From a virus: a stretch of DNA of 64,000 nucleotides. The stretch spans positions 17,590 to 81,589 of the IMG/VR virus record IMGVR_UViG_3300032289_001838. One strand, written 5' to 3'. Below are positions 1-64,000 of this stretch, in pieces. The notes under the pieces are model-generated. The model was not told where the DNA came from and made no database searches. It worked only from the letters and a program-made list of their open reading frames with translations. A program made the translations under genes and the position numbers. Position 1 is the stretch's first letter; every line of letters begins with the position of its first letter.

Positions 1-251
1 TGACTATACATCTGATTTTCTAATTTATAACCAGGACTTCTTTTTACTGGTTTAGCTAATTTATAACCAACTTGTGTATAAGTATCTGGTCTTGCGCCTT
101 TTCTAGAAAAAGCAAATGGAGTTCTCGCTGCGTCTCCTCCAACAGCGACCGGTCCAGATGCAACTGCGCCAGTACCAGTGGTACTAGCTTCGTTTTTAGC
201 TCTTAATTTGCTTAAGAGTTTCTTAATCTTGAGTTTTAAGTGTGGCTTCAT
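1..251 (-). CDS. Partial structural-type protein (N-terminal 83 residues)
   Basis: An open frame starts with ATG at 251 and runs off the left edge. The protein begins with a strongly basic stretch (MKPHLKLKIKKLLSK), then a Gly/Ala/Ser linker, then a segment with GDAARTPFAFSRKGARPD. It overlaps the end of the preceding gene by 29 nt in another frame, which is typical of tight phage operons. It lies downstream of the portal gene, where T4 phages keep head assembly genes, so a head or prohead role is likely. I do not recognise the family. The start is supported by the overlap and the lack of any other gap. Confidence 0.6.
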   Translation of the reverse strand, partial: MKPHLKLKIKKLLSKLRAKNEASTTGTGAVASGPVAVGGDAARTPFAFSRKGARPDTYTQVGYKLAKPVKRSPGYKLENQMYS

Positions 252-1107
252 TCTTTAACTTGTCGATTTCTTCAACTAATTCATAAGCGTTTAACAATGA
301 AGTTAATTGATTTTCTTTTACTACACCTACAACATTTTTATTAGAAAATTGATTAACTACTTCGGTTATCTTAATTTTTACTATATCAGAATTAATTGTT
401 TGAAGATTTTCTTTTAGAATGAGACTTACTCTTTTATACTCTTCGTTGACAAATTTAGTAAATTTGTTTGAATTACTAATATTTGTAATGTATTCTTTAA
501 GTAGTTTCTTTTGTGCTGGTAACAAATTACTATACTTAGTATTGAAATTTTCGATCAAGAATTTATAGGCTAATAATCTTACTTCTGCACTTTGACTTTC
601 ATAAACATCCAAACTTTCTTCTCCACTCTTCTTTTCTTTAATTAGATTTTCAACAACGTATTCTCTAGATTCTAATAATTCTTCAACATCAAATTTGACT
701 TCTTGTTCAGCTTGGTTTTCAAATAATTTATATACCGAAGCGTATAATTTATAATTTGGAATTTTGTTCTTTAAAAATTCATCAATATTATATTTCTCTT
801 TTATCTCTTTAATAATATTATACTTTTGTTTATTCAATTCACGTTCGTCCAGTTTTGATCGTGTCTGCAGTACTACGTTCAAAATACGGTCGGCAGAATT
901 TGCATCTTTACTGGATTGTTGAAGTATGAAATTATATAATTGTGCTTCTTTACCAAGTTCTTTACTTTCGTGGAAGTATTTAAACATTAAATTTTTAGTA
1001 AACGATTCATCTCTACCCGCCAAAATATCCGCAGTTATTTGGCGAGTAAGAAGCTCAAACAATATTCCAGCATTCTTGAATTTTGAATGTTTTGCTTTCT
1101 TGTGCAT
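223..1107 (-). CDS. Conserved T4-type protein downstream of the portal gene, function unknown
   Basis: A 294-residue, Lys/Glu-rich, mostly helical protein beginning MHKKAKHSKFKNAGILFELL. Proteins with this KFKNAGILFELLTRQ-type start occur next to gp20 in environmental T4-like phages as far as I recall, but no function is assigned. The centre and C-terminus have heptad-like spacing of Leu/Ile and could form coiled coils. The gene follows gp20 with a gap of about 50 nt, and an AT-rich octamer (TATAAATA/TATTTATA) sits just upstream of its ATG. A head-assembly role (scaffold or core) is an inference from position only. Confidence 0.7.
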   Translation of the reverse strand: MHKKAKHSKFKNAGILFELLTRQITADILAGRDESFTKNLMFKYFHESKELGKEAQLYNFILQQSSKDANSADRILNVVLQTRSKLDERELNKQKYNIIKEIKEKYNIDEFLKNKIPNYKLYASVYKLFENQAEQEVKFDVEELLESREYVVENLIKEKKSGEESLDVYESQSAEVRLLAYKFLIENFNTKYSNLLPAQKKLLKEYITNISNSNKFTKFVNEEYKRVSLILKENLQTINSDIVKIKITEVVNQFSNKNVVGVVKENQLTSLLNAYELVEEIDKLKNEATLKTQD

Positions 1108-1115
1108 ATTATTAT

Positions 1116-1127
1116 TATTTATAAATA
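1116..1127 (-). promoter_or_regulatory. Late-promoter-like octamer TATAAATA upstream of the 1107 start
   Basis: The overlapping palindromic sequence contains TATAAATA on both strands, 9-20 nt before the ATG. TATAAATA is the known gp55-dependent late promoter core of T4. This is the clearest case where the T4 orientation is present on the coding strand. Confidence 0.4.
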
Positions 1128-1159
1128 TAGATCAACTATGTAAATATATAGGAATTGTG

Positions 1160-3058
1160 TTATTCTTTTATATTTATTTCGTCCATATAAGATTTTTCAT
1201 CACCTTCTCTCAAAATTTTCTTTTCATCTTCAACTGTATTTAACATATCACTTAAACCTCTAAGTGATTCCAATGATAGAGGAGATTTGTTTTTGTATTT
1301 ATGTGTTACGGATAAATCGGACGTTCTATTATTTTCTAAGCCGCCTAGTGGGTCTTCTCCGAATGGATATTTACCAGCATCCTTTCTTCCGGTTTGATCT
1401 CTTTCTGCTAATTTTGCTGGCGGTTCACTGGGTTTGCTTTCTTTATCAGTTGGCTTGTTCTCACCGGGTGATTTTTCAGTTGGTGACGATGTATCAGCTG
1501 CTTCTGTGTCAGCTGATCCATCTTCTGGTACTGATCCAGTGTCTCCTTCACCTTTGTCTTTAGATTGTAAGAATTTAATTGCTGGATCGTTACCTTCTTC
1601 TTCAATCTGTTTAAATCTATATGTGCCTTTAGCATCGTCAACTAATTGCTTTTGCAAATCAATCATATCTTGGTCACTTAAACCAAAGACATTTTCATAA
1701 ATCCATTTTTTACTGAAGAATTTATTTTCTTGCATGTCTTTGGAGACTTCAACTTTACTCTTCCAAACATCAATCTTTTCTTTTTCAAAGATAGTAGATG
1801 GATTTGTCAATTCTAGTGTAAAGTCTACCAATGATTCATCACGATATCCTTGAGAATATAAGTGAATAACCGCAATCTTATTCAATTCACTAACAATAAT
1901 TCTTTGAATACGTTGAATTGTACGTGCAAAACGAATATCTTCTGCTGCCAATGTAGCTTTACCACTTAAACTTTCGTCGTAACCTAAGAATGCTTTTGGA
2001 ATCTTGAGTGCTGCCATCATCTTATTACGAAGATATTCAATGTCGTCTGTGCCTGTCCATTCAAGACCTGGCAAATTATCAATACTAGTACCGCTGTCAC
2101 TGCCACGAACTGGCAAGAAAAAGTCCTCTACCATGTTTTGTAGATTAAAACGTAAGTTATAATCGCCGGTTTGTTGATCCAAATATGGAGTCTTTTTCAT
2201 TTGGTTCATTATTCGTTCCATATGATTGTCAACTTCATTTGGAGGAATATTACCGATATCAACTTTGAAAATACGTTTTTCGGGAGCACGCATGATACGA
2301 TGAATTAACATTGCGTCTTCCATCAAACTCAATTGTTTCCAAACACGACGAGCGCCTTCCAACATACTCTTACCATATGGTAAAAAGTTACTGTCACTCA
2401 ACAATCTAAAATGTGCAATTTGGTAGTTTTCTAAGTCTTCAAGTTTGTTTCCATAGGGAAGATTAACTTGGAATTTAACGAAATTTTTATTGGTCAAATG
2501 TGCATTTTCTACACGGGTTACATAATATGTACTCAAAGGTTCAACCAAATACACACCATACTCAGGACTAATATGTAAACGAAGATAAAAATCTCCATAT
2601 TTAACCATGCAGCGAGTCCAACTCCAAAGATTGAATTCAATATTTAGAATATCATAGAATAGGTTATGAAGAATATTCTTGATTTCATCATTAGTAGACT
2701 TAATCTGCAAAATATCACCCATTTCATTTCGTGTTGTACATTCATCTGCATAAATGTCTAATGCAGATGCAAGAATTGGATCCATATCCATTGTATCATA
2801 ATCACGAAATAGTTCTACACGACTACTTTGATATGATAGATTGAAATCTCTTGTATATTGATTGTATGAAGTTGTACGTAATCTATTAAAACGATCTCTT
2901 AAACTATTACGATCTGTAGCGTATTGAATCTCGTCGGTATCTACAACTTTTAGTTTCTTACCGCCAATATTACGAACAATTACATCATTTGAAAACAAAC
3001 GTTTCAAACGTGCAAATAATGAACGGTTTCTTAATTCCTGAAATGATTGATCTGACAT
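1160..3058 (-). CDS. 20: Portal vertex protein, gp20 family
   Basis: The 632-residue protein forms the dodecameric portal at the head vertex through which DNA enters and leaves and on which the prohead is started. The central region carries the gp20 pattern: YGDFYLRL, RAPEKRIFKVDIGNIP, a TGDYNLRF segment, the LPGLEWTGTDDIEYLRNKM segment and ALKIPKAFLGYD. Length is somewhat above T4 gp20 (524 aa), mainly because of an acidic, Ser/Pro/Glu-rich low-complexity tail of roughly 120 residues. It lies directly downstream of the split terminase, so packaging motor and portal are neighbours. Confidence 0.93.
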   Translation of the reverse strand: MSDQSFQELRNRSLFARLKRLFSNDVIVRNIGGKKLKVVDTDEIQYATDRNSLRDRFNRLRTTSYNQYTRDFNLSYQSSRVELFRDYDTMDMDPILASALDIYADECTTRNEMGDILQIKSTNDEIKNILHNLFYDILNIEFNLWSWTRCMVKYGDFYLRLHISPEYGVYLVEPLSTYYVTRVENAHLTNKNFVKFQVNLPYGNKLEDLENYQIAHFRLLSDSNFLPYGKSMLEGARRVWKQLSLMEDAMLIHRIMRAPEKRIFKVDIGNIPPNEVDNHMERIMNQMKKTPYLDQQTGDYNLRFNLQNMVEDFFLPVRGSDSGTSIDNLPGLEWTGTDDIEYLRNKMMAALKIPKAFLGYDESLSGKATLAAEDIRFARTIQRIQRIIVSELNKIAVIHLYSQGYRDESLVDFTLELTNPSTIFEKEKIDVWKSKVEVSKDMQENKFFSKKWIYENVFGLSDQDMIDLQKQLVDDAKGTYRFKQIEEEGNDPAIKFLQSKDKGEGDTGSVPEDGSADTEAADTSSPTEKSPGENKPTDKESKPSEPPAKLAERDQTGRKDAGKYPFGEDPLGGLENNRTSDLSVTHKYKNKSPLSLESLRGLSDMLNTVEDEKKILREGDEKSYMDEINIKE

Positions 3059-3081
3059 ATATTATTTTAATATATAAGTAT

Positions 3082-4275
3082 TTACAACAACCAAGTTAAA
3101 CTTTCTTTTTTATCGTTTACCGTAAAATCCATCGTCTTGTGATGGTCAGCAACACGACTCACATCCTTTTGAACGGTAACAGGACTTGTTACTTTAGATA
3201 TTTTAGAAATCATTGCTTTGTTATAAGCTATTTGATCATTTCTAAGTCTCAATGCGGTTTCACGAACCCACAAACCAATACCCATAGACATTACCAAGTC
3301 ATCGTTATAACCTCTCATCGCTTCTGCTTTAGGTCCGTTCCATATAAATACATTTAATTCCTCAAACAATCTTTTAGACTTCATAATCACTTGTTTTTGT
3401 CTAAAAAATAACTCTAAATTACTTACTATTAACGGTCTATTTTTACTGGTTGTAGTAAATCCAGCTACTAATTTTTTATCTTGTGTATTTAACTTATTAC
3501 TATACGACTTCTCCACATCTACAATGGTAAGATCTGTTGCACTATAAAATGTATTTTGATAATCTCTATCTATTATCTGTTGAAGTGTTCCCCAACCTAC
3601 GTTATTATTTTCTACAACCAATAAAGCATTGTTATATTCGGTTGCAACAGTCACCAATAAATTACCATAATCTTTGGTTGTTAGTTGACCTCTATATTCA
3701 GCAACTTGTTCCATCGTCTCAATATCGATAACATGAAATGCACTAAAATCTCCACCATCTCCTCTTGCACAGTCTGCTGTTAATAGATAATTTTTACTAT
3801 AATTAGGATAATCCCATATCCATAAATCTTGATTATTACCACGCTTTTCTACGGGATCTTTTATATAGGTCTGTTTATAAAACTCAAGAACATCTACACT
3901 CACAACTTGATTACCTGATGTACTAAAATCACAATTATGTGAAACAATTCCGTCTACATTAAAAACATTACCGCCGGAGACGTTTACTATATCATATAAA
4001 TCAATGGGATTTTCGAATTTTTCTATCGTTATGACAACTACATCTACACCATTTGCTCCCGATATTTTTGATCCGATTTTGATATCGTGAGATCGCAGTA
4101 CTGAATTTTTATATATAAAAGGATGATTGTCCGAACATTTTATTATTTTGCCATTACTCAATAATATTTTATAGTAACAATCCTTTTTTATTTTTCTGAT
4201 TCCAAAAAAATCTTGGTAACCTGTTGGAGTCAAAATTTGAAACTTAGTATTTAGTTTAACATTTGAATCGATCAT
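3082..4275 (-). CDS. 17: Large terminase C-terminal half, preceded by the C-part of a split intein
   Basis: Residues 1-114 are the C-terminal part of an intein and residues 115-397 are the nuclease half of the T4 gp17-type terminase. The intein part shows a block B with the catalytic His (CSDNHPFIY, 47-55), a block F (IDLYDIVNV) and a block G ending in NVDGIVSHN, followed by Cys115 as the +1 nucleophile. The extein begins CDFSTSGNQ and contains the RNase H-like nuclease acidic motifs LTADCARGDGGDFSAF, VVENNNVGW and GYNDDLVMS. The start codon overlaps the stop of the endonuclease gene (ATGA). Protein trans-splicing to the N-half at 5046-5879 would give a terminase of about 529 residues. Confidence 0.93.
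   Translation of the reverse strand: MIDSNVKLNTKFQILTPTGYQDFFGIRKIKKDCYYKILLSNGKIIKCSDNHPFIYKNSVLRSHDIKIGSKISGANGVDVVVITIEKFENPIDLYDIVNVSGGNVFNVDGIVSHNCDFSTSGNQVVSVDVLEFYKQTYIKDPVEKRGNNQDLWIWDYPNYSKNYLLTADCARGDGGDFSAFHVIDIETMEQVAEYRGQLTTKDYGNLLVTVATEYNNALLVVENNNVGWGTLQQIIDRDYQNTFYSATDLTIVDVEKSYSNKLNTQDKKLVAGFTTTSKNRPLIVSNLELFFRQKQVIMKSKRLFEELNVFIWNGPKAEAMRGYNDDLVMSMGIGLWVRETALRLRNDQIAYNKAMISKISKVTSPVTVQKDVSRVADHHKTMDFTVNDKKESLTWLL
3934..4275 (-). other. Split intein, C-part (114 residues, AceL-TerL type)
   Basis: The segment contains blocks B, F and G but lacks block A, which is on the other polypeptide. The sequence FQILTPTGYQDFFGI and the NHPF motif resemble the C-part of the described AceL-TerL intein. 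The terminal Asn114 followed by Cys115 provides the residues for Asn cyclisation and transesterification. Confidence 0.92.
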
Positions 4276-5024
4276 ATGTCTATTGTAAATAGTTTACACC
4301 CTAACAAATTTTTAATTTCAGTTTCTCTTTGGAAATCTCTTTGTTTCAATTTACCATTTTTATAGTGTCGTTTTTCGTATATTTCTAACACAACATTATT
4401 TTTCTCATCATATGCATCTAGAAAATAACCAAGTTCTTTAAGAAAAACTTCGCCACCATTTTCAGCGTGTCTAAATGTATATCCGTGTGTATTACCAAAT
4501 TCCTCAATTAGTTGTATTGATTTTTTGTTATAACGAGGTATAATTTGACCTTTTATTTCCGATAAATACTTTAATGTGGATACTCTCATTTTTTGTTTTG
4601 TTTCTGGAGTATGTAGTTTACCAATTTGAGTTTTATGATATTCCGGACATCTACGACAATATTTTGTCCATGTTATTTTTTTCCCACATTGACATTTTAA
4701 TTTTGTCAAATCATAATTATGTTCAACAATAAAACGAATCCGATAAGAAAAATTATACCGTCCCTTGTAACTTTGTTGTTGTTTAAATGCATTTTCTAGA
4801 ATACTCGTATGAAAAAGAATTGATTTATATAGTTTTGGGTTTTGTTTTATCAGAGTTCTATTCTTAGCACGACCAAATAAAAATTTATAATAATTTTCAT
4901 TTAACAATTCGGATTTGGTTTCTTCACGTGAATATAAATCAGTTTCACAACTTAATTGTTTCTTGATTTTATCCCAACCGACCGTTACATAATTTTTAGG
5001 TACACACATATGGGTTGCAATCAC
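4272..5024 (-). CDS. Free-standing homing endonuclease in the terminase gene break
   Basis: A 250-residue protein between the two terminase halves. Residues about 110-135 hold a Cys-rich, probably zinc-binding segment (CQCGKK...CRRCPEYH). A NUMOD3-like DNA-binding motif follows (GKLHTPETKQKMRVSTLKY). The C-terminal 80 residues look like the Vsr-like EDxHD nuclease family: LGYFLDAYDEKNNVVLEIYE, then KRHY, RDFQRE and LGCKLFTID. Such endonucleases are known to lie in fractured genes beside split inteins. The stop overlaps the ATG of the terminase C-half, which suggests translational coupling. The protein probably cuts intein-free terL alleles to spread the cassette; that role is inferred. Confidence 0.85.
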   Translation of the reverse strand: MIATHMCVPKNYVTVGWDKIKKQLSCETDLYSREETKSELLNENYYKFLFGRAKNRTLIKQNPKLYKSILFHTSILENAFKQQQSYKGRYNFSYRIRFIVEHNYDLTKLKCQCGKKITWTKYCRRCPEYHKTQIGKLHTPETKQKMRVSTLKYLSEIKGQIIPRYNKKSIQLIEEFGNTHGYTFRHAENGGEVFLKELGYFLDAYDEKNNVVLEIYEKRHYKNGKLKQRDFQRETEIKNLLGCKLFTIDI

Positions 5025-5045
5025 ATTCTTGTATAATACATATGA

Positions 5046-5879
5046 TTACAATTCTCCGGAATACAATTTTTCTAAAGAAATGTCAAATTCTTTTCCTGAT
5101 GTTTTATCTCTGACTCTAATCGTAGACTCTCCCCATAGACAATCACATTCTTGGGCTGCGCCTTTTACACCAGATAATTCTGTTTGTTTATCTCTCCAAG
5201 CTTGATCTCTTTCTGGATGCAGATGCCATGGTAACCTTATAGTTTTAAAATTGTTCTTACCTTCTTCAGCTTCTACCCACGTTTTATGGAAGAAATTGCC
5301 AACGCCATTTGGAGTACTTAATATAATAGCTCTACCACCAGTGGACAATGTATATTGAGCAGACAGCCAAATTTCTTCAATGCCATCGATAAACGCAGCT
5401 TCGTCAATGATTAGTAATGATAGTGCGGAAGAACGACCAGCTGTACCAGCAGAAGAGACTGCTTTGATTTGAGAACCATTCTTTAAACGCAATGATAATC
5501 TATTATCTTCTACGCATGGTACTTTTAACCAAGATGGCAAGTTATCATTAGCAAATCTAACTTTGGTAACGATTTCTTTTGCGGTTTCTTGTGTAATACT
5601 AATACAAAGAATGTTCTTGTCGTTGTGGAATGTCATTAACCACAAACTATAAGCCGCAGTAAGAGTACTAATACCCATCTGACGACTTTTGAGAACAACG
5701 TTTAACTGATTATCAACAAAGTCTTGTAAAGCGTCTTCTTGGAATGGATATAGTTCAAATCCAACAGTACCACGTATAGGATGTTGAATTTTGACATACT
5801 TCTTCATGAAGTATATAGGATCCTCAATACACTTCTTATACTCTTGTTTTATTATTTCTCTTAGATTTGGCTGACTCAT
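5046..5879 (-). CDS. 17: Large terminase N-terminal (ATPase) half, followed by the N-part of a split intein
   Basis: Residues 1-246 are the packaging ATPase of gp17 type: Walker A SRQMGIST at 65-72, Walker B LLIIDEAAF at 155-163 and the coupling motif STPNG at 188-192. The extein ends in AAQECD. Residue Cys247 starts a short intein N-part of 31 residues (CLWGESTIRVRD...), after which the gene stops. The nuclease domain is missing here and is encoded at 3082-4275. The start overlaps the previous gene by 44 nt. Active terminase therefore needs trans-splicing, or non-covalent assembly of the two halves. Confidence 0.94.
   Translation of the reverse strand: MSQPNLREIIKQEYKKCIEDPIYFMKKYVKIQHPIRGTVGFELYPFQEDALQDFVDNQLNVVLKSRQMGISTLTAAYSLWLMTFHNDKNILCISITQETAKEIVTKVRFANDNLPSWLKVPCVEDNRLSLRLKNGSQIKAVSSAGTAGRSSALSLLIIDEAAFIDGIEEIWLSAQYTLSTGGRAIILSTPNGVGNFFHKTWVEAEEGKNNFKTIRLPWHLHPERDQAWRDKQTELSGVKGAAQECDCLWGESTIRVRDKTSGKEFDISLEKLYSGEL
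5049..5141 (-). other. Split intein, N-part (31 residues)
   Basis: The segment CLWGESTIRVRD matches intein block A with Cys1 as the first nucleophile, and it ends at the gene's stop codon. Only block A is present. Classical natural split inteins carry about 100 residues on the N side; a split this close to the N-terminus is the atypical architecture known from AceL-TerL (about 25 + 104 residues as I recall). Confidence 0.9.
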
Positions 5880-6483
5880 ACTTTTCTTCGTACTCTTTTA
5901 TTTTAAGATTCAATTCTTCCAATCGAACGTCAATCACACCTATATCCTTTGTCAAATCTTCAAATATTTTATTGTAATCTATATTACCATCCCACTTTTC
6001 AAACGATCCATCTTCCTCAAGAAATGTAACATCTTTATCTTTATTTTCTTCACAGAACTTTTTGCTTTCTTCAAACTTCTTCTTATAGTCCTCTAAAATA
6101 CTACGTTCATTTTTCAAATCTTGAAGTTCATTATACACTTCAAACATTCCGATCAATTTAAGATTTGTTTGGAAATCAATAAAACAGTCATAACAATATC
6201 CCGTCTTTGGCCAAACTCTATCATCTAAATAATTACCCCATCGAACATCCATATTACAACATTTACAACGTTGTTCGTTGATAATGGTAGCACGTTTTGA
6301 AACTCTACGTTTACTTCCATTTTTCCAAACCCATTTTCTACCTTGACTGTCCTCCCATTCGTCACCTTCTTTGCGTTTATTGTTTTCCAAACTGGCATCA
6401 TAGCCAACTTGTACGAATGGACGTTCGCCCGATAAGTAATCTTTTACAATTGATAAATTGCTTTTACCTGATGCTTTCTTCAT
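5836..6483 (-). CDS. Zinc-finger/coiled-coil protein upstream of terL; candidate small terminase
   Basis: The 215-residue protein starts MKKASGKSNLSIVKDYLSGE. It has a likely zinc site made from CKCC (about residues 73-76) and CYDC (about 97-100), and a C-terminal half of charged helices with heptad spacing (from about 115 to 210). It overlaps the terminase ATPase gene by 44 nt. T4 gp16, the small terminase, is a coiled-coil protein encoded directly before gp17, so this gene is a positional candidate for that role. No sequence match to gp16 is visible to me, so the assignment is tentative. Confidence 0.55.
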   Translation of the reverse strand: MKKASGKSNLSIVKDYLSGERPFVQVGYDASLENNKRKEGDEWEDSQGRKWVWKNGSKRRVSKRATIINEQRCKCCNMDVRWGNYLDDRVWPKTGYCYDCFIDFQTNLKLIGMFEVYNELQDLKNERSILEDYKKKFEESKKFCEENKDKDVTFLEEDGSFEKWDGNIDYNKIFEDLTKDIGVIDVRLEELNLKIKEYEEKYESAKSKRNNKTRV

Positions 6484-6501
6484 AACAAATACGTATTTAA
6501 T

Positions 6502-7536
6502 TTATTTCTTAAACTTACTTCCAAGACCTTTTATAATAAAACTTCCTGTAATTTTAAATGGATTACTATAAATACTTGAGTCTCTTACAACTATACCTTC
6601 GTGTTTTTCCAAGTCTCCAATTTCACTGGTAGCATTTTTTAATATTTCATCTCCCAATTTAATTGTGGTTAAATAAACAATGGTATCATTAACTATTTTA
6701 TTTACATCTTGACCGGCGAAATCTTGACTGATATTCTTACTATCAACCGCTTTTAAAAATTGTTCACGGGTAATAAGAGGAGTTTTAAACTTTAATCCTT
6801 TTAACCAATCTTTCAAAGACTTGGTTACAGCTTCACCCATAGGATACAATGTAACTTGTTGCGTCAAAACACTAGCTAGTTTTGGTTCTGATTTGAAAGT
6901 AGTGTCAATGCTACCCAACACCTTAAAACCACTCTTCATAGCAACCTTATTTAATTTGTTTATATAAGACTGCATTGCGGTTTTATCATATGGTATTTCA
7001 ACAGCTTCTCTTGATTTAACACTTCCATCTTTACCAAATGTTTTTGGTTTAATTTCTTTTAATCCGTGGATAGCTAAAAAGTTTCCAATTTCACCATATC
7101 CCAACACATTTGTTTGTCCCTCTACATATTCAATGTTGAATAGTATATTAGGATTATCTAGTAACCCAAGCGTTTTCAATTCGGATCTTGTAGATGGAAT
7201 TGCAGCATCAAAAATATTGATAACTTTAGTACCTATATTAACAAATCCGTGACCAGCTCCAAATCTTGTCTCCAAATCTTCAGGTCTCATTCCTTTGATA
7301 TCCAATGGCTTTGCTGATCCACGATCCATCACAAATTGGCCGTTTATCATACGGATACTTGCATTAACACCGTCAATCTTTACACTACCAGCGCCTTGCT
7401 TCAAAGACTTTACTGCTTTTGCAAATACGTCAACTAATTTAGCTCCTGTATCTACAAAATCAAATGGATGTGCCATATGTCCACCTGCACCACCTTCTTG
7501 TATTACTTCACTTAAAATGTTATTTAGTCTTATCAT
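6502..7536 (-). CDS. Nucleotidyltransferase/ligase-like protein with capsid-targeting-like N-terminus
   Basis: The 344-residue protein has the order of motifs seen in covalent nucleotidyltransferases (DNA/RNA ligases, capping enzymes): motif I KIDG with Lys53 (SVKIDGVNASIR), a motif III-like ILFNIEYVEG at 131-140, motif IV EGIVVRD at 313-319 and a motif V-like FKITGSFIIKG at 327-337. These are what is seen; RNA or DNA ligase activity is inferred. No OB-fold or other partner domain is evident. The N-terminus MIRLNNILSEVIQEGG resembles those of two neighbours and contains an ILSE site like the (L/I)xE cleavage site of T4 head protease. It sits among head/packaging genes rather than replication genes. 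Confidence 0.6.
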   Translation of the reverse strand: MIRLNNILSEVIQEGGAGGHMAHPFDFVDTGAKLVDVFAKAVKSLKQGAGSVKIDGVNASIRMINGQFVMDRGSAKPLDIKGMRPEDLETRFGAGHGFVNIGTKVINIFDAAIPSTRSELKTLGLLDNPNILFNIEYVEGQTNVLGYGEIGNFLAIHGLKEIKPKTFGKDGSVKSREAVEIPYDKTAMQSYINKLNKVAMKSGFKVLGSIDTTFKSEPKLASVLTQQVTLYPMGEAVTKSLKDWLKGLKFKTPLITREQFLKAVDSKNISQDFAGQDVNKIVNDTIVYLTTIKLGDEILKNATSEIGDLEKHEGIVVRDSSIYSNPFKITGSFIIKGLGSKFKK

Positions 7537-8293
7537 ATGGTTTTAAAAATGTTTTATCGAATACAGGAATTGCTTTTTTGTAAGAACTCTTTGTTTCATC
7601 AAGAGCATTATCTGTAAATTGCCAATTCCAAAATAATTCATTTGGCGTTTTGAATCCAAAAAATTGTAATACTTCTTTTTGTGTTTGAGTAACATCTTTT
7701 CCATTCCAATTTTGACCAGTAGCAATAAATCCTGAATCTATATCTTTTACTATATTGCTTTCACCCAAAGTAGAATGTCGGTTCTCAATCCAAGTCAATC
7801 TTTCGATCAATTTTTGATAAAAACCATTGGCTTGACCCCATCTTACACTAGCAAAAAATAAAACGACATCACTTTCAAATAACTCTTTACTTATTTTCCA
7901 CAATTCATCATTTTTGTTATTAATACTAGCCCAACAACGAAGATCGCCTGTAGGATTTTTGTCTTTATCTTTTAATGAAGCATCTTTTGTTCCACAATGA
8001 TTTCCCCATTTAGATGATACGTTACCCTCACACGGAAATATGTTTAACTTGGTTGTATCAATTAAAGATACTTTTTCTTTGCCTAATAATTCTTGTATTT
8101 TAATTGCTAATTGTGTGCTTTTAGCGATATCATCTTTGTGACCACTCCATCTATTACTGGTTGTAAGCAATAGTACTTTGTTCTTGGTACGTAAATATTC
8201 TATTGTCTTTTTGTATTTACGAGCATAAAGATCCATATCTTGCTCGCTTTGAGGAAGTTTGGCTTCTAATAATAAATCGTTTAAACTGATCAT
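7520..8293 (-). CDS. Flavodoxin-fold NAD(P)H-dependent FMN reductase-like protein
   Basis: From the ATG at 8293 the protein begins MISLNDLLLEAKLPQ and is about 257 residues. An in-frame ATG at 8353 exists but would overlap the preceding gene, while the 8293 start leaves a normal 19-nt gap and gives the N-terminus shared with neighbours. After this leader comes a Rossmann-like start (NKVLLLTTSNRWSGHKDD), a Cys-containing loop (PCEGNVSSKWGNHCG) and the typical reductase segment VVLFFASVRWGQANGFYQKL followed by ERLTWIENR. The fold suggests FMN binding and reduction of a quinone or azo-type substrate, but the substrate is unknown. It overlaps the ligase-like gene by 17 nt. Confidence 0.65.
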   Translation of the reverse strand: MISLNDLLLEAKLPQSEQDMDLYARKYKKTIEYLRTKNKVLLLTTSNRWSGHKDDIAKSTQLAIKIQELLGKEKVSLIDTTKLNIFPCEGNVSSKWGNHCGTKDASLKDKDKNPTGDLRCWASINNKNDELWKISKELFESDVVLFFASVRWGQANGFYQKLIERLTWIENRHSTLGESNIVKDIDSGFIATGQNWNGKDVTQTQKEVLQFFGFKTPNELFWNWQFTDNALDETKSSYKKAIPVFDKTFLKPYDKTK

Positions 8294-8312
8294 TTTGATA
8301 ATTGGTATAAAA

Positions 8313-8747
8313 TTATTTGTTTGTTTTTTTAACCACCCCATATCCAGAACCATATGGAGATGATTTACCAGATTCTGGATTTGATGTTTCTTTATTTAAT
8401 TTTATTGTTTTTGCTTTTGATGCCTCTTTACGTTGTATAGCATAGTCTAAAGCACTTTTCAACCTGCTTTTAACATTTGGATCTTTAGCATTTTGATAAG
8501 CTGCTCTAACTCTCTGATGTATAAGATTTATAATTTGAGATTGTCTTTTGTGACTTTTTGATTTAAAACTACTACTAGCTAGTGTATCTTTAATGTCTTG
8601 TGATGTTCTAAATTTTACTCTAACCGTATCTTTCGGATTTTCATCTGTATACAATCTTCTACCAGATCCTTTTGGTTTTTTACCAGTTCCAACCTTTGGA
8701 TCAGACTCAGATAAAACTTCATTTAAAATGTCTGTTAAACTAATCAT
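8313..8747 (-). CDS. Small basic protein with capsid-targeting-like N-terminus (DUF5872-like)
   Basis: The 144-residue protein starts MISLTDILNEVLSES and continues as a very basic region: GTGKKPKGSGRRLYTDENP, then FRTSQDIKDTLASSSFKSKS and LIHQRVRAAYQNAKDPNVK. The GRRLYTDENPKDTVRVKFRT pattern resembles a small domain (DUF5872, from memory) found in marine viruses, with no known function. High Lys/Arg content and the ILNE motif after a short hydrophobic leader would suit an internal head protein that is trimmed and packaged with DNA. The ATG overlaps the upstream stop codon (ATGA). Confidence 0.6.
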   Translation of the reverse strand: MISLTDILNEVLSESDPKVGTGKKPKGSGRRLYTDENPKDTVRVKFRTSQDIKDTLASSSFKSKSHKRQSQIINLIHQRVRAAYQNAKDPNVKSRLKSALDYAIQRKEASKAKTIKLNKETSNPESGKSSPYGSGYGVVKKTNK

Positions 8748-9034
8748 TTGGTCAAATCTTCCAATTTACTTTGCATTGTCATACCACGAATCACTTCAGG
8801 TGTGCCGCCGTTGTCTCTATTAAAATAACGTTTATAATTGCTTAGTGCAACGTCTAATCTAGCTTTATCAATTGGTTCTTTTGAAAGAATATCTTTAACC
8901 ATCTTTAAATTGTTGACAACTAAAACATTTGTATCGTTAATAACTTCGTCGATTAATTTTAAAAGAGATGGATCTACTGCTTCTTTAACTTGTGGGTTAG
9001 TTAAATCCTCAACGATTCGTGTTAATAGTATCAT
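8744..9034 (-). CDS. Small helical protein, unknown function
   Basis: This 96-residue protein begins MILLTRIVEDLTNPQVKEAV, a leader of the same general look as its three downstream neighbours. The rest is amphipathic helix with few recognisable features. It is the first gene of the head/packaging cluster after the mobile endonuclease, and an AT-rich octamer (TATTTATA in sense) lies 4 nt before its ATG. I do not recognise the family. Confidence 0.6.
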   Translation of the reverse strand: MILLTRIVEDLTNPQVKEAVDPSLLKLIDEVINDTNVLVVNNLKMVKDILSKEPIDKARLDVALSNYKRYFNRDNGGTPEVIRGMTMQSKLEDLTK

Positions 9035-9050
9035 AATATATAAATAGTAA

Positions 9051-10562
9051 CTATTTTCGATTCCAGATAAATTTCATATGTCCACAATCCCAAATTCTAT
9101 CATATCCATTAATCTGCATATTTTGCCATTCACTCAAATTAATATCAAATTTTTCAAGTTTTTCTTTTAATTTATGTTTTTGAAAATGATTTCTTTCAAT
9201 TGGTACACCTTTGTTTTTGTGAAAATAATGATAACCAGGTAAAGTGTCATCTACAAATGACATACCAATTTGTTTATATAAATTACCTGTAAATAATCTT
9301 TTATCACTATATGTTACAATAGAATTTACATCATAATTTTTTATAAAATGATTGAATAATTTAGAAGCACCTCCTATTACATTTGTATTTAATATATTAC
9401 AATACCTAGATAACTCATATTGATATTTTTTGTCATATCTAGATTTAACAAAAGTCATTAGTGACACCAAAACATTATTATGATATAATCCTAATCTTAT
9501 AGATGATGTATCATTTCCCTGTATATGATTATCAGTCAAAAATGCAGATTTTTCATCATTAATCACTGGTTTTATTTCACATTTGCGTGCAAATATTCTT
9601 TTGGACTTACCAATTTTACTTAATAAAATGCTTTTTATTATATCTTGTTTACATCTCCATTCCCAATCCCATATATGCATCAATTGAATATTTTTATCAA
9701 GTGACAACTTAGTTTTATGTAAATGATAATTTTTATCTTTACCACCAGCAAGTTCACTGTGCCAATATATACCATCACATTCTATGCCTAAATTCAAATG
9801 TGATACTAAAATATCAATTTCATCCCCGTCTAATATATTTCTATCGTGTTGTTTAGTCACAACTCCGTATGAATGTAAAAAATTTAATATTTCAGACTCA
9901 ATGGTAGATTTAAACCTATTATGTGGATTACAGATTAAACATCTGGGTATATTACCAGAATATAAATTATCTTTAAATTCATTGTTACACACACAACATT
10001 TAAATTTGTATAAATTATTATATTCTGTGCCTATATATTCATCTTTATCAAATAGTGGAACAACCACACCTTTTAATCTGTTTCCTTCAAAAATATTATT
10101 TAAAGATTCTTGAATTTTTTGAAGTCGTCTGTTTTCTTTGATATATGATAATTGAGATACATTATCAATATTATTATTTTCTAAATATTGTTTATACTTT
10201 TCAGATTTAAATCCAATTTCTCCAGCATTAGCTCTTTCTTTTGTTTTTTTAAGCGTATTTGGAGATACATTCATACCATATTTTTCATTGTTGGTTTGAA
10301 TCATTTTTTCTCTGTTGTTAAAATTTTCATATCCGTATTTTTTTAATTTAGTTTTTTTTCCTTTCTCTAAATTATTATAGTTTTCATTGCCATATCTTTC
10401 TTTTAAAGTTTCTTTCATTTTGGAAATCATATTATCATATGCACCATTTTCTCTTTTTTGTTTTATTTTTTCTTTAACACTAGGCAATTGTGATGGATGA
10501 TAAACACCATATTTTTTAAAAAATGATTCTCTAATTTTTTTACCTCGTTCAGTCATAAACAA
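9051..10562 (-). CDS. Free-standing homing endonuclease with repeat, zinc-ribbon, PD-(D/E)XK and GNAT-like parts
   Basis: The first 160 residues are repeats of the type KKYGxxNxxNxxEKxxxT (four to five copies), as in DNA-recognition regions of phage homing endonucleases. A zinc-ribbon follows (CCVCNNEF...CLICNPHNR). A Vsr-like nuclease core comes next: STIESEILNFLHSYG, GDEIDILVSHLNLGIECDGI, then YWHSE and MHIWDWEW. The last 150 residues look acetyltransferase-like (IVTYSDKRLFTGNLYKQIGM). Unlike the phage genes around it, it has a strong Shine-Dalgarno (AAGGAG, 9 nt before ATG) and a candidate promoter of its own. It separates the tail sheath from the head cluster and is probably a mobile insertion. 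Confidence 0.82.
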   Translation of the reverse strand: MFMTERGKKIRESFFKKYGVYHPSQLPSVKEKIKQKRENGAYDNMISKMKETLKERYGNENYNNLEKGKKTKLKKYGYENFNNREKMIQTNNEKYGMNVSPNTLKKTKERANAGEIGFKSEKYKQYLENNNIDNVSQLSYIKENRRLQKIQESLNNIFEGNRLKGVVVPLFDKDEYIGTEYNNLYKFKCCVCNNEFKDNLYSGNIPRCLICNPHNRFKSTIESEILNFLHSYGVVTKQHDRNILDGDEIDILVSHLNLGIECDGIYWHSELAGGKDKNYHLHKTKLSLDKNIQLMHIWDWEWRCKQDIIKSILLSKIGKSKRIFARKCEIKPVINDEKSAFLTDNHIQGNDTSSIRLGLYHNNVLVSLMTFVKSRYDKKYQYELSRYCNILNTNVIGGASKLFNHFIKNYDVNSIVTYSDKRLFTGNLYKQIGMSFVDDTLPGYHYFHKNKGVPIERNHFQKHKLKEKLEKFDINLSEWQNMQINGYDRIWDCGHMKFIWNRK

Positions 10563-10583
10563 TACTCCTTATCTAATAGATAA

Positions 10584-10610
10584 ATATTACACTAAACGTC
10601 AAAAAGTCAA
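10584..10610 (-). promoter_or_regulatory. Candidate sigma70-type promoter of the endonuclease gene
   Basis: On the minus strand TTGACT (10605-10610) is followed after 15 nt by TAATAT (10584-10589). The spacing is short, and a TTGACG with a poorer -10 is an alternative. It lies between the sheath terminator and the endonuclease ATG. Confidence 0.4.
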
Positions 10611-10616
10611 AAAAAG

Positions 10617-10646
10617 AAAACCTCACTTAGAAATAAGTGAGGTTTT
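10617..10646 (-). terminator. Intrinsic terminator between the sheath and endonuclease genes
   Basis: A 9-bp stem CCTCACTTA/TAAGTGAGG with a GAAA-type 4-nt loop is followed on the minus strand by a T-rich run. It would end the tail sheath transcript 17 nt after the stop codon. Confidence 0.85.
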
Positions 10647-10662
10647 GTGAATTATCTAATTA

Positions 10663-13600
10663 TTAGACTCCCCCAGGGAAAACTGCTCCTGTAGGCAAGA
10701 TGTTGAAGTCAAGTATTATGAATTCAGCAGTACGGGTTGGTTGGATATAGATTTGACCATATAGAATATTTCTATCAATTAGGTCAGGAGTATTGTTTTC
10801 AGCATCCATCTTGACTTGGAATGCGTAGATACCGTTACGTTGTTGTACTGATTCCAAGTATGGAGTTACAATACTCAAGAAACGATTTCTTGTAGAAGCG
10901 ACGTTTTGTTCGAATACCAAGTAGTTGCTCGAACTTGCGATAAACTTCTTCAAGTTGATCAACAAACGACGAACATTGATACGATCCAAAGCACTTGGAG
11001 CAATTTGTAGAGTCTTTTGACCCCATACACAAATACCTTGGCCTGGGAATGCTGCAATTGGATTTACACGACCTTCATATAGTGTATCACGTTCAGCATG
11101 GGTTACACGATCAAGTACTTGTACTGCGGTTGGAATACCACCACGGTTTAAACCGGCTGGTGCGTACCATTCAGCAGCAGAATTATCGTTAGCAGCGTAA
11201 ACTGCTGGCAATACTACTGAAGGAGGGACACTAATAATCTTGTTGGTATTAGTATCTAGGATTTTAACCCAAGGATAATAAGTACCTACATAGTTACTGT
11301 CGATATCAGCGACACTGTTGATAGCAGCATCGATCAATCCTACAGTTTGATTACTTGCTGGGAATACTACGTTATCCATGATGTAGAAACAATCTTGACG
11401 AGTACCACACATATCAATTACCAATTCGGTAACATAACTGTGTAGAGAACGGAAGATACCAGGCAACACGATCAAGTTGATATCAAATTCATCGGCGTTA
11501 CTTAATGCTCCGATACATTGCTTGTAAGCAATACTACCTGGACTATTAATATTTGTACAATCTAGACCTTGAGTGTTGCCTGGAGTAATGTTACTACCAA
11601 CGTTGATTGGAATTGCTGGCCATTGACCTTCAAATCCACCTTGAAAGCCTAGAACGAACTTACGTAGTTTTACATATGTAGATTCATTTACAGCGTCGTA
11701 AACACTTGGAATACTACCACTCAAGCTTGGGTTTAGTAGTGAACCAGTACTTGCTGATGTACCTTGAGCATAATATTTAGCGGTAGATGTACCGTAAACT
11801 TTATCTTCAAGATCGAAGTCGATATTCAAACCATTACTATCGGTGCTACCATAGTATGGCAATGGATTGAAATATTGTTTAGTGTTGTTATCTACACCAA
11901 CTCCAAAAGAAGAAGTTGGATATAGAGATTGAATTTCGGAATCAGTTCCTGGAACTGCACCGAACACAGTACCAGATGGATACTTACCAGGAGCTAGACC
12001 ATAAATACTTGCTTTACTATATTGTACGTATGGTACATAGATGTTTGCGGTACTATTGATTGGAGTACTATAAGATTCGAATCCATATGGTATACATGTA
12101 ACAGGATATGCTACATCTGACATTTCAATTCTAATATATCTACTCAAGTTGGCATAGGTGCCATATTGAATGATCTTACCAGCATAAGTAATATAAGCAT
12201 ATCTATCACCAATTCTACGTGCAATGAAATTTGCACTGTCTGGATCTAGATTCAAGTTTTGGAAGATTTCCAAATACTTTGGCTTCTTATCAGTATCACT
12301 ATAAGCACGAACTCCTAGAGTGAATGAACCCCAATCGCTTCCTGGAACTGTGCCAGCCAACTTAACGTTGCTGATTTCAATCTTGTATTTTCTGTTACTC
12401 AAAGTACCATCACTCAACGTGTGTGCTTTGAACAATTGGAACTTGGTTGGTACTGCAGCTTCATTTGCACTGCCTCTGAATGGAGCAATCTTTTGGGAAT
12501 AGATCCAAGGAGTAGTTGCATTTGTAATACCAAATTGACTGTCTCCAGCATTTAAATTAGTACTATATTGATCAACGAACTTTAGAGGTTCGCCTACGAT
12601 TGTACTTCCAGATAGACTATTAGTACCAACTTGCAATCTCCATCCGAGTGTACTGGTCTTTTCAGATACGAACTTCTTAATACTATCTTCGAATAAAACA
12701 TAGTTGTAAGCAGCTTCTACTTTTTGACCAGCAATTTGTTTGTTTGGATTTCCAACTGTTGGATCGATTCCGAATACATCTTTAATATAGTTATTATCAT
12801 TTTCATTCAAACTGAAATCATAATATCCATATGTGCCTGAACTTGTACTACCATTTGTATTTGAAAAGCTGTATCTTAATGCCAAATTATAAACGTTTTC
12901 ATTTGGATTAATTAGACTCTTGTATGGGAATGTGCTACTTGTTAATTGTGATAGTGTAGTGTTATTGAATCCATATACTTCATAATCATTGCTGAATTGT
13001 GTAGAAGCATTTTGGGTATTTGCTAATACTGCCAATATCATATTTTGACGACCCGATGTATTTGGATTACATTGATCTCCGCTATTTGTTCCATTTGGAC
13101 TGAATGTTCCGGAGTATTTTCCAAATGCGCCACTAATTACACCTTTAAGTTCTAATCCGGCGACACATGTTCCTTCTCCACGAATAGAAGCGATACTTCC
13201 ACTAATTAGTACTGGATTACCCGATGATACATTAAATACATCTGTATTTTGATTTATAGTTGCATTCTTTATGTAAGAAGATGACAAGAATGCAACTGTA
13301 GTAGTACTTTCAGCAAAAGCTGTTGAAATTGCTGTTTCAGCTGAAACGTTTTGTCCTTGTACACTTGAAGTTAAATAATAATAACCACGATTTGCATTTG
13401 TAGATAGTGTATAACCAACGCCTTTTCTTACAAGTGTAATTAAACTATTAGCTCCACCAAGTCCACCAATTGCAATCGTTTGACCAGCATATAAAATACT
13501 ACCGCTTAATGTTCCAGTTCCATCAGTACTGTTTGCGTTTACCACACTAGTAGCCGCTTCAGATCCAAATGTTACATTAATAGATCCACTCAATTGAATT

Positions 13601-14637
13601 GTAGAAACGTCATAACGAGATTCATATTGAGCTGAAGCAGATAAGAAACTTGCGGTTGTAAATGTTCTTGCTTGATTTGAAATAAATTTAGCAAAAACAA
13701 ATCCATATACGTTATTTGAGAACGAAGATGTTAAATAAGCGTATGGTTTATCTGTTGGATATGTAGGAGCATTATTACCACTACCACTCGTAGAAGTAAA
13801 TACGGCACTATCAAACAACAATTTATGTTTATTAGCCCCACCCGTACCACCTGTTACAGTGACACTTCCACTGATACGTGATTTTTCAAAGTCAAATCCA
13901 GCTAACACATATCCGGCGCCTGCATTAGCCAATCCACCGTATACGTATCCTTTAGCTAAAACTGCGTTTTTGAATTGCGTACCCAAATAGCTTGGAGTAA
14001 CTTTAAACAATTTTCCTAAACTAGCTGAATCTTGTAATGATTGAGATAGACTGGTTATACCAGATAATCCAGACAAACTTGACAAAAATATATTTAGTTC
14101 TGAGTAAGTTGCTTGTGTAAATGTAGATCCTGATAAAAATTTAGTGGATCCGATATTACCTATTACAGCTGATGAACCTGTGATATTAAGTGGCAAACTT
14201 AGTTGAGTGTAGTTAATATTGGACGTATAATTAGTATCATCCAAATACATAAATGAATCGTTTGTAATAGCACCAGCATCAGCGTTACGGTTCCATACGC
14301 CTGGTTGAGCATAAACGATCAATGGGCTCTTTTGCCAGTAACCAGTAAGACCACCTACACGAACAACGGTAACAATACCTTGTTGTTGTAGATATTCTTT
14401 TGCGGTATATGGTCCGTAATATACTCCGTCAGCAACACCAAACGTACTTTCTAGAGTAGTTACGTCTGAAATGGTTGCTGGGAAGAATGCTGGACCGTCA
14501 GCAAATGGAGCTACTATAGCTCCACCTATATTTGCGACACCTTGTGCGAGTGCCGAAAGATCGTTTTCACGGGTAAAAACCCCTGGACTTACTATATTTT
14601 GTGTTGGTGCGAATGTTCCACCTTCTTGTATTGGCAT
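10663..14637 (-). CDS. 18: Tail sheath protein, gp18 family, enlarged
   Basis: The N-terminus has the contractile sheath pattern (NIVSPGVFTRENDLSALAQG, GPAFFPATISDVTTLESTFG, YGPYTAKEYLQQQGIVTVVR). The last 200 residues have the conserved sheath fold (INVRRLLINLKKFI, ASTRNRFLSIVTPYL, RTAEFIILDFNI). At 1324 residues it is about twice T4 gp18 (659 aa). The extra length is a Ser/Thr/Gly-rich centre (roughly residues 150-900), presumably surface-exposed domains. The gene has a Shine-Dalgarno (AAAGGA) and is followed by an intrinsic terminator. The protein polymerises around the tail tube and contracts on infection. Confidence 0.92.
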   Translation of the reverse strand: MPIQEGGTFAPTQNIVSPGVFTRENDLSALAQGVANIGGAIVAPFADGPAFFPATISDVTTLESTFGVADGVYYGPYTAKEYLQQQGIVTVVRVGGLTGYWQKSPLIVYAQPGVWNRNADAGAITNDSFMYLDDTNYTSNINYTQLSLPLNITGSSAVIGNIGSTKFLSGSTFTQATYSELNIFLSSLSGLSGITSLSQSLQDSASLGKLFKVTPSYLGTQFKNAVLAKGYVYGGLANAGAGYVLAGFDFEKSRISGSVTVTGGTGGANKHKLLFDSAVFTSTSGSGNNAPTYPTDKPYAYLTSSFSNNVYGFVFAKFISNQARTFTTASFLSASAQYESRYDVSTIQLSGSINVTFGSEAATSVVNANSTDGTGTLSGSILYAGQTIAIGGLGGANSLITLVRKGVGYTLSTNANRGYYYLTSSVQGQNVSAETAISTAFAESTTTVAFLSSSYIKNATINQNTDVFNVSSGNPVLISGSIASIRGEGTCVAGLELKGVISGAFGKYSGTFSPNGTNSGDQCNPNTSGRQNMILAVLANTQNASTQFSNDYEVYGFNNTTLSQLTSSTFPYKSLINPNENVYNLALRYSFSNTNGSTSSGTYGYYDFSLNENDNNYIKDVFGIDPTVGNPNKQIAGQKVEAAYNYVLFEDSIKKFVSEKTSTLGWRLQVGTNSLSGSTIVGEPLKFVDQYSTNLNAGDSQFGITNATTPWIYSQKIAPFRGSANEAAVPTKFQLFKAHTLSDGTLSNRKYKIEISNVKLAGTVPGSDWGSFTLGVRAYSDTDKKPKYLEIFQNLNLDPDSANFIARRIGDRYAYITYAGKIIQYGTYANLSRYIRIEMSDVAYPVTCIPYGFESYSTPINSTANIYVPYVQYSKASIYGLAPGKYPSGTVFGAVPGTDSEIQSLYPTSSFGVGVDNNTKQYFNPLPYYGSTDSNGLNIDFDLEDKVYGTSTAKYYAQGTSASTGSLLNPSLSGSIPSVYDAVNESTYVKLRKFVLGFQGGFEGQWPAIPINVGSNITPGNTQGLDCTNINSPGSIAYKQCIGALSNADEFDINLIVLPGIFRSLHSYVTELVIDMCGTRQDCFYIMDNVVFPASNQTVGLIDAAINSVADIDSNYVGTYYPWVKILDTNTNKIISVPPSVVLPAVYAANDNSAAEWYAPAGLNRGGIPTAVQVLDRVTHAERDTLYEGRVNPIAAFPGQGICVWGQKTLQIAPSALDRINVRRLLINLKKFIASSSNYLVFEQNVASTRNRFLSIVTPYLESVQQRNGIYAFQVKMDAENNTPDLIDRNILYGQIYIQPTRTAEFIILDFNILPTGAVFPGGV

Positions 14638-14729
14638 AATATTAATATCCTTTCAAAGTTATATTTAATGTATAAATATAAACAAAAAATTCGAAGATGA
14701 AACTATTTATTATATCTTTTATGATTTTA

Positions 14730-15575
14730 TTATAATTCTCTTATAACTTTATCAATTTGTTCTTTTACCATGTCAAATGATATCTTTTTGCTACATTCGA
14801 AGTCTTTTTGTCTCGGACAATACATCCATCCACTTAATATACCATCTTTATTATTTATGGACGGATCGTTTAAGCACCCATGACAAACATTTTTATTGAT
14901 GACCCTATAACAATTTGAATTGAATTCGTTGTACGTATCTGTGCAACCTGAAATTAACACTACTTTTTTATTCAATGCCCACGCCATCCAACTGAGACCA
15001 CTACTTAAACCAATAAAAAATGAACAGTTTTTAATTTGATCTATTCTATATTCGATTGGATAATTTCCCGTCTCATTAAATGCTTTTTTGGGAACACTAT
15101 TCCATTTTTCATTGGTACCAAATACTTCATCTTTATCAATAACATATACATCGTATCCCAATGATTTTATGTATTTTACGACAGAATCCCAGCCTGCTGA
15201 ATTATTCCAGTATTTAAGTTGTGCAGTTGAATGAATACTTATACAAACATATTTTTTCTTTTTGTTGAATTTATGTTTAGTGGATTCTTTGATATTTGGT
15301 ATAATTTCTTTATATTCGATTCCTAACTGATCACATGCTAATTTTTGCATGGGTATGTTTGTAAAATGAAAATGAATTTCAAAATACTTATCATACTTTA
15401 TCTCCACATTTGAATCTACGAAATATACATTTGAGTTATTTGATTTTAAAATATTATACCATTTTGTTTTTACATATACACTTCCGCCGTGTATTCGTTG
15501 ATATTCATCTGCATACGGAGAAAATGCAATACTATCTCCTAATGCTTGAGTACAAAAATTAATTACTGTGGTCAT
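14730..15575 (-). CDS. Heptosyltransferase-like glycosyltransferase (GT9/BAHT, TibC type)
   Basis: From the ATG at 15575 (MTTVINFCTQALGDSIAFSP) the protein is about 281 residues. An ATG at 15602 is possible but lies deeper in the upstream gene. The N-terminal ALGDSIAFSPY and the HSTAQLKYWNNSAGW and GLSSGLSWMAWAL motifs match the catalytic half of bacterial autotransporter heptosyltransferases. Near the C-terminus four Cys (CHGC, CPRQ, FEC) match the iron-finger of TibC. It is a paralogue of the C-terminal half of the next gene upstream but lacks that gene's beta-domain. It probably transfers a sugar to Ser of a protein; donor and acceptor are unknown. Confidence 0.8.
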   Translation of the reverse strand: MTTVINFCTQALGDSIAFSPYADEYQRIHGGSVYVKTKWYNILKSNNSNVYFVDSNVEIKYDKYFEIHFHFTNIPMQKLACDQLGIEYKEIIPNIKESTKHKFNKKKKYVCISIHSTAQLKYWNNSAGWDSVVKYIKSLGYDVYVIDKDEVFGTNEKWNSVPKKAFNETGNYPIEYRIDQIKNCSFFIGLSSGLSWMAWALNKKVVLISGCTDTYNEFNSNCYRVINKNVCHGCLNDPSINNKDGILSGWMYCPRQKDFECSKKISFDMVKEQIDKVIREL

Positions 15576-17691
15576 TTTTAAGATCTGATATGCATTTATC
15601 AATTTTTTCTTTAATCATTTCAAATGTTATCATTGATGTACATTCAAAATCTTTATTTCTTGGACACCAATCCCATTTTTTAGCATCAAATTTAAAATTA
15701 ATATCATTCCAGCAACTATTACACACGGATTTATTGTGTACTCTATAAGGTGTGTAAAATTCAGACTTTGGATCTGAAAATCCAGAAATTAAAACTACTG
15801 GTTTCTCAACCATCCAGGCTAACCAAGATAAGCCAGACCCTAATCCAATAAAGAAATCGCAAAAATATAAATCATTTATTCGTTCAGATAGAGGAAAATC
15901 TCCAGTTTTATTTATACTACCAACAGGTATTTCGTTATGATAACCATTGTTTCCTATATTACTAATTTTATCAATTGATACAACGTCGTATCCAATTGAT
16001 TGTAGATATGTCACCACTTTATTCCACCCATCTGGATTGTTCCAAAATTTAGCTTGAGCAGTTGACAGAGATCCAATGCAAACGTATTTTTTATTAAAAT
16101 TGTTTTTTAACTGTGTTGGTTTTAAATATTTGGGTTTTGTTTCGATATAATCAATGCCTAATATTTCTGCGGACATTTGTTGTAAACTTTGAGTTCGCCA
16201 ATCTGTTGGGGCCGAAGATCTGTCATCTACGTCGAAACATCCAATTCTATAAGAAGCAAAGTATTCATCATTTGAAATATGATTGTAATTAAAAAAGTTT
16301 ATATTTGGATATTCTGTACAAAACAATTCTTTTAATGGTGAGTAGAAGTCTACGATACATTTATGTTTCTTCTGAAATAGATCAACATATGGAAGCCAAG
16401 CGATGCAATCGCCTAAAGCGCCTGACTCATTTACAATTTTTACTCTTTTTCCTGTTAGATTAAAATTATAAATTGTATAACTATTGGTTTCTAAATCTTC
16501 CACTTCAATTCTCCAATTAATAAAATATTTAATACTTGGCTTAGCCCACATACCACTTGAAAGTGTTGTTTCATAAATCAACGTATTGTTTTTATTATTA
16601 ATAAACTTTACTTTATATTTTTTTGAATCGGATCCAAAAATCTCAACTTTACATCCATCTTTATAATCTATAATTACGTTATTCGTAATTTCTCTGGGAG
16701 ATATGTGTTTAATAGGAGTTTCGTTATAAATTTTTAAAAGTTGATCTTTCATAGTCATTTGAACATTATACGAAGGTAATAAATTTTTTTCAACAATTTT
16801 ATTCCAATCTTTTTCATGTGCAGTTTTCAATGCGTTATTTTTAAATTCAATATAATTATCAATTACGTGGTTAATTCCTTCAACTATAACATTCGCATCA
16901 CGTGTTATTCTGTATAATCCGTTTAATTGATTATTATCTTCAAATGTGCCTACGATTGGTAATCCACATGACAATGATTCTAATAAAGTTAAATTTGGAT
17001 GTCCCGCCTCGGAAATTGAGGGATGAAGAAAAATCGTATGGTTTTTATAAACATCAACCAATTCTGATTCTGTTAGATTATACAATATTGTCAATTTATC
17101 ATAATCCACATGGTATGTTTCAAAAAAGTGTTTATTATTAAATGGACCAGCAATGGTAATAGGTAAATTGAGTTTTTTTGCTGCTTCTATAGCATAAGAA
17201 AATCCTTTTCTATCTTCAGCTTGATTATGAATAAATCCATTGTTAGCTACACAGAGAAGTCGATGTTGTAAAATTTCATTATTAGATGGAGTAAACATTT
17301 GAGTATTAACTCCATGACTTAGATATTCTACGTTAGGCAAGTCAAAATATTCTACCAAATATTTAGCGGGGACAAATGTTTTTATAGAATGTTGTGCGGC
17401 GAATCTGTTATTTTTATATACCTGAGACTCTTTTCCGTATATGTAGGCATGATGATCGTGAAAAGAAAAGTAATACGGGATTTTTTTATTATACAACTCT
17501 AGTGCTAAATTAGCTAAATGAACATGTACAATGTCATATTTTTTGGGATCAATATCATTTAGAAATAAAACATCACATTCGTGTCCCAGTTTTTCTGAAG
17601 AACATTTATATTCCCATATTATTTTCTCAACAGCTCCCCATCCATTTGGTGGAATTGGATGTATACCTGTGTGTACCTGTACGATTTTCAT
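15559..17691 (-). CDS. Fusion of a GT4 glycosyltransferase with a BAHT-type heptosyltransferase
   Basis: Residues 1 to about 330 are a GT-B glycosyltransferase of GT4 type (NGWGAVEKIIWEY, FHDHHAYIYG, DRKGFSYAIEAAKKLNLPIT, SEAGHPNLTLLESLSCGLPI). Residues from about 340 to 440 form the beta-rich N-domain of autotransporter heptosyltransferases (VIIDYKDGCKVEIFG, LSSGMWAKPSIKYFINW). Residues from about 445 on are the GT9-like catalytic domain (VNESGALGDCIAWLPY, GLGSGLSWLAW) with four Cys near the end (CNSC, WCPR, FEC). One chain thus carries two sugar-transfer modules, suggesting a priming and an extension step. It overlaps the paralogous downstream gene by 17 nt. Confidence 0.85.
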   Translation of the reverse strand: MKIVQVHTGIHPIPPNGWGAVEKIIWEYKCSSEKLGHECDVLFLNDIDPKKYDIVHVHLANLALELYNKKIPYYFSFHDHHAYIYGKESQVYKNNRFAAQHSIKTFVPAKYLVEYFDLPNVEYLSHGVNTQMFTPSNNEILQHRLLCVANNGFIHNQAEDRKGFSYAIEAAKKLNLPITIAGPFNNKHFFETYHVDYDKLTILYNLTESELVDVYKNHTIFLHPSISEAGHPNLTLLESLSCGLPIVGTFEDNNQLNGLYRITRDANVIVEGINHVIDNYIEFKNNALKTAHEKDWNKIVEKNLLPSYNVQMTMKDQLLKIYNETPIKHISPREITNNVIIDYKDGCKVEIFGSDSKKYKVKFINNKNNTLIYETTLSSGMWAKPSIKYFINWRIEVEDLETNSYTIYNFNLTGKRVKIVNESGALGDCIAWLPYVDLFQKKHKCIVDFYSPLKELFCTEYPNINFFNYNHISNDEYFASYRIGCFDVDDRSSAPTDWRTQSLQQMSAEILGIDYIETKPKYLKPTQLKNNFNKKYVCIGSLSTAQAKFWNNPDGWNKVVTYLQSIGYDVVSIDKISNIGNNGYHNEIPVGSINKTGDFPLSERINDLYFCDFFIGLGSGLSWLAWMVEKPVVLISGFSDPKSEFYTPYRVHNKSVCNSCWNDINFKFDAKKWDWCPRNKDFECTSMITFEMIKEKIDKCISDLKNDHSN

Positions 17692-17692
17692 A

Positions 17693-19498
17693 TTAATTGA
17701 GTTCTATTTTTGATAACGACTGTTCTCCAGTAGATTCGTCTAAAATTAAAAATGTGTTAGTATGTTCTGATGATACCACATTATATTTTTTATGGAAGTT
17801 TTTTTCTCCATGTTTTATGGAAATATGACTAATTGTATTTGCGTTATCTAAGTAGTGAGTATTAAATGTGTTCATTCCCCCTGAATCCATATAAAGTGTA
17901 TATGTTCCGCCATTAGTATACACTATGAAAAATTGTACATTTATATTTTTTTCATTTGAAAAATTTCTACACATCAATGAAATTTTGTTTTGCATTATGC
18001 CATTTTTAAAAATATATCCAACATCACTCAGTAATCCGTCGATTAAACTAAAACAATTTTGATGTACATTAAATTGTGTATCTGAGTATAATAACGAAAT
18101 GTCAGATGTATTATGATAATTTATATTTAACATATTCTCATTTTTATAATATTCAACCATTAAATATATAAACGTTTCTAACATCGTACTTTTATTGCAT
18201 ATACCTAAATTGCATAATTCTGTTTTAAAATCCGATTCGTTTTTTATTTGACCAAAAACATTTAAAAATTTATTGCAGTCATAAAACATTAAATGTACAG
18301 AAATATCCGTATAATATGAATATATGTTTCTAATCAAATCAAAATCATAGTTATATTTTTTGATATCTGATATTACGTTTTTTACATTCTCAATAGATTT
18401 TTCTCCAAATAAATCATCAAATTCTATTCGCATTATATATTTGAAATTGTTCAAAGCAGCAACTTCGGCGCCTTTTATCATTGAACGTAATACTGCTAAA
18501 CCATGTTTTTGAACTTCTTTAACACCAAGATACAATGCAAAATCGGTTAGTTTAGTGTGATGATACATTACTTCTATATCTGTGTATTTCTGAGTTAACA
18601 GTTGATTTTCTTTATCATGATAAAATATATCGATTATATCATAGAACCGTTCAGGAAGAACCTTGGGTGAAGTAATTAAAATTTTAAATCCTTTTTGTTT
18701 TAAAAATTTAATATTGTTATATGCGATATCTTCCAAATTTAATTTGGTAAGAAATAAATGTATATGAATTATAACGTTATCCGTATCATGTGTGTTTTTA
18801 ACGATCAACTCACTTGTTTTTACGTTTTTGTCAAAAACTTGTTGACTAGTTAAAGATGTGATCCTACCAACGTTAGTTATTCTATACACGCCGGCACATT
18901 TGTCACGTTCACACTTACTTTTTCCATATTTCAGTATTTCTGAGTTTAACGCCCAATCTTCGTGGATAGAATCATTCATCCAATCACGTATAAGATTTTT
19001 GTAATTTTTAAATACACGACCGAACGTTATATAATTAACTTGACATAAATCTTCACGTGTAACGTCGTCTTTTAAACCACATAAAAATATAGATTCCTCT
19101 TCGGGTGTTAATTTGCCATCGGACTGCAAGTACTTATATCCTGAACAATACATTACATATTCTTTATTTAAATCCAAGAAATTGACAGCTCGTTGTAAAT
19201 AACTATCATCTGTTAAATAATCATCCCCATCCAAACTAAAAATGTATTCTCCATTAGCTTTATCAAACAAAGACTTTAAATTTTTAGTTATACCACAATT
19301 AACATTCGATTGTGTTATTTTTATGCCTGATATATTTGAATAAAGTTCTTTTATTATCTCATAGGTTTTATCAGTAGATTGATCGTCATGAATTAATACT
19401 TCAAAATCAAAATTAAGTTTTTGATTTAAAATAGAATCTACACACGTTTTAACGTATTTTTCAAAATTATAACATGGAATAATAATACTTAATTTCAT
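17693..19498 (-). CDS. GT2 glycosyltransferase with a second, unidentified C-terminal region
   Basis: Residues 1 to about 230 are a GT2 (GT-A fold) enzyme: LSIIIPCYNFEKYVKTCVDS, the HDDQSTDKT motif and the metal-binding FSLDGDDYLTDD. Residues from about 240 on do not match a family I know; there is another possible sugar-transferase-like part (KYIMRIEFDDLFGE, with an acidic pair) and a beta-rich end. Only 1 nt separates it from the next gene, so the four genes 14730-21967 form one operon for glycan synthesis. Confidence 0.8.
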   Translation of the reverse strand: MKLSIIIPCYNFEKYVKTCVDSILNQKLNFDFEVLIHDDQSTDKTYEIIKELYSNISGIKITQSNVNCGITKNLKSLFDKANGEYIFSLDGDDYLTDDSYLQRAVNFLDLNKEYVMYCSGYKYLQSDGKLTPEEESIFLCGLKDDVTREDLCQVNYITFGRVFKNYKNLIRDWMNDSIHEDWALNSEILKYGKSKCERDKCAGVYRITNVGRITSLTSQQVFDKNVKTSELIVKNTHDTDNVIIHIHLFLTKLNLEDIAYNNIKFLKQKGFKILITSPKVLPERFYDIIDIFYHDKENQLLTQKYTDIEVMYHHTKLTDFALYLGVKEVQKHGLAVLRSMIKGAEVAALNNFKYIMRIEFDDLFGEKSIENVKNVISDIKKYNYDFDLIRNIYSYYTDISVHLMFYDCNKFLNVFGQIKNESDFKTELCNLGICNKSTMLETFIYLMVEYYKNENMLNINYHNTSDISLLYSDTQFNVHQNCFSLIDGLLSDVGYIFKNGIMQNKISLMCRNFSNEKNINVQFFIVYTNGGTYTLYMDSGGMNTFNTHYLDNANTISHISIKHGEKNFHKKYNVVSSEHTNTFLILDESTGEQSLSKIELN

Positions 19499-19504
19499 AA
19501 AATT

Positions 19505-21967
19505 CTACTTGTTTTCGTATACAAACAAAACGTCGTCGTATCTGTTTTTAATATGTCTTAAATCGATAAATTTAGAATTTGGAATTTTTTGTGAGAGATT
19601 AAAAAAATAATCATAAGCCTCCGGTGCAATATCTTCAATGACCAAAATTCCTCCTGGATTGAGCCTATCTTTAAATAACTCCCATGATTTTATTTGATGT
19701 TCTAATGTATGACTCGCGTCATCGAGAACGACATCAAACATTATTGGTTTTAATATAGATTTGTCACAATTGCTTATATCTTTACATATTAACGTAACAT
19801 TATTATCTCTAACAAGATCGTACCGTAACTCTTGAAGTGTAATATCTATGCCATAGATACTTGATTTATTTCCAAAATATTCTTTCCAAAGCTTTATACT
19901 TCCACCATGACAAAAGCCAATTTCCAATAGATTGATGTCTTTGTTTCTGAATTTAGAAAATAAATCTTCATATGTGTCTAGATATGAATGCAGCCAAAGT
20001 TTGTCTGTATGAAAGTTGTTTATATTTTGAATTTCGGTTAGTGTAAGTGGATTTAGTTTAACATCTTTACACGCATAAAGAAAACTGCAATTTTTGAAAA
20101 GATTATCGCCGAATTTAACAGAGTATCCTTTTTCTTTTAATTTTTCGGATAATGTCTTTACTCCTATAGATTTGTCCATGGATTCCACATCATGATATTC
20201 AATTATAAAACTATTTACTTTATCAAAGACATCATCTTCCATATGTCCAATAAGTTCATATTCCATGCCTTCGATGTCAATTTTTATTAAATCTACTTTT
20301 TCAAGATTATGTTGCGTTAAAATTTGTTTTAATGTAATAGAATCAACGTCATAAAAATCAGATGTATTTCTCTTTGCAGAACTGACCAATGTATTATTAA
20401 CGTCTAAATATAATCTCAGTTTATCGTTATTTGTTGATACCGCTAAATTATTTAAAAATACGGAACTATTGTTTTGGTAATTTTTAGATAAACAATCAAA
20501 TGCCGATTTGTTTGGTTCATAACAAAAAACTTTTTTTGCATTTTTACACAACATGTACTTAGCAAATAAACCCACATTAGCACCTATATCAATAACAACG
20601 TTTAAGTTGTCAATATTTAGACTGTTATAGATTCCCTCTACGAAGAATTCTTTATAATTCATATAAATTGGTTCTTCATTTGTAAAATCTACAATTGGTT
20701 TATTAATCGCTATATCTCTGTACTTTATGGTTTGTTCAAATATAATATAACCATTTGAAAAAATTTGAATTAAATATCCGCCAAATGTAGGATCACTTGC
20801 GAAATGAGTAATGTTTAATGGTAAAGGCATCATCCAAAAACTGGTATTTGGATGTGCTTTTTGGAATTTTGACGAGAAGATACAAGCTTTAGAGTCAATA
20901 TCCTTAATGGATATTAATACATTTTCTAAAATTTTGTCGCCATCGTAACTGATTGTTAATTTATTTTCTTCATCGGTTGTAATAATTTTAAATAAAGAAG
21001 AAGAAGATGATGTAGATGGTAAAAACGATTTAATTATTTGTAAATTGTCTTCTTCGGATTGTTTTAACCAAGTTATATTCTTATATTTATCATACATACC
21101 ACAATACACAGGTAGATTGTATAATACTAGAGGTAAATTCCATCCAATAGCTTCTCTAATTACCAATGGACTTGTTTCTTTATCATTAGCGGTTCCTCTA
21201 GATGTAAATAAGAAAACGTCCATTGCATTATAAAACGTATCTACGTCTTTGCGTTCTCCCCACCATTTACAATTGATGGGGAAATCCTTCATTAGTGGTT
21301 CCCAATATGATTTAAAATTGTCAGCTTGATTTCCAATAAAATGAAATTGTACAGGATGATTTAATAGCTGTTTAGCATAACGAATTATTTCTGCTTGATT
21401 TTTTCTAGAAGTAAACAGTCCAACATTTAGAAAATGTATTTTATTGGGATCTAAATTTAGATTTTCAAGTGCGGATTTTCTATTTCCCTTCTGTTTATAC
21501 TCTATAGGATATTCTACCATCTCCATGGGTATACCAAGACTCTCAAATAACCTTTCTTGGTACTTGCTTATAATAAGCAATTTATCAGGAAAAAACATTT
21601 TTTGAGAAACGTCAAAACTACTATCATGTGATGTCTCAAATATTTTATATTTTCGATCTGACACATAAATCTGCTTAGCCACTTTTTTATCACAAAAGTA
21701 TTCGGGTAATTCCTCAAAATGAATAACGTCAGGATTTATATTTTTTATATGTTCAACTAAAGTACTTTTATCTTCATATAAAGTAATTAATCTTGATCCA
21801 AGTATTTCTTTGATTTGACTACGTTGTACAACTAATACTCCTCCAGTTACATCGGTGTATTCTACGCAATAAACCTCGTTTGAATCATTAAGTTCAACTA
21901 TTTTTTTAAGAAGATACTGTGGACATCCGCCTGTAGATAAATGTGGAGCTATAAATAATATTCTCAT
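19505..21967 (-). CDS. Three-domain protein: GT4-like, FkbM methyltransferase and second methyltransferase
   Basis: Residues 1 to about 320 are a GT-B glycosyltransferase (APHLSTGGCPQYLLKKIVEL, NVGLFTSRKNQ, SPLVIREAIGWNLPLV). A beta-rich linker follows (about 325-430) that resembles the BAHT beta-domain. About 435-620 is an FkbM-type methyltransferase (VVIDIGANVGLFAKYML, CYEPNKSAFDCL, VDLIKIDIEGMEYELI). About 640-820 is a class I methyltransferase of cephalosporin-hydroxylase/CmcI look (NLLEIGFCHGGSIKLWKEYF, VVLDDASHTLEHQ, GGILVIED). The combination suggests building and capping a methylated sugar. Confidence 0.85.
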   Translation of the reverse strand: MRILFIAPHLSTGGCPQYLLKKIVELNDSNEVYCVEYTDVTGGVLVVQRSQIKEILGSRLITLYEDKSTLVEHIKNINPDVIHFEELPEYFCDKKVAKQIYVSDRKYKIFETSHDSSFDVSQKMFFPDKLLIISKYQERLFESLGIPMEMVEYPIEYKQKGNRKSALENLNLDPNKIHFLNVGLFTSRKNQAEIIRYAKQLLNHPVQFHFIGNQADNFKSYWEPLMKDFPINCKWWGERKDVDTFYNAMDVFLFTSRGTANDKETSPLVIREAIGWNLPLVLYNLPVYCGMYDKYKNITWLKQSEEDNLQIIKSFLPSTSSSSSLFKIITTDEENKLTISYDGDKILENVLISIKDIDSKACIFSSKFQKAHPNTSFWMMPLPLNITHFASDPTFGGYLIQIFSNGYIIFEQTIKYRDIAINKPIVDFTNEEPIYMNYKEFFVEGIYNSLNIDNLNVVIDIGANVGLFAKYMLCKNAKKVFCYEPNKSAFDCLSKNYQNNSSVFLNNLAVSTNNDKLRLYLDVNNTLVSSAKRNTSDFYDVDSITLKQILTQHNLEKVDLIKIDIEGMEYELIGHMEDDVFDKVNSFIIEYHDVESMDKSIGVKTLSEKLKEKGYSVKFGDNLFKNCSFLYACKDVKLNPLTLTEIQNINNFHTDKLWLHSYLDTYEDLFSKFRNKDINLLEIGFCHGGSIKLWKEYFGNKSSIYGIDITLQELRYDLVRDNNVTLICKDISNCDKSILKPIMFDVVLDDASHTLEHQIKSWELFKDRLNPGGILVIEDIAPEAYDYFFNLSQKIPNSKFIDLRHIKNRYDDVLFVYENK

Positions 21968-21975
21968 ATATTCTA

Positions 21976-24900
21976 TTATTTATATACTACTTTACTAAAC
22001 CCATTATCTTTTTTTATTTCGATTTGTTCGTCTACCATGTCTCGCATTTGATCTAAATGACTAATTACCCAAATAAAATCAAATTGATGTTTTAAATAAC
22101 TAAATAAAGCTCCCATTTGTCCCAAATGATCACTATCTGCACAACCAAATCCTTCATCAATACAGATAATATTTGGTCTTGGCAGATTGCTAATATTGAT
22201 TAATGCTACTCTAATAGCCAATCCACTAACAAATTTCTCCATACCACTAGCCATTTCTAGTGGCCAGCGTTTATCATCGTAAACTATATTAGTCATAATA
22301 TTCTTACCATCTGTCTGTAGAGTGATGGTAAATTCAACAAGTTGTTGTAAAATGTTATTAACTTCTTTTTCAATTTCAGGCAATGTTTTGGTGATGATTT
22401 CATATGGAATGCCGTCTCGACTAATAATATTAGTATACAACTTATAAGCCTCGTATGAAGCTTCAAGTTCTTTAACTTTATTTAGTTGATCCGTAGTATT
22501 TTTATATTGCAATTCCAACTTACCCTTTTCAGTGGAAGAGTTAAACAATTTATTATTGACTAATTTAATTTCCGATTCGATATTTTTAACAATAGTTTTC
22601 ACTTCATTAACACTAACGAGTAATTTAGAATTGTTTTCAATAATATCCTTGTTCTTATAAAAAGTTTCAATGTTTTGAATTACCCCATTCAAATCATTTT
22701 GCAATCGGATCTTGAAGTTTTCATCACGTAATATTGCCGTAGACAAAACTTCCTTGATCTTTTCTAATTTAACTTTTTCGGCATCTACACGTTGACATTC
22801 TTTATAACGAGATTCAATATCTCCAAATGAATCCAACTTAGATTTGATAACATTAAATTCTTCTACTAAGATTTTGCCCTTGTTTTTATCAAGTTCAAGT
22901 TCTTCCTTAGTTTTAATAGCATCTTTTACGAATACATTGTTTACACAATACGTACAATTAGGATCATACTTGTGTTCCTCTAACTTTTTTAACTTATCAA
23001 TTTTGTTCTTAACTACAACTTTTAACTTTTCTATTTCAGAAGACTTTTTAGCTTCATCTTCCTTACAGCTTTTATACTGATCATAATCACTTTCTATATT
23101 TTCACAACTCTTCAAAGAAGAAGATAAATCTGAAAGTTGAGTTTCAATTGATGAAAACTTAGTTTTTTTCTGGTTTATATCAGTTTCAAATGTATTGATC
23201 TTAGATTCCAACTGTGTCTTTTCAGATTCTAATTTGGTGATATCAAAATCAAAATTAGTAGTTTTAATGATATTATTAGACAACTCCAGAAGTTTATTAT
23301 TTTGATCTTCTTTCTTGACCTCTAGATCTTTTATATCACAATTATACTGTGATATATTTTTATTATTTAGATCAATGCTACCAGAAACATTTTGTAAATC
23401 TTCAATTAAACTATCTTTGCTGATGTTCTTAAGTAGTGTATTGGTTTCCTTAAACTTATCATTTGCAATAGTGTATAACTGATCAAACACGGTTAGACCC
23501 ATAAATTGACACAATAAGTCTTTACGTTCAGTCTGACCCAAATCAATAAATGATCCAGTTTTACTATTTTGAATACTTAATACTGTAAGAATAAAATCTT
23601 CATATGTACCAACGTAGTCGCGAATAATATCATTCGTGCTTCTACGAGCTTCTCCGTTCAATGGAACTTCTTTGTCATTTTCTTTTTTGTAGAATTTGAC
23701 TTCAACTTTGACATTTCCTTTCTTGTCTGCTTTACCTTCACGCTCAATAAAATAATCAACTCCATTTACCTCAAAATTAAACTTACAACGAAAGCTCATT
23801 TTTTGAGTATTAAGCACGTGTGATGCTTTGTAACCCTTACTGAACTTATCAAAAACACAAAATGCAAGCGCATCCATAATACTAGACTTACCACTGGCAT
23901 TAGGTGCAAATAGTCCAATTGTACCTTTCAATTTGGTAAAGTCAATTAAGTTTCCTTCACCATAACTAAACATATTATCAAATTCAAAAATCTTTGGCTT
24001 CCAACGAATATTCTTTGGAGCTTTATCTTTTGGTATTTCCAAATTAATATTTTTATTCAACTCTTTAACTTTATAAATCAGATCAGCTGAAACACTCTTT
24101 GATAAAAGATTTTCTTCAATTAGTTTATTTTGATAGTCCACATCAAAGATATTATGGATATCAAATATTTGACCAGATTTTAAAGTCAAATCTGTTGTGG
24201 GTTCATCAATTCGATTAAATGTGGTCTCAATAATATCACACTTATTCTTAACTTCATTGATAATTTCTTTTACCTGAGATGGAATAGATTCACAACAAAG
24301 TGTACGAATGCGAACTTTCTTTGGGATGTCACTGATATCAGTTACCAACTTACCTTTATTGATTTCAATTGTATAAAAGCCATAATCATTCTTTAGTTCA
24401 TAGTGTTTATAAACTTTTCTTTTTAAATCCCACATCAAAAACCCATGACCTTTAAGGTCTTCGCCATGATTCTGTTGGATCATAGATCCAGCGTATACAA
24501 TTATCGGCTTACTTTCGTTTTCATCATATTCTTGTAGGATTTGATGTTTATGAATATCACCTAACATTGCAATGTGATGTCCATCAAATAGTTCATTTGT
24601 AATAGCACGATTACTTACAGTGTATCCAACATCAGTAACAGCGTGGTTTACTGGACCGTGGAATAACGCAATGTGATGATCGGTTTCTACACGATGTTTA
24701 GATGGAATATCCTTATATCGAATATACTTATCGGAATCATCAAATACACTGAAATTATTAAACAAGATGTTTTGATAACGATATACTTCGGTATCTTTTA
24801 GATAATAAAGATTTGGGTGATTTAATGCCTGTACAATTGGAGTTAAACAATCTAATCTTGACTTGTTTGCTAACGTAGCATCGTGATTACCAGCTGTTAA

Positions 24901-25161
24901 AATTAACGGCACACGATCCGCGCAACTTTTTAGAAAGTCGCTTCCAATTTTAACGCATTCAGGACTTAAATCTGATTTATTATGAAAAACATCGCCAGCA
25001 ATAACTAAGATTGCATTTAAAGTCTTAGCTTTGTCTAATGCATTATAAAATCTTTCAAATACAGATGTATACTCATCGTGTCGTTTTGTCAAACGAATAT
25101 GAATATCCGCAACATGCATCACACAATTTATTTTATCGTCGGTATTTTTTAATACGATCAT
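21976..25161 (-). CDS. Fused Mre11-Rad50-type recombination nuclease (gp47-gp46 in one chain)
   Basis: Residues 1 to about 265 carry the Mre11/SbcD phosphoesterase motifs: DIH 19-21, GDVFHNK 56-62, GNHD 91-94, FHGP 167-170 and GDIHKHQ 201-207. From about 385 begins a Rad50/SbcC ATPase: Walker A GLFAPNASGKSS 416-427, long coiled coils, a zinc hook CTYC 736-739, and near the end the signature ASGMEKFVSGLAIR and Walker B NIICIDEGFGCAD. In T4 these are separate proteins gp47 and gp46. No stop or frameshift separates the halves. The enzyme would process DNA ends for recombination and degrade host DNA. Its ATG overlaps the primase stop. Confidence 0.93.
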   Translation of the reverse strand: MIVLKNTDDKINCVMHVADIHIRLTKRHDEYTSVFERFYNALDKAKTLNAILVIAGDVFHNKSDLSPECVKIGSDFLKSCADRVPLILTAGNHDATLANKSRLDCLTPIVQALNHPNLYYLKDTEVYRYQNILFNNFSVFDDSDKYIRYKDIPSKHRVETDHHIALFHGPVNHAVTDVGYTVSNRAITNELFDGHHIAMLGDIHKHQILQEYDENESKPIIVYAGSMIQQNHGEDLKGHGFLMWDLKRKVYKHYELKNDYGFYTIEINKGKLVTDISDIPKKVRIRTLCCESIPSQVKEIINEVKNKCDIIETTFNRIDEPTTDLTLKSGQIFDIHNIFDVDYQNKLIEENLLSKSVSADLIYKVKELNKNINLEIPKDKAPKNIRWKPKIFEFDNMFSYGEGNLIDFTKLKGTIGLFAPNASGKSSIMDALAFCVFDKFSKGYKASHVLNTQKMSFRCKFNFEVNGVDYFIEREGKADKKGNVKVEVKFYKKENDKEVPLNGEARRSTNDIIRDYVGTYEDFILTVLSIQNSKTGSFIDLGQTERKDLLCQFMGLTVFDQLYTIANDKFKETNTLLKNISKDSLIEDLQNVSGSIDLNNKNISQYNCDIKDLEVKKEDQNNKLLELSNNIIKTTNFDFDITKLESEKTQLESKINTFETDINQKKTKFSSIETQLSDLSSSLKSCENIESDYDQYKSCKEDEAKKSSEIEKLKVVVKNKIDKLKKLEEHKYDPNCTYCVNNVFVKDAIKTKEELELDKNKGKILVEEFNVIKSKLDSFGDIESRYKECQRVDAEKVKLEKIKEVLSTAILRDENFKIRLQNDLNGVIQNIETFYKNKDIIENNSKLLVSVNEVKTIVKNIESEIKLVNNKLFNSSTEKGKLELQYKNTTDQLNKVKELEASYEAYKLYTNIISRDGIPYEIITKTLPEIEKEVNNILQQLVEFTITLQTDGKNIMTNIVYDDKRWPLEMASGMEKFVSGLAIRVALINISNLPRPNIICIDEGFGCADSDHLGQMGALFSYLKHQFDFIWVISHLDQMRDMVDEQIEIKKDNGFSKVVYK

Positions 25162-26072
25162 AGTTTATTTGTTAATTTATATCTGTATAGTAGACTCTCA
25201 TCCATTATAACACTGCTGCTGATGGTTTGCCAAGTTTTTATATGTCCTATTTCATTTGGATCTTTTCCGTCTAGCAAAATTAGACGAGCCTCAATATCAT
25301 TAGAAATTAAAAAGTCGCAGATTTTCAAACTAGATCCCAAAGCATCATTATCCAACAAAACATTTACATATGGCGGTCTATATTCCATTAGTTTCATTTT
25401 TAACTTCCGAGACATGGTTTTACCAAATAAAGGCACAACATTATACTTTACAGAAAGAGCATCAAATGGACCCTCAACGATAGTGATTGGTTTGGTAAAA
25501 TCTGTAAACAATTCAAATCCTATAATATCTTTACTACCATCACATAGTCTATATTTGAGTTTACTGTTATAAAAGTCTCTACCACAATAAAAATTTAAAT
25601 TTCCATCTTTATCATATGATGGCACTATTACTCTATTAGCAAATTGACCGGATGTACAATATCCGATATTGTACCGTACAATTTCATGTATACTTAAATT
25701 TCTTTTAAAACAATAATTAAGTGCATGTTTGTATATTACATCGCCACTTGATTTACATAACGGTTTGAATTCATCTGGCAAAATGAGTGTTTTTTTCTCT
25801 TCAGAAACATAACTCACTCTTGTCTTATTTTTACATAAAATCTGATAGTATTCGGATGAAGCTTTTAGTTTCTTAAGAAGAGATGTAAAACTCTTACCAC
25901 TAAACCCACATACCCAGCACTGATAATATCCAGTTGTAGTATTAATGTTCAGTTTACGTTTGTGATGATTGCAGTTTGTGCAAAACACAAGTATTTCAGC
26001 GCCACCTTTTTGTACGTGTGGTTTTTGCTTAAACAACTTTGAAAGTGTTTCTATAACCGAACTATTAATCAT
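25158..26072 (-). CDS. 61: DNA primase, gp61/DnaG type
   Basis: The 304-residue protein has an N-terminal zinc-binding domain (CTNC 31-34 and CWVC 52-55) and a TOPRIM domain (ITIVEGPFDALSVKY, then NVLLDNDALG). Length is close to T4 gp61 (342 aa). It would make RNA primers for lagging-strand synthesis with the phage helicase. It is translationally coupled to the SbcCD fusion downstream. Confidence 0.87.
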   Translation of the reverse strand: MINSSVIETLSKLFKQKPHVQKGGAEILVFCTNCNHHKRKLNINTTTGYYQCWVCGFSGKSFTSLLKKLKASSEYYQILCKNKTRVSYVSEEKKTLILPDEFKPLCKSSGDVIYKHALNYCFKRNLSIHEIVRYNIGYCTSGQFANRVIVPSYDKDGNLNFYCGRDFYNSKLKYRLCDGSKDIIGFELFTDFTKPITIVEGPFDALSVKYNVVPLFGKTMSRKLKMKLMEYRPPYVNVLLDNDALGSSLKICDFLISNDIEARLILLDGKDPNEIGHIKTWQTISSSVIMDESLLYRYKLTNKL

Positions 26073-26114
26073 TTCATCTCAGAATAACAGATGATTTAAA
26101 TAAAATCAAGTCTT

Positions 26115-26624
26115 TTAATTTTTATATAAACTAGCTACCACAGCATCATACATGTCACCGTTACGTTCGTCCCAATTACCCTTTTTGTTAAGAACAGTAA
26201 ATTTAATTACGTCTGGACAAAGTGATTCTAGTTCTGATTTTACAAATTGTTTTGATTTAACGCCTTTAATTCTACATTTACCAAATAACTGTTTACGCAT
26301 GGTATTAACAGATAACAGATTTACCTTGACTTTAAAGTGTTCTTCAATAATATATGAAAAGACGGCATTATGTCTAGCTAGAGTAATAATCACCTGCTGT
26401 GACGTAAAACCACCAGCAAAACTACTTAGAGCGGCTTCTAAATTAATGACGGTAATATCTTTAATTAACGGATTCTTTTCTAATTCAGATATAACAAAAT
26501 AAGTTTTTTCTTTTGTTGTTTCAAACTTTTTGGTATCAATATAACCAGCATCTAAGACTTTTCCGTCTTTACTAAATGCCCAGCCTGTTACTGATGTTGA
26601 TGAATCCAATCCTAATATAACCAT
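26115..26624 (-). CDS. RuvC-like Holliday junction resolvase
   Basis: The 169-residue protein has an RNase H fold with the RuvC order of acidic residues: Asp in GLDSSTSVTGWA near the N-terminus, Glu in INLEAALSSF and the final DMYDAVVAS. The length fits RuvC (about 170 aa). T4 uses endonuclease VII (gp49) for the same job; this phage appears to use a RuvC-type enzyme to clear branched DNA before packaging. It lies between primase and structural genes. Confidence 0.82.
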   Translation of the reverse strand: MVILGLDSSTSVTGWAFSKDGKVLDAGYIDTKKFETTKEKTYFVISELEKNPLIKDITVINLEAALSSFAGGFTSQQVIITLARHNAVFSYIIEEHFKVKVNLLSVNTMRKQLFGKCRIKGVKSKQFVKSELESLCPDVIKFTVLNKKGNWDERNGDMYDAVVASLYKN

Positions 26625-26636
26625 TTAGAATATATA

Positions 26637-27131
26637 TTAACGGACAAATGAACCGTTAGTATATTTGTTACTATTAAAACCTTTGACGTATCTAGATAAT
26701 TCTAAACTTCTTTGACCTGCTACATCTTTGAATTGACTTGCACCTAATGGGGTTTTTAATCTAAAACCAGGATCTTTAGTATATAAAGCGTCTTGAAGTG
26801 ATGCTTGACCGTTCCAGTTTGTAGAAATTTTATTTACTCCGGAAGTTAATACAGGTCCGTTGCTTGTTTTATCGCTATAATTCAAAGCTTTGCTATTAAA
26901 GTTTTCTGTACCTGTATTAGCTCCAACTTTAAATCCAGGATTAACGGTATAATCTACTGACTTCTGAGTAAATCCATATGGAGCACTAACACCCTTGATC
27001 ATAGTGTTAGATCCAGCATCATATGCTGAAAATGCTCCTCCTGCTGGAGATTTAGAAAGATAAAGATCTCCTAATCCTTTAGCTAATGATGTACGATTAA
27101 TTTTTGAAGTATCTGAAGCGATTGTTGCCAT
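26637..27131 (-). CDS. Probable small virion protein, unknown family
   Basis: The 164-residue protein is rich in Gly, Ser, Asn and Thr with no charged clusters (for example LYLSKSPAGGAFSAYDAGSN). Composition resembles neighbouring structural proteins, and an AT-rich octamer lies upstream. It is the last gene of the structural run before the DNA metabolism genes. I do not recognise it. Confidence 0.6.
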   Translation of the reverse strand: MATIASDTSKINRTSLAKGLGDLYLSKSPAGGAFSAYDAGSNTMIKGVSAPYGFTQKSVDYTVNPGFKVGANTGTENFNSKALNYSDKTSNGPVLTSGVNKISTNWNGQASLQDALYTKDPGFRLKTPLGASQFKDVAGQRSLELSRYVKGFNSNKYTNGSFVR

Positions 27132-27157
27132 AAATGTCTATTTTATAATAAATATAA

Positions 27158-29818
27158 TTAAGTGTCCCATTTAACCACAATATTAATAGGAATCTCGCCA
27201 GTATTTTTGATTGGTTGAGCTAATTTAGCTATAGCGACCAATTCCGCACCACTATATAATCCAACTGATGTTATATATGGAGCCAAATAAGATCCAGTTG
27301 GATCCAACGAACTACTATAGTTATATCCAAAAAATTCTTGTTTTACAAATTTTTTGATCAACTTCCCTGTTTTCTGGTCCAAGAAAGAAACCATGTCATT
27401 GTAATTATTACGTCTGCAACGCGGATTCAAATAATTCTGATAATTATTTATCGTAAAATCCTGAATAAAATACTTCCAAATAATTGTTCCGTCTTGATAG
27501 TTAGCCGTGCCATCGCCATTGACATCAAAGTTCAACGTACTACATTTAGATTTTAATTCGTTTGTTAATCTATTTGCTTGATAATTTGTATAAGACGAAG
27601 AGTAAAAGTTGAAAATCGACTCGTCGATATCACCGGACACAAAATTATCCCACCATTTTTCTGAGTTATTAACCGTAATTCTGGTATTAATGTATCTTAG
27701 AATTATATCCAAGTTATCAAAATTAAATGTCTCAGTATTAATAACTCCGTAATCAAATGCGGATGATGTGATAGCAGTTGGATTTGTTGAAACATTGAAT
27801 TCGCCTGGCTCTACGCTACAGATATATTGCTTTTCATGCAATGTTATCTGACTGTTATATTTCATATACAAATAGGTATTATTTGTATCGGTTGGATCAA
27901 GTGTTAAGTTGTTTAATATGCTTCCTGTATTATTTATTATCAACTTATTATTGTTATAAAATACATTTCCAACATTAAAATTTGTTTGTAAGTCAGACAT
28001 GTCATAAATGTATGATTTACCGAATATTTTACTAGCTGCATATGAGTATTCTCCTTGTTCGTCAACAAATACTATCAGATTATCACATGCACCTGAAAAT
28101 GCACCTGAAATAGGCACCGATCCATCACAACTCAGACAGTCTTCCATCTGTAAATAAACAAAACTAGAAGTGATATAACAATCGTCACTTTGATATGATG
28201 ATGTACGGAGATACGTTAAATCAGATTTACTGCCTGATTCAGTTATCAACGGAGCGGATAAATAGAAATCGTCGTTCAACGGAATTGGCGATCCAACTAC
28301 TAAATTTGTATCTGAGACTGATACTGAATAACCATAAGCTGTAAATGGTTTTCCTATTTCTTTTCGTTTCGATATAGGATCAGTTGTCATTTGATTAATC
28401 AAAGAAGAACCGAATATTTTTCCGTTTACAATCGACTCTGTTACTTTATAAAGTAACGTTTGTCCACAATATGTTGATTCTCCAAAGTCATATTGATTGA
28501 ACGTTTTATCATAATAATTTATAGAATTAGAAATGAATAACGAACTAAATGGAAAATACGGTTTTGGAGATCCAATCAATATTTTTTTATTATAAACAGA
28601 AACAGAATATCCAAACAAATTATCTTTAAATGTTACGTCGTCTCCATATAATTTATTCAATAATTGAAATCCACTGTTAACGTCATCTGGACACTGTTGG
28701 TTGTTATACACATAAACAGAACCACGTTGTCTCAAAACATTTGATCCTGAGTACTCCCAATAAACCAAATCATTTGGAGCGCCTACGGCTAAAATCGTAT
28801 CGTATAATGAAACGGAATATCCATATCTACTATTAACTTGACTTCCACTTGGAATTAATTCAAAATTCGTATTTTGTATAGTACAATACTGTGAACTTGT
28901 GTTCTGAGATAATACTTGACTTAATTTCCAATTATTTAAAGATCCTGAATTAAAAAATAAATAGACATTAGATTGAGATAGTTGATTGCTTCCAACTACT
29001 AATGTATTTTCATTTTTTTTGTCTAAACAAATTGAATATCCAAATCCATATTGATGTGGATAATTAACGACACTACAACTTAATATTTTTTGAAGAGAAT
29101 ATGTACAATCAGCGTCTGTATATTTATATATGTAAACTGCTCCACGACCGTTATTATAATAAGGAGATCCAACGGCTAAATAATTATTGGTGATAGATAC
29201 TGATCCTCCGAATTTATCTTTAATTGATCCTGTGATAGTACAAATCGGCACATCACTTATGTGATATTGATCAACGGGTACTGAATTCTCCGGCGAATCG
29301 GCAATAATTCCTTTAGTATTATCAAATGTGTAATTAGGATTGATTTTAAATATGTCTACACATGCAAAATTATTTGAATTGCCCAAGTAATAACTAGATG
29401 ACACTCCTGTATCCCCGACTGCTAAAAAGTATGTAGATAAATCAATAGCAGATCCATAATTAGATTGATTTACTTTTAAGTTAGCTGTTTCTACAACTAT
29501 AAAATTACAATTGGATAGAGTGGCATTTTTAGATCCGCTTTCAATTATAAAAGACGCGGTTAATGCTGCACTAGAACTTTGTTCCGTGTAATATGGAACT
29601 AATGCTCCATTTTCTGGAAAAATTGTTTTCTTTAATATTCCGGCTATAGAATAGTTTGTTTTAAAATTATCTTTTTTAATCAAAAAAACTTGTCCTATTT
29701 TACTAAAACCTTCACATGCAGTATATGTGTCCGATGGAGGATTGCCTACCGCAATAAGATCTCCATTGGTAGTTACTACACTGCCGTAATTTTGGTTATA
29801 TATATTTTCCAAATTCAT
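27158..29818 (-). CDS. FG-GAP beta-propeller adhesin-like tail protein with one dockerin-like EF-hand
   Basis: The 886-residue protein contains at least five repeats of the integrin-alpha/FG-GAP type, seen as YGYSVSLYDTILAVGAPND, FGYSVSVYNKKILIGSP and YGYSVSVSDTNLVVGSP. Such repeats fold as a beta-propeller. Near residue 765 there is a calcium-loop motif DVNGDGTANYQDG like a dockerin repeat. The C-terminal 50 residues (YITSVGLYSGAELVAIAKLA) are shared with the 30609-31718 protein and probably form an attachment domain. A receptor-binding or baseplate-peripheral role is inferred. Confidence 0.75.
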   Translation of the reverse strand: MNLENIYNQNYGSVVTTNGDLIAVGNPPSDTYTACEGFSKIGQVFLIKKDNFKTNYSIAGILKKTIFPENGALVPYYTEQSSSAALTASFIIESGSKNATLSNCNFIVVETANLKVNQSNYGSAIDLSTYFLAVGDTGVSSSYYLGNSNNFACVDIFKINPNYTFDNTKGIIADSPENSVPVDQYHISDVPICTITGSIKDKFGGSVSITNNYLAVGSPYYNNGRGAVYIYKYTDADCTYSLQKILSCSVVNYPHQYGFGYSICLDKKNENTLVVGSNQLSQSNVYLFFNSGSLNNWKLSQVLSQNTSSQYCTIQNTNFELIPSGSQVNSRYGYSVSLYDTILAVGAPNDLVYWEYSGSNVLRQRGSVYVYNNQQCPDDVNSGFQLLNKLYGDDVTFKDNLFGYSVSVYNKKILIGSPKPYFPFSSLFISNSINYYDKTFNQYDFGESTYCGQTLLYKVTESIVNGKIFGSSLINQMTTDPISKRKEIGKPFTAYGYSVSVSDTNLVVGSPIPLNDDFYLSAPLITESGSKSDLTYLRTSSYQSDDCYITSSFVYLQMEDCLSCDGSVPISGAFSGACDNLIVFVDEQGEYSYAASKIFGKSYIYDMSDLQTNFNVGNVFYNNNKLIINNTGSILNNLTLDPTDTNNTYLYMKYNSQITLHEKQYICSVEPGEFNVSTNPTAITSSAFDYGVINTETFNFDNLDIILRYINTRITVNNSEKWWDNFVSGDIDESIFNFYSSSYTNYQANRLTNELKSKCSTLNFDVNGDGTANYQDGTIIWKYFIQDFTINNYQNYLNPRCRRNNYNDMVSFLDQKTGKLIKKFVKQEFFGYNYSSSLDPTGSYLAPYITSVGLYSGAELVAIAKLAQPIKNTGEIPINIVVKWDT

Positions 29819-29829
29819 ACTTTATATAC

Positions 29830-30573
29830 TTATGTGGATATTGATCCATAATACAAATATTGTCCTAAACCTGTTATGCCATAATTAACTACACTTTGCG
29901 TATTAGTTGAATAAATTTCAAAATCACTGATAAAATATGATCCGGACAAATATAAATTATTATTACCATCGTCTAAAATATCAGCGACTATATCGCCGGT
30001 CTGATTGGTAATTAACACACTTAATGGTCTAATTCTATCTCCACTCTGAGTAACATTTAATGTATAACTTATAAACTTATCATCCAAATTCAATTTGGCG
30101 TTAGACGTATCATAACTATCGAATCCAAAAATATTATAAGAATTGTTGTAATTATTATAATACATTTTTTTAATAGTATTATAAACTTGACCCTGATATG
30201 TTCCGTCTAAATTGGTTGGATTTGTCTGGGTATTATAGTAAATGCTATCTACTGGATAAAATACGGATCCAGTTGGCAATTTTAAGCCAAGTTGGAATTG
30301 TGGATTGTTTTCGTTATTTATTGGTGAACATGCTAAAAATCCATCATCATTTTCTATTGAGTCATCGCAAGATCCATCATTAACTGTTGCAAATGAACCA
30401 GTAGATAAAGAATTAAAATTATAATCACATTCCGATATAGGAATAATCAATGGAAAATTATAAGTTTCATCACTTGCCAATATCAAGTCAGAGAAAATAT
30501 TATTAGCAATCTTCTCTTTTGCTACTGAAAATGTAGTGATTTGTATGTCTTGATTTTTAAGAAATTTAATCAT
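29830..30573 (-). CDS. Tail/fibre-region structural protein, unknown family
   Basis: The 247-residue protein starts MIKFLKNQDIQITTFSVAKE and is rich in Asn, Tyr, Ser and Thr, as are its neighbours, suggesting beta structure on the virion surface. The start has an AT-rich octamer (CTATTTATA in sense) 5 nt before the ATG. It lies 11 nt upstream of the FG-GAP protein gene and is probably its partner or connector. No family is recognised. Confidence 0.6.
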   Translation of the reverse strand: MIKFLKNQDIQITTFSVAKEKIANNIFSDLILASDETYNFPLIIPISECDYNFNSLSTGSFATVNDGSCDDSIENDDGFLACSPINNENNPQFQLGLKLPTGSVFYPVDSIYYNTQTNPTNLDGTYQGQVYNTIKKMYYNNYNNSYNIFGFDSYDTSNAKLNLDDKFISYTLNVTQSGDRIRPLSVLITNQTGDIVADILDDGNNNLYLSGSYFISDFEIYSTNTQSVVNYGITGLGQYLYYGSIST

Positions 30574-30608
30574 CCCAATATAAATAGGAAGATTTAAACA
30601 TATTTAGA

Positions 30609-31718
30609 TTAAAAATCAATACGACACTTAATTAGCAATTCATTATCAAATGATTTTTGCGTTGGTCTACTTAATTTACCCACGGCTAATAATTCGTTAT
30701 TAGAATCATATAACCCAATTGTAGTAATATAAGTACGTGGATTGCTAATCAGTTCTGGATATATAATAGTACCTTTTGTTTGTCCATCAGTACCATCCGA
30801 AACAAACGTTGGGTTATTACTATAATTAAATTCTTTGTTTTTAACTCTTACAAAGTAATTCGTAGATGGAACAAATTCCGATTTGCGAACTGCCATATTT
30901 TTATTTGATCTTCTGAGACTTAAATAGAATTTACGCAACCAATCTCTCCAATAACTTTTCCAGTTAACTGAGTATTGATTAGTTGTTCTGGAATTGGTAA
31001 TTTCTGGTGGATTTCCAGTAATACCAACTTTTGCGTCCAACTTTAGTGCATTCAATATAACAACACCATTTGTTGGATAGAATAATCCGATACCTTCATA
31101 AACAGCGGATACAGTTCCTCCTTTAGTAAATGGCGTTGGTACGCCATTGATAATGGATCCTGAAATCAAATTATATACATTTTGTTGTGTATTTACAACT
31201 TGGGAATCGTCGATATATGAGAATTGACCTAAAGCGCCAGTAAAATTTAATTGAATTTGGCCTGGATCAATTTGATCTTGGAATTTATCAGCTACATAAT
31301 TTAGTACGAAGATTGCGGAACTATCGGTTGGAGAATCCACACTACCTGAGGCAAAACTAAAGAATGTATCTCCTGGTTGCAGAAGTGTATTTTTGTACTG
31401 AGAGTAAATAACTTTAGTTTCATTTGTATATACTTTTGCTACTGATTGTCCTGTCCAATCAAAATAACTACTACCCGAATTATAATAATCTCCATAAGCA
31501 ATGGCAAAATATTGATCTCCGCCGCTATAAATGTCAATATAATACTGAGCATTTCTTACGTCGAATGGGCCGGATCCAGTCATGACGTTTGCTTGAGCGG
31601 ATGATGATACGAAAGATGATTGAGCTACTGTTAAACTACCAGTACCAAACATACCCGATGACACTTGGTTAATTCTTCCTGATACTATATCGTCTGGAGT
31701 AAATGGTGTGAATATCAT
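30609..31718 (-). CDS. Structural protein sharing a C-terminal domain with the FG-GAP protein
   Basis: The 369-residue protein starts MIFTPFTPDDIVSGRINQVS. Its C-terminus (ISNPRTYITTIGLYDSNNEL followed by LAVGKLSRP) matches the end of the 27158-29818 product (YITSVGLYSGAELVAIAKLA), and an upstream WKSYWRDWLRKFYLSLR segment resembles KWWDNFVSG in that protein. The shared domain looks like a module for docking to the baseplate. Two neighbouring genes with the same domain suggest a duplication. Confidence 0.65.
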   Translation of the reverse strand: MIFTPFTPDDIVSGRINQVSSGMFGTGSLTVAQSSFVSSSAQANVMTGSGPFDVRNAQYYIDIYSGGDQYFAIAYGDYYNSGSSYFDWTGQSVAKVYTNETKVIYSQYKNTLLQPGDTFFSFASGSVDSPTDSSAIFVLNYVADKFQDQIDPGQIQLNFTGALGQFSYIDDSQVVNTQQNVYNLISGSIINGVPTPFTKGGTVSAVYEGIGLFYPTNGVVILNALKLDAKVGITGNPPEITNSRTTNQYSVNWKSYWRDWLRKFYLSLRRSNKNMAVRKSEFVPSTNYFVRVKNKEFNYSNNPTFVSDGTDGQTKGTIIYPELISNPRTYITTIGLYDSNNELLAVGKLSRPTQKSFDNELLIKCRIDF

Positions 31719-31724
31719 ATATTA

Positions 31725-32366
31725 TTAAGTTGTGGTAGGAACACTGACAGTTACATTGATTGAAGAATTTCCTCCGCTTTCATTTCCAATAATGGTAATG
31801 TTAGTTGTGGTTGTCTTAGACAAAGAACTATTTGGAATAAATCTAAACTTATTACCTATAACAACCTGTGAAGCTTGTGACGCTAAATCTCCGGTAAATG
31901 TTGGAATAGTTGCTGAGGTAGAGTTTAAACTATTTGTTTCAGTGACTACTAAAGTACCTACGTTTTTATTGGATAGAATTGCTGTATAACCAAGTGTTAC
32001 GTTATAAACTGGAGTTGTACTTGGAATAATATCAATTGCGGCTGAATAAGTACGTGGTACAGAAATTAATGGAGGAGCAATGTTGATGGTTGGCACAGAT
32101 GTTACTCCATCATTCAATGTAACCAATTTATACTTCATGATTTGAGATTCATCTGTGATTGGTTCCATTACGGGAGTATTGCGAATAGCTATATCGTAAT
32201 ATGCACTGCCCATTGGATGATTTGGGTTAAACTGTGTATAGTCGATTTCGTCGTCAGCTAAAGCGAATGCTGTAATGTTCAATCCACCTGTTTTTGCCAA
32301 TACTTCACGACCTTTTTTCGTCAATATCGCGTTAACAGTGAGAACGTTGTTATTAAGATATGCCAT
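31725..32366 (-). CDS. Tail/baseplate-region structural protein
   Basis: The 213-residue protein has an N-terminal domain that I have seen at the start of other phage tail proteins (NNVLTVNAILTKKGREVLAK, then FALADDEIDYTQFN). A Thr/Ser/Val-rich, probably Ig-like beta domain follows (from about 110). It sits in the tail fibre cluster. The exact role is unknown. Confidence 0.6.
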   Translation of the reverse strand: MAYLNNNVLTVNAILTKKGREVLAKTGGLNITAFALADDEIDYTQFNPNHPMGSAYYDIAIRNTPVMEPITDESQIMKYKLVTLNDGVTSVPTINIAPPLISVPRTYSAAIDIIPSTTPVYNVTLGYTAILSNKNVGTLVVTETNSLNSTSATIPTFTGDLASQASQVVIGNKFRFIPNSSLSKTTTTNITIIGNESGGNSSINVTVSVPTTT

Positions 32367-32412
32367 ATATAAATAATTATCAAGTGTTTTCGGTTTTTAA
32401 TCAAAAATTATA

Positions 32413-35400
32413 TTATAAATTCATAATATACATATTCATACTAGCACTGGTACATGTAGAACATGTTAGTGGTTGTTGTATAAACAAGCTATTTGGAGAT
32501 CCAATTGATCCGGTTAAAATACCATACTTAGGGAAATTATCACTTTCAATATCAACTGCCAAATATCCTGGTATTGATATAATAGGAGATGATCCATTTG
32601 GTAAACCTTTTCGATTTACGGTTGTGGTATAGTCATTTTGACCTTTTGTATAAGTGTAGTATGATAATTTGCCACTAGATAATGTTTTTATCCCATTGCT
32701 TATAGTATAATATGATCCGGAAACCGCTTGTCTTTTTAATCTACTTCCAATACGTACAAATTTACTCAAGTGTCGTTGAGAATATCCACTATTCATTTCT
32801 CCGTAATAGATGTCCTTCAGAGAATTGCTACCCGTAATTTGATTATTTAAATCTCCTGAGCCAGAGCCAATAATCTGTACAGATTTATAACTTGATGTAA
32901 ATGTTACAACAGATCCCGTATTATTGTGAGATTGATAATAATCATTCTCAGAATAATTTATTGTATTTCGTACATTATATCCATTTGTATTTACAAATAT
33001 ATATTTTCCATATTTAGCAAATATAAAATCTCTATCATCCACTTTATCTTTGATCTCAAATCTCGAAAAGTTATATGTATCACGATCTGTTTGAATTCCG
33101 TTAACAGAAGAAATGTTTATTACTGTGTTGCTTGATGAGTTAACCGTATCTATTAATGAACATGAAAAGAATGGTTTAATTAAATAAGTCATCAAACTGG
33201 ATGTACTATTTGGATTTAATGCAGTGAAGTCTGCATCTTTATAATTGAATTTAACACGTTCAAGTATAGAAGGTTCCAATAAAAGTCCAGTTTTTAAAGT
33301 ACTGCGAGAAGGTGTTAAATTTTTAACAAAATCAAATATTGAAAAATCAATATAAAACTTATAAGTACTATAATATTCTTGAGGATATATATACTTTTTA
33401 TTTGCAGCAGCAAATTCAGCTTGTCTCAATTTCAACTCAGGATAGTTTCTTGAAGTAAGATATTTAGGATCTCCTATAATATCAGATATACCTTCTTTTC
33501 CTAAAAAGTCTTCGATATTTTCATTTAAATATCGATATGGCGAAATATAATATCCTACTAAATTAGAATCACTTCCAATTATGTCTTTTGTATATGTAGA
33601 GTATTCATATGGTACCAAATTAGAACTTACATCTTGAGTGATTTTATTAATATTAGCATTATCTTTATAATTTGGCCCAAATCTGTTTGAATTTATAGCT
33701 TGTTTGATGTTAAATTTCTCAAATTGATATGGGAAAATATCGGCTGATATTGAATCGCAATATGGCGATCCTCGTTGTACGGTATTTTGATTAAAATTAT
33801 AAGCGTAAAATTTACTATTATATCTATTATTTTGATTTAATATAACCGATGGAAATCCCCACAAGTTTACAGGAGTATCAAAACTCCATAGATAATACAT
33901 GTTTTCATAAACCAAAGATTTTTCTGGTATAGAAATCGAATTTAAGTTATAAGAATGTTCTTGAAAATCAGAATCACTTAATGCATATTTCTGGACTTTT
34001 ATTTTATCGATATTTCCATAAAATTGAATTGAAGATGAAAAGTTTCCTACATAATAACTTCCAGATGAAAAATATTGAGTTTGATCGTACAATATCGTCT
34101 TATCTTTTCTATCCGTGAAGTTAAGTTGACTTCCGTAATATTGATTGACAGTCAATGTGTATGTGTGTGGAACATACTTTTCGGCCGCCGATGAACTTAA
34201 TGATTGAGTTTGATTATATGTTTGAGAAACAATAGGCAATGCATCAAAAATAATATTATCATTTGGTTGCTTTCTCAACATAAACGTATAGAAATCTCCA
34301 TTAAAATAAGGCATTTCTATGCTTTCAATACTAGACGTAATTTGTGTGGAACCAATAGGACAAAGTTCAAAAATTAATTTTGCAGATTCTTTTTGTTTGG
34401 TCTTGTACAAATAAATTTGCCAATCTAAGTTTTTGTTTCTTGTCTTCTTTATTAATGGAATTTTATCTTTGTAATTGTATTTATCCCATTCATTAGATCT
34501 GAATGACATTTCTACAGTTGATACTCCGGTAAATCTTTCTACTACAGATCTTGTCAACTGCGTTGGTGGATATGTACTTCCACTTGTATATTGTTGTCCC
34601 ACAAAATACTTATATTCACTACTTGTAAAATTAAAATTTATATATTGATTGTTGCTATACTTGGTAGCGTAAATTATATCATCAAAGTCATAATAAACAT
34701 TTTTGTTTATCAATATGTTTGGACTACTATATTCCACGACGTTAATCAAATCCGAAGATACACCGAAAATTGATCGAATCAAATTAAATGAGGTAGATGT
34801 GCCTTTAGTTTTATATATGTAACTTAAATTATTAGTTATTCGGTTAAATATAGATTTAGCATAATCAAAATATGAGGAAGATAAACTTCCAGACATCTGT
34901 GTATTATTAAACAATAATTGATTTACATCACTCCTGTTAAACTTAAAATTAGTAACATCCCAGTTGAAATTGTTTAATAATTCTTCTATATAATTTTTTG
35001 GATAACTATTGTTATCATTCCAATTAATTGGATAAGCTTTCGGAAACTTCTTAACAAAAACTAAAATGTTATCAAAGAAATGACCAACCATTGCTGTAAA
35101 CTTTATATAATCAGCATTAGCTTCTTCTGTTTTAATATAATCCGGCAATTGATAGAATAAAGAATTGTAATTACTTTTATCGAAGCTTATACCATCTTCT
35201 ATTTTCTGATCTATACTAGATGGAGAATAAAACAGATAAGATTCATATTCATCTAAACTATCTAATAAAGAAATTTGTTCGTTTGTTATTCTGTTAAAGT
35301 CATTGGAATATGACGCTGATATCGAAGTATTAGACGTTGTAGATGCTTGATTCTTAATTTGACTCTTTGAAGTTTCATAGGAATCATATTTAGAGATTTT

Positions 35401-36861
35401 GCTTTTAGCTATCTTAGTTCTTAATTCAGCAGAAGAAAAATTAATAAAATTACTAAAATCATTATAATCGATCAATAAATCATTTATTTTTTGTTGAGTT
35501 CTAGCTTTAGCGGCGAATAATGTATTGTTATCCGTTGCATTAAACTTGTCGTTCGTTGGATTAACAGATGGTACGGCTACTGTAAAATTGACACTGTTTA
35601 AATAAACCTTACGTGAAACTGGTGCGGTATATAAATTAACTTTAAAATACAACGGCGCCAATGAAATGTTGGAGATCCAACAGGTATCTCTTATAGAATA
35701 CTCAGATGGAAGTGGACTATCCAACTTAATCTGAACATTTATACGATTGTCTACTACATTTAAATAACTTGTGTGAGTTAATATTTTTACTAAATTCCCA
35801 TTATCAAAATTTAATGCGTTCTTATAAAATGCATAAAACTTCAGACTATAATCATTTAATAATTCTGTAATTTTTGGTTGTAACCAATATCTATATGCAA
35901 TTTCGACAAATACATTTATTGTTTCAGCAAGATCTACATCAGTCAAAGTTGTTCTTTGTAATATTGCGTCTTGACTTACTTTTGCCGTGATCAATGAAAT
36001 AGCTGTCAAGATTTCATCTTCGGAAAATTCAGTTTCGTTGTAAGTGTAAACAAAGTTTTTTATTTGTTCTGCAATTCCTGCAAATTTTATATTTTCACTG
36101 ATTACCGTATTGGGATCATTAGATAAATTAACAACTTTATTGTATCCAACATAGACAGAGTTAATAAATTCTTGCAACTGAGCCGAAGACTTAAATCCGA
36201 GAAGTTGTGCGTATTTCAAATAATTGAAATTAGAAAAATTGGCATTAAAAGATTCATCTATAGGATTTCTATCTACGATGGGAATAATATCATCGATTAC
36301 TTGTAAAAAAACAAATTTTTTATCCGCAAATGCTGAGATTTTTACTGAATCTATTCTGTTAGCTTCACTGATATTTGGATCAAATGCATAAGATAATCTT
36401 AACTCAGTTCGACTAGGAGAGATTTCTTTTATGAATAATCTATTAGACGTATTACCAGCAATATTTCTAATTGGGTTATATAGAACATAATACAAACCGG
36501 GACTCAATTCGTCGAACTTAAGATCGAATTGACTGTGTAATAACAATTCATTGCCATATAAAGCATAATTTGTAAATGGATTGGCAACTCTATATGTTCG
36601 TGGTACATCATTTACATCTTTATATGATGATTGTACAATACTGTATGTTGTTTTTGGTATTACTCTGTTAAAAAGAATTGGTTCTTGATTACTATTATAA
36701 ACACTTAATTCTAATATATCATCATTTGTATCTCCGAAAAAGTTTTCAGAGTTTAAAACTTGTTGTTCGTATAAAGATTGTAAATCTTGTTGAAAATACG
36801 AAGCACTTGCTATACCATTAGCAAGATCAAGTTCATTAATTGTTAAATAATCGTAAGGCAT
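32413..36861 (-). CDS. Very large tail/baseplate protein with a possible LamG-like domain
   Basis: The 1482-residue protein begins MPYDYLTINELDLANGIASA. The first 500 residues are mixed helical and beta, the rest is Asn/Tyr/Ser-rich. Around residues 900-1010 a segment reads like a concanavalin/LamG lectin fold (SGSYYVGNFSSSIQFYGNID, followed by KIKVQKYALSDSDF). Such proteins are often baseplate-associated long fibre or whisker components. It starts 1 nt after the stop of the upstream gene, in the baseplate operon. No T4 counterpart is recognised. Confidence 0.68.
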   Translation of the reverse strand: MPYDYLTINELDLANGIASASYFQQDLQSLYEQQVLNSENFFGDTNDDILELSVYNSNQEPILFNRVIPKTTYSIVQSSYKDVNDVPRTYRVANPFTNYALYGNELLLHSQFDLKFDELSPGLYYVLYNPIRNIAGNTSNRLFIKEISPSRTELRLSYAFDPNISEANRIDSVKISAFADKKFVFLQVIDDIIPIVDRNPIDESFNANFSNFNYLKYAQLLGFKSSAQLQEFINSVYVGYNKVVNLSNDPNTVISENIKFAGIAEQIKNFVYTYNETEFSEDEILTAISLITAKVSQDAILQRTTLTDVDLAETINVFVEIAYRYWLQPKITELLNDYSLKFYAFYKNALNFDNGNLVKILTHTSYLNVVDNRINVQIKLDSPLPSEYSIRDTCWISNISLAPLYFKVNLYTAPVSRKVYLNSVNFTVAVPSVNPTNDKFNATDNNTLFAAKARTQQKINDLLIDYNDFSNFINFSSAELRTKIAKSKISKYDSYETSKSQIKNQASTTSNTSISASYSNDFNRITNEQISLLDSLDEYESYLFYSPSSIDQKIEDGISFDKSNYNSLFYQLPDYIKTEEANADYIKFTAMVGHFFDNILVFVKKFPKAYPINWNDNNSYPKNYIEELLNNFNWDVTNFKFNRSDVNQLLFNNTQMSGSLSSSYFDYAKSIFNRITNNLSYIYKTKGTSTSFNLIRSIFGVSSDLINVVEYSSPNILINKNVYYDFDDIIYATKYSNNQYINFNFTSSEYKYFVGQQYTSGSTYPPTQLTRSVVERFTGVSTVEMSFRSNEWDKYNYKDKIPLIKKTRNKNLDWQIYLYKTKQKESAKLIFELCPIGSTQITSSIESIEMPYFNGDFYTFMLRKQPNDNIIFDALPIVSQTYNQTQSLSSSAAEKYVPHTYTLTVNQYYGSQLNFTDRKDKTILYDQTQYFSSGSYYVGNFSSSIQFYGNIDKIKVQKYALSDSDFQEHSYNLNSISIPEKSLVYENMYYLWSFDTPVNLWGFPSVILNQNNRYNSKFYAYNFNQNTVQRGSPYCDSISADIFPYQFEKFNIKQAINSNRFGPNYKDNANINKITQDVSSNLVPYEYSTYTKDIIGSDSNLVGYYISPYRYLNENIEDFLGKEGISDIIGDPKYLTSRNYPELKLRQAEFAAANKKYIYPQEYYSTYKFYIDFSIFDFVKNLTPSRSTLKTGLLLEPSILERVKFNYKDADFTALNPNSTSSLMTYLIKPFFSCSLIDTVNSSSNTVINISSVNGIQTDRDTYNFSRFEIKDKVDDRDFIFAKYGKYIFVNTNGYNVRNTINYSENDYYQSHNNTGSVVTFTSSYKSVQIIGSGSGDLNNQITGSNSLKDIYYGEMNSGYSQRHLSKFVRIGSRLKRQAVSGSYYTISNGIKTLSSGKLSYYTYTKGQNDYTTTVNRKGLPNGSSPIISIPGYLAVDIESDNFPKYGILTGSIGSPNSLFIQQPLTCSTCTSASMNMYIMNL

Positions 36862-36862
36862 A

Positions 36863-37336
36863 TTATACTAGTGGTAAAAACGGAAAATCATCAGCAAAGT
36901 CTGAAGGAACATTTCCTTGACCCAATTGAATTCGAAGATTTATTATTGTTTTCTTTTGTTCTGCGATCACTTGTTTATCATCATTGTTCTCATACTTTTC
37001 AACCAGTTCATTAACCGTCTGATTAAGAATTCTATTTTCCTCAAGTAGAGTGTTATATTGATCCAAAACTTCAGCGACATTACGTTTCTCTTCTTGTTGA
37101 ACAGTTTGAAGTTCGGTAAAGTCAACTGTATTCGCATCAATGATTTTATTCTCGTTGTACACAAATGTTTTCAATGGAACTTTAACATAATTAACGTTTC
37201 CATTGACGGACTGAGCTACAGAAAATACCAATTGGAAATTTCCAAAAGAATCTAAATTATTTACGAAGTCTCCAAAATTTTTAAAGTTAGAAACTTCATC
37301 TGTAGCCACATCATAGTTTAATTGTATATCCGCCAT
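36863..37336 (-). CDS. Small baseplate-operon protein with a coiled coil
   Basis: The 157-residue protein has a beta-looking first half (YDVATDEVSNFKNFGDFVNN) and a clear coiled coil from about residue 78 to 135 (VAEVLDQYNTLLEENRILNQ, TVNELVEKYE). It lies between the 630-residue repeat protein and the 1482-residue tail protein, 1 nt from each. The coiled coil may drive trimerisation or act as a chaperone for the adjacent fibres; this is inference. Confidence 0.6.
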   Translation of the reverse strand: MADIQLNYDVATDEVSNFKNFGDFVNNLDSFGNFQLVFSVAQSVNGNVNYVKVPLKTFVYNENKIIDANTVDFTELQTVQQEEKRNVAEVLDQYNTLLEENRILNQTVNELVEKYENNDDKQVIAEQKKTIINLRIQLGQGNVPSDFADDFPFLPLV

Positions 37337-37337
37337 A

Positions 37338-39230
37338 TTATCTTGTTATCTTAAATATTTTTTGAGTGTCTGTAATATCTACAGTACCGTCTTGATATTC
37401 CGATTTTATAAATATTTTCAAATATCTTTCTTGTGGCAATCCGGTTGTTTGTAATTTAAAATAATTACCTTGATTTGGATCACAACTTAACTTTGTATAT
37501 TGATCAAATCCAACTAAAACTTCTTCTGATTCAGCATCTTTAATCATATAATAAGAGCTAGTAGGAAGATACTTCGGAGTAACCATGGATGGCTGTTGAT
37601 AAGCTTTTTGGAAGTTTTTCAACGGATATCTATCTCTAGCGAATACAAATATTTTTGGTAAACTTCCGGCTTTATAAGCTTCTTTTAAGTAATTCAATGT
37701 AATTAAATTTTGAATTGATCCTGAAACAGGTTTCAAACTTCCGGTACTAAATACACTGTCATCCCAAGCTACATCAATATATGGACTATAAATAGTATTT
37801 GTTTCTTTACTAAAAAACTGTAGTAGTCCATTTGTTGGTTGTAATGGAGGAGTCGAAATTTCCAAAGAACTTAATAACATAAGTCCCTGATTCGGAACAC
37901 AACCACATAACCATCCTCTAACGATTTTGGTTATATCCATAGTAACGTCACTTTGTTGTCCGTAACTAAATGACTGACTACAAATTAAACTTGCATTTAC
38001 CAAAGATGGATACTTCGATGAATTGCAAATCCATTTTGGCTTATTTGTGTAAGAAGCTGGTACTTTATAATACCAAGTACCCCCTTGATTTTGAAAACTA
38101 GCACTTGAATACGAAGATGATAATAGATAATTTACTTGTTGATAAGTATTAGATATAGAATTTCCATACCATAACCCACTTCCATCATAGTTTCTATATA
38201 ACCAACTACACCCTAGTTGTGATCCATTATCCGCGTATCTACCATTACCATTTTCCCAACTTTGACTTATAGGATAAGCATATATACTATAATTTAATGG
38301 AAGATTTCTGGACCCACAAGCTTTTAAATTTAAAGTGAATTTTATATTAGATCCACTAATATTATTGTTTGAGATAGATTTACTCAATTCATTTATATCA
38401 AACTTAACAAGCGTTCTAGAAAACTCAGGATAGTTCAAATATGTTGCTGTAGACGGACGAGTAAAAGATCCACTATATTTACCTTTGAAATAACCAGCAA
38501 AATTTGTGACATCTGTGTAATACAATTTACTGGAAGTTAAAGTTTCTATATATAACTTAGAATTTGAACCACTAAAACTTCCTGTAAACGATCCTGAATT
38601 AAAAGCTCTTACTGGAGAATAAAAACTGGAGTTACACGGTATGCCTGTATTTGATTTGCCTAATAGTTTCCCTCTTAAATTTTTAAAGCTGCCTGTACCT
38701 GTCAAAGATGACGTTAACGGACTTGTTGTATATGTCCGTTTGTTTACTTTTAATTTTGTAAAAAAGCTACCAACTCTTACAGATCCAGAAAAACTACCTG
38801 TACTCCAACTACCTGTAAAGAACGAATAACTTGTTATATTCATACTACCTGTAAATGATCCGGATGCGTAATTAGCTGATCCAGAAATATAAAGTGGTCG
38901 TTTTGGGTTAGTAGTTATATTGGACAATCTACCTGTAAAATTAGCAATAAATGATGTATTCGGTATTACAGAAGATGTAAGATTGAAAGCATACCACTTA
39001 CTTCCAGAGTAAATAAATAAAGAAGAGGTGGTATAAGCTAACCAACCTTCGTTACCATAAGATGACGCAGTAATCGGAGCTGCGTGCCAGTTCGGATCTG
39101 TGTATACAGTCGTCGTGCCTTTATTAGAGGCATAAATTTCTAATATTTCATCAATACCAAAATTTTTATTGACAAAATTAGGAGAATTGTTTATGTAGGT
39201 ATCTTGAGATGGATAAATAAATGTGTGCAT
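37338..39230 (-). CDS. DNRLRE-like structural protein with GSFTGS repeats
   Basis: The N-terminus (IYPSQDTYINNSPNFVNKNF) resembles DNRLRE-type carbohydrate-binding beta domains. Between about residues 95 and 260 there are many short Ser/Gly repeats such as ASGSFTGS, TGSFSGSVRVGS and SGSFTGSFSGS. The C-terminal half contains Trp/Tyr-rich beta segments. The protein is 630 residues and follows the gp6-like gene in the same operon. Its Ser-rich repeats resemble those of 49005-50183 and could be sites for glycosylation by the phage enzymes. Confidence 0.68.
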   Translation of the reverse strand: MHTFIYPSQDTYINNSPNFVNKNFGIDEILEIYASNKGTTTVYTDPNWHAAPITASSYGNEGWLAYTTSSLFIYSGSKWYAFNLTSSVIPNTSFIANFTGRLSNITTNPKRPLYISGSANYASGSFTGSMNITSYSFFTGSWSTGSFSGSVRVGSFFTKLKVNKRTYTTSPLTSSLTGTGSFKNLRGKLLGKSNTGIPCNSSFYSPVRAFNSGSFTGSFSGSNSKLYIETLTSSKLYYTDVTNFAGYFKGKYSGSFTRPSTATYLNYPEFSRTLVKFDINELSKSISNNNISGSNIKFTLNLKACGSRNLPLNYSIYAYPISQSWENGNGRYADNGSQLGCSWLYRNYDGSGLWYGNSISNTYQQVNYLLSSSYSSASFQNQGGTWYYKVPASYTNKPKWICNSSKYPSLVNASLICSQSFSYGQQSDVTMDITKIVRGWLCGCVPNQGLMLLSSLEISTPPLQPTNGLLQFFSKETNTIYSPYIDVAWDDSVFSTGSLKPVSGSIQNLITLNYLKEAYKAGSLPKIFVFARDRYPLKNFQKAYQQPSMVTPKYLPTSSYYMIKDAESEEVLVGFDQYTKLSCDPNQGNYFKLQTTGLPQERYLKIFIKSEYQDGTVDITDTQKIFKITR

Positions 39231-39231
39231 A

Positions 39232-41211
39232 TTATACTACAAGTCCTTTTATGTCAGAGTCTGGAAACTTAACTTCAAATACAGCAGGATCCTTTGGAGG
39301 ATACACTATATTATTTTGTGTTGCTATACTAATATTGTATGCAACGGAAGAATAATTACCATCATCAATAGTTAAGTTTTTTATAAGAATGTCGCTCACG
39401 GATTGAACGCCTTCATTTTGCATTATCTCGAAATTTATTTGACTTAAATTTATCGGTTGATTAAAACTCCATTTATCTATATCGAAAAATGATTTTACAG
39501 ATTGTATACAATTATTTAATACTTCGGATTTATTAAACCCTTTAAATACAGTTATTTTAAATTCAACTCCAATGTTTATTATATAACCATCGATAATATT
39601 AATCTTATCTGTCAGAATCTTATAATTCTGAATATATGTGGTTAAATTTTGAAGAGTTGCTGGGTTTACTTGTGTTAGATTTTTATTTACATCATATCCA
39701 AGTAAATACAAATTATTGGTAAATGGACTATTTGATTGTAAAAATTTCTTTCTATCAAGAGGATTTAATGGAGATAAATTTACAGTCGAATTATTTTCTG
39801 TATTTAAAACGCCATTAATCAATCCAGTGTATTGAACTTCTCTAGTCAAATTACTTTGTACAAACGCTTTAGATATATTGCCTAATTGTGGTGGTAATGC
39901 ATAAACTCTCAACAAGAAATCGTCTTCTGTAACCATACGATTTTGTGTGGAAAAATTCAACATTGCATTTTGTCTAATTTCTTCGTCGGATTCAGCATCA
40001 TCGCCGCCTGTAGCAGCCTCTATATTGTTTACTCTTAAAGAATTTTTTATAGTATTCAATAATATAACTTCACTGTCAGTTAATGATGTAGTATCATTTA
40101 AATAAGAAATTCCTAAAATCTTGTTAATTTCCCCAGAGTTTACGTTTGAATTTAAACCTCCGCCTATAACATACGTTATAGTCAATGTCGTATTAGATGG
40201 AGACATACCATACGACTTTTCTTTTAACACATTGGTATTATCCAATGAGATATTTAAATTTTTTAAATTAGATAATGCTGCCCCAACATTAGTTGGATTT
40301 GGTATAACAATAGTATTTTCAAAATTCTCAGTATTTGCGCCGAATTGTAAAGTAGTCTGATTATTCTCATTAACAACCGTAACATATCTTTTCTCCGTTC
40401 TTAAATACTTTAGAATTTTTGGAGTTTCACTTCTATATGGAGATAAAGTTTGATTGTTTAGTGGCACGTTATCCACTTCAATTGGAATTGTGTCTTGAGC
40501 CAAATAATCTACTTCGTAGTAATTATTATTATTACTATCAACGACACTTATGATTTTAAGAACATTCGTTTCATCTAATGTTATACTATAAAAAGGCACT
40601 TGATCTGTTACACTAACTTGTTTAGTAATTACCGTTCCAGAATAAGCTTTAGCTGCTTTCTTGATTAGATAAAATTGAGGAGCACCTGTATTATCGCGAC
40701 TATACACAGATATTTCTCTAGGCGAAAATTTAGTATCTTGACTGAAGTCTATACTTTCTTCTATTACGAAATTAACTCCTGGCGTACTAGATAGTTGTGA
40801 AAATGGTTGTAATATCAAACAATAACGTTCATCCGGAAGATATTCATTATCTCTGGTACGAATAGATGGTAATAATTGGAATACGTCAACATCGGATGAA
40901 GATGCTGACGAAACTTTTGGTTTGTAACCCAAATACTTAGCAGAATTTATAATATTTCTGCGATCTTGGGCAAATTGAATATAACTTTCGAAGAATTGCT
41001 GATCTGTATAGTAAGATAATACATCTCCAACATAAGCCGCTTGGTCTATAAAAATTTGACCTGGAGAACTTTCACTAAAATCTTTATAACTTTGTGGATA
41101 GTATTGTTTTGTGAAATCAATTAGTTGTTGACGTAAAGACGTAAAATCTCTATTAAGATAATTTACATCTTTTGTATTCGCGTCAAATGTTTTGTTAATT
41201 AGCGTTGACAT
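39232..41211 (-). CDS. 6: Baseplate wedge protein, gp6/baseplate J family
   Basis: The 659-residue protein has the gp6 N-terminus (NYLNRDFTSLRQQLIDFTKQ, then SPGQIFIDQAAYVGDVLSYY) and the baseplate-J centre (AATGGDDAESDEEIRQNAML with MVTEDDFLLRVYALP). Length matches T4 gp6 (660 aa). gp6 dimers form the baseplate wedge ring that triggers sheath contraction. The gene overlaps the gp25 gene by 1 nt, so the two are made together. Confidence 0.92.
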   Translation of the reverse strand: MSTLINKTFDANTKDVNYLNRDFTSLRQQLIDFTKQYYPQSYKDFSESSPGQIFIDQAAYVGDVLSYYTDQQFFESYIQFAQDRRNIINSAKYLGYKPKVSSASSSDVDVFQLLPSIRTRDNEYLPDERYCLILQPFSQLSSTPGVNFVIEESIDFSQDTKFSPREISVYSRDNTGAPQFYLIKKAAKAYSGTVITKQVSVTDQVPFYSITLDETNVLKIISVVDSNNNNYYEVDYLAQDTIPIEVDNVPLNNQTLSPYRSETPKILKYLRTEKRYVTVVNENNQTTLQFGANTENFENTIVIPNPTNVGAALSNLKNLNISLDNTNVLKEKSYGMSPSNTTLTITYVIGGGLNSNVNSGEINKILGISYLNDTTSLTDSEVILLNTIKNSLRVNNIEAATGGDDAESDEEIRQNAMLNFSTQNRMVTEDDFLLRVYALPPQLGNISKAFVQSNLTREVQYTGLINGVLNTENNSTVNLSPLNPLDRKKFLQSNSPFTNNLYLLGYDVNKNLTQVNPATLQNLTTYIQNYKILTDKINIIDGYIINIGVEFKITVFKGFNKSEVLNNCIQSVKSFFDIDKWSFNQPINLSQINFEIMQNEGVQSVSDILIKNLTIDDGNYSSVAYNISIATQNNIVYPPKDPAVFEVKFPDSDIKGLVV

Positions 41212-41612
41212 TAGATTTTATTAGTTTCCAAGTTAAACTCGGTTTCACCCACAGTATTGTTATATCTAAAGGTAATACTTATAAATATCGAATTTTTACT
41301 ATTATTATCTGGTTGAATTGGAGATAGTTCCACTTTCAATATTGTTGTGCCAGGCATAAATTTGTCAACGTCACGTTGAATTACATCAATAATGATATCA
41401 TTTGATATATCATCTCCTATATTATTAAATAATAAATTGTATAATCCAGATCCAAATGTATTATTAAATCTTCTTTCTCCAGGAATAGTTAACAATAAAT
41501 TTTGAATATTTGTACCAATCTGTGAGATAGTATCTTTATTTGTACTAAAATAACCCTGATCACCAAGTTGTATTGGTAATGATAAACCTATAGATTTGGT
41601 TGGAGTAGCCAT
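41211..41612 (-). CDS. 25: Baseplate wedge protein, gp25 (GPW) family
   Basis: The 133-residue protein has the gp25 pattern: SIGLSLPIQLGDQGYFSTNK, IQNLLLTIPGERRFNNTFGS and GLYNLLF. Length matches T4 gp25 (132 aa). It links the wedge core to the first sheath ring. It sits directly before gp6, as in many contractile systems. Confidence 0.93.
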   Translation of the reverse strand: MATPTKSIGLSLPIQLGDQGYFSTNKDTISQIGTNIQNLLLTIPGERRFNNTFGSGLYNLLFNNIGDDISNDIIIDVIQRDVDKFMPGTTILKVELSPIQPDNNSKNSIFISITFRYNNTVGETEFNLETNKI

Positions 41613-41617
41613 TTATT

Positions 41618-42088
41618 TTACTTTTCACCACGTTTTTTATTCACAGCTTTCATTAGTGATCTATAATCTCTGTTCATAGCACTATAAACACTCTTTACTG
41701 GTTCGGGAGCATTTTCTGGAGCTTTTGTTTCAGTAATTACTTGAGATTTACCTACATCAAGACCACCCATCATACTTACTAGTCCGCCTTCTTGTGGTAT
41801 TCCACCTGTAGTTTGATTCAAAATATCATTCAACATTGGATTGTTTGTATACTTTACAAACTTTTTAGCCGGTTTGACTTCTTCTTCAATAACAGATGAT
41901 TCTTCCATAGTTTCCAACTCTTTGAGAATTTGTTGTTCCAAGTCAGAATCAGCTGATTTTTTCTTGGTCTGAACAGCTTCTTTGGAGAATATTTCAGCCA
42001 ATTGAAGTTTAATTTCAGATTGTATTACATTGCGTACTTCTTGTTGTACCGTTTTCTTGATGAATTCTTTTAATACTTCTATTTTCAT
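41618..42088 (-). CDS. Small structural/assembly protein of the baseplate operon, unknown
   Basis: The 156-residue protein starts with a charged helix (MKIEVLKEFIKKTVQQEVRN), continues with an acidic central stretch (EELETMEESSVIEEEV-like) and a Gly-rich loop (TTGGIPQEGGLVSMMGG), and ends basic. It lies between the glycine-zipper protein and gp25. It might be a chaperone or connector. No family is recognised. Confidence 0.55.
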   Translation of the reverse strand: MKIEVLKEFIKKTVQQEVRNVIQSEIKLQLAEIFSKEAVQTKKKSADSDLEQQILKELETMEESSVIEEEVKPAKKFVKYTNNPMLNDILNQTTGGIPQEGGLVSMMGGLDVGKSQVITETKAPENAPEPVKSVYSAMNRDYRSLMKAVNKKRGEK

Positions 42089-42105
42089 ACTATTATATAT
42101 AATTA

Positions 42106-43779
42106 TTAACCCAACGGAGATTTAGGTAAATTTAATAAATCTGTTGATCCTTTTGTGTTAGATGGTCTTGGTATTTTAACCGTTTTGATACGTGGAGTAC
42201 TAGGCGGTTTTGGTATATTTGGCTTAGGCATCCCTTTTTGGACACTAGCTAATTTAGCTGCCGAAGCTCCAACGGCTCCTCCAGTAACAGCCCCAATTGC
42301 AGCACCTTTTCCTCCCCCAACTATTCCTCCTATTCCAGCTCCTAACCCACCACCGGCTAAAACTCCTCCCGTTACACCACCAACAGATAATCCAGCTCCA
42401 AGTGCGGTACCACTTAATCCGCCTATTAATGCTCCTTTACCACCGCCAGCTAATGATCCCACACCGGCTCCAATAGCACCACCTAATATTCCGCCTTTTA
42501 ATCCTTTAACTAAATTAGATGTGGATTCAACCATACCTGTTTTAGCATTTACAAATTTATCATTTCCAGCTATAGATTCGGGACTAAACTTATCTGGAGA
42601 CCAATCTTTACCCAGTCCATCTGGTTTGATTCCTTTTGGATTTAGTTTATCAACAACACTACCAGCTATTCCACCCGTTACCAATCCAGCACCGGCTCCT
42701 ATTAATGCTCCTTTACCACCACCGGCTAATGCTCCAATACCAGCTCCTAAAGCTCCTCCTCCAATTGCACCTTTAACTCCAGATGATAAATTACTAAGTA
42801 CGCCTCCTGCGGATTCTTGAGCACCACCAATTGCACCTTGTGCTTGACCAGCAGCTCCCTCCAATCCACCTTGAGCTTGACCAGCTGCGCCTTGTACTTG
42901 ACTAGTCAATTCACCGGCCGCACTTTGTACTTGAGACGCAGCATTACTTGCTGCGTCTTGCGCTTGTGATGCTGCTTGTTGTGCTGCATTTGCGTCTAAC
43001 CCCTTTACTTCTTGGGACGGTAGTTTTAAATTAGGATTATCTACTACAGGAGCTTTATTTGCTACACCATTAATTGTTTGTGTAGGAGGTCCTGGTAATG
43101 CTGGATCAGGATCAGGTAAAAAGCAATCTGGTACTAGTTTCTTATCAAGTTGACCCGAAGAAACTTTATTTTTAATTTCTTCAGATGCACGTCTTACTGT
43201 TCCCTTGATACTATCAATTTCATTATTATAAAATAACTCAAACGTATATGTATCTTTAACCCATTCCCGATTAAATGCTTGAATATTAAAATATTGCCTA
43301 AACCAGAGTTGTAAATTTGATAGGATTTTATTATTGATAACATCGTATTGTGCTAAACATGGAAGTTTATCTCCAACATATTCTTTAAATGCAGGATATT
43401 TTTCCAAATCGACGAATACATTTGTTTTAGGAGTTCCTCCTGATTTCGGCGTATATGTTTCTGTAAAATAATTTTGAAAAAATTGAAAAGTTCTATCGTA
43501 TTTTTTATAAATTTTAATATACTTATTATCTCCAATTTGTGCATATCCATTATTCAATAATTCAGTGGGACTATAAAATTCATATAACGATTGATAGGAC
43601 TCCGGCTTTATTTTATTATCATCACTAACAGATGTGCCCTGTGGATTTATTTTAAATACTGCCCCCACACCCGTTTTGTATTTGTTAAAATATGGAATTA
43701 TTTCCAAAGAGTTTTTTGGAAAAGTTCTTCCAGTTGCTGGTTGTAAATTGCCAAATATGTCTACTACTTGTAATGCCAT
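42106..43779 (-). CDS. Virion protein with Ala/Gln repeats and glycine-zipper segments
   Basis: Residues 1 to about 225 form a globular domain (FGNLQPATGRTFPKNSLEII, FQFFQNYFTETYTP). Residues from about 260 to 330 are Ala/Gln/Gly heptad-like repeats (NAAQQAASQAQDAASNAAS). Then come four or more glycine-zipper blocks such as GALGAGIGALAGGGKGALIG and GGAIGAGVGSLAGGGKGALI. Glycine zippers pack in or insert into membranes. The C-terminus is Pro/Lys-rich. Encoded between the spike gene and gp25, the protein may be a tail-tip or ejection component that forms a membrane channel. This function is an inference. Confidence 0.7.
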   Translation of the reverse strand: MALQVVDIFGNLQPATGRTFPKNSLEIIPYFNKYKTGVGAVFKINPQGTSVSDDNKIKPESYQSLYEFYSPTELLNNGYAQIGDNKYIKIYKKYDRTFQFFQNYFTETYTPKSGGTPKTNVFVDLEKYPAFKEYVGDKLPCLAQYDVINNKILSNLQLWFRQYFNIQAFNREWVKDTYTFELFYNNEIDSIKGTVRRASEEIKNKVSSGQLDKKLVPDCFLPDPDPALPGPPTQTINGVANKAPVVDNPNLKLPSQEVKGLDANAAQQAASQAQDAASNAASQVQSAAGELTSQVQGAAGQAQGGLEGAAGQAQGAIGGAQESAGGVLSNLSSGVKGAIGGGALGAGIGALAGGGKGALIGAGAGLVTGGIAGSVVDKLNPKGIKPDGLGKDWSPDKFSPESIAGNDKFVNAKTGMVESTSNLVKGLKGGILGGAIGAGVGSLAGGGKGALIGGLSGTALGAGLSVGGVTGGVLAGGGLGAGIGGIVGGGKGAAIGAVTGGAVGASAAKLASVQKGMPKPNIPKPPSTPRIKTVKIPRPSNTKGSTDLLNLPKSPLG

Positions 43780-43782
43780 ATA

Positions 43783-45489
43783 TTAATCCTCAAATTCAAA
43801 TTCAACTTGTACTGGACCTTCACGACGATTTCTACCTTTGAAATCACCCACAACTCCAGCTCCTGTAACAGTATTAATCTCTACTGGGTCTTTACATTCA
43901 CCACCACTACCAGGTGGTTTGACTCCATTGCTACCAGGAGCATATCCACCTCCAGTAACAAATACTCGTCTACTTAACGTTTTATGCAAATTATCTCTTA
44001 GTAATTTAAGCTTAATTTGTTGTACTGGTATTTGTGTTTGATCTGGATTTGCATCATTCGTATTTTCCGCATCAATTTTACCAGCATCTACGTGACCGTG
44101 TGGATGTGGATGAACGTGATGATACCAGTGTACGTGATCCAACAACCAATTGCAAAGATCATACATCCAATCTACAGTTGTTTGACCCAACAAAGCAGGT
44201 TCATTAGTTTCACCGTATTGACCCAAAAATATTTGCGGAGCATTTATAGTAGCAGTATTATTTGTAGTGATAACAACCTGATCATTAGCATCAACGGTAT
44301 ATTCACTATCGGTAGTTACAGCATATCGTTTTTTACTAAAGTGTAGGGTCTCTGCAAATCTACTACTTAATATTAATCTATCAGAATTTATTACAATTTG
44401 ATCACGATCTAAAGTGGGAAACTTAAAAGATGTTGATCCTTTAGGATTAAATCGTGGTTGTTCTTCTGTAGGCTTATTTTCACTATTAACCCCAAATATA
44501 CTTTTGTATACTGTTGTTTGCCAAGTACTTAAAGTATTTCCACTGGTAAACTGAATAGTACCACCATCATTATTAATATCTTCATCAATCTGACCTCCGT
44601 AGTTTTTTTCTTTTTCAGTTATAGCAGGTATAGGAGGTAATTTAGGATGTAACTGTTGTGCGGTTTTTTGAGCAATATTACGTTGTCTATTACGTATAGT
44701 TAGTTTAGGATTTCCATATCCACCATCAACTGAATCTTTAAATAGATTTCCGTTTAAAGCATAAGATGGATAAGCACCTTTATCGTTTGAACGATTATCA
44801 TCATACGCACTAAATCTTATAGATTGTCCGAATCTACTTTCTAGTATAGTGTCTCCTTCAAACTGACGAATACTACGTATGAATGGATTACATATAAAAT
44901 AGTTGCCAAAATACCCCGTTTGATTTTGATTAATAAATGCTGGATGACTTACATAACTTTTGCGGCTCTTGGGTTGTAAGTATGCAATTGCACTTTTACC
45001 ATCGTCACTACTAGATTTTTCAGTTATAAATTCTCCATTCGTTCCCAAAAAGTTTAAACGATTAAATGGCTTTGTATAATAATAGTTGTCTCCTATTTTT
45101 ATGACTAAAACGGTTTCGTTTAACAGTGGAAACTGAGTAATAGTGTTGTCTAAAGGAATAGCCCATGGTAGCTTATCATAAGCAGTTTGTTTTTCCTCAC
45201 TTAAAACACGAATTTTAGCTCTTCCAATATAACTAAAGTCAGTATCTGTTGCTACCGGTATTTTGTTATCATAATTCACTGGTATCTGTTGATATCTTAC
45301 GGTTGGAGGAGGCTGTGAATTTTTATCCGTTGAAGTTTTTCCAAAAAACGGATGCTTATCATCTAAAATAATATCAACCACAACCGCCAATTTCAAAAAA
45401 TTAGCATCTACATTACTAATAGATGTATTCATAACAGTTGAAGTGGAAGGATTTAATGACCTAACTATACTTGATACGTTCGTACTCAT
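43783..45489 (-). CDS. Baseplate hub/spike protein, gp5-gpV-like, with His-rich tip
   Basis: The 568-residue protein has an OB-like N-terminal part (YIGRAKIRVLSEEK, LNETVLVIKIGDNYYYTKPF), a beta region (TDSEYTVDANDQVVITTNNT, ATINAPQIFLG) typical for phage spikes and the His cluster WYHHVHPHPHGHVD, which would bind metal. No lysozyme domain as in T4 gp5 is visible. It would form the trimeric spike that pierces the outer membrane. Its ATG overlaps the upstream stop (TAATG), and it precedes the glycine-zipper protein in the operon. Confidence 0.78.
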   Translation of the reverse strand: MSTNVSSIVRSLNPSTSTVMNTSISNVDANFLKLAVVVDIILDDKHPFFGKTSTDKNSQPPPTVRYQQIPVNYDNKIPVATDTDFSYIGRAKIRVLSEEKQTAYDKLPWAIPLDNTITQFPLLNETVLVIKIGDNYYYTKPFNRLNFLGTNGEFITEKSSSDDGKSAIAYLQPKSRKSYVSHPAFINQNQTGYFGNYFICNPFIRSIRQFEGDTILESRFGQSIRFSAYDDNRSNDKGAYPSYALNGNLFKDSVDGGYGNPKLTIRNRQRNIAQKTAQQLHPKLPPIPAITEKEKNYGGQIDEDINNDGGTIQFTSGNTLSTWQTTVYKSIFGVNSENKPTEEQPRFNPKGSTSFKFPTLDRDQIVINSDRLILSSRFAETLHFSKKRYAVTTDSEYTVDANDQVVITTNNTATINAPQIFLGQYGETNEPALLGQTTVDWMYDLCNWLLDHVHWYHHVHPHPHGHVDAGKIDAENTNDANPDQTQIPVQQIKLKLLRDNLHKTLSRRVFVTGGGYAPGSNGVKPPGSGGECKDPVEINTVTGAGVVGDFKGRNRREGPVQVEFEFED

Positions 45490-45830
45490 TATGCTCCTTT
45501 GCTGATGGTAATAACCTCATCCATTAATTGTTTTCTTTCATCTTCACTTAAAATCATAGCTGGTCCTTCTCCAGTAGCTTCACCTTTAGCAACCAATCGT
45601 TGTACCACGGCTGCTAATTTAACTAACTGTTCGTCGTTTTTAATTCCTACATCATAGTAATCTTTGATAAGAGGCACTATGATTACAGCGTCATTTACAG
45701 TTTTAATTAAAGTTCGTAACTCCGAGATCAAAATATCAATTTGATCTTTCTTATTCTCTGAATTTTTCACTATATCTTTACAAAGACCAGAAAAATTCTT
45801 TCCTTTGTAAATTTCAAAATTTAAGTCCAT
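45489..45830 (-). CDS. Small helical protein at the head of the baseplate operon
   Basis: The 113-residue protein is largely helical and slightly acidic (DLNFEIYKGKNFSGLCKDIV at the start). It begins the transcription unit after the terminator at 45845-45871, with an AT-rich octamer 5 nt upstream of the ATG. It is coupled to the spike gene and may be an assembly factor for it. No family is recognised. Confidence 0.6.
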   Translation of the reverse strand: MDLNFEIYKGKNFSGLCKDIVKNSENKKDQIDILISELRTLIKTVNDAVIIVPLIKDYYDVGIKNDEQLVKLAAVVQRLVAKGEATGEGPAMILSEDERKQLMDEVITISKGA

Positions 45831-45844
45831 ATACCTATAAATAG

Positions 45845-45871
45845 AAAAACCACTCCGATTGGAGTGGTTTT
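45845..45871 (-). terminator. Intrinsic terminator after the sigma factor gene
   Basis: A 10-bp stem AAACCACTCC/GGAGTGGTTT with a 4-nt loop and a downstream T-run on the minus strand. It separates the regulatory genes from the baseplate operon. Confidence 0.85.
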
Positions 45872-45887
45872 ATTGATAATTTAGATA

Positions 45888-46871
45888 TTATAATGTTCCT
45901 CTATTACTATAATTTCTCATTACAAGATTTTGATAACTTTTCATCTTGTTGATAACTTTGGTTATTTGTTGGGTTTTACAATTACTCAATTCTCTAATAT
46001 ACAAATATAAAGTTTTTTTGTTGAAGTTTTCTATTCTTTCACAGTTTCTAAATAGTTCAATTACAGCATAAGCGATATTTAGGTCTTTTTGTTTATTAAA
46101 AATCTTAGTTATATTTGATTCCCAGTAATTTACAATCAACTTCATGAATTCTTGAGTCTGAATATCTTTATGATGTGCGTCTTCTGTTTGTAAACAAACT
46201 GATGATTCGCTTGGCGTTTCACTAATATCTACGTGTTGATTAAATCTTTTATAATTGTTATTGTTGTGAAATATTAAATAGTTTTTAGCTACGATACTAA
46301 AATAACTGAATGCTTTTCCTTTTCCAGCTTGAAATTTATGAATATTCGTTACTAAATGTGAAACAGTTTCTTTTTGAATCTCCAATGGACTATTATCAAA
46401 ATAAGTGAATTTAAATGTATTAAATATATTTTCAACCAATTTGTCAAAACTAAATTTGATTTTATTTTCATAAATCATATTGCGTTTGATTTCATCTTCT
46501 TCCGCGTTGTATTCAATGATAGCATCTTCGGTTTTCTTAGAAAAATATATTTTTTCTTTCTTGTTTCTACCACGACGTTTTTTACGTTCTCCGTTAACAT
46601 CAAACGCAGATTCTTCTGTTTCAGAAACGTTATCTGATATATGTTCCATTTGAATTGTTCTTGGAACTTCTATATTGGAAAGAGTCTTAGGAATCTTTTC
46701 CTTTTTTGTAATAACAATATCGATAGTAATTTTAGGTTTTTTTACCGATTTAACCTTCTTTACTACTTTCTTAATTTTTTTAACACTGTCTTTAATAACA
46801 GCGATCTTCTTTATTTTTTTAGAAGGTTTCAATTTTGTTTTTTTCATTAATATCGGTGGGTTTATCATCAT
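45888..46871 (-). CDS. 55: Late-transcription sigma factor, gp55 family, with Lys-rich N-terminal extension
   Basis: Residues from about 105 on match the gp55 pattern of marine T4-like phages: KIYFSKKTEDAIIEYNAEED, KIKFSFDKLVENIFNTFKF, GKGKAFSYFSIVAKNYLIFH and NNNYKR. The first 100 residues are unusual: very Lys-rich (KKIKKVVKKVKSVKKPK). Two start codons are possible, ATG at 46871 or the in-frame ATG at 46847; both overlap the upstream gene. The product directs host RNA polymerase to late promoters. T4 gp55 is 185 aa, so the extension is real extra sequence and might contact DNA or the polymerase. Confidence 0.87.
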   Translation of the reverse strand: MMINPPILMKKTKLKPSKKIKKIAVIKDSVKKIKKVVKKVKSVKKPKITIDIVITKKEKIPKTLSNIEVPRTIQMEHISDNVSETEESAFDVNGERKKRRGRNKKEKIYFSKKTEDAIIEYNAEEDEIKRNMIYENKIKFSFDKLVENIFNTFKFTYFDNSPLEIQKETVSHLVTNIHKFQAGKGKAFSYFSIVAKNYLIFHNNNNYKRFNQHVDISETPSESSVCLQTEDAHHKDIQTQEFMKLIVNYWESNITKIFNKQKDLNIAYAVIELFRNCERIENFNKKTLYLYIRELSNCKTQQITKVINKMKSYQNLVMRNYSNRGTL

Positions 46872-47130
46872 CAGTTTGAATTCTTTTATTTGTTAGTTCG
46901 ATGATATTAAGCAAATCAGTAAATAAAAAGCCAACATCATCATCTTTAACAAATATACCCCGTTCATCAACAAATTTCAACTTATTATATGTATTTTTTA
47001 CAAGCAATTTAAAGTTTAATAACCATGACTCCAATTGGTCTATTTGTTCAAAAGACTTTTTCAGAGCCACTAATAAAAAAATATTCAATATTAGTGATGC
47101 CAATAATACTATTAATATAACATATATCAT
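46819..47130 (-). CDS. Small membrane protein with an N-terminal transmembrane helix
   Basis: The 103-residue protein begins with a hydrophobic helix (IYVILIVLLASLILNIFLLV, residues about 2-22) followed by a charged cytoplasmic part. Its stop lies within the sigma factor gene (overlap of 29-53 nt depending on start), and its ATG overlaps the stop of the 49-residue gene upstream (TAATG). The function is unknown; small anchored proteins next to gp55 are frequent in this phage group as I recall. Confidence 0.65.
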   Translation of the reverse strand: MIYVILIVLLASLILNIFLLVALKKSFEQIDQLESWLLNFKLLVKNTYNKLKFVDERGIFVKDDDVGFLFTDLLNIIELTNKRIQTDDDKPTDINEKNKIETF

Positions 47131-47279
47131 TATTTTAATTCGTCAAACGTTTCGTCTTCGTCGTTTAAATCAATGTATTCAGTTAAATACTCAATTGATT
47201 CTTCTACTAAGTCCCAATCAGATGAATCGAATCCTCGTTTTAGATTCTTATATAATTTTAAAATTTCTTCTTCGTCCAT
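47130..47279 (-). CDS. Small acidic protein (49 residues)
   Basis: An ATG at 47279 opens a 49-codon frame with product MDEEEILKLYKNLKRGFDSS... ending in DEDETFDELK, highly acidic. The stop overlaps the next ATG as TAATG, the same coupling seen elsewhere in this genome, and this supports a real gene. The function is unknown. Confidence 0.6.
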   Translation of the reverse strand: MDEEEILKLYKNLKRGFDSSDWDLVEESIEYLTEYIDLNDEDETFDELK

Positions 47280-47328
47280 ATACGTGTATTTACATATATA
47301 GTAAAATAAAGAAAAATTATTTTTTTAT

Positions 47329-48312
47329 TTAAAAACTAAACATTCCTCTTGTACCAGTAGATTTTTTTGCAGATTTTTCTATTATTTTCTCCACTATCTT
47401 TTCAACCTCAACAGGCTTTTCCACTATTTTTTCAACCTCAACAGGCTTTTCCACTATTTTTTCCACGATGATTTGTTCAGGTTTATTTTCGGAAACATCC
47501 TTTTTTTCTTGAATACTTTCTGATTTTTCTTCATCGTAAACTCTATTGGAAGAAATGTTATATGCTAATAGTAGTATTACTGCCAATGGATCAAATACTG
47601 CAATTAATACAGCAATAAACCACTTAACAACATTTTGAATCGTTGTACTAAACTGATCAGCTACAAACTTAAAAGTAGTGATATCTTTTTTCTGACTATT
47701 ATCAACTTTTAACTTGAAAATTTCTCCGTCGATTTTTGAAACTTTATCTCCGTATAATTTAGACTTTTCATTTTCAGATTCCAATTGTTTGTTTAAGTCT
47801 CCAATTTGATCATTAATTTGATTTTGTATATTCTGCAATTGAATAGGATTTCTAGCTATTAATGTATTAGTTAACACTTCGGTTAATCTAGATTCTTGAG
47901 AACTTCTCAATGCATAAATTCTTTCAATAGACTTTTTTACAGAGTCCATTTTTAACTTTTCTTCAATTTTTTGAGTTTCTAATGTAGAGATTTTGTTTAC
48001 GGACAATTCTGTTTCTAACGATGACTTTTGAAAAGCAGCTGTTAAAAATCCAAATATACCCAATGAAGTTATACCCATCAAAGCGAATATAGCTACAATC
48101 ATATAAGTCTTCATCAAAACATTAGATTTATTCCAATATCTAAATAACCAAGAAGTTGTTACAAGTTTACCGAGTTCCAAAGAAGATGCCATTACCATAG
48201 CAGCAATAGTTGCGCCAGAGAATAATAGTCCTATACCATATACACTAAAGTAAGCTGCGCATCCAGCTATCAAAAGTGAAGTAAATAGTACCAAATGTTG
48301 AAATTTTATCAT
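47329..48312 (-). CDS. Membrane protein with several TM helices, coiled coil and VEKIVEKP repeats
   Basis: The 327-residue protein has hydrophobic segments near residues 5-45, 70-95 and 230-255, a periplasmic or cytoplasmic coiled coil between about 95 and 215 (ETQKIEEKLKMDSVKKSIER), and a C-terminal tail with repeats of VEKIVEKPVE. The tail is encoded by two identical 30-bp units at 47401-47460. It might be an inner-membrane protein acting on superinfection or lysis timing, but there is no direct evidence. Confidence 0.68.
   Translation of the reverse strand: MIKFQHLVLFTSLLIAGCAAYFSVYGIGLLFSGATIAAMVMASSLELGKLVTTSWLFRYWNKSNVLMKTYMIVAIFALMGITSLGIFGFLTAAFQKSSLETELSVNKISTLETQKIEEKLKMDSVKKSIERIYALRSSQESRLTEVLTNTLIARNPIQLQNIQNQINDQIGDLNKQLESENEKSKLYGDKVSKIDGEIFKLKVDNSQKKDITTFKFVADQFSTTIQNVVKWFIAVLIAVFDPLAVILLLAYNISSNRVYDEEKSESIQEKKDVSENKPEQIIVEKIVEKPVEVEKIVEKPVEVEKIVEKIIEKSAKKSTGTRGMFSF
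47401..47460. repeat. Tandem 30-bp direct repeat (two exact copies)
   Basis: Two adjacent identical 30-bp units encode EKIVEKPVEV in the membrane protein tail. A third, diverged copy of the peptide follows. Exact identity at DNA level suggests recent duplication by slippage. Confidence 0.85.
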
Positions 48313-48333
48313 ATATATAAATATCTATAAAAT

Positions 48334-48362
48334 AAAAACCCCGTTAATTTAATAACGGGGTT
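48334..48362 (-). terminator. Intrinsic terminator after the Hsp20 gene
   Basis: A 10-bp stem AACCCCGTTA/TAACGGGGTT with a 6-nt loop is followed on the minus strand by a T-rich run. It ends the hsp20 transcript 25 nt after the stop codon. Confidence 0.88.
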
Positions 48363-48386
48363 AATATAACCTTGATTGAATCTTAA

Positions 48387-48869
48387 TTAATCAATCTTTA
48401 CTTTCTTACTCGTCGGTACCGTTGGTTTCAACTTATTAAGAGTGACCGTCAACAAACCATTTTCAAATTTAGCCAATGGTTCGTCTGTATCAATGATATC
48501 ACCCAGTGTAAAACTACGTTTAAAACTACTATGTTTTAATTCTCTGCGAATGTATCTACGATCTTGTAGATCTGTATCTTCTAGTTTTCGAATCTTTTGA
48601 CCACTGATAGTAAGTACGTTTTCTTGTACATCAACCGATACTTCTTCTTTAGACAGACCTGGAATTTCTGCTAAAATTTCTACACGATCATTGTAATCAA
48701 TCACATCTACACGGGGATAACTTTGTTTTTCAAAGAATCCTATACCTAGTTCTTTTGTGATTTCTGGGAATTGTGAAGTGAATACTTCATCAAACAACTT
48801 ATCGAATGGAGTTAAAAACTCATCACGATTTAAATGGCGAAACGCCGGATTGTATCTAATTACTGACAT
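48387..48869 (-). CDS. Small heat shock protein, Hsp20/alpha-crystallin family
   Basis: The 160-residue protein has the full alpha-crystallin domain (PRVDVIDYNDRVEILAEIPG, SVDVQENVLTISGQK, SFKRSFTLGDIIDTD, LAKFENGLLTVTLNK). Hsp20 genes are a recurrent feature of T4-like cyanophages and relatives. It is transcribed alone: a sigma70-type promoter lies upstream, a Shine-Dalgarno-like GAAAGG is 9 nt before ATG, and a terminator follows. It would hold unfolded virion proteins during assembly. Confidence 0.93.
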   Translation of the reverse strand: MSVIRYNPAFRHLNRDEFLTPFDKLFDEVFTSQFPEITKELGIGFFEKQSYPRVDVIDYNDRVEILAEIPGLSKEEVSVDVQENVLTISGQKIRKLEDTDLQDRRYIRRELKHSSFKRSFTLGDIIDTDEPLAKFENGLLTVTLNKLKPTVPTSKKVKID

Positions 48870-48968
48870 ATATTTACCTTTCTTTTTTAATAATTCTATT
48901 GAACTTATTAACCTAATAGCCTCACTCGAGCACTATAGTGAATAACACATCTGTGCCATTCAAGAATA

Positions 48969-48997
48969 TATATAAACTAGTTTTTGAAAAATGTCAA
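48969..48997 (-). promoter_or_regulatory. Sigma70-type promoter for hsp20
   Basis: On the minus strand TTGACA (48992-48997) and TATATA (48969-48974) are separated by 17 nt. The leader to the hsp20 ATG is about 95 nt. Confidence 0.8.
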
Positions 48998-49004
48998 GAA
49001 AATT

Positions 49005-50183
49005 TCAGAAATAATATGATGCTTTCAAACCAGATACTTGATATCCGTTTCCATCATATCCTCCGCTTAAAACGTTTACACCACATATAAATGATATTGT
49101 ATTAGTAGAACTGATAACCGATGGTACCAATCCAGTGTGTTCCCATCTACATAAACAACTATCATTATCAACAGTTCCTTGCCATTGTTGTAATACATTT
49201 CCTATACCTGTACTTGGTAATATATTGGGACTTGAAGTACCAGCATTGTATTGTTCACTAACTGAAGTTCCCGCGATTATTCCTGTATTGAAATTAATTT
49301 TACCTTCTAAGCTCAGTCCGTTATCGGTTCTTGCATTTGAACTAAGAAATATTTCAAAGTCGTACCAAGTTGCGGAACTAGGTTTAGTTACCGAAACGGT
49401 TATATCAGTTGGAGGTGTGCCTGTGGTTTGAGCCGGTCTGGTATATACATTGAACAGTCTAGCGGGTCCACTAACATAACTAGAACTTATAGCGTAACTA
49501 GCCGTACCATTGAATGATACTTTTTTTCCCGTGCCTTTGAAGTTTGTAATATTATCTATACCTCTAAAAGATCCTGTAACTAAAGATCCATTAGCTCCAA
49601 TAACCTTTCCGTAATGACTACCACTAAAGCTTCCAGAAGCTATAGCATTTTTACTAAAAAGTTTACCATAATTACTCCCACTAAAGCTGCCGCTAGCTGC
49701 AGTATTTTTGCTTAATATTCTACCCCAGTAACTTCCACTGAAACTGCCACTAGCAATCGTATTTACACTCACAATTGAACCTCTAAAACTGCCTGTAGCC
49801 TTTGTATTTTTACTTACTATACTTCCCCAATAACTTCCGCTAAAACTACCTGTAGCATTAGTGTTTTTACTTATTAAACTACCCCAGTGACTTCCGCTAA
49901 AACTGCCTGTAGCTTTAGCATTTTTGCTTATAACTTTTCCCCAATAACTACCACTAAAACTGCCGCTTGATTTTCCCTTAAAACTTCCAGTAAAACTACC
50001 TGAATATGATCCTGTAAGTTTTCCCATGGAAACTTTTAAATCATTAACGGTACTACGTCTTGACCAAAGTAAAGAACCTGATTCCACTGTCAACAATATA
50101 TCGCCACCGTCTAAATTTGAATATCTAACTAGTTGACTTACTTTAATTGGAGTTACACTGACGTTGTTGCATGGTAAAGGCAT
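49005..50183 (-). CDS. Fibre-like protein with about 19-residue Ser/Gly repeats
   Basis: The N-terminus (VTPIKVSQLVRYSNLDGGDI, LLTVESGS) is a module shared with the next two genes. Residues from about 55 to 205 consist of around nine repeats of the type GSFSGSYWGKVISKNAKAT, as expected for a beta-helix or strand-loop-strand rod. The C-terminal 150 residues form a separate beta domain. The length is 392. Ser-rich strand-loop-strand repeats are the kind of substrate used by TibC-type heptosyltransferases, which this phage encodes. Confidence 0.72.
   Translation of the reverse strand: MPLPCNNVSVTPIKVSQLVRYSNLDGGDILLTVESGSLLWSRRSTVNDLKVSMGKLTGSYSGSFTGSFKGKSSGSFSGSYWGKVISKNAKATGSFSGSHWGSLISKNTNATGSFSGSYWGSIVSKNTKATGSFRGSIVSVNTIASGSFSGSYWGRILSKNTAASGSFSGSNYGKLFSKNAIASGSFSGSHYGKVIGANGSLVTGSFRGIDNITNFKGTGKKVSFNGTASYAISSSYVSGPARLFNVYTRPAQTTGTPPTDITVSVTKPSSATWYDFEIFLSSNARTDNGLSLEGKINFNTGIIAGTSVSEQYNAGTSSPNILPSTGIGNVLQQWQGTVDNDSCLCRWEHTGLVPSVISSTNTISFICGVNVLSGGYDGNGYQVSGLKASYYF
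49610..50000. repeat. Degenerate ~57-bp tandem repeats in the fibre gene
   Basis: Repeated units encode GSFSGSxWGxxxSKNxxA. Units differ by synonymous and conservative changes, so they are older than the exact repeats at 47401-47460. Confidence 0.75.
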
Positions 50184-50195
50184 ATATAATAAATA

Positions 50196-50540
50196 TTAAA
50201 CGTTTGGATACAATGGTATTTTGTAAGGATTTCCGTTCAAAAATATTGGTAGAAAATTATCATTTAAAAATGTACCAGCGCTAGGAGATATTACCACGGT
50301 AGATCCTGTGAATCCAGAAGTTATATCCAAACTACCTGTAAATGAACCTTTATATGAAGCGTTTACCGATCCAAAGTATGTTATTAAGTTTCCAAATGTA
50401 GCTTTCTTGGAGTAATATACATTATTAACACTATCGTACTGAGAAATAATCAATAGATCATTTGAACTTATAGTCGAAGAAGCCAATTGACTTATTCTCA
50501 AAGTTTTTACATTTAAACTATTACAAGGACTTATTGCCAT
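50196..50540 (-). CDS. Short fibre-module protein
   Basis: The 114-residue protein has the shared N-terminal module (PCNSLNVKTLRISQLASSTI, SSNDLLIISQYDS) and one GSFTGS element. It looks like a minimal version of the flanking proteins, perhaps an adaptor or a truncated paralogue. It starts right after the upstream gene with an AT-rich stretch before the ATG. Confidence 0.62.
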   Translation of the reverse strand: MAISPCNSLNVKTLRISQLASSTISSNDLLIISQYDSVNNVYYSKKATFGNLITYFGSVNASYKGSFTGSLDITSGFTGSTVVISPSAGTFLNDNFLPIFLNGNPYKIPLYPNV

Positions 50541-50564
50541 ATATTATAAGTATACAATAATGTG

Positions 50565-52076
50565 TTATTTCCAAACTCTAATTTTAAATTTCCATTTACT
50601 CTTGTCAATTGCAGGCCATGTACCACCTGTTTTAGCCGGAATGTATAAATCATTTGGGAAACCTGTATTGCCGGCAACAGATACAGCCGCATAAGTTGAA
50701 TTGGTCCATGTTGAAAATATATTTGCATCTAGTTGATTTGATTCTACGACATTTAAATCAACTTCATCACCGGCTACGTATCCTACCCCAGCATCACTAC
50801 TATCACAGTATAAAGTAGCTCTTATTGATGATGGAGATGCGCCTAATCCGTGTGTGATAGCATAACAATAAGTACCAACTCCTCCTTCGTTTGTTCCACC
50901 TACAAAGTCAGCTACTGTGCCGGTACTAGTATTTGCCACGTGTCCAAGTGAACTTACGTAACTTGCAGTAACGGCATGACTGCCAGTACCCCAAAAACTT
51001 ACAAATATATTTCCTTGTTGTTTAAATCCACCAGGACCACCATAAAAACTACTAGTTATTGAATTAGCTGTTAATCTATTATTTACATTAATACTTTTAT
51101 TGTAAATATATAAATCGGATCCAGCTGAATACGTGAATCCAGGAGCATTTTTAATTACGTATGCACTGTTCCACATTGTCATATCATACTGAGATGGAGA
51201 TCCGCTTCTGCTAATAGGATTGGTCCATCCAACATCATAATTAGTATTAGTATTTTTAGCTAATATTTGATATTGATTACCTCCTATTGGCACACCATTT
51301 ATTGCTGATCCACCAGCAGCTGCATAAGCCGCTGTTAGTGCTTGTATAGCATATGAGCTTGTTCCGTAAAAATATGCTGTAGGTACATTCCCGTTTGGAT
51401 TTGCACTGGTACCATTTTCTAATACTTTGTCACCATTTTGGCTATATACATCTCCTCTTATCGAACCTGTTATATTACCTCTGAAACCTATACTAGCGCT
51501 TATTCTCGTTCCTTTTATAGTTGATTCGGATGAATTTCCTATAGACGTACCATCTATAGTTCCACCATTGACATCAATGCTACTAAATGTACTTGTTCCT
51601 ATAGACGTTATATTACCGGAAAACCCGGTAGTAGCAGTTATGGTTGTTCCGTTGATGGTTGTGGCAGATGATGCTCCTATAACGGTACCGTCTATAGTAC
51701 CGCCATTAACATCAATGCTACTAAATGTACTTGTTCCGGTAGACGTTATGTTGCCTGATAAATTTCCAGAAAAACCAGAGGTTGCAATAATCGTATTACC
51801 CGTCAGTGTATTTCTAACCGCAACTGTATAAAAATTAGACGATTTGAAATCTGGATTGTAAAAACTGCCTGTAAATTTATTATTTGTACTAGTGAAGTTT
51901 ACAGTTTTATTAAATGGATTGAAATTATTAGAACTAAGTATTGATCCACTTAAAGATGCATAACTTATTCGTTTGGTAACACCATTTGACTGTAAAAGAA
52001 ATTCATCGCCTCCCATTATAGATGAAGCTACCGGCAACGATGAAATTAACCTTCCGTTATTAGATAAGACTGGCAT
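50565..52076 (-). CDS. Fibre-like protein with GTIDGTxIG repeats and a C-terminal tip domain
   Basis: Residues 1-45 are the shared module (NNGRLISSLPVASSIMGGDE, FLLQSNG). Residues about 100-220 carry repeats such as STFSSIDVNGGTIDGT and TTINGTTITATTGFSGNI, expected for beta-helix or trimeric stem. The C-terminal 150 residues (HGLGASPSSIRATLYCDSSD) look like a compact tip. The protein is 503 residues and is preceded by an AT-rich octamer. A tail fibre or collar whisker role is likely. Confidence 0.72.
   Translation of the reverse strand: MPVLSNNGRLISSLPVASSIMGGDEFLLQSNGVTKRISYASLSGSILSSNNFNPFNKTVNFTSTNNKFTGSFYNPDFKSSNFYTVAVRNTLTGNTIIATSGFSGNLSGNITSTGTSTFSSIDVNGGTIDGTVIGASSATTINGTTITATTGFSGNITSIGTSTFSSIDVNGGTIDGTSIGNSSESTIKGTRISASIGFRGNITGSIRGDVYSQNGDKVLENGTSANPNGNVPTAYFYGTSSYAIQALTAAYAAAGGSAINGVPIGGNQYQILAKNTNTNYDVGWTNPISRSGSPSQYDMTMWNSAYVIKNAPGFTYSAGSDLYIYNKSINVNNRLTANSITSSFYGGPGGFKQQGNIFVSFWGTGSHAVTASYVSSLGHVANTSTGTVADFVGGTNEGGVGTYCYAITHGLGASPSSIRATLYCDSSDAGVGYVAGDEVDLNVVESNQLDANIFSTWTNSTYAAVSVAGNTGFPNDLYIPAKTGGTWPAIDKSKWKFKIRVWK
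51550..51750. repeat. Two near-identical ~62-bp repeats in the fibre gene
   Basis: The unit at about 51550-51611 recurs at about 51689-51750 with a few changes. Both encode TSTFSSIDVNGGTIDGT. They make the stem of the fibre and could recombine to change its length. Confidence 0.75.
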
Positions 52077-52097
52077 AATATTATATAAATATAATTA

Positions 52098-52811
52098 TTA
52101 CAGAGTTTTTAGTTTTTTTAATATAAATTTAACTAATCCACTTCTCACAATATCTTCTTCGTCAAATCTAAACACATATACGCCATTATTTCTACTTTCT
52201 TCGTCATCAAATATATTCATCATTGGTACAAATCCACTTTTACCATTAATATCACTTTGATCTGGATCACCACAAATGAACAATTTACTAAATTCACCTA
52301 CACGTGTAATTAACGTAGTAAGTTCTTTCTTAGTCATGTTTTGTGCTTCGTCAGCCACAATACACTTAGCGTTCCAACTCAACCCACGTAAAAAGTTTAT
52401 TGGGAATCCATGAATACGTTCTTCTTTTTTTAATTTATCAATATCGTGTTTTGGTACCAATTCTTCCAACTTATCAATAAGTGGTTGAATATATGGACTC
52501 ATTTTTTCATCCATTTCACCAGGCAAAAATCCCAATTTGCTATCGCTACTTTCAACGATACTTCTAACATATACTATTTCACTCACTCTTTTTTGATTCA
52601 ATAAATTCAGACCGGCTAAAACAGATGTATAAGTTTTTGATGTACCGGCTGGACCAGCAATAAAGACACACTTTGTATTCTTATTTTGTAATAATTCTAA
52701 TAATTCTTTTTGTTTTGATGTTAATTCGCGTTTATCGATCTTGATATCATCTCTGATCTTTGCGTTTTGATGAACTTTTGGGCTTGTGTCTTTTTTGTTG
52801 TTTTTGCTCAT
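52098..52811 (-). CDS. phoH: PhoH-like ATPase
   Basis: The 237-residue protein has Walker A GPAGTSKT (53-60), Walker B IVADEAQN (151-158) and the PhoH pattern SDSKLGFLPGEMDEKMSPYI. PhoH-like genes are frequent in marine T4-like phages; their role is still unsettled, with links to RNA metabolism. The gene overlaps the upstream small gene by 65 nt. Confidence 0.92.
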   Translation of the reverse strand: MSKNNKKDTSPKVHQNAKIRDDIKIDKRELTSKQKELLELLQNKNTKCVFIAGPAGTSKTYTSVLAGLNLLNQKRVSEIVYVRSIVESSDSKLGFLPGEMDEKMSPYIQPLIDKLEELVPKHDIDKLKKEERIHGFPINFLRGLSWNAKCIVADEAQNMTKKELTTLITRVGEFSKLFICGDPDQSDINGKSGFVPMMNIFDDEESRNNGVYVFRFDEEDIVRSGLVKFILKKLKTL

Positions 52812-53106
52812 GTTGTTCTATTTGTTTTTTTAATTTGACTAAACGGTCACAAAATTCATATTGTTCCGTATTCACATAATATTCAAAGACATTATCAATA
52901 TTATCTTTGAATTCCGATTGATTTAATATAACAATAAAATCTGAATTTTTAAAAGAAAATACCTCGACAGTAGGATAATCATTGTCCAACGCATATTGTA
53001 CCGATAATACAATTTGTTCCATTAACTTATTTTTATACGTTTGAATAAATGCTTCCATTTCATCATACTCAAACGGTAAAGACATTACACTAAATGATTT
53101 ATCCAT
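52747..53106 (-). CDS. Small protein upstream of phoH, unknown
   Basis: The 119-residue protein has a helical N-terminal part (MEAFIQTYKNKLMEQIVLSV), a short beta-like centre (TVEVFSFKNSDFIVIL) and a very basic, Gln-rich tail (EQHEQKQQKRHKPKSSSKRK). The tail suggests nucleic-acid contact. It is coupled by overlap to phoH. No family is recognised. Confidence 0.6.
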   Translation of the reverse strand: MDKSFSVMSLPFEYDEMEAFIQTYKNKLMEQIVLSVQYALDNDYPTVEVFSFKNSDFIVILNQSEFKDNIDNVFEYYVNTEQYEFCDRLVKLKKQIEQHEQKQQKRHKPKSSSKRKDQR

Positions 53107-53133
53107 TCATTCAATAAATAGAAAAATAAAAAC

Positions 53134-53164
53134 AAAAAAGGCGTTACCATTACGTAACGCCTTT
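53134..53164 (-). terminator. Intrinsic terminator
   Basis: An 11-bp stem AAAGGCGTTAC/GTAACGCCTTT with a 6-nt loop and a T-run on the minus strand ends the transcript of the two small genes at 53187-53611. Confidence 0.88.
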
Positions 53165-53186
53165 ATTTCGAGTGATTTATTTATGA

Positions 53187-53414
53187 TTAACCAACTTTAT
53201 CTTTTTTCTTTTTCTGAGTCTTTTTTGTAACAATTTCTTTCTCAGTTGTCTGAACAACATCGTTACTATTTAACGTGTTTAATCTAACTCTAGCCGTTGA
53301 TTTCCAAGAGTGTTTTGTGTGTTCGCTAGCAAATTCATATGAATTTCCTTTTGTTAACAAAGAAGAAATTTCTGATTCGGAACTTGCATTTTTAATTTGT
53401 TCTCTTAAACCCAT
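53187..53414 (-). CDS. Small basic protein (75 residues)
   Basis: The protein starts MGLREQIKNASSESEISSLL, contains SYEFASEHTKHSWKSTARVR and ends in a Lys-rich tail. The middle resembles short helical domains of host-takeover proteins only in general character. It is the second gene of a small early-type operon (promoter at 53690-53718, terminator at 53134-53164). The function is unknown. Confidence 0.6.
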   Translation of the reverse strand: MGLREQIKNASSESEISSLLTKGNSYEFASEHTKHSWKSTARVRLNTLNSNDVVQTTEKEIVTKKTQKKKKDKVG

Positions 53415-53416
53415 AA

Positions 53417-53611
53417 TTACCTACCTTTCGTTTCAAGAATTTCTAGTTTACTTCCATCCGGCCAACGTGCAATGATATTCTTCCAATGATCATATTCCAC
53501 TTTAGCTTCTTCTTTATTTGAATATTCTAAATCGGAGACTCTTAGACCATTACGAATAACAACGTATTTATTCTGCCGTTCCATTGATATGTTATTTTTA
53601 ACTACTGACAT
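53417..53611 (-). CDS. Small early-type protein (64 residues)
   Basis: The protein contains YVVIRNGLRVSDLEYSNKEE and YDHWKNIIARWPDGSKLEIL, a compact alpha/beta pattern. It is the first gene after a consensus promoter with a leader of about 70 nt. The neighbouring gene follows after 2 nt. Early expression and host-takeover are inferred from the promoter; no family is recognised. Confidence 0.6.
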   Translation of the reverse strand: MSVVKNNISMERQNKYVVIRNGLRVSDLEYSNKEEAKVEYDHWKNIIARWPDGSKLEILETKGR

Positions 53612-53689
53612 ACTATATTATTACTTTTTAAGTGTTTAACTGTTGGTATATAATTAGAAATACAAGATTACCAGTCTCATATTCACTCA

Positions 53690-53718
53690 AGTATATATAC
53701 AGAATACAGATATGTCAA
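53690..53718 (-). promoter_or_regulatory. Sigma70-type promoter for the 53187-53611 operon
   Basis: On the minus strand TTGACA (53713-53718), a 17-nt spacer and TATACT (53690-53695). Confidence 0.82.
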
Positions 53719-53777
53719 TATTATTTTAATCGATTATAAAAACTTAAAAAATAACGTCGATTATATGTATAAATACT

Positions 53778-54059
53778 ATGAGTGACGTTATTAAGTTTAC
53801 AGAACAAGAAATGCAATCGATAGCTAAATTGCAAAACGATTATCAACAACACATCTTTACTTTGGGTCAAGTTGATTTGGAGAAAACCGATTTGGAACAA
53901 CAAATTAAAGAATTGACACTTCGTAGAACCGAAGTATTTGAAAATTGGAAGAAAACTCAACAAGAAGAAGATAATTTACTAAACTCGTTGAGTCAAAAAT
54001 ATGGAGATGGAAGTCTGAATTTAAAAGACGGTACGTTTAAACCAGTACCTAAACAATAA
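53778..54059 (+). CDS. Small coiled-coil protein (93 residues), plus strand
   Basis: One of only two convincing plus-strand genes. The product is mainly a coiled coil (LGQVDLEKTDLEQQIKELTL, RRTEVFENWKKTQQEEDNLL) with a short C-terminal tail. The start is preceded by TATAAATA, 2 nt before the ATG, in the T4 late-promoter orientation. A shared terminator at 54064-54088 lies between it and the convergent minus-strand gene. The function is unknown; similar small proteins occur in related phages as I recall. Confidence 0.7.
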   Translation: MSDVIKFTEQEMQSIAKLQNDYQQHIFTLGQVDLEKTDLEQQIKELTLRRTEVFENWKKTQQEEDNLLNSLSQKYGDGSLNLKDGTFKPVPKQ

Positions 54060-54063
54060 ATAA

Positions 54064-54088
54064 AAAACCCGGTCGAAAGACCGGGTTT
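54064..54088. terminator. Bidirectional intrinsic terminator
   Basis: A stem of at least 7 bp, CCCGGTC/GACCGGG, with a GAAA tetraloop is flanked by A-runs and T-runs, so it serves the convergent genes at 53778-54059 and 54093-54278. Confidence 0.88.
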
Positions 54089-54092
54089 TGTT

Positions 54093-54278
54093 TTACTTAG
54101 TTGGATCTCCAATTGAAGCTTCTTCTACAATCGCTTTAATTTCAGATTCAATTTCTTTCATACGTTCTTTATAGCCAGCGGCTACATCCTTGAAATCTTT
54201 CTTAACGTGTAAGAGATCTTCGGTTAGTTGATATACCTTCTTTTCAGCTTCAGCCTTTGTTAGTTTAATATTACTCAT
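54093..54278 (-). CDS. Small coiled-coil protein (61 residues)
   Basis: The product is one charged helix with heptads (KLTKAEAEKKVYQLTEDLLH, YKERMKEIESEIKAIVEEAS). The ATG overlaps the stop of the upstream ADP-ribosyltransferase-like gene. The function is unknown; its resemblance in length and composition to the convergent coiled-coil gene is general only. Confidence 0.6.
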   Translation of the reverse strand: MSNIKLTKAEAEKKVYQLTEDLLHVKKDFKDVAAGYKERMKEIESEIKAIVEEASIGDPTK

Positions 54279-54685
54279 AACTGTTTTAAGTCTATAATTT
54301 TGGTTACTGCTTCTATCGGTATATAACTAGTAACATAATTGCCTGGATCTACATTTTTTAAATCGGGTAACTTACTTTTATCCACTACTACTATAATACC
54401 CTCTCCTTTGTCTCTGTAATTGACCAACGCAAACCTAGCTGCCAATTTAAAATCACTTGCTAGATAACTACCTGATATGTTTCGGGTATTCCCTCTACCT
54501 TTTGAAGTAACTTTACCATTAGTCTTTAAAATATTATACTCTTTCTCAGACATCCCTCTGTAAAGTTTAGTACTATCTGTAGGAATTTTATCCAACTCAT
54601 CAGCAATGTATTGCAATTTTCCAGTTGGTTCCCATACTAAATAATCATATATGCTAGATTCGTATAATAAACTGTATCTTTTCAT
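54275..54685 (-). CDS. Candidate ADP-ribosyltransferase with capsid-targeting-like N-terminus
   Basis: From the ATG at 54685 the protein is 136 residues and starts MKRYSLLYESSIYDYL. An upstream in-frame ATG (54721) is less likely because it would overlap the divergent gene. Motifs in the order of ADP-ribosyltransferases are seen: LYRG with Arg43, the ISGSYLASDFKLAARFA segment as the Ser motif, and YVTSYIPIEAV with Glu125. T4 packages an ADP-ribosyltransferase (Alt) in the head after targeting and cleavage at (L/I)xE sites; the leader here is similar in look. Enzyme identity is tentative. Confidence 0.5.
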   Translation of the reverse strand: MKRYSLLYESSIYDYLVWEPTGKLQYIADELDKIPTDSTKLYRGMSEKEYNILKTNGKVTSKGRGNTRNISGSYLASDFKLAARFALVNYRDKGEGIIVVVDKSKLPDLKNVDPGNYVTSYIPIEAVTKIIDLKQL

Positions 54686-54710
54686 TATGCTATAAATATA
54701 CTTATTTATA

Positions 54711-54926
54711 ATGGAAGACATTAATTTTCACCAAGTTAGTATAAACAATCACGATATAACTGTTTGGGCAAATAGATTTGTGGTACTAAGACATCCAGAA
54801 AAATGTGATCTATATGAGGATGATTGTTGTAGAGAACGAATCACAAAGTACTTGATTGAAGAAGGTTATATCAATGATAGTGGAGTGTTGATTATTGATA
54901 GCTATATTGATTTTGAACCAGAATAA
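54711..54926 (+). CDS. Small acidic protein (71 residues), plus strand
   Basis: The protein contains INNHDITVWANRFVVLRHPE and a CDLYEDDCCRERI segment with three Cys, then an acidic end. The ATG directly follows TATTTATA, and the minus-strand gene diverges from the same 25-bp region. The function is unknown. It ends 2 nt before the tmRNA 3' end on the other strand. Confidence 0.6.
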   Translation: MEDINFHQVSINNHDITVWANRFVVLRHPEKCDLYEDDCCRERITKYLIEEGYINDSGVLIIDSYIDFEPE

Positions 54927-54928
54927 AA

Positions 54929-55315
54929 TGGTGGAGATGGCGGGGAGTCGCACCCCGCGTCCATAAAAAATTATTACTGCCAGACTACACGCTTATATAT
55001 TTTAAATTGTTAGAGAATAATAATGAAAAATATCTAAAAATATTACCCTTAAGATTTACTAATATCTCGACCATTTACGCAAATCAAATATTTGGTCCAG
55101 TCCAATAATTTACACCCAACACGAATATCAGACTTCATCGTATTGAATGTGCAACAACTTAGGCTGCAAGGGCTACAACGTCATCGTAAGAGAAGTCATA
55201 GCTAACTACGTTATCTTCAGCAGTTAATGTTTTGATAGGTGTATTAAAGAGGCCAACTATCATCCTCTACGTGCCTAACAATAGATATTTATCTATGTCG
55301 AAACTACGCATCCCC
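54929..55315 (-). ncRNA. ssrA: Transfer-messenger RNA (tmRNA)
   Basis: The 5' end GGGGATGCGTAGTTTCGAC and the 3' end CATCTCCACCA form the tRNA-like acceptor with the Ala identity wobble G3:U70, and CCA is encoded. The T-arm reads GCGGG-loop-CCCGC. A pseudoknot-like segment (GGCCTCTT after GAGG) follows the 5' end. The tag frame lies at 55159-55221 and encodes AEDNVVSYDFSYDDVVALAA followed by TAA. The product would rescue stalled ribosomes, tagging with a 20-residue peptide ending in ALAA. It follows the glycan genes by 20 nt and is probably processed from their transcript. Confidence 0.93.
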
Positions 55316-55335
55316 ATAAAATTTTAAAGAACTAA

Positions 55336-56655
55336 TTATAAGTAGTTAACTTTTCTGTATATATTCGGATCAAAATAATGTTCATACCATGAACTAACAT
55401 TTTCACCATAATAATTTATCCATCTGTGTACAGATTTTCCTATCCAAAGTTCCATCTCAACCTTATTATTAAGATAATACAATTTAGATTGTGTCAAATT
55501 AGGTAATGTATTTATATAGCTAGCACTACCCCACCAAAAGTTTCCAGAATAATAATTTTTATACTCAAAATTTAAAAATTTAAACCATGTCAAATATAAA
55601 GATCCACATAAATCAGATTTATCTTCTATTAAATTCAACAAAGAAGTTTTCCATTTTTCAATAACAAAATATTCTAAACAATGCCTCCAAGAGGTCACAT
55701 TTTTATATACAAAATCAGACTGATGTCTTGATGATCCCTTTGTATGGTAGTATAAAATATAACTACTTGGATTTAGTCTACAATAGTTTTGTAAATTGCA
55801 TAATGTATTATATTCTAGATTATTATCTATATATCTTACAATTTCTATTTTAACATCTGAATCTATATTGTCTATTTGTTTTTTAAATTTATAATAGTCA
55901 TCGTGCGATTTTGAATATACGCCAAAATATATTTTGTCAGCCCGCGTATATAATCCTGAATTTTTTAATTTTAAAAGTTGTTCATTAACGATGGTATCCC
56001 AATCATTGTCCAAATAATTGTGTACAAATACAGCAACATTAGTGTTTTCTAATATTCCAATTCCCCCCCATGAACTGTAACTAATATCTTTTACTATATC
56101 GTGGAACAAGTTATCCGTTCTGTATAAATTAGTCTTTTGTTCATGAAAATATTCATACGTTTTTTTATAAAATTTCTTAATATCATTCCATAAAATATCC
56201 ACGTTAATATTATTTTTTTTATTTTGATCACTATTAATGATATCATGAAATCCAATATGACCATCTGGTGCTAAAAATTGTTTATATTTTTCATAGTCAC
56301 TTTTAACCCCGTCGTAACTATGATCGCCATCAATAAAAATGAAATCAAATTTAATCCCCAAAGACTTTATAAAATTGACTGTATCGTTCGATTTAGAATC
56401 GGAAATCAAATAATTATAATTTGGAAATTTTTGTTTAAGTTTATCAAAATTTTCGTTATGTTTTATATCAATTGTAATTACATTTTCAAATATATTACAA
56501 AATCCAACAGTTGTTCCGCCATAGTTAGAACCTATTTCTAACGCGTATTTTTTATTTGCTTTGGAGCTCAATAATTCTATTAATTGTTTATATTCTTCTG
56601 GTTTTTGTTCAATGTTAAACTCTATACATTGATCCCATAATTCTTCGAATTTCAT
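55336..56655 (-). CDS. Methyltransferase-glycosyltransferase fusion
   Basis: Residues 1 to about 190 are a class I methyltransferase (YALEIGSNYGGTTVGFCNIF, FDFIFIDGDHSYDGVKSDYE, DGHIGFHDI). From about 205 a second domain resembles glycosyltransferases of the rhamnan-synthesis type (VAVFVHNYLDNDW, YILYYHTKGSSRHQSDF, WWGSASYINTLPN). The length is 439. It is coupled to a GT2 gene 3 nt upstream and followed by the tmRNA. The pair is a second, smaller glycan locus besides 14.7-22 kb. Confidence 0.75.
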   Translation of the reverse strand: MKFEELWDQCIEFNIEQKPEEYKQLIELLSSKANKKYALEIGSNYGGTTVGFCNIFENVITIDIKHNENFDKLKQKFPNYNYLISDSKSNDTVNFIKSLGIKFDFIFIDGDHSYDGVKSDYEKYKQFLAPDGHIGFHDIINSDQNKKNNINVDILWNDIKKFYKKTYEYFHEQKTNLYRTDNLFHDIVKDISYSSWGGIGILENTNVAVFVHNYLDNDWDTIVNEQLLKLKNSGLYTRADKIYFGVYSKSHDDYYKFKKQIDNIDSDVKIEIVRYIDNNLEYNTLCNLQNYCRLNPSSYILYYHTKGSSRHQSDFVYKNVTSWRHCLEYFVIEKWKTSLLNLIEDKSDLCGSLYLTWFKFLNFEYKNYYSGNFWWGSASYINTLPNLTQSKLYYLNNKVEMELWIGKSVHRWINYYGENVSSWYEHYFDPNIYRKVNYL

Positions 56656-56658
56656 AAT

Positions 56659-57459
56659 TTATCTAGCTGAATTATTAATTTTATATGCACTTAATTCTGG
56701 GTTTTGACCAGTATGTAATGATGTAAATGCTTTTGACATCATACTCTTATATCCTTTATCTTTCCAACGAATTGAAAACTCCAATTCAACGCTTGTTTTT
56801 TCACGGTCATATGTTGTTGAAAACTCACCCACAGACAATAATTTTTTAACATCATGTACTCCTGGTCTTAGAGAAAAATATGGCCAGTTAATATAATACA
56901 TCCACCAATCAAGACCAGTATGCATAGCCATTACATCATCTAAAAATAAAAGATCATTAATTGGCCTATTCTCAAAATAAACAGTCTCCCAAAACTTTCC
57001 TATTATTTTTTTCGGATGCATGTCAGCTGGAAAATTTTTCCAACTCTGGAAGTATCCAATATACCCATATTCTTTATGTTCTTCCATAATATCAATAGGT
57101 TCTCCTATTGTAAACATATTATAAAACTGATGGTCATCTTCCAAATGAAAGACATAATCAGCTTTAGAATCTATTAATCCCTGTCTCCAATGATTTAATA
57201 TCCTAGCGTGTCTATAATTGTCAGGAAAAGATTCCTTCTCAAAAAAACGAAAACTAATTAATTTATCTGGTATATATTTTTTGTAATATTCCATTGCAGT
57301 ATTACGTTCTTCCGATGTTGAAGAATCATCATAATAATGAATTTCATCTATTACATGCTTGTCTGTACAAAAAATGCCAAAACTTTTAATTGCAGCTTTT
57401 AATAAATTAATTCTTTTACAAGCAGTTGTAGTCAATATAACTTTTTTGCCTTTATACAT
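56659..57459 (-). CDS. Glycosyltransferase, GT2-like
   Basis: The 266-residue protein has a GT-A type N-terminus (KKVILTTTACKRINLLKAAI, IHYYDDSSTSEER) and the acidic metal-binding motif FHLEDDHQFYN, followed by a C-terminal region with LDDVMAMHTGLDWWMY. The fold implies sugar transfer from a nucleotide-sugar. The substrate is unknown. It starts near the remnant tRNA and forms an operon with the fusion gene downstream. Confidence 0.75.
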   Translation of the reverse strand: MYKGKKVILTTTACKRINLLKAAIKSFGIFCTDKHVIDEIHYYDDSSTSEERNTAMEYYKKYIPDKLISFRFFEKESFPDNYRHARILNHWRQGLIDSKADYVFHLEDDHQFYNMFTIGEPIDIMEEHKEYGYIGYFQSWKNFPADMHPKKIIGKFWETVYFENRPINDLLFLDDVMAMHTGLDWWMYYINWPYFSLRPGVHDVKKLLSVGEFSTTYDREKTSVELEFSIRWKDKGYKSMMSKAFTSLHTGQNPELSAYKINNSAR

Positions 57460-57474
57460 AACACATTATAAAAT

Positions 57475-57504
57475 TGGAGCGGGTAGCCGGAATCGAACCG
57501 GCAC
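57475..57504 (-). pseudogene. 3'-terminal tRNA-Gly remnant (T-arm, acceptor, CCA)
   Basis: The minus strand reads GCCGG-TTCGATT-CCGGC, TACCCGC, T, CCA, i.e. a perfect T-arm, 3' acceptor strand, U73 and CCA. The 5' half (a GCGGGTA acceptor strand, D-arm, anticodon arm) is missing; instead the endonuclease stop codon lies just upstream. The acceptor and U73 fit bacterial tRNA-Gly. The endonuclease appears to have replaced the 5' part. Confidence 0.75.
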
Positions 57505-57505
57505 A

Positions 57506-58363
57506 TCACTTCACATATAAGTATGTAAAATTTTTCCCATATTTATCTTTTACATACTTTAAAATTTCTTTTAATTCCAATTTGTGAAAAACTTTTAATT
57601 TGTGTGGAAATTGTAATTGTTTTGCGTCAAATTGTTTTGAATGATATCCTTTTATTTCAATATAAACGTCGTCTATTTTAAAATCCGGATAATATTTTTT
57701 TATTGTTCCGTTATACGTATATTCAAAACTATCTGTATTTCGTTTAAATTGTACACCGTGTTCTAAATTATATATTACCCACGCCAATTCCCAACTACTA
57801 CCGCAAAAATATCCTTTATACCAACCTCTTTTACTAGTCCCACTATTTATACGATATCCACCAAATCCTTTATTTTTAAGATAATCTGTTTTTTTAATCC
57901 ACTCATTTTTACATTGTCGAGAACAACAATTTCTATTCTTTAAAGATGGTATCACTTCAAATTCTATTTTACAAGTCTCACATTCTTTTTTAATTTTTTC
58001 TTTTCTATTCCAACCACAAAATTTAGAATTGTTCTTTGCCAACTTAGCTAATCTTTTTTTATCATCGTCAGACCATTTACAATGGCCTCCATTTTTTTGA
58101 GTATAAATCGCAGTACATTTTACAGAACAATATTTATTTTTATTTTTATTTTCAAAATCAATTATATTCTCACAATTTATACATTTTTTTGGACTGCTAT
58201 AATAATCTGTTTTTCTTTTTTCTAAATATATTTTTTTTAATTGTGTATTAAAAAATATTGAACATTTATTAGAACAAAAATGATTGTTAGTTCTTTTTAT
58301 TTCACTTTCGTATTTGACAAACTCAACATTACAGATTTTACAATTTACTAGTATCTTACTCAT
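57506..58363 (-). CDS. tRNA-associated PD-(D/E)XK endonuclease, copy 1
   Basis: From the ATG at 58363 (MSKILVNCKICNVEF) the protein has 285 residues; the ATG at 58390 lacks support from the paralogue. Three Cys-pair motifs follow (HFCSNKCS, KYCSVKC, NCCSRQC), probably zinc fingers. The C-terminal nuclease core reads GYFCGSSWELAWVIYNLEHG, KKYYPDF and VYIEIKGY, the D...ExK motif of the PD-(D/E)XK fold. It is a close paralogue of 59320-60162. It lies between an intact tRNA-Gly(GCC) gene and a tRNA-Gly 3' remnant. It is probably a homing endonuclease targeting tRNA genes. Confidence 0.8.
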   Translation of the reverse strand: MSKILVNCKICNVEFVKYESEIKRTNNHFCSNKCSIFFNTQLKKIYLEKRKTDYYSSPKKCINCENIIDFENKNKNKYCSVKCTAIYTQKNGGHCKWSDDDKKRLAKLAKNNSKFCGWNRKEKIKKECETCKIEFEVIPSLKNRNCCSRQCKNEWIKKTDYLKNKGFGGYRINSGTSKRGWYKGYFCGSSWELAWVIYNLEHGVQFKRNTDSFEYTYNGTIKKYYPDFKIDDVYIEIKGYHSKQFDAKQLQFPHKLKVFHKLELKEILKYVKDKYGKNFTYLYVK

Positions 58364-58420
58364 ACTAATAAATAGTAACATTCGGAGCAAAAAGTGATCT
58401 TTGATTACGCAAAATTAAGA

Positions 58421-58496
58421 TGGAGCACTAGGTCGGGTACGATCCGACAACCTTATCGTTGGCAACGATACGCTCTACCAATTGAGCTACTAGTGC
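58421..58496 (-). tRNA. tRNA-Gly(GCC)
   Basis: Acceptor GCACTAG/CTAGTGC, U73 and encoded CCA. The anticodon stem TATCG/CGATA closes the loop TTGCCAA with anticodon GCC. The T-loop is ATCGTAC instead of the usual TTCRANY. Confidence 0.9.
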
Positions 58497-58604
58497 GTTA
58501 AAATTAATCAACATAGAACCTACATTTTATATCACTTTTTGCATGAAATTATAAAATTTCATCCCATTGACAACCATCGTGGAGGTTGTGATATTTCTGT
58601 CAAC

Positions 58605-58677
58605 TGGAGCAGATGGGAGTTGAACCCACAATCTTCACTTTGCAAAAGTGGTGCATTGCCAATTATGCTACTGCCCC
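58605..58677 (-). tRNA. tRNA-Ala(UGC), first copy
   Basis: Acceptor GGGGCAG/CTGCTCC with the Ala identity pair G3:U70, A73, no encoded CCA. The anticodon loop TTTGCAA gives UGC. One C-A mismatch is seen at the top of the anticodon stem. Confidence 0.82.
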
Positions 58678-58734
58678 ATTTAAAAATCTTACACCAATAT
58701 ATAATATAAGTCAAATCAAAAAATAAAAAATTGG

Positions 58735-59035
58735 ATGACCGTGACTTGCGAATATACGAGGATTTCACTAAGCGTTCCATATTTCAATCAAGTCCAACGG
58801 CACTGTGCGCACAGAAACCATAAACTTAAATCGAATGTCTATCTCGTCAACTTCAGTCTCATCTACCTCCTAATGGCAGAGTGCTATAATTCTATACACC
58901 AACGATCAAATCTAAAACTTATCCCAGACACCTTGGCGGTTTTATGGGCATATTTAACCCACAGATTATTAGCCGAACACAGCCGTTGGTTATTGTTTCG
59001 GACCTAGCCAAGTTCAAACCTCTACCAATGTCTGA
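58735..59035 (-). ncRNA. Unassigned ~300-nt structured RNA candidate inside the tRNA array
   Basis: The 367-nt gap between tRNA-Ala and tRNA-Pro has no convincing gene. It contains a perfect palindromic hairpin (CTGTGCGCACAG, about 58803-58814), a long-range 8-bp complement (ccaacggc near 58794-58801 with gccgttgg near 58982-58989), a 7-bp one (ccataaa near 58818 with tttatgg near 58941) and a stem ccgaaca/tgtttcgg near 58973-59000. These are what I see; a functional RNA is inferred. I do not recognise RNase P, 6S or a group I intron core. Confidence 0.45.
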
Positions 59036-59044
59036 TATATAAAA

Positions 59045-59120
59045 TGGTCGGAATGACAGGACTCGCACCTGCAACCTCCTAGCTCCAAACCAGGCCGTCT
59101 ACTATTGACATTACATTCCG
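59045..59120 (-). tRNA. tRNA-Pro(UGG), first copy
   Basis: Acceptor CGGAATG/CATTCCG, A73 and CCA. The anticodon stem CCTGG/CTAGG closes the loop TTTGGAG with anticodon UGG. The C1-G72 pair is typical for Pro. The T-loop begins TGC rather than TTC. Confidence 0.88.
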
Positions 59121-59131
59121 AATAAATTGTT

Positions 59132-59229
59132 GTCGGTGTTTGATGAATGGATCTTTCGATCACTAGTTCTTACTCTTGTAACTGATGATCACTCATTACA
59201 ATTTCTCTAAAATTACACCCTTAACCGAC
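59132..59229 (-). ncRNA. tRNA-like multi-hairpin element
   Basis: A terminal stem GTCGGT/ACCGAC encloses hairpins AATTT/AAATT, TTGTAA/TTACAA and GATC-GAAA-GATC. The outline is cloverleaf-like, but no T-arm or anticodon arm of a normal tRNA is present. It lies between two good tRNA genes. Confidence 0.4.
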
Positions 59230-59239
59230 ATATATAAAA

Positions 59240-59313
59240 TGGTTGGGGATGATGGAATCGAACCACCACAAGCAGATTCAAAGTCTGCCGCACTACCATT
59301 ATGCAAATCCCCA
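59240..59313 (-). tRNA. tRNA-Gln(UUG)
   Basis: Acceptor TGGGGAT/ATCCCCA, A73 and CCA. The stem GCAGA/TCTGC closes the loop CTTTGAA with anticodon UUG. The U1-A72 start is typical for Gln. Confidence 0.93.
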
Positions 59314-59319
59314 GTTAAA

Positions 59320-60162
59320 TTACTTTTCATAAAGATTGATAAAATCTTTTCCGTATTTTGATGTCACATAATCAATGTACATCTTAATTTTGTGTTTGTC
59401 AATCACATTTAATTTAAATGGAAAAGAATTTATTTTTGCTTTATTTTTATTATCTAAATAACCTTTTATTTCAAAATATTCATTTGTTGATTCAAGAATA
59501 AAGTCTGGATAAAAATTATAGCTCTTGTTGTTATAAACATATGGAAATCCAGCAGTATTTCTTTTAAATTTAATATTATGTTCTAAATTGAATATAACCC
59601 AAGCTAATTCCCAACTACTATTACAATAGTATCCTTTATACCATCCTTGTTTACCTCTTCCACCTTTTTCACGATAACCTCCTCTTTTACCTTTCAAAAG
59701 TCCGTTTACTTTTACATATTCATTTCTACAATTCTGAGAGCAATATATCTGTTTTGATTTTTCTGTTTTTAAAAAATTATTATTACAATACGGACATAAT
59801 ATAGATTTACGTGTTTTTACTCTAATCTGTTTTTTTGCTAATTCAGATAATCTTTTTTTACCTTCTATATCCCATTTTTTGTGACCCCCAAACTTTTGGT
59901 TTTCAATAGCTGCACATTTTGTAGAACAAAATTTATTATTTCTTCTAAAATATTCTAAATTAGTATTACAATATCCACACTTATTTGGATTTAGATTATA
60001 TTTTTCTACTCTATATAGTTTTAATTGTGGTGAAATTGTTTTTCCATTAAACTCTACAGAACATTTATTAGAACAAAAATGATTGTTAGTTCTTTTTATT
60101 TCACTTTTATATTTTAAAAACTTAATATTACATTTTTTACAATTTACTAGTATTTTACTCAT
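59320..60162 (-). CDS. tRNA-associated PD-(D/E)XK endonuclease, copy 2
   Basis: From the ATG at 60162 (MSKILVNCKKCNIKF) the protein has 280 residues. Zinc-finger-like Cys pairs occur as HFCSNKCS, KFCSTKC and YCSQNCRN. The nuclease core is GYYCNSSWELAWVIFNLEHN, NFYPDF and YFEIKGY. It is a close paralogue of the copy at 57506-58363, especially in the first 30 residues and the core. It lies directly downstream of tRNA-Gly(UCC) and 6 nt upstream of tRNA-Gln. The same leader sequence (TTACTATTTATTAGTATG) precedes both copies. Confidence 0.8.
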   Translation of the reverse strand: MSKILVNCKKCNIKFLKYKSEIKRTNNHFCSNKCSVEFNGKTISPQLKLYRVEKYNLNPNKCGYCNTNLEYFRRNNKFCSTKCAAIENQKFGGHKKWDIEGKKRLSELAKKQIRVKTRKSILCPYCNNNFLKTEKSKQIYCSQNCRNEYVKVNGLLKGKRGGYREKGGRGKQGWYKGYYCNSSWELAWVIFNLEHNIKFKRNTAGFPYVYNNKSYNFYPDFILESTNEYFEIKGYLDNKNKAKINSFPFKLNVIDKHKIKMYIDYVTSKYGKDFINLYEK

Positions 60163-60224
60163 ACTAATAAATAGTAATTTTGGAGCGTAAAGTAACTTTT
60201 GAATCAAAATATTTTGTTTGATTC

Positions 60225-60299
60225 TGGTGCAGTAGGAGAGAATTGAACTCTCATTTCAAGTTTGGAAGACTCACGTAATAGCCATTATACCACTACTGC
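60225..60299 (-). tRNA. tRNA-Gly(UCC)
   Basis: Acceptor GCAGTAG/CTACTGC, A73 and CCA. The loop CTTCCAA gives anticodon UCC on a stem TGAGT/ACTTG with two wobble pairs. The T-arm is GAGAG-TTCAATT-CTCTC. Confidence 0.88.
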
Positions 60300-60384
60300 A
60301 TTTTAATAAATTATTAGATGTTCAGTCATCAAATATTTGATGTGTACTATGAACCACGGACAGGTAATCTAATTTCTCATAGCG

Positions 60385-60474
60385 CGGAGGCGAAGGGTGC
60401 TGCCCCCTCAGTGGCTTTTAGACCACGGCAGTTTAGCAAACTGCTGTAGAAACCTGACTATCTACGTCACCTCC
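60385..60474 (-). tRNA. tRNA-Ser(GCU), unusual T-loop
   Basis: Acceptor GGAGGTG/CGCCTCC, G73 as expected for Ser, no encoded CCA. The stem GCAGT/ACTGC closes the loop TTGCTAA with anticodon GCU; a long variable arm is present. The T-loop reads GGCAGCA, without the usual TTC. Confidence 0.82.
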
Positions 60475-60518
60475 ATAAAATCTTTTGACAAACTCCGATT
60501 TCTTCAAGGAACAATATC

Positions 60519-60547
60519 AATATATCAGTTCTCGGTTCCAATGTCAA
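60519..60547 (-). promoter_or_regulatory. Internal sigma70-type promoter in the tRNA array
   Basis: On the minus strand TTGACA (60542-60547), a 17-nt spacer and TATATT (60519-60524), just upstream of tRNA-Ser(GCU). Confidence 0.8.
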
Positions 60548-60567
60548 GTGGAGTTGTATTTAAAGAG

Positions 60568-60651
60568 CGGAAGCAACAGGAATCGAACCTGTGAGGGTTT
60601 ATGGCCCCAGCTGTTTTCAAGACAGTTTCCTCGACCTGCCGGACTACTTCC
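60568..60651 (-). tRNA. tRNA-Ser(UGA)
   Basis: Acceptor GGAAGTA/TGCTTCC with G73. The stem ACTGT/ACAGC closes the loop CTTGAAA with anticodon UGA. A long variable arm and a normal T-arm ACAGG-TTCGATT-CCTGT are present. CCA is not encoded. Confidence 0.92.
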
Positions 60652-60662
60652 ATAAAATAAAT

Positions 60663-60740
60663 TGGTGGACCAGGTGAGAATCGAACTCACATCAGACTGA
60701 TTGCAAACCAGTCTCGCTTAGCCTTAGAACATGCCAGCCC
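60663..60740 (-). tRNA. tRNA-Ala(UGC), second copy
   Basis: Acceptor GGGCTGG/CTGGTCC with G3:U70, A73 and CCA. The stem ACTGG/TCAGT closes the loop TTTGCAA with anticodon UGC. A73 and G3:U70 argue for Ala against Cys. One extra base seems present between the D-arm and anticodon arm. Confidence 0.78.
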
Positions 60741-60747
60741 ATAAATT

Positions 60748-60832
60748 TGGTAGGTGTGGTAGGATTCGAACCTACATAGGATACAATATTTTAAGTATTG
60801 CGGTTGTTCCAGTTTCCCTTATCCACACACCC
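60748..60832 (-). tRNA. tRNA-Leu(UAA)
   Basis: Acceptor GGGTGTG/CACACCT, A73 and CCA. The stem CAATA/TATTG closes the loop CTTAAAA with anticodon UAA. The variable arm is about 8 nt, short for Leu. Confidence 0.88.
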
Positions 60833-60839
60833 GTTAAAT

Positions 60840-60917
60840 TGGTAGTTACGACTGGATTCGAACCAGCACTATTCTATTTTTGAGATAGACGACTCCTTCC
60901 AGTTGGTCTACGTAACC
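60840..60917 (-). tRNA. tRNA with anticodon CAA (Leu) but class I variable loop
   Basis: Acceptor GGTTACG/CGTAACT, A73 and CCA. The stem TCTAT/ATAGA closes the loop CTCAAAA with anticodon CAA. The variable loop is only about 5 nt, unlike normal Leu tRNAs, so charging is uncertain. Confidence 0.75.
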
Positions 60918-60925
60918 ATTGAAAT

Positions 60926-61009
60926 TGGTGGGCATAGAGGGACTTGAACCCCCACGGATTTCTCCACGAGCTTCTAAAACTCGCATGGCTGCGATTACAT
61001 CATATGCCC
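60926..61009 (-). tRNA. tRNA-Leu(UAG)
   Basis: Acceptor GGGCATA/TATGCCC, A73 and CCA. The stem CGAGT/GCTCG closes the loop TTTAGAA with anticodon UAG. A class II variable arm of 13 nt is present. Confidence 0.9.
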
Positions 61010-61019
61010 AATTAAAAGA

Positions 61020-61104
61020 TGGTCGGAGTGATAGGACTTGCACCTACAGGTCTTTCGATCCAGTTCCCAAAACTGGCCCGCCCCTATTTACGGACTACAC
61101 TCCG
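61020..61104 (-). tRNA. tRNA-Pro(UGG)-like, second copy, with long variable region
   Basis: Acceptor CGGAGTG/CACTCCG, A73 and CCA. The stem CCAGT/ACTGG closes the loop TTTGGGA with anticodon UGG. The variable region is about 12 nt, unusual for Pro, and the T-loop begins TGC as in the first Pro copy. Confidence 0.78.
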
Positions 61105-61111
61105 ATTAAAA

Positions 61112-61187
61112 TGGTAGGTGGTATAGGATTTAAACCTATGACATTTTGCGTGTAAAGCAAATGCTCTATCAACTGAGCTAACCACCC
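61112..61187 (-). tRNA. tRNA-Val(UAC)
   Basis: Acceptor GGGTGGT/ACCACCT, A73 and CCA. The stem TTTGC/GCAAA closes the loop TTTACAC with anticodon UAC. It is the first tRNA after the array promoter. Confidence 0.93.
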
Positions 61188-61195
61188 ATTTAAAA

Positions 61196-61320
61196 ATTGT
61201 TATATACTTTATGTCATTATCGCCAGATGGGTTCTGTATTTCAGCATAACACCCAGTGACCGATCAAATGTTTTAACTTATGTTGGGGACATCAGATAGA
61301 GTTTCAACCCCGTTCGTTAT
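61196..61320 (-). other. Leader of the tRNA array with hairpins, no gene
   Basis: This segment of the primary transcript contains a stem ATCG...TGGGT/ACCCA...CGAT with an internal loop, and a GGGG/CCCC hairpin. There is no tRNA signature or reading frame. It could be a processing signal or a further small RNA. Confidence 0.4.
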
Positions 61321-61326
61321 ATTTCT

Positions 61327-61354
61327 AATATACCACACCTTCTCAAATTGTCAA
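61327..61354 (-). promoter_or_regulatory. Main sigma70-type promoter of the tRNA array
   Basis: On the minus strand TTGACA (61349-61354), a 16-nt spacer and TATATT (61327-61332). Confidence 0.82.
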
Positions 61355-61365
61355 CACCTAAAAAT

Positions 61366-61402
61366 CAAAAACCCGTCATTCTTTTTTTGAAGTGACGGGT
61401 TG
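61366..61402 (-). terminator. Intrinsic terminator
   Basis: A stem AACCCGTCA/TGACGGGTT with a T-rich loop is followed on the minus strand by TTTTTGATTTTT. It ends the short transcript from 61493-61521. Confidence 0.85.
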
Positions 61403-61486
61403 GTTCTTTAAGAGCAAACAACCTCGCCTTCAACTTCCAGATGGGAGTTGACTGGCTTGACTAGGTTGTGAAATTAAATTCATATT
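61366..61486 (-). ncRNA. Candidate small RNA (promoter-hairpins-terminator unit)
   Basis: About 120 nt lie between a sigma70-type promoter and a terminator. Inside are a stem ACAACCT/AGGTTGT enclosing a hairpin CAACT/AGTTG, then the terminator hairpin. A 17-codon or shorter frame starting MNLISQPSQ is possible but weak. No known RNA family is recognised. Confidence 0.5.
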
Positions 61487-61492
61487 GTTACT

Positions 61493-61521
61493 AATATATA
61501 GTATTCAGAATGACTAATCAA
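61493..61521 (-). promoter_or_regulatory. Sigma70-type promoter of the small RNA
   Basis: On the minus strand TTGATT (61516-61521), a 17-nt spacer and TATATT (61493-61498). It lies just behind the stop codon of the SNG-repeat gene. Confidence 0.65.
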
Positions 61522-61531
61522 TAAATTTTTA

Positions 61532-61759
61532 TTATTTTCCAAACAATTTTTTATACCAAGCACTTCCATTACTTCCATTTGAACCATTGGATCCGTTAGA
61601 CCCACGTGATCCATTTGACCCACTTGTTTTAGAAGTTCCACTTGAACTGCTTGTGTTTGATTTTAATTGTTGATTGTTTCCATTTGATCCGTTTGAACCA
61701 TTTGAACCATTTGAACCATTTGAACCATTTGAACCACTGCTTCCTGTATTATATGACAT
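61532..61759 (-). CDS. Low-complexity SNG-repeat protein (75 residues)
   Basis: The protein is almost wholly Ser-Asn-Gly repeats: two blocks of (GSN)n separated by a Ser/Thr/Lys linker, ending with the non-repetitive AWYKKLFGK. No known domain is seen. It has a Shine-Dalgarno-like AAAGAAAGG and an AT-rich octamer upstream, so it is likely expressed. The flexible, uncharged chain with a basic aromatic tail could be a surface or spacer protein; this is speculation. Confidence 0.65.
   Translation of the reverse strand: MSYNTGSSGSNGSNGSNGSNGSNGSNGNNQQLKSNTSSSSGTSKTSGSNGSRGSNGSNGSNGSNGSAWYKKLFGK
61562..61740. repeat. 9-bp tandem repeats (GSN codons)
   Basis: At 61690-61735 the unit ccatttgaa repeats in perfect tandem, and a less perfect block lies at 61562-61620. 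Such arrays are prone to slippage. Confidence 0.85.
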
Positions 61760-61802
61760 AAAAATAAACCTTTCTTTAATTATAAATAGATTATTAAAAA
61801 TG

Positions 61803-61830
61803 AAAAAACCCGCTTATTTCTAAGCGGGTT
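61803..61830 (-). terminator. Intrinsic terminator after the outer-membrane protein gene
   Basis: A 10-bp stem AACCCGCTTA/TAAGCGGGTT with a 4-nt loop, followed on the minus strand by a T-run. Confidence 0.9.
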
Positions 61831-61853
61831 ATCATACACTATTTTAGTCTAGA

Positions 61854-62564
61854 TTAGAATGTCAATCTCAAACCACCGGAATATACTACATCACCACTAA
61901 ATTCACGGGTTGCCCAATTATAATTTCCAACCTTGAAATTATTATCATACCATCCAACAGTAGCAAATGGAGTCAATACACCAAATGAAGTTTCAAATGG
62001 ACGAGTCAATGATGCCTTAGCATTTACAGCAGTATAATCACTATTAGCTCCGAATATCTTACCATATTCAACAGCTGGAGTAATTACAAAACCAAATGGT
62101 AACTTTTGAGCACGTTCCAAACCAACAAATGCACCCTTTTGATCTAAATCAATATCAAACGCACCACGTACATATGGAGTAGCCAACTTGTTTGGTAGAG
62201 CCAACTTAACACCGAATTCAGTGCTGTTTGGAATACCAAAATTACCAGCTTGGTGACGGGTTACAGTCGCATCGGCACGGGCAGAAAATACATCCTTCCA
62301 CACACTAACTTCCTTACCAGTACCCAACGTCCAGTGTGACTGATCTTGGTCACCATTGGCCAAAAGAGTACCACCCAAGTATACATCAGCATACTTTAGA
62401 CTCTTTACAGCACCTACACCAACGAATGCTGATCCTTCAGAACGAGCAACACCGTTTACAATGTATTGGTTGTTATACCCAGCTTCTACTGAGAGATTTG
62501 AGTTATCTCCGGCAGTAACCGCTAGAGCTGTCAACAATGACACTAATACTAATATTTTCTTCAT
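61854..62564 (-). CDS. Outer-membrane beta-barrel-like protein with signal peptide
   Basis: The 236-residue protein has a clear signal peptide (MKKILVLVSLLTALAVTAGD, cleavage likely after Ala18) and then alternating beta strands (VYLGGTLLANG, SARADATVTRHQ, FGVKLALPNKL, TPYVRGAFDIDL). It ends in GGLRLTF, with the C-terminal Phe used for outer-membrane insertion. It shows more C/G at third codon positions than its neighbours by eye, which suggests transfer from a host. It is a single-gene unit with its own promoter, Shine-Dalgarno (AAAGGA) and terminator. It may change the host surface, for example to block superinfection. Confidence 0.82.
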   Translation of the reverse strand: MKKILVLVSLLTALAVTAGDNSNLSVEAGYNNQYIVNGVARSEGSAFVGVGAVKSLKYADVYLGGTLLANGDQDQSHWTLGTGKEVSVWKDVFSARADATVTRHQAGNFGIPNSTEFGVKLALPNKLATPYVRGAFDIDLDQKGAFVGLERAQKLPFGFVITPAVEYGKIFGANSDYTAVNAKASLTRPFETSFGVLTPFATVGWYDNNFKVGNYNWATREFSGDVVYSGGLRLTF

Positions 62565-62606
62565 ATTTAACTATCCTTTATTTTGTTTGTTTATGTTTAC
62601 TAACTA

Positions 62607-62658
62607 CGTTAAGAACAGCTTAACGTTATCCGGAAAAATCAGTAAAATGTATTTTCCG
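62607..62658 (-). promoter_or_regulatory. Two hairpins in the 5' leader of the outer-membrane protein gene
   Basis: CGTTAAG/CTTAACG (62607-62625) and CGGAAAAT/ATTTTTCCG (62631-62658) form in the roughly 115-nt leader between promoter and Shine-Dalgarno. They may control translation or stabilise the RNA. Confidence 0.6.
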
Positions 62659-62687
62659 AAATTTATCAACTATATATAGTTTATATA

Positions 62688-62716
62688 ATTTTATAATAAC
62701 TTGTTTATTTAGTCAA
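62688..62716 (-). promoter_or_regulatory. Sigma70-type promoter of the outer-membrane protein gene
   Basis: On the minus strand TTGACT (62711-62716), a 17-nt spacer and TAAAAT (62688-62693). The -35 box overlaps the end of the upstream gene. Confidence 0.7.
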
Positions 62717-63033
62717 GCAGATTTTGTTCGCTTTAGTCGTTTATTCAAAACTTTATCTTTTTCAGGCAAATAAACATACGAAGCCTTTAAACTTCTTTTG
62801 CTCTCGCCTAATACCGTTAACGTTTCTTCATGTACATCCAAAGTCTTTATAATAGCGTTCTTAACGAATCGAAAACTATCGGTACCAACAACCTCAATAC
62901 AAATACCATACGTTAGATCTCTATATTGGACATCAGTTGCGCCATATTTAGAACATAACATATCTTTAATCTTTGTCTTTTTGTCTTCACTAAAGACTAA
63001 ATTCGCCATATCAATTTTACTTAGTTCATTCAT
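62713..63033 (-). CDS. Small early-type protein (106 residues), unknown
   Basis: The protein begins MNELSKIDMANLVFSEDKKT, has an alpha/beta centre (DVQYRDLTYGICIEVVGTDS) and a basic end (VLNKRLKRTKSA). A perfect consensus promoter ends only about 12 nt before the ATG, which gives a very short leader. It is a single-gene unit upstream of the outer-membrane protein. No family is recognised. Confidence 0.65.
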   Translation of the reverse strand: MNELSKIDMANLVFSEDKKTKIKDMLCSKYGATDVQYRDLTYGICIEVVGTDSFRFVKNAIIKTLDVHEETLTVLGESKRSLKASYVYLPEKDKVLNKRLKRTKSA

Positions 63034-63044
63034 ACTATATTTTT

Positions 63045-63072
63045 ATTATACTTGTTACCGTCGCATTGTCAA
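63045..63072 (-). promoter_or_regulatory. Consensus sigma70-type promoter
   Basis: On the minus strand TTGACA (63067-63072), a 16-nt spacer and TATAAT (63045-63050). Both boxes match consensus fully. Confidence 0.9.
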
Positions 63073-63079
63073 TAAAAAA

Positions 63080-63109
63080 CAAAACGATTAATTTTTACAT
63101 TAATCGTTT
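63080..63109 (-). terminator. Intrinsic terminator
   Basis: An 11-bp stem AAACGATTAAT/ATTAATCGTTT with a 6-nt loop and T-run on the minus strand follows the 63135-63560 gene and lies just before the next promoter. Confidence 0.85.
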
Positions 63110-63134
63110 CACTTTATATAAATTTATTTGATTT

Positions 63135-63560
63135 TTACTTCTTTTTAATTTTATCTACAACCTTTTTAAGTTTTTCAGGCTGATTTTTTTGTAACCATTT
63201 GAAATAATCTTCTTTCTCTCTACGAGACAATTCACTATCTCTATAAAGATTAGCATATTTTTTCACAATATCTCTAAATGGATCACCACTTTCATTTGTC
63301 TTCTTAAGTCTGTCGATTTTTGCTTTTAACATCTTTTTATACTTCTCTATAGAACCATAATCTTTTGCTCTACTTGGATCTGGATTCTTTAACAACTTTT
63401 CCAAATCTTTAATATCTTCAACTTTATCGTTTTCAGATAAATGAGCAGTCAATTCATCACTTTCAACTTCAGCGGCATGATTTGGTTCACCCTTATAATC
63501 TTCAGCAAGAATTTCTTTGGTCAAACTCTTAATTAACTTTTTTAAATCGTTCTTAGTCAT
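63135..63560 (-). CDS. Lys/Glu-rich helical protein with capsid-targeting-like N-terminus
   Basis: The 141-residue protein starts MTKNDLKKLIKSLTKEILAE, a hydrophobic-patterned helix ending with ILAE, an (L/I)xE site. The remainder is charged helix and ends very basic (LKKVVDKIKKK). An AT-rich octamer lies 4 nt before the ATG. Composition and leader fit a small internal head protein in T4 style, but there is no direct match. Confidence 0.6.
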   Translation of the reverse strand: MTKNDLKKLIKSLTKEILAEDYKGEPNHAAEVESDELTAHLSENDKVEDIKDLEKLLKNPDPSRAKDYGSIEKYKKMLKAKIDRLKKTNESGDPFRDIVKKYANLYRDSELSRREKEDYFKWLQKNQPEKLKKVVDKIKKK

Positions 63561-63580
63561 ATATTATAAATATATTAATT

Positions 63581-63754
63581 TTATTTATTCTGCTTTATAT
63601 TCTCACACCAACCATTTCTATGTTTAGATATCCAATCAACCAATGCATGTTCAAATCCTATATCATTGCTGTTTTTTTCACTTTCTATCCATTTATGTTT
63701 TTCTATTTCTTTTTTCAATTCAAAAAACTTTTGATATAGATTAAATTCATTCAT
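63581..63754 (-). CDS. Small protein (57 residues)
   Basis: An ATG at 63754 opens a frame with product MNEFNLYQKFFELKKEIEKH... ending RNGWCENIKQNK. Codon use and amino-acid composition look like the neighbours, and the gap is filled exactly between flanking genes. A helical N-terminus and Trp/Cys near the C-terminus are the only features. The function is unknown. Confidence 0.5.
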   Translation of the reverse strand: MNEFNLYQKFFELKKEIEKHKWIESEKNSNDIGFEHALVDWISKHRNGWCENIKQNK

Positions 63755-63773
63755 ACCAAAATAAGTAGTTTGG

Positions 63774-64000
63774 TTATCTCAACGGTATATACAAATCTCC
63801 TGTCAATCCTTTTTTACTCAAATAACTAGCGTCACTCACTGCCAATGGACTCTTTACATACCCATATTTCTTACTCAATATCTTACGTAACTCTTTACCA
63901 GCTAACTGTATTAAATCTAATTGTTCTTGATCACTACTATATTTAATTTTACCAGCAAGTCCAGTCGGTAACATATTTTCATACTGTTTATATAAATTAA
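63774..64000 (-). CDS. Partial protein, C-terminal part; start beyond the right edge
   Basis: The frame remains open upstream of the ATG at 63974 to the window end (product includes NLYKQYENMLPTGLAGKIKY before the distal part). The C-terminus is SYLSKKGLTGDLYIPLR. An internal start at 63974 is possible, but the upstream residues look coding. The function is unknown. Confidence 0.55.
   Translation of the reverse strand, partial: NLYKQYENMLPTGLAGKIKYSSDQEQLDLIQLAGKELRKILSKKYGYVKSPLAVSDASYLSKKGLTGDLYIPLR

What the first reader, a model, noticed from the sequence alone, without database searches (positions are those of the whole stretch)
3082..5879. Terminase gene fractured by an atypically split trans-splicing intein
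The large terminase is encoded as two genes. The first ends with a 31-residue intein N-part (block A only, Cys1), the second begins with a 114-residue C-part (blocks B, F, G, terminal Asn, then Cys+1). Extein ends join as AAQECD-CDFSTSGNQ to give a complete ATPase plus nuclease of about 529 residues. The architecture and sequence match the described AceL-TerL intein (about 25 + 104 residues), so the class is known, but this is a distinct member with a longer N-part. The unusual short N-part and intact catalytic residues predict an active intein.
Basis: partly seen in the sequence, partly recalled or inferred. Interest (0 to 1): 0.8.

Follow-up and report, generated by a model that had tools for sequence, protein, structure and literature searches.

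The report
Fractured terminase gene with homing nuclease
A phage's DNA-packaging motor gene is cut in two by a mobile self-splicing element that carries its own DNA-cutting gene; the element is a new member of a known class, but just in front of the nuclease gene it also carries a conserved copy of the nuclease's presumed target site, which suggests the nuclease switches its own gene off.

Summary
Observation confirmed. terL is split into terL-N (246 extein + 31 intein residues) and terL-C (114 intein + 283 extein); joined exteins give 529 aa. This is a "fractured gene". The intein belongs with AceL-TerL/Cat/VidaL (CatC E=1.6e-17); a 31-aa N-part is not unusual (AceL 25, Cat 30, GOS 37).

IMG/VR relatives show the whole life cycle at this codon: 75 empty sites (closest 97% over 240 bp), HEG-bearing split forms, HEG remnants, HEG-less split forms, and contiguous (fused) inteins in two lineages.

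New and unexpected: a 15-bp copy of the insertion site (CARGARTGYGAYTG) lies immediately 5' of the HEG. Its columns are 80% identical (91% at non-wobble positions) against 33-44% in the flanks. It varies at wobble-equivalent positions although it lies in all three frames relative to the HEG, and it usually abuts a promoter-like TATNTAT. The AceL group, with an unrelated GIY-YIG HEG, has an analogous copy abutting TATAAATA. Best reading: an autorepressor operator, as shown for T4 I-TevI. Splicing, cleavage and repression are untested here.

The parts
5142..5879 (-). terL-N extein, 246 aa: ATPase half of the large terminase (Walker A-like SRQMGIST, Walker B LLIIDEAAF)
5049..5141 (-). intein N-part, 31 aa, Cys1 (CLWGES...YSGEL); stop codon 5046-5048
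5032..5042 (-). promoter-like TATGTATTATA directly 5' of the site copy (TATNTAT in 11 of 18 non-redundant relatives, background 2.9%)
5017..5031 (-). copy of the insertion-site DNA, CAAGAATGTGATTGC (14/15 identical to the consensus site CAAGAATGTGATTGT), proposed HEG operator
4272..5024 (-). EDxHD/Vsr-like homing endonuclease ORF, 250 aa from GTG (alternative ATG at 5009); invariant E192, D203/D206, E214, H220, D230 and C111/C113/C123/C126; stop overlaps the terL-C start (ATGA)
3934..4275 (-). intein C-part, 114 aa, blocks B, F, G, ends VSHN
3085..3933 (-). terL-C extein, 283 aa: nuclease half, starts at Cys+1 (CDFSTSGNQ); stop codon 3082-3084
5142..5153 (-). left part of the homing/insertion site (QECD codons, CAAGAATGTGAT), which the copy repeats

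Best explanation
The locus is a fractured terL gene: a mobile element made of an AceL/Cat-type atypically split intein with a free-standing homing endonuclease gene (HEG) lodged between the two intein halves. Proposed working: terL-N-IntN and IntC-terL-C are made as separate proteins and trans-spliced at AAQECD|CDF into a 529-aa terminase (inferred from conserved residues). The EDxHD-type HEG cleaves the intact AAQECDCDF site of intein-free phages, and repair copies the element in (inferred). A 15-bp copy of that site, placed at the HEG's own promoter-like sequence, serves as an operator to which the HEG binds without cleaving, limiting its own expression, as shown for T4 I-TevI (inferred from conservation, placement and recurrence with two unrelated HEGs). 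The HEG is lost repeatedly while the split intein persists, and split inteins can be re-fused.
For: Split intein: counts and residues; CatC 6dsl E=1.6e-17; a contiguous relative folds at pLDDT 94.6 and matches VidaL 6vgv and Cat 6dsl. HEG: fold model pLDDT 85 matches I-Bth0305I catalytic domain 3r3p (prob 0.97, TMt 0.51, rmsd 4.0) and Vsr 1vsr (prob 0.57); E/D/H/D and four Cys invariant in 24 relatives. Mobility: 75 empty sites, exact junction. Life cycle: HEG-less split L053, L190, L191, L194, L196; remnants L130, L164, L200; fused L201/L202 and L237; the tree forces at least 7 changes for the HEG-less split label and puts the two fused forms in separate lineages. Operator: at offset -12 the site matches the IntN/HEG boundary best of 287 offsets (z 5.8, 25 clusters) but not in HEG-less forms (z -0.1). 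Copy columns 0.80 identical (0.91 non-wobble) against 0.33-0.44 in flanks. 34 of 49 minority changes fall at the five wobble-equivalent positions (1 of 3003 position sets) and the copy is in all three frames relative to the HEG. Copies carry bases never seen at those positions in 75 empty sites (A at 12, T at 3), so they are not just re-copied host sequence. TATNTAT within 20 nt 5' in 11/18 against 2.9%; TATTTAT is also upstream of 13/51 window genes against 2.6%. AceL group with GIY-YIG HEG: copy of site bases -3..+15 followed at once by TATAAATA in HEG-bearing members. Precedent I-TevI/II/III, operator 15/20 identical to homing site and overlapping the promoter (PMC2988022).
Against: No experiment: splicing, cleavage, binding and repression are all unshown. 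Six HEG-bearing relatives lack a clear copy or have a weak one (L106, L109, L110, L111, L193, L195). Foldseek E for 3r3p is only 0.13 and no sequence search reached a nuclease family. In the window lineage the EID.E.RH motif reads EIYEKRH, which could weaken the nuclease. The elements are related by descent, so counts are not fully independent. The promoter motif is inferred from enrichment only, and in this AT-rich genome.
Confidence: 0.72

Rival explanations
1. The site copy is only a footprint of how the HEG first entered the intein (for example end-joining or recombination at the HEG's own target), with no present function.
For: The copy sits exactly at the fracture point, and a similar copy occurs in fractured loci with other HEGs, as a common insertion mechanism would give.
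Against: A neutral footprint should have decayed like its flanks (0.33-0.44 identity, the level expected from composition), but non-wobble positions are 0.91 identical; it is kept at the DNA level in different reading frames.
Confidence: 0.12
2. The copy is a DNA element with another role: a decoy, a recombination aid in homing, or a re-entry site for the HEG in HEG-less split inteins.
For: Recently HEG-deleted L164 and HEG-remnant L200 still hold the copy, so it could serve for re-entry.
Against: A cleavable copy would endanger the element itself; placement at a promoter-like motif in two HEG families fits an operator better; older HEG-less forms lack the copy.
Confidence: 0.12
3. The locus is a decaying element: intein or HEG is inactive and the phage depends on another terL or on non-covalent assembly of the two halves.
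For: EIYEKRH in place of EIDE.RH in the window HEG; HEG loss is frequent.
Against: Open frames with conserved catalytic residues in both intein parts across relatives at 46-94% identity; no other terL in the record; a near-identical HEG persists in several independent contigs.
Confidence: 0.06
4. Assembly artefact or chimaera.
For: Single metagenomic record.
Against: The same arrangement in many independent contigs, five with HEG at 96-99% identity.
Confidence: 0.01

Closest known systems
AceL-TerL, GOS-TerL, VidaL and the engineered consensus Cat (atypically split TerL inteins)
   Same: Homologous insertion point in terL (E-x-[ED]|C-x-F), short IntN and long IntC, Cys1/Cys+1 (as AceL), CatC match E=1.6e-17, fold match to VidaL and Cat
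   Different: About 37% identical IntC to the AceL-like group; 31 + 114 residues against 25 + 104; different host clade (T4-like phages near Flavobacterium phage immuto and Microcystis phage Mel-JY01); EDxHD instead of GIY-YIG HEG
Fractured genes (Dassa et al. 2009, doi 10.1093/nar/gkp095; not held in the library, known to me from its abstract)
   Same: Essential phage gene broken by a split intein with a free-standing, Vsr-like HEG between the halves
   Different: Here with empty, HEG-less and re-fused alleles at one codon, and the conserved insertion-site copy at the HEG promoter; I could not check whether that paper already noted the copy
I-TevI autorepression in phage T4 (PMC2988022)
   Same: Site resembling the homing site, overlapping the promoter immediately upstream of the HEG
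   Different: Group I intron rather than split intein; GIY-YIG rather than EDxHD; shown by experiment there, inferred here
I-Bth0305I (EDxHD homing endonuclease, PDB 3r3p)
   Same: Predicted catalytic fold and E/D/H/D residue set
   Different: No detectable sequence similarity; intron-encoded, targets recA

Membership tests
Naturally split TerL intein, AceL/Cat class | IntN of about 25-37 aa ending before block B, IntC of about 100-115 aa with blocks B, F, G | tested here: met
   31 + 114 aa; relatives 30-38 aa IntN
Naturally split TerL intein, AceL/Cat class | Sequence homology of IntC to Cat/AceL | tested here: met
   6dsl CatC E=1.6e-17 over residues 3-113
Naturally split TerL intein, AceL/Cat class | Hint/intein fold | tested here: met
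Naturally split TerL intein, AceL/Cat class | Trans-splicing activity | not testable with these tools
   needs co-expression
Fractured gene (Dassa et al. 2009) | Free-standing HEG between split-intein halves of a conserved phage enzyme | tested here: met
   ORF 4272-5024 between the halves; 24 homologues aligned, most in the same position
EDxHD homing endonuclease | Vsr-like catalytic domain with conserved E, D, H, D | tested here: met
   Invariant residues; 3r3p prob 0.97, TMt 0.51, but E 0.13
EDxHD homing endonuclease | Sequence-level match to the family | tested here: not met
   No significant Pfam, PHROG, NCBIfam or PDB sequence hit; so 'EDxHD-like', by fold and residues
EDxHD homing endonuclease | Site-specific cleavage at the intein-free target | not testable with these tools
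   needs a cleavage assay; 75 intact empty sites exist
HEG autorepressor operator (I-TevI type) | Homing-site-like sequence upstream of the HEG | tested here: met
HEG autorepressor operator (I-TevI type) | Overlap with the HEG promoter | tested here: inconclusive
   Abuts TATNTAT in 11/18 and TATAAATA in the AceL group; promoters not mapped
HEG autorepressor operator (I-TevI type) | HEG binds without cleaving and represses | not testable with these tools
   needs gel shift, cleavage and reporter assays

The most novel reading that the evidence does not exclude
Fractured split-intein genes as a class carry a mimic of their own homing site as an autorepressor operator at the fracture point, evolved with at least two unrelated nuclease families (EDxHD and GIY-YIG), so that the DNA between the split halves is a regulated switch that reveals the nuclease's recognition sequence.
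Probability: 0.55. Interest if true: 0.68.

Novelty: new variant of a known kind. Interest (0 to 1): 0.56.

Why it matters
The element itself is a known kind, but relatives at one codon show empty, invaded, HEG-deleted and re-fused states, which makes the origin and fate of split inteins directly testable. The conserved site copy predicts both the recognition sequence of an uncharacterised endonuclease family and a way it is kept in check inside an essential gene. It also adds naturally split inteins with 30-38-residue N-parts, useful for protein labelling.

Tried and rejected
Uninterrupted terL elsewhere in the record: none. HEG identification by sequence (Pfam, PHROGs, NCBIfam, PDB phmmer/hmmsearch): nothing significant, only weak NUMOD3; the fold search gave the lead. 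QECDC as a conserved N-terminus of the HEG protein: rejected, because the copy lies in all three frames and often upstream of any start. Copy as repeated conversion from the host site: unlikely, because it has bases absent from host sites. Phylogenetic label counts: HEG presence is scattered close to shuffled expectation, so the tree shows repeated loss, not clades. Generality in gp41 fractured loci: TATAAATA after IntN and a 12/14 match to site +12..+26, top offset z 3.6, but essentially one HEG lineage, so only suggestive. PhoH-like L131: 13/16 copy; its relative L319, which has lost the HEG-sized insert, has none. Site QE|CDADF variant L125: no copy found. The fractured-gene and I-Bth0305I papers are not held in the library.

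Full report
What is there. On the minus strand the window carries terL as two genes. ORF 5046..5879 encodes 246 residues of TerL ATPase followed by 31 intein residues starting with Cys1. ORF 3082..4275 encodes 114 intein residues ending VSHN, then 283 residues of the TerL nuclease half starting with Cys+1. The spliced product would be 529 aa. Family searches confirm both halves, and the 81.6-kb record holds no other terL.

Intein. The C-part matches the engineered consensus CatC (PDB 6dsl) at E=1.6e-17. A contiguous relative (L201) folds with pLDDT 94.6 and finds VidaL (6vgv) and Cat among its best fold matches. Cys1, the block B Cys-Ser-x-x-His, penultimate His, Asn and Cys+1 are conserved. 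The insertion point is homologous to that of the AceL-like group in IMG/VR (EFE|CEFLGS against ECD|CDFSTS). N-parts of 30-38 aa are the rule here, so 31 is not atypical for the class (AceL 25, Cat 30, GOS 37; PMC11766414).

Endonuclease. No sequence library names the middle ORF beyond weak NUMOD3 hints. Twenty-four homologues share invariant E192, D203, D206, E214, E217, H220, D230 and four Cys. The model (pLDDT 85) matches the I-Bth0305I catalytic domain (3r3p, prob 0.97, TM by target 0.51, rmsd 4.0; E 0.13) and Vsr (1vsr, prob 0.57). I call it EDxHD-like by fold and residues, not by sequence. In the window lineage one acidic residue of the EIDE.RH stretch is Tyr, so activity is uncertain.

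Population. 75 fetched terL genes are uninterrupted at this codon, the closest 97.1% identical over 240 bp. 38 distinct occupied alleles of the QECD site were found: HEG-bearing (about 1140-1220 bp), HEG remnants (L164, L200, L130), HEG-less split forms (421-455 bp: L053, L190, L191, L194, L196) and a contiguous form (L201; L202 reads the same). L164 is almost identical to the window but has lost most of the HEG. In the AceL-like group L237 is contiguous while L218, with nearly the same sequence, is split by 24 extra bp. A maximum-likelihood tree requires at least 7 changes for HEG-less split alleles and places the two fused forms in separate lineages among split ones, though several inner branches are weak. 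So the HEG is lost often, the split intein outlives it, and fusion has happened about twice; direction is inferred from nesting.

The site copy. Immediately 5' of the HEG lies CAAGAATGTGATTGC, 14/15 identical to the consensus insertion-site DNA (QECDC codons). Scanning all 287 offsets of the flanking extein against the IntN/HEG boundary, averaged over 25 clusters, the insertion site (offset -12) is the best (z 5.8); HEG-less alleles show nothing (z -0.1). Among 18 non-redundant elements the 15 columns have mean pairwise identity 0.80 (0.91 at non-wobble, 0.58 at wobble-equivalent positions) against 0.33-0.44 on either side. 34 of 49 minority changes are at the five wobble-equivalent positions, the most extreme of 3003 position sets; yet the copy is in all three frames relative to the HEG and mostly upstream of its start, so this is not coding constraint. 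Some changes (A at position 12, T at position 3) are never seen in the 75 host sites, so the copy is not simply refreshed from the gene. A protein that tolerates wobble-position changes in its target, as reported for other homing endonucleases (PMC3943268), would leave this pattern.

Promoter context. TATTTAT is within 60 nt upstream of 13 of 51 window genes against a 2.6% background, so it is a candidate phage promoter element. TATNTAT lies within 20 nt 5' of the copy in 11 of 18 elements (background 2.9%), and in the L108/L112/L113 clade TATTTAT instead follows and overlaps the copy. In the AceL-like group, whose HEG is GIY-YIG (PF01541 above cut-off), a copy of site bases -3..+15 lies at the IntN stop and is followed at once by TATAAATA, the T4 late-promoter octamer. 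The best offsets there are 0 and -3 (z 4.5, 4.3). I-TevI binds such a site and represses its own late promoter without cleaving it; I-TevII and I-TevIII have similar unproven sites (PMC2988022).

Reading. Shown by sequence: the fractured gene, the exact insertion, the HEG ORF, the conserved copy and its absence in HEG-less alleles. Inferred: trans-splicing, homing, and autorepression through the copy. Six HEG-bearing relatives have a weak or no copy, so it is not universal. Whether the 2009 fractured-gene paper noted it I could not check; from memory, its abstract mentions control elements brought in with the endonuclease gene. I therefore rate the find a new variant of a known kind.

Noticed in passing
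L002:7816-8523 and L053:7073-8521: The next gene (portal) carries a contiguous intein (LFRDYD|CVGPDTIIPLPDG...) in two relatives; the window's portal gene does not.
   Followed up: no
L139-L141, about 3165-3851: A related HEG stands free between the end of terL and the portal gene, next to an empty QECDC site.
   Followed up: no
L131:380-2116 and L319: A fractured PhoH-like gene (GSGK|T) with a split intein; L131 has a related HEG and a 13/16 copy of its site upstream of it, L319 has lost the HEG.
   Followed up: partly
L240-L288 (gp41 helicase loci): Fractured gp41-1-type loci have TATAAATA 22 nt after the IntN stop, a GIY-YIG-like ORF, and a 12/14 match to site bases +12..+26.
   Followed up: partly
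L190, L194: HEG-less split inteins whose IntC start codon lies out of frame inside the IntN coding sequence, so the split is kept by overlapping genes.
   Followed up: no
window 58421-61187: Array of ten tRNA genes on the minus strand; ARAGORN also calls a tmRNA overlapping three of them, probably false.
   Followed up: no
L125-L128: The same HEG family in a TerL intein inserted two codons upstream (SQE|CDADF); no site copy found.
   Followed up: partly
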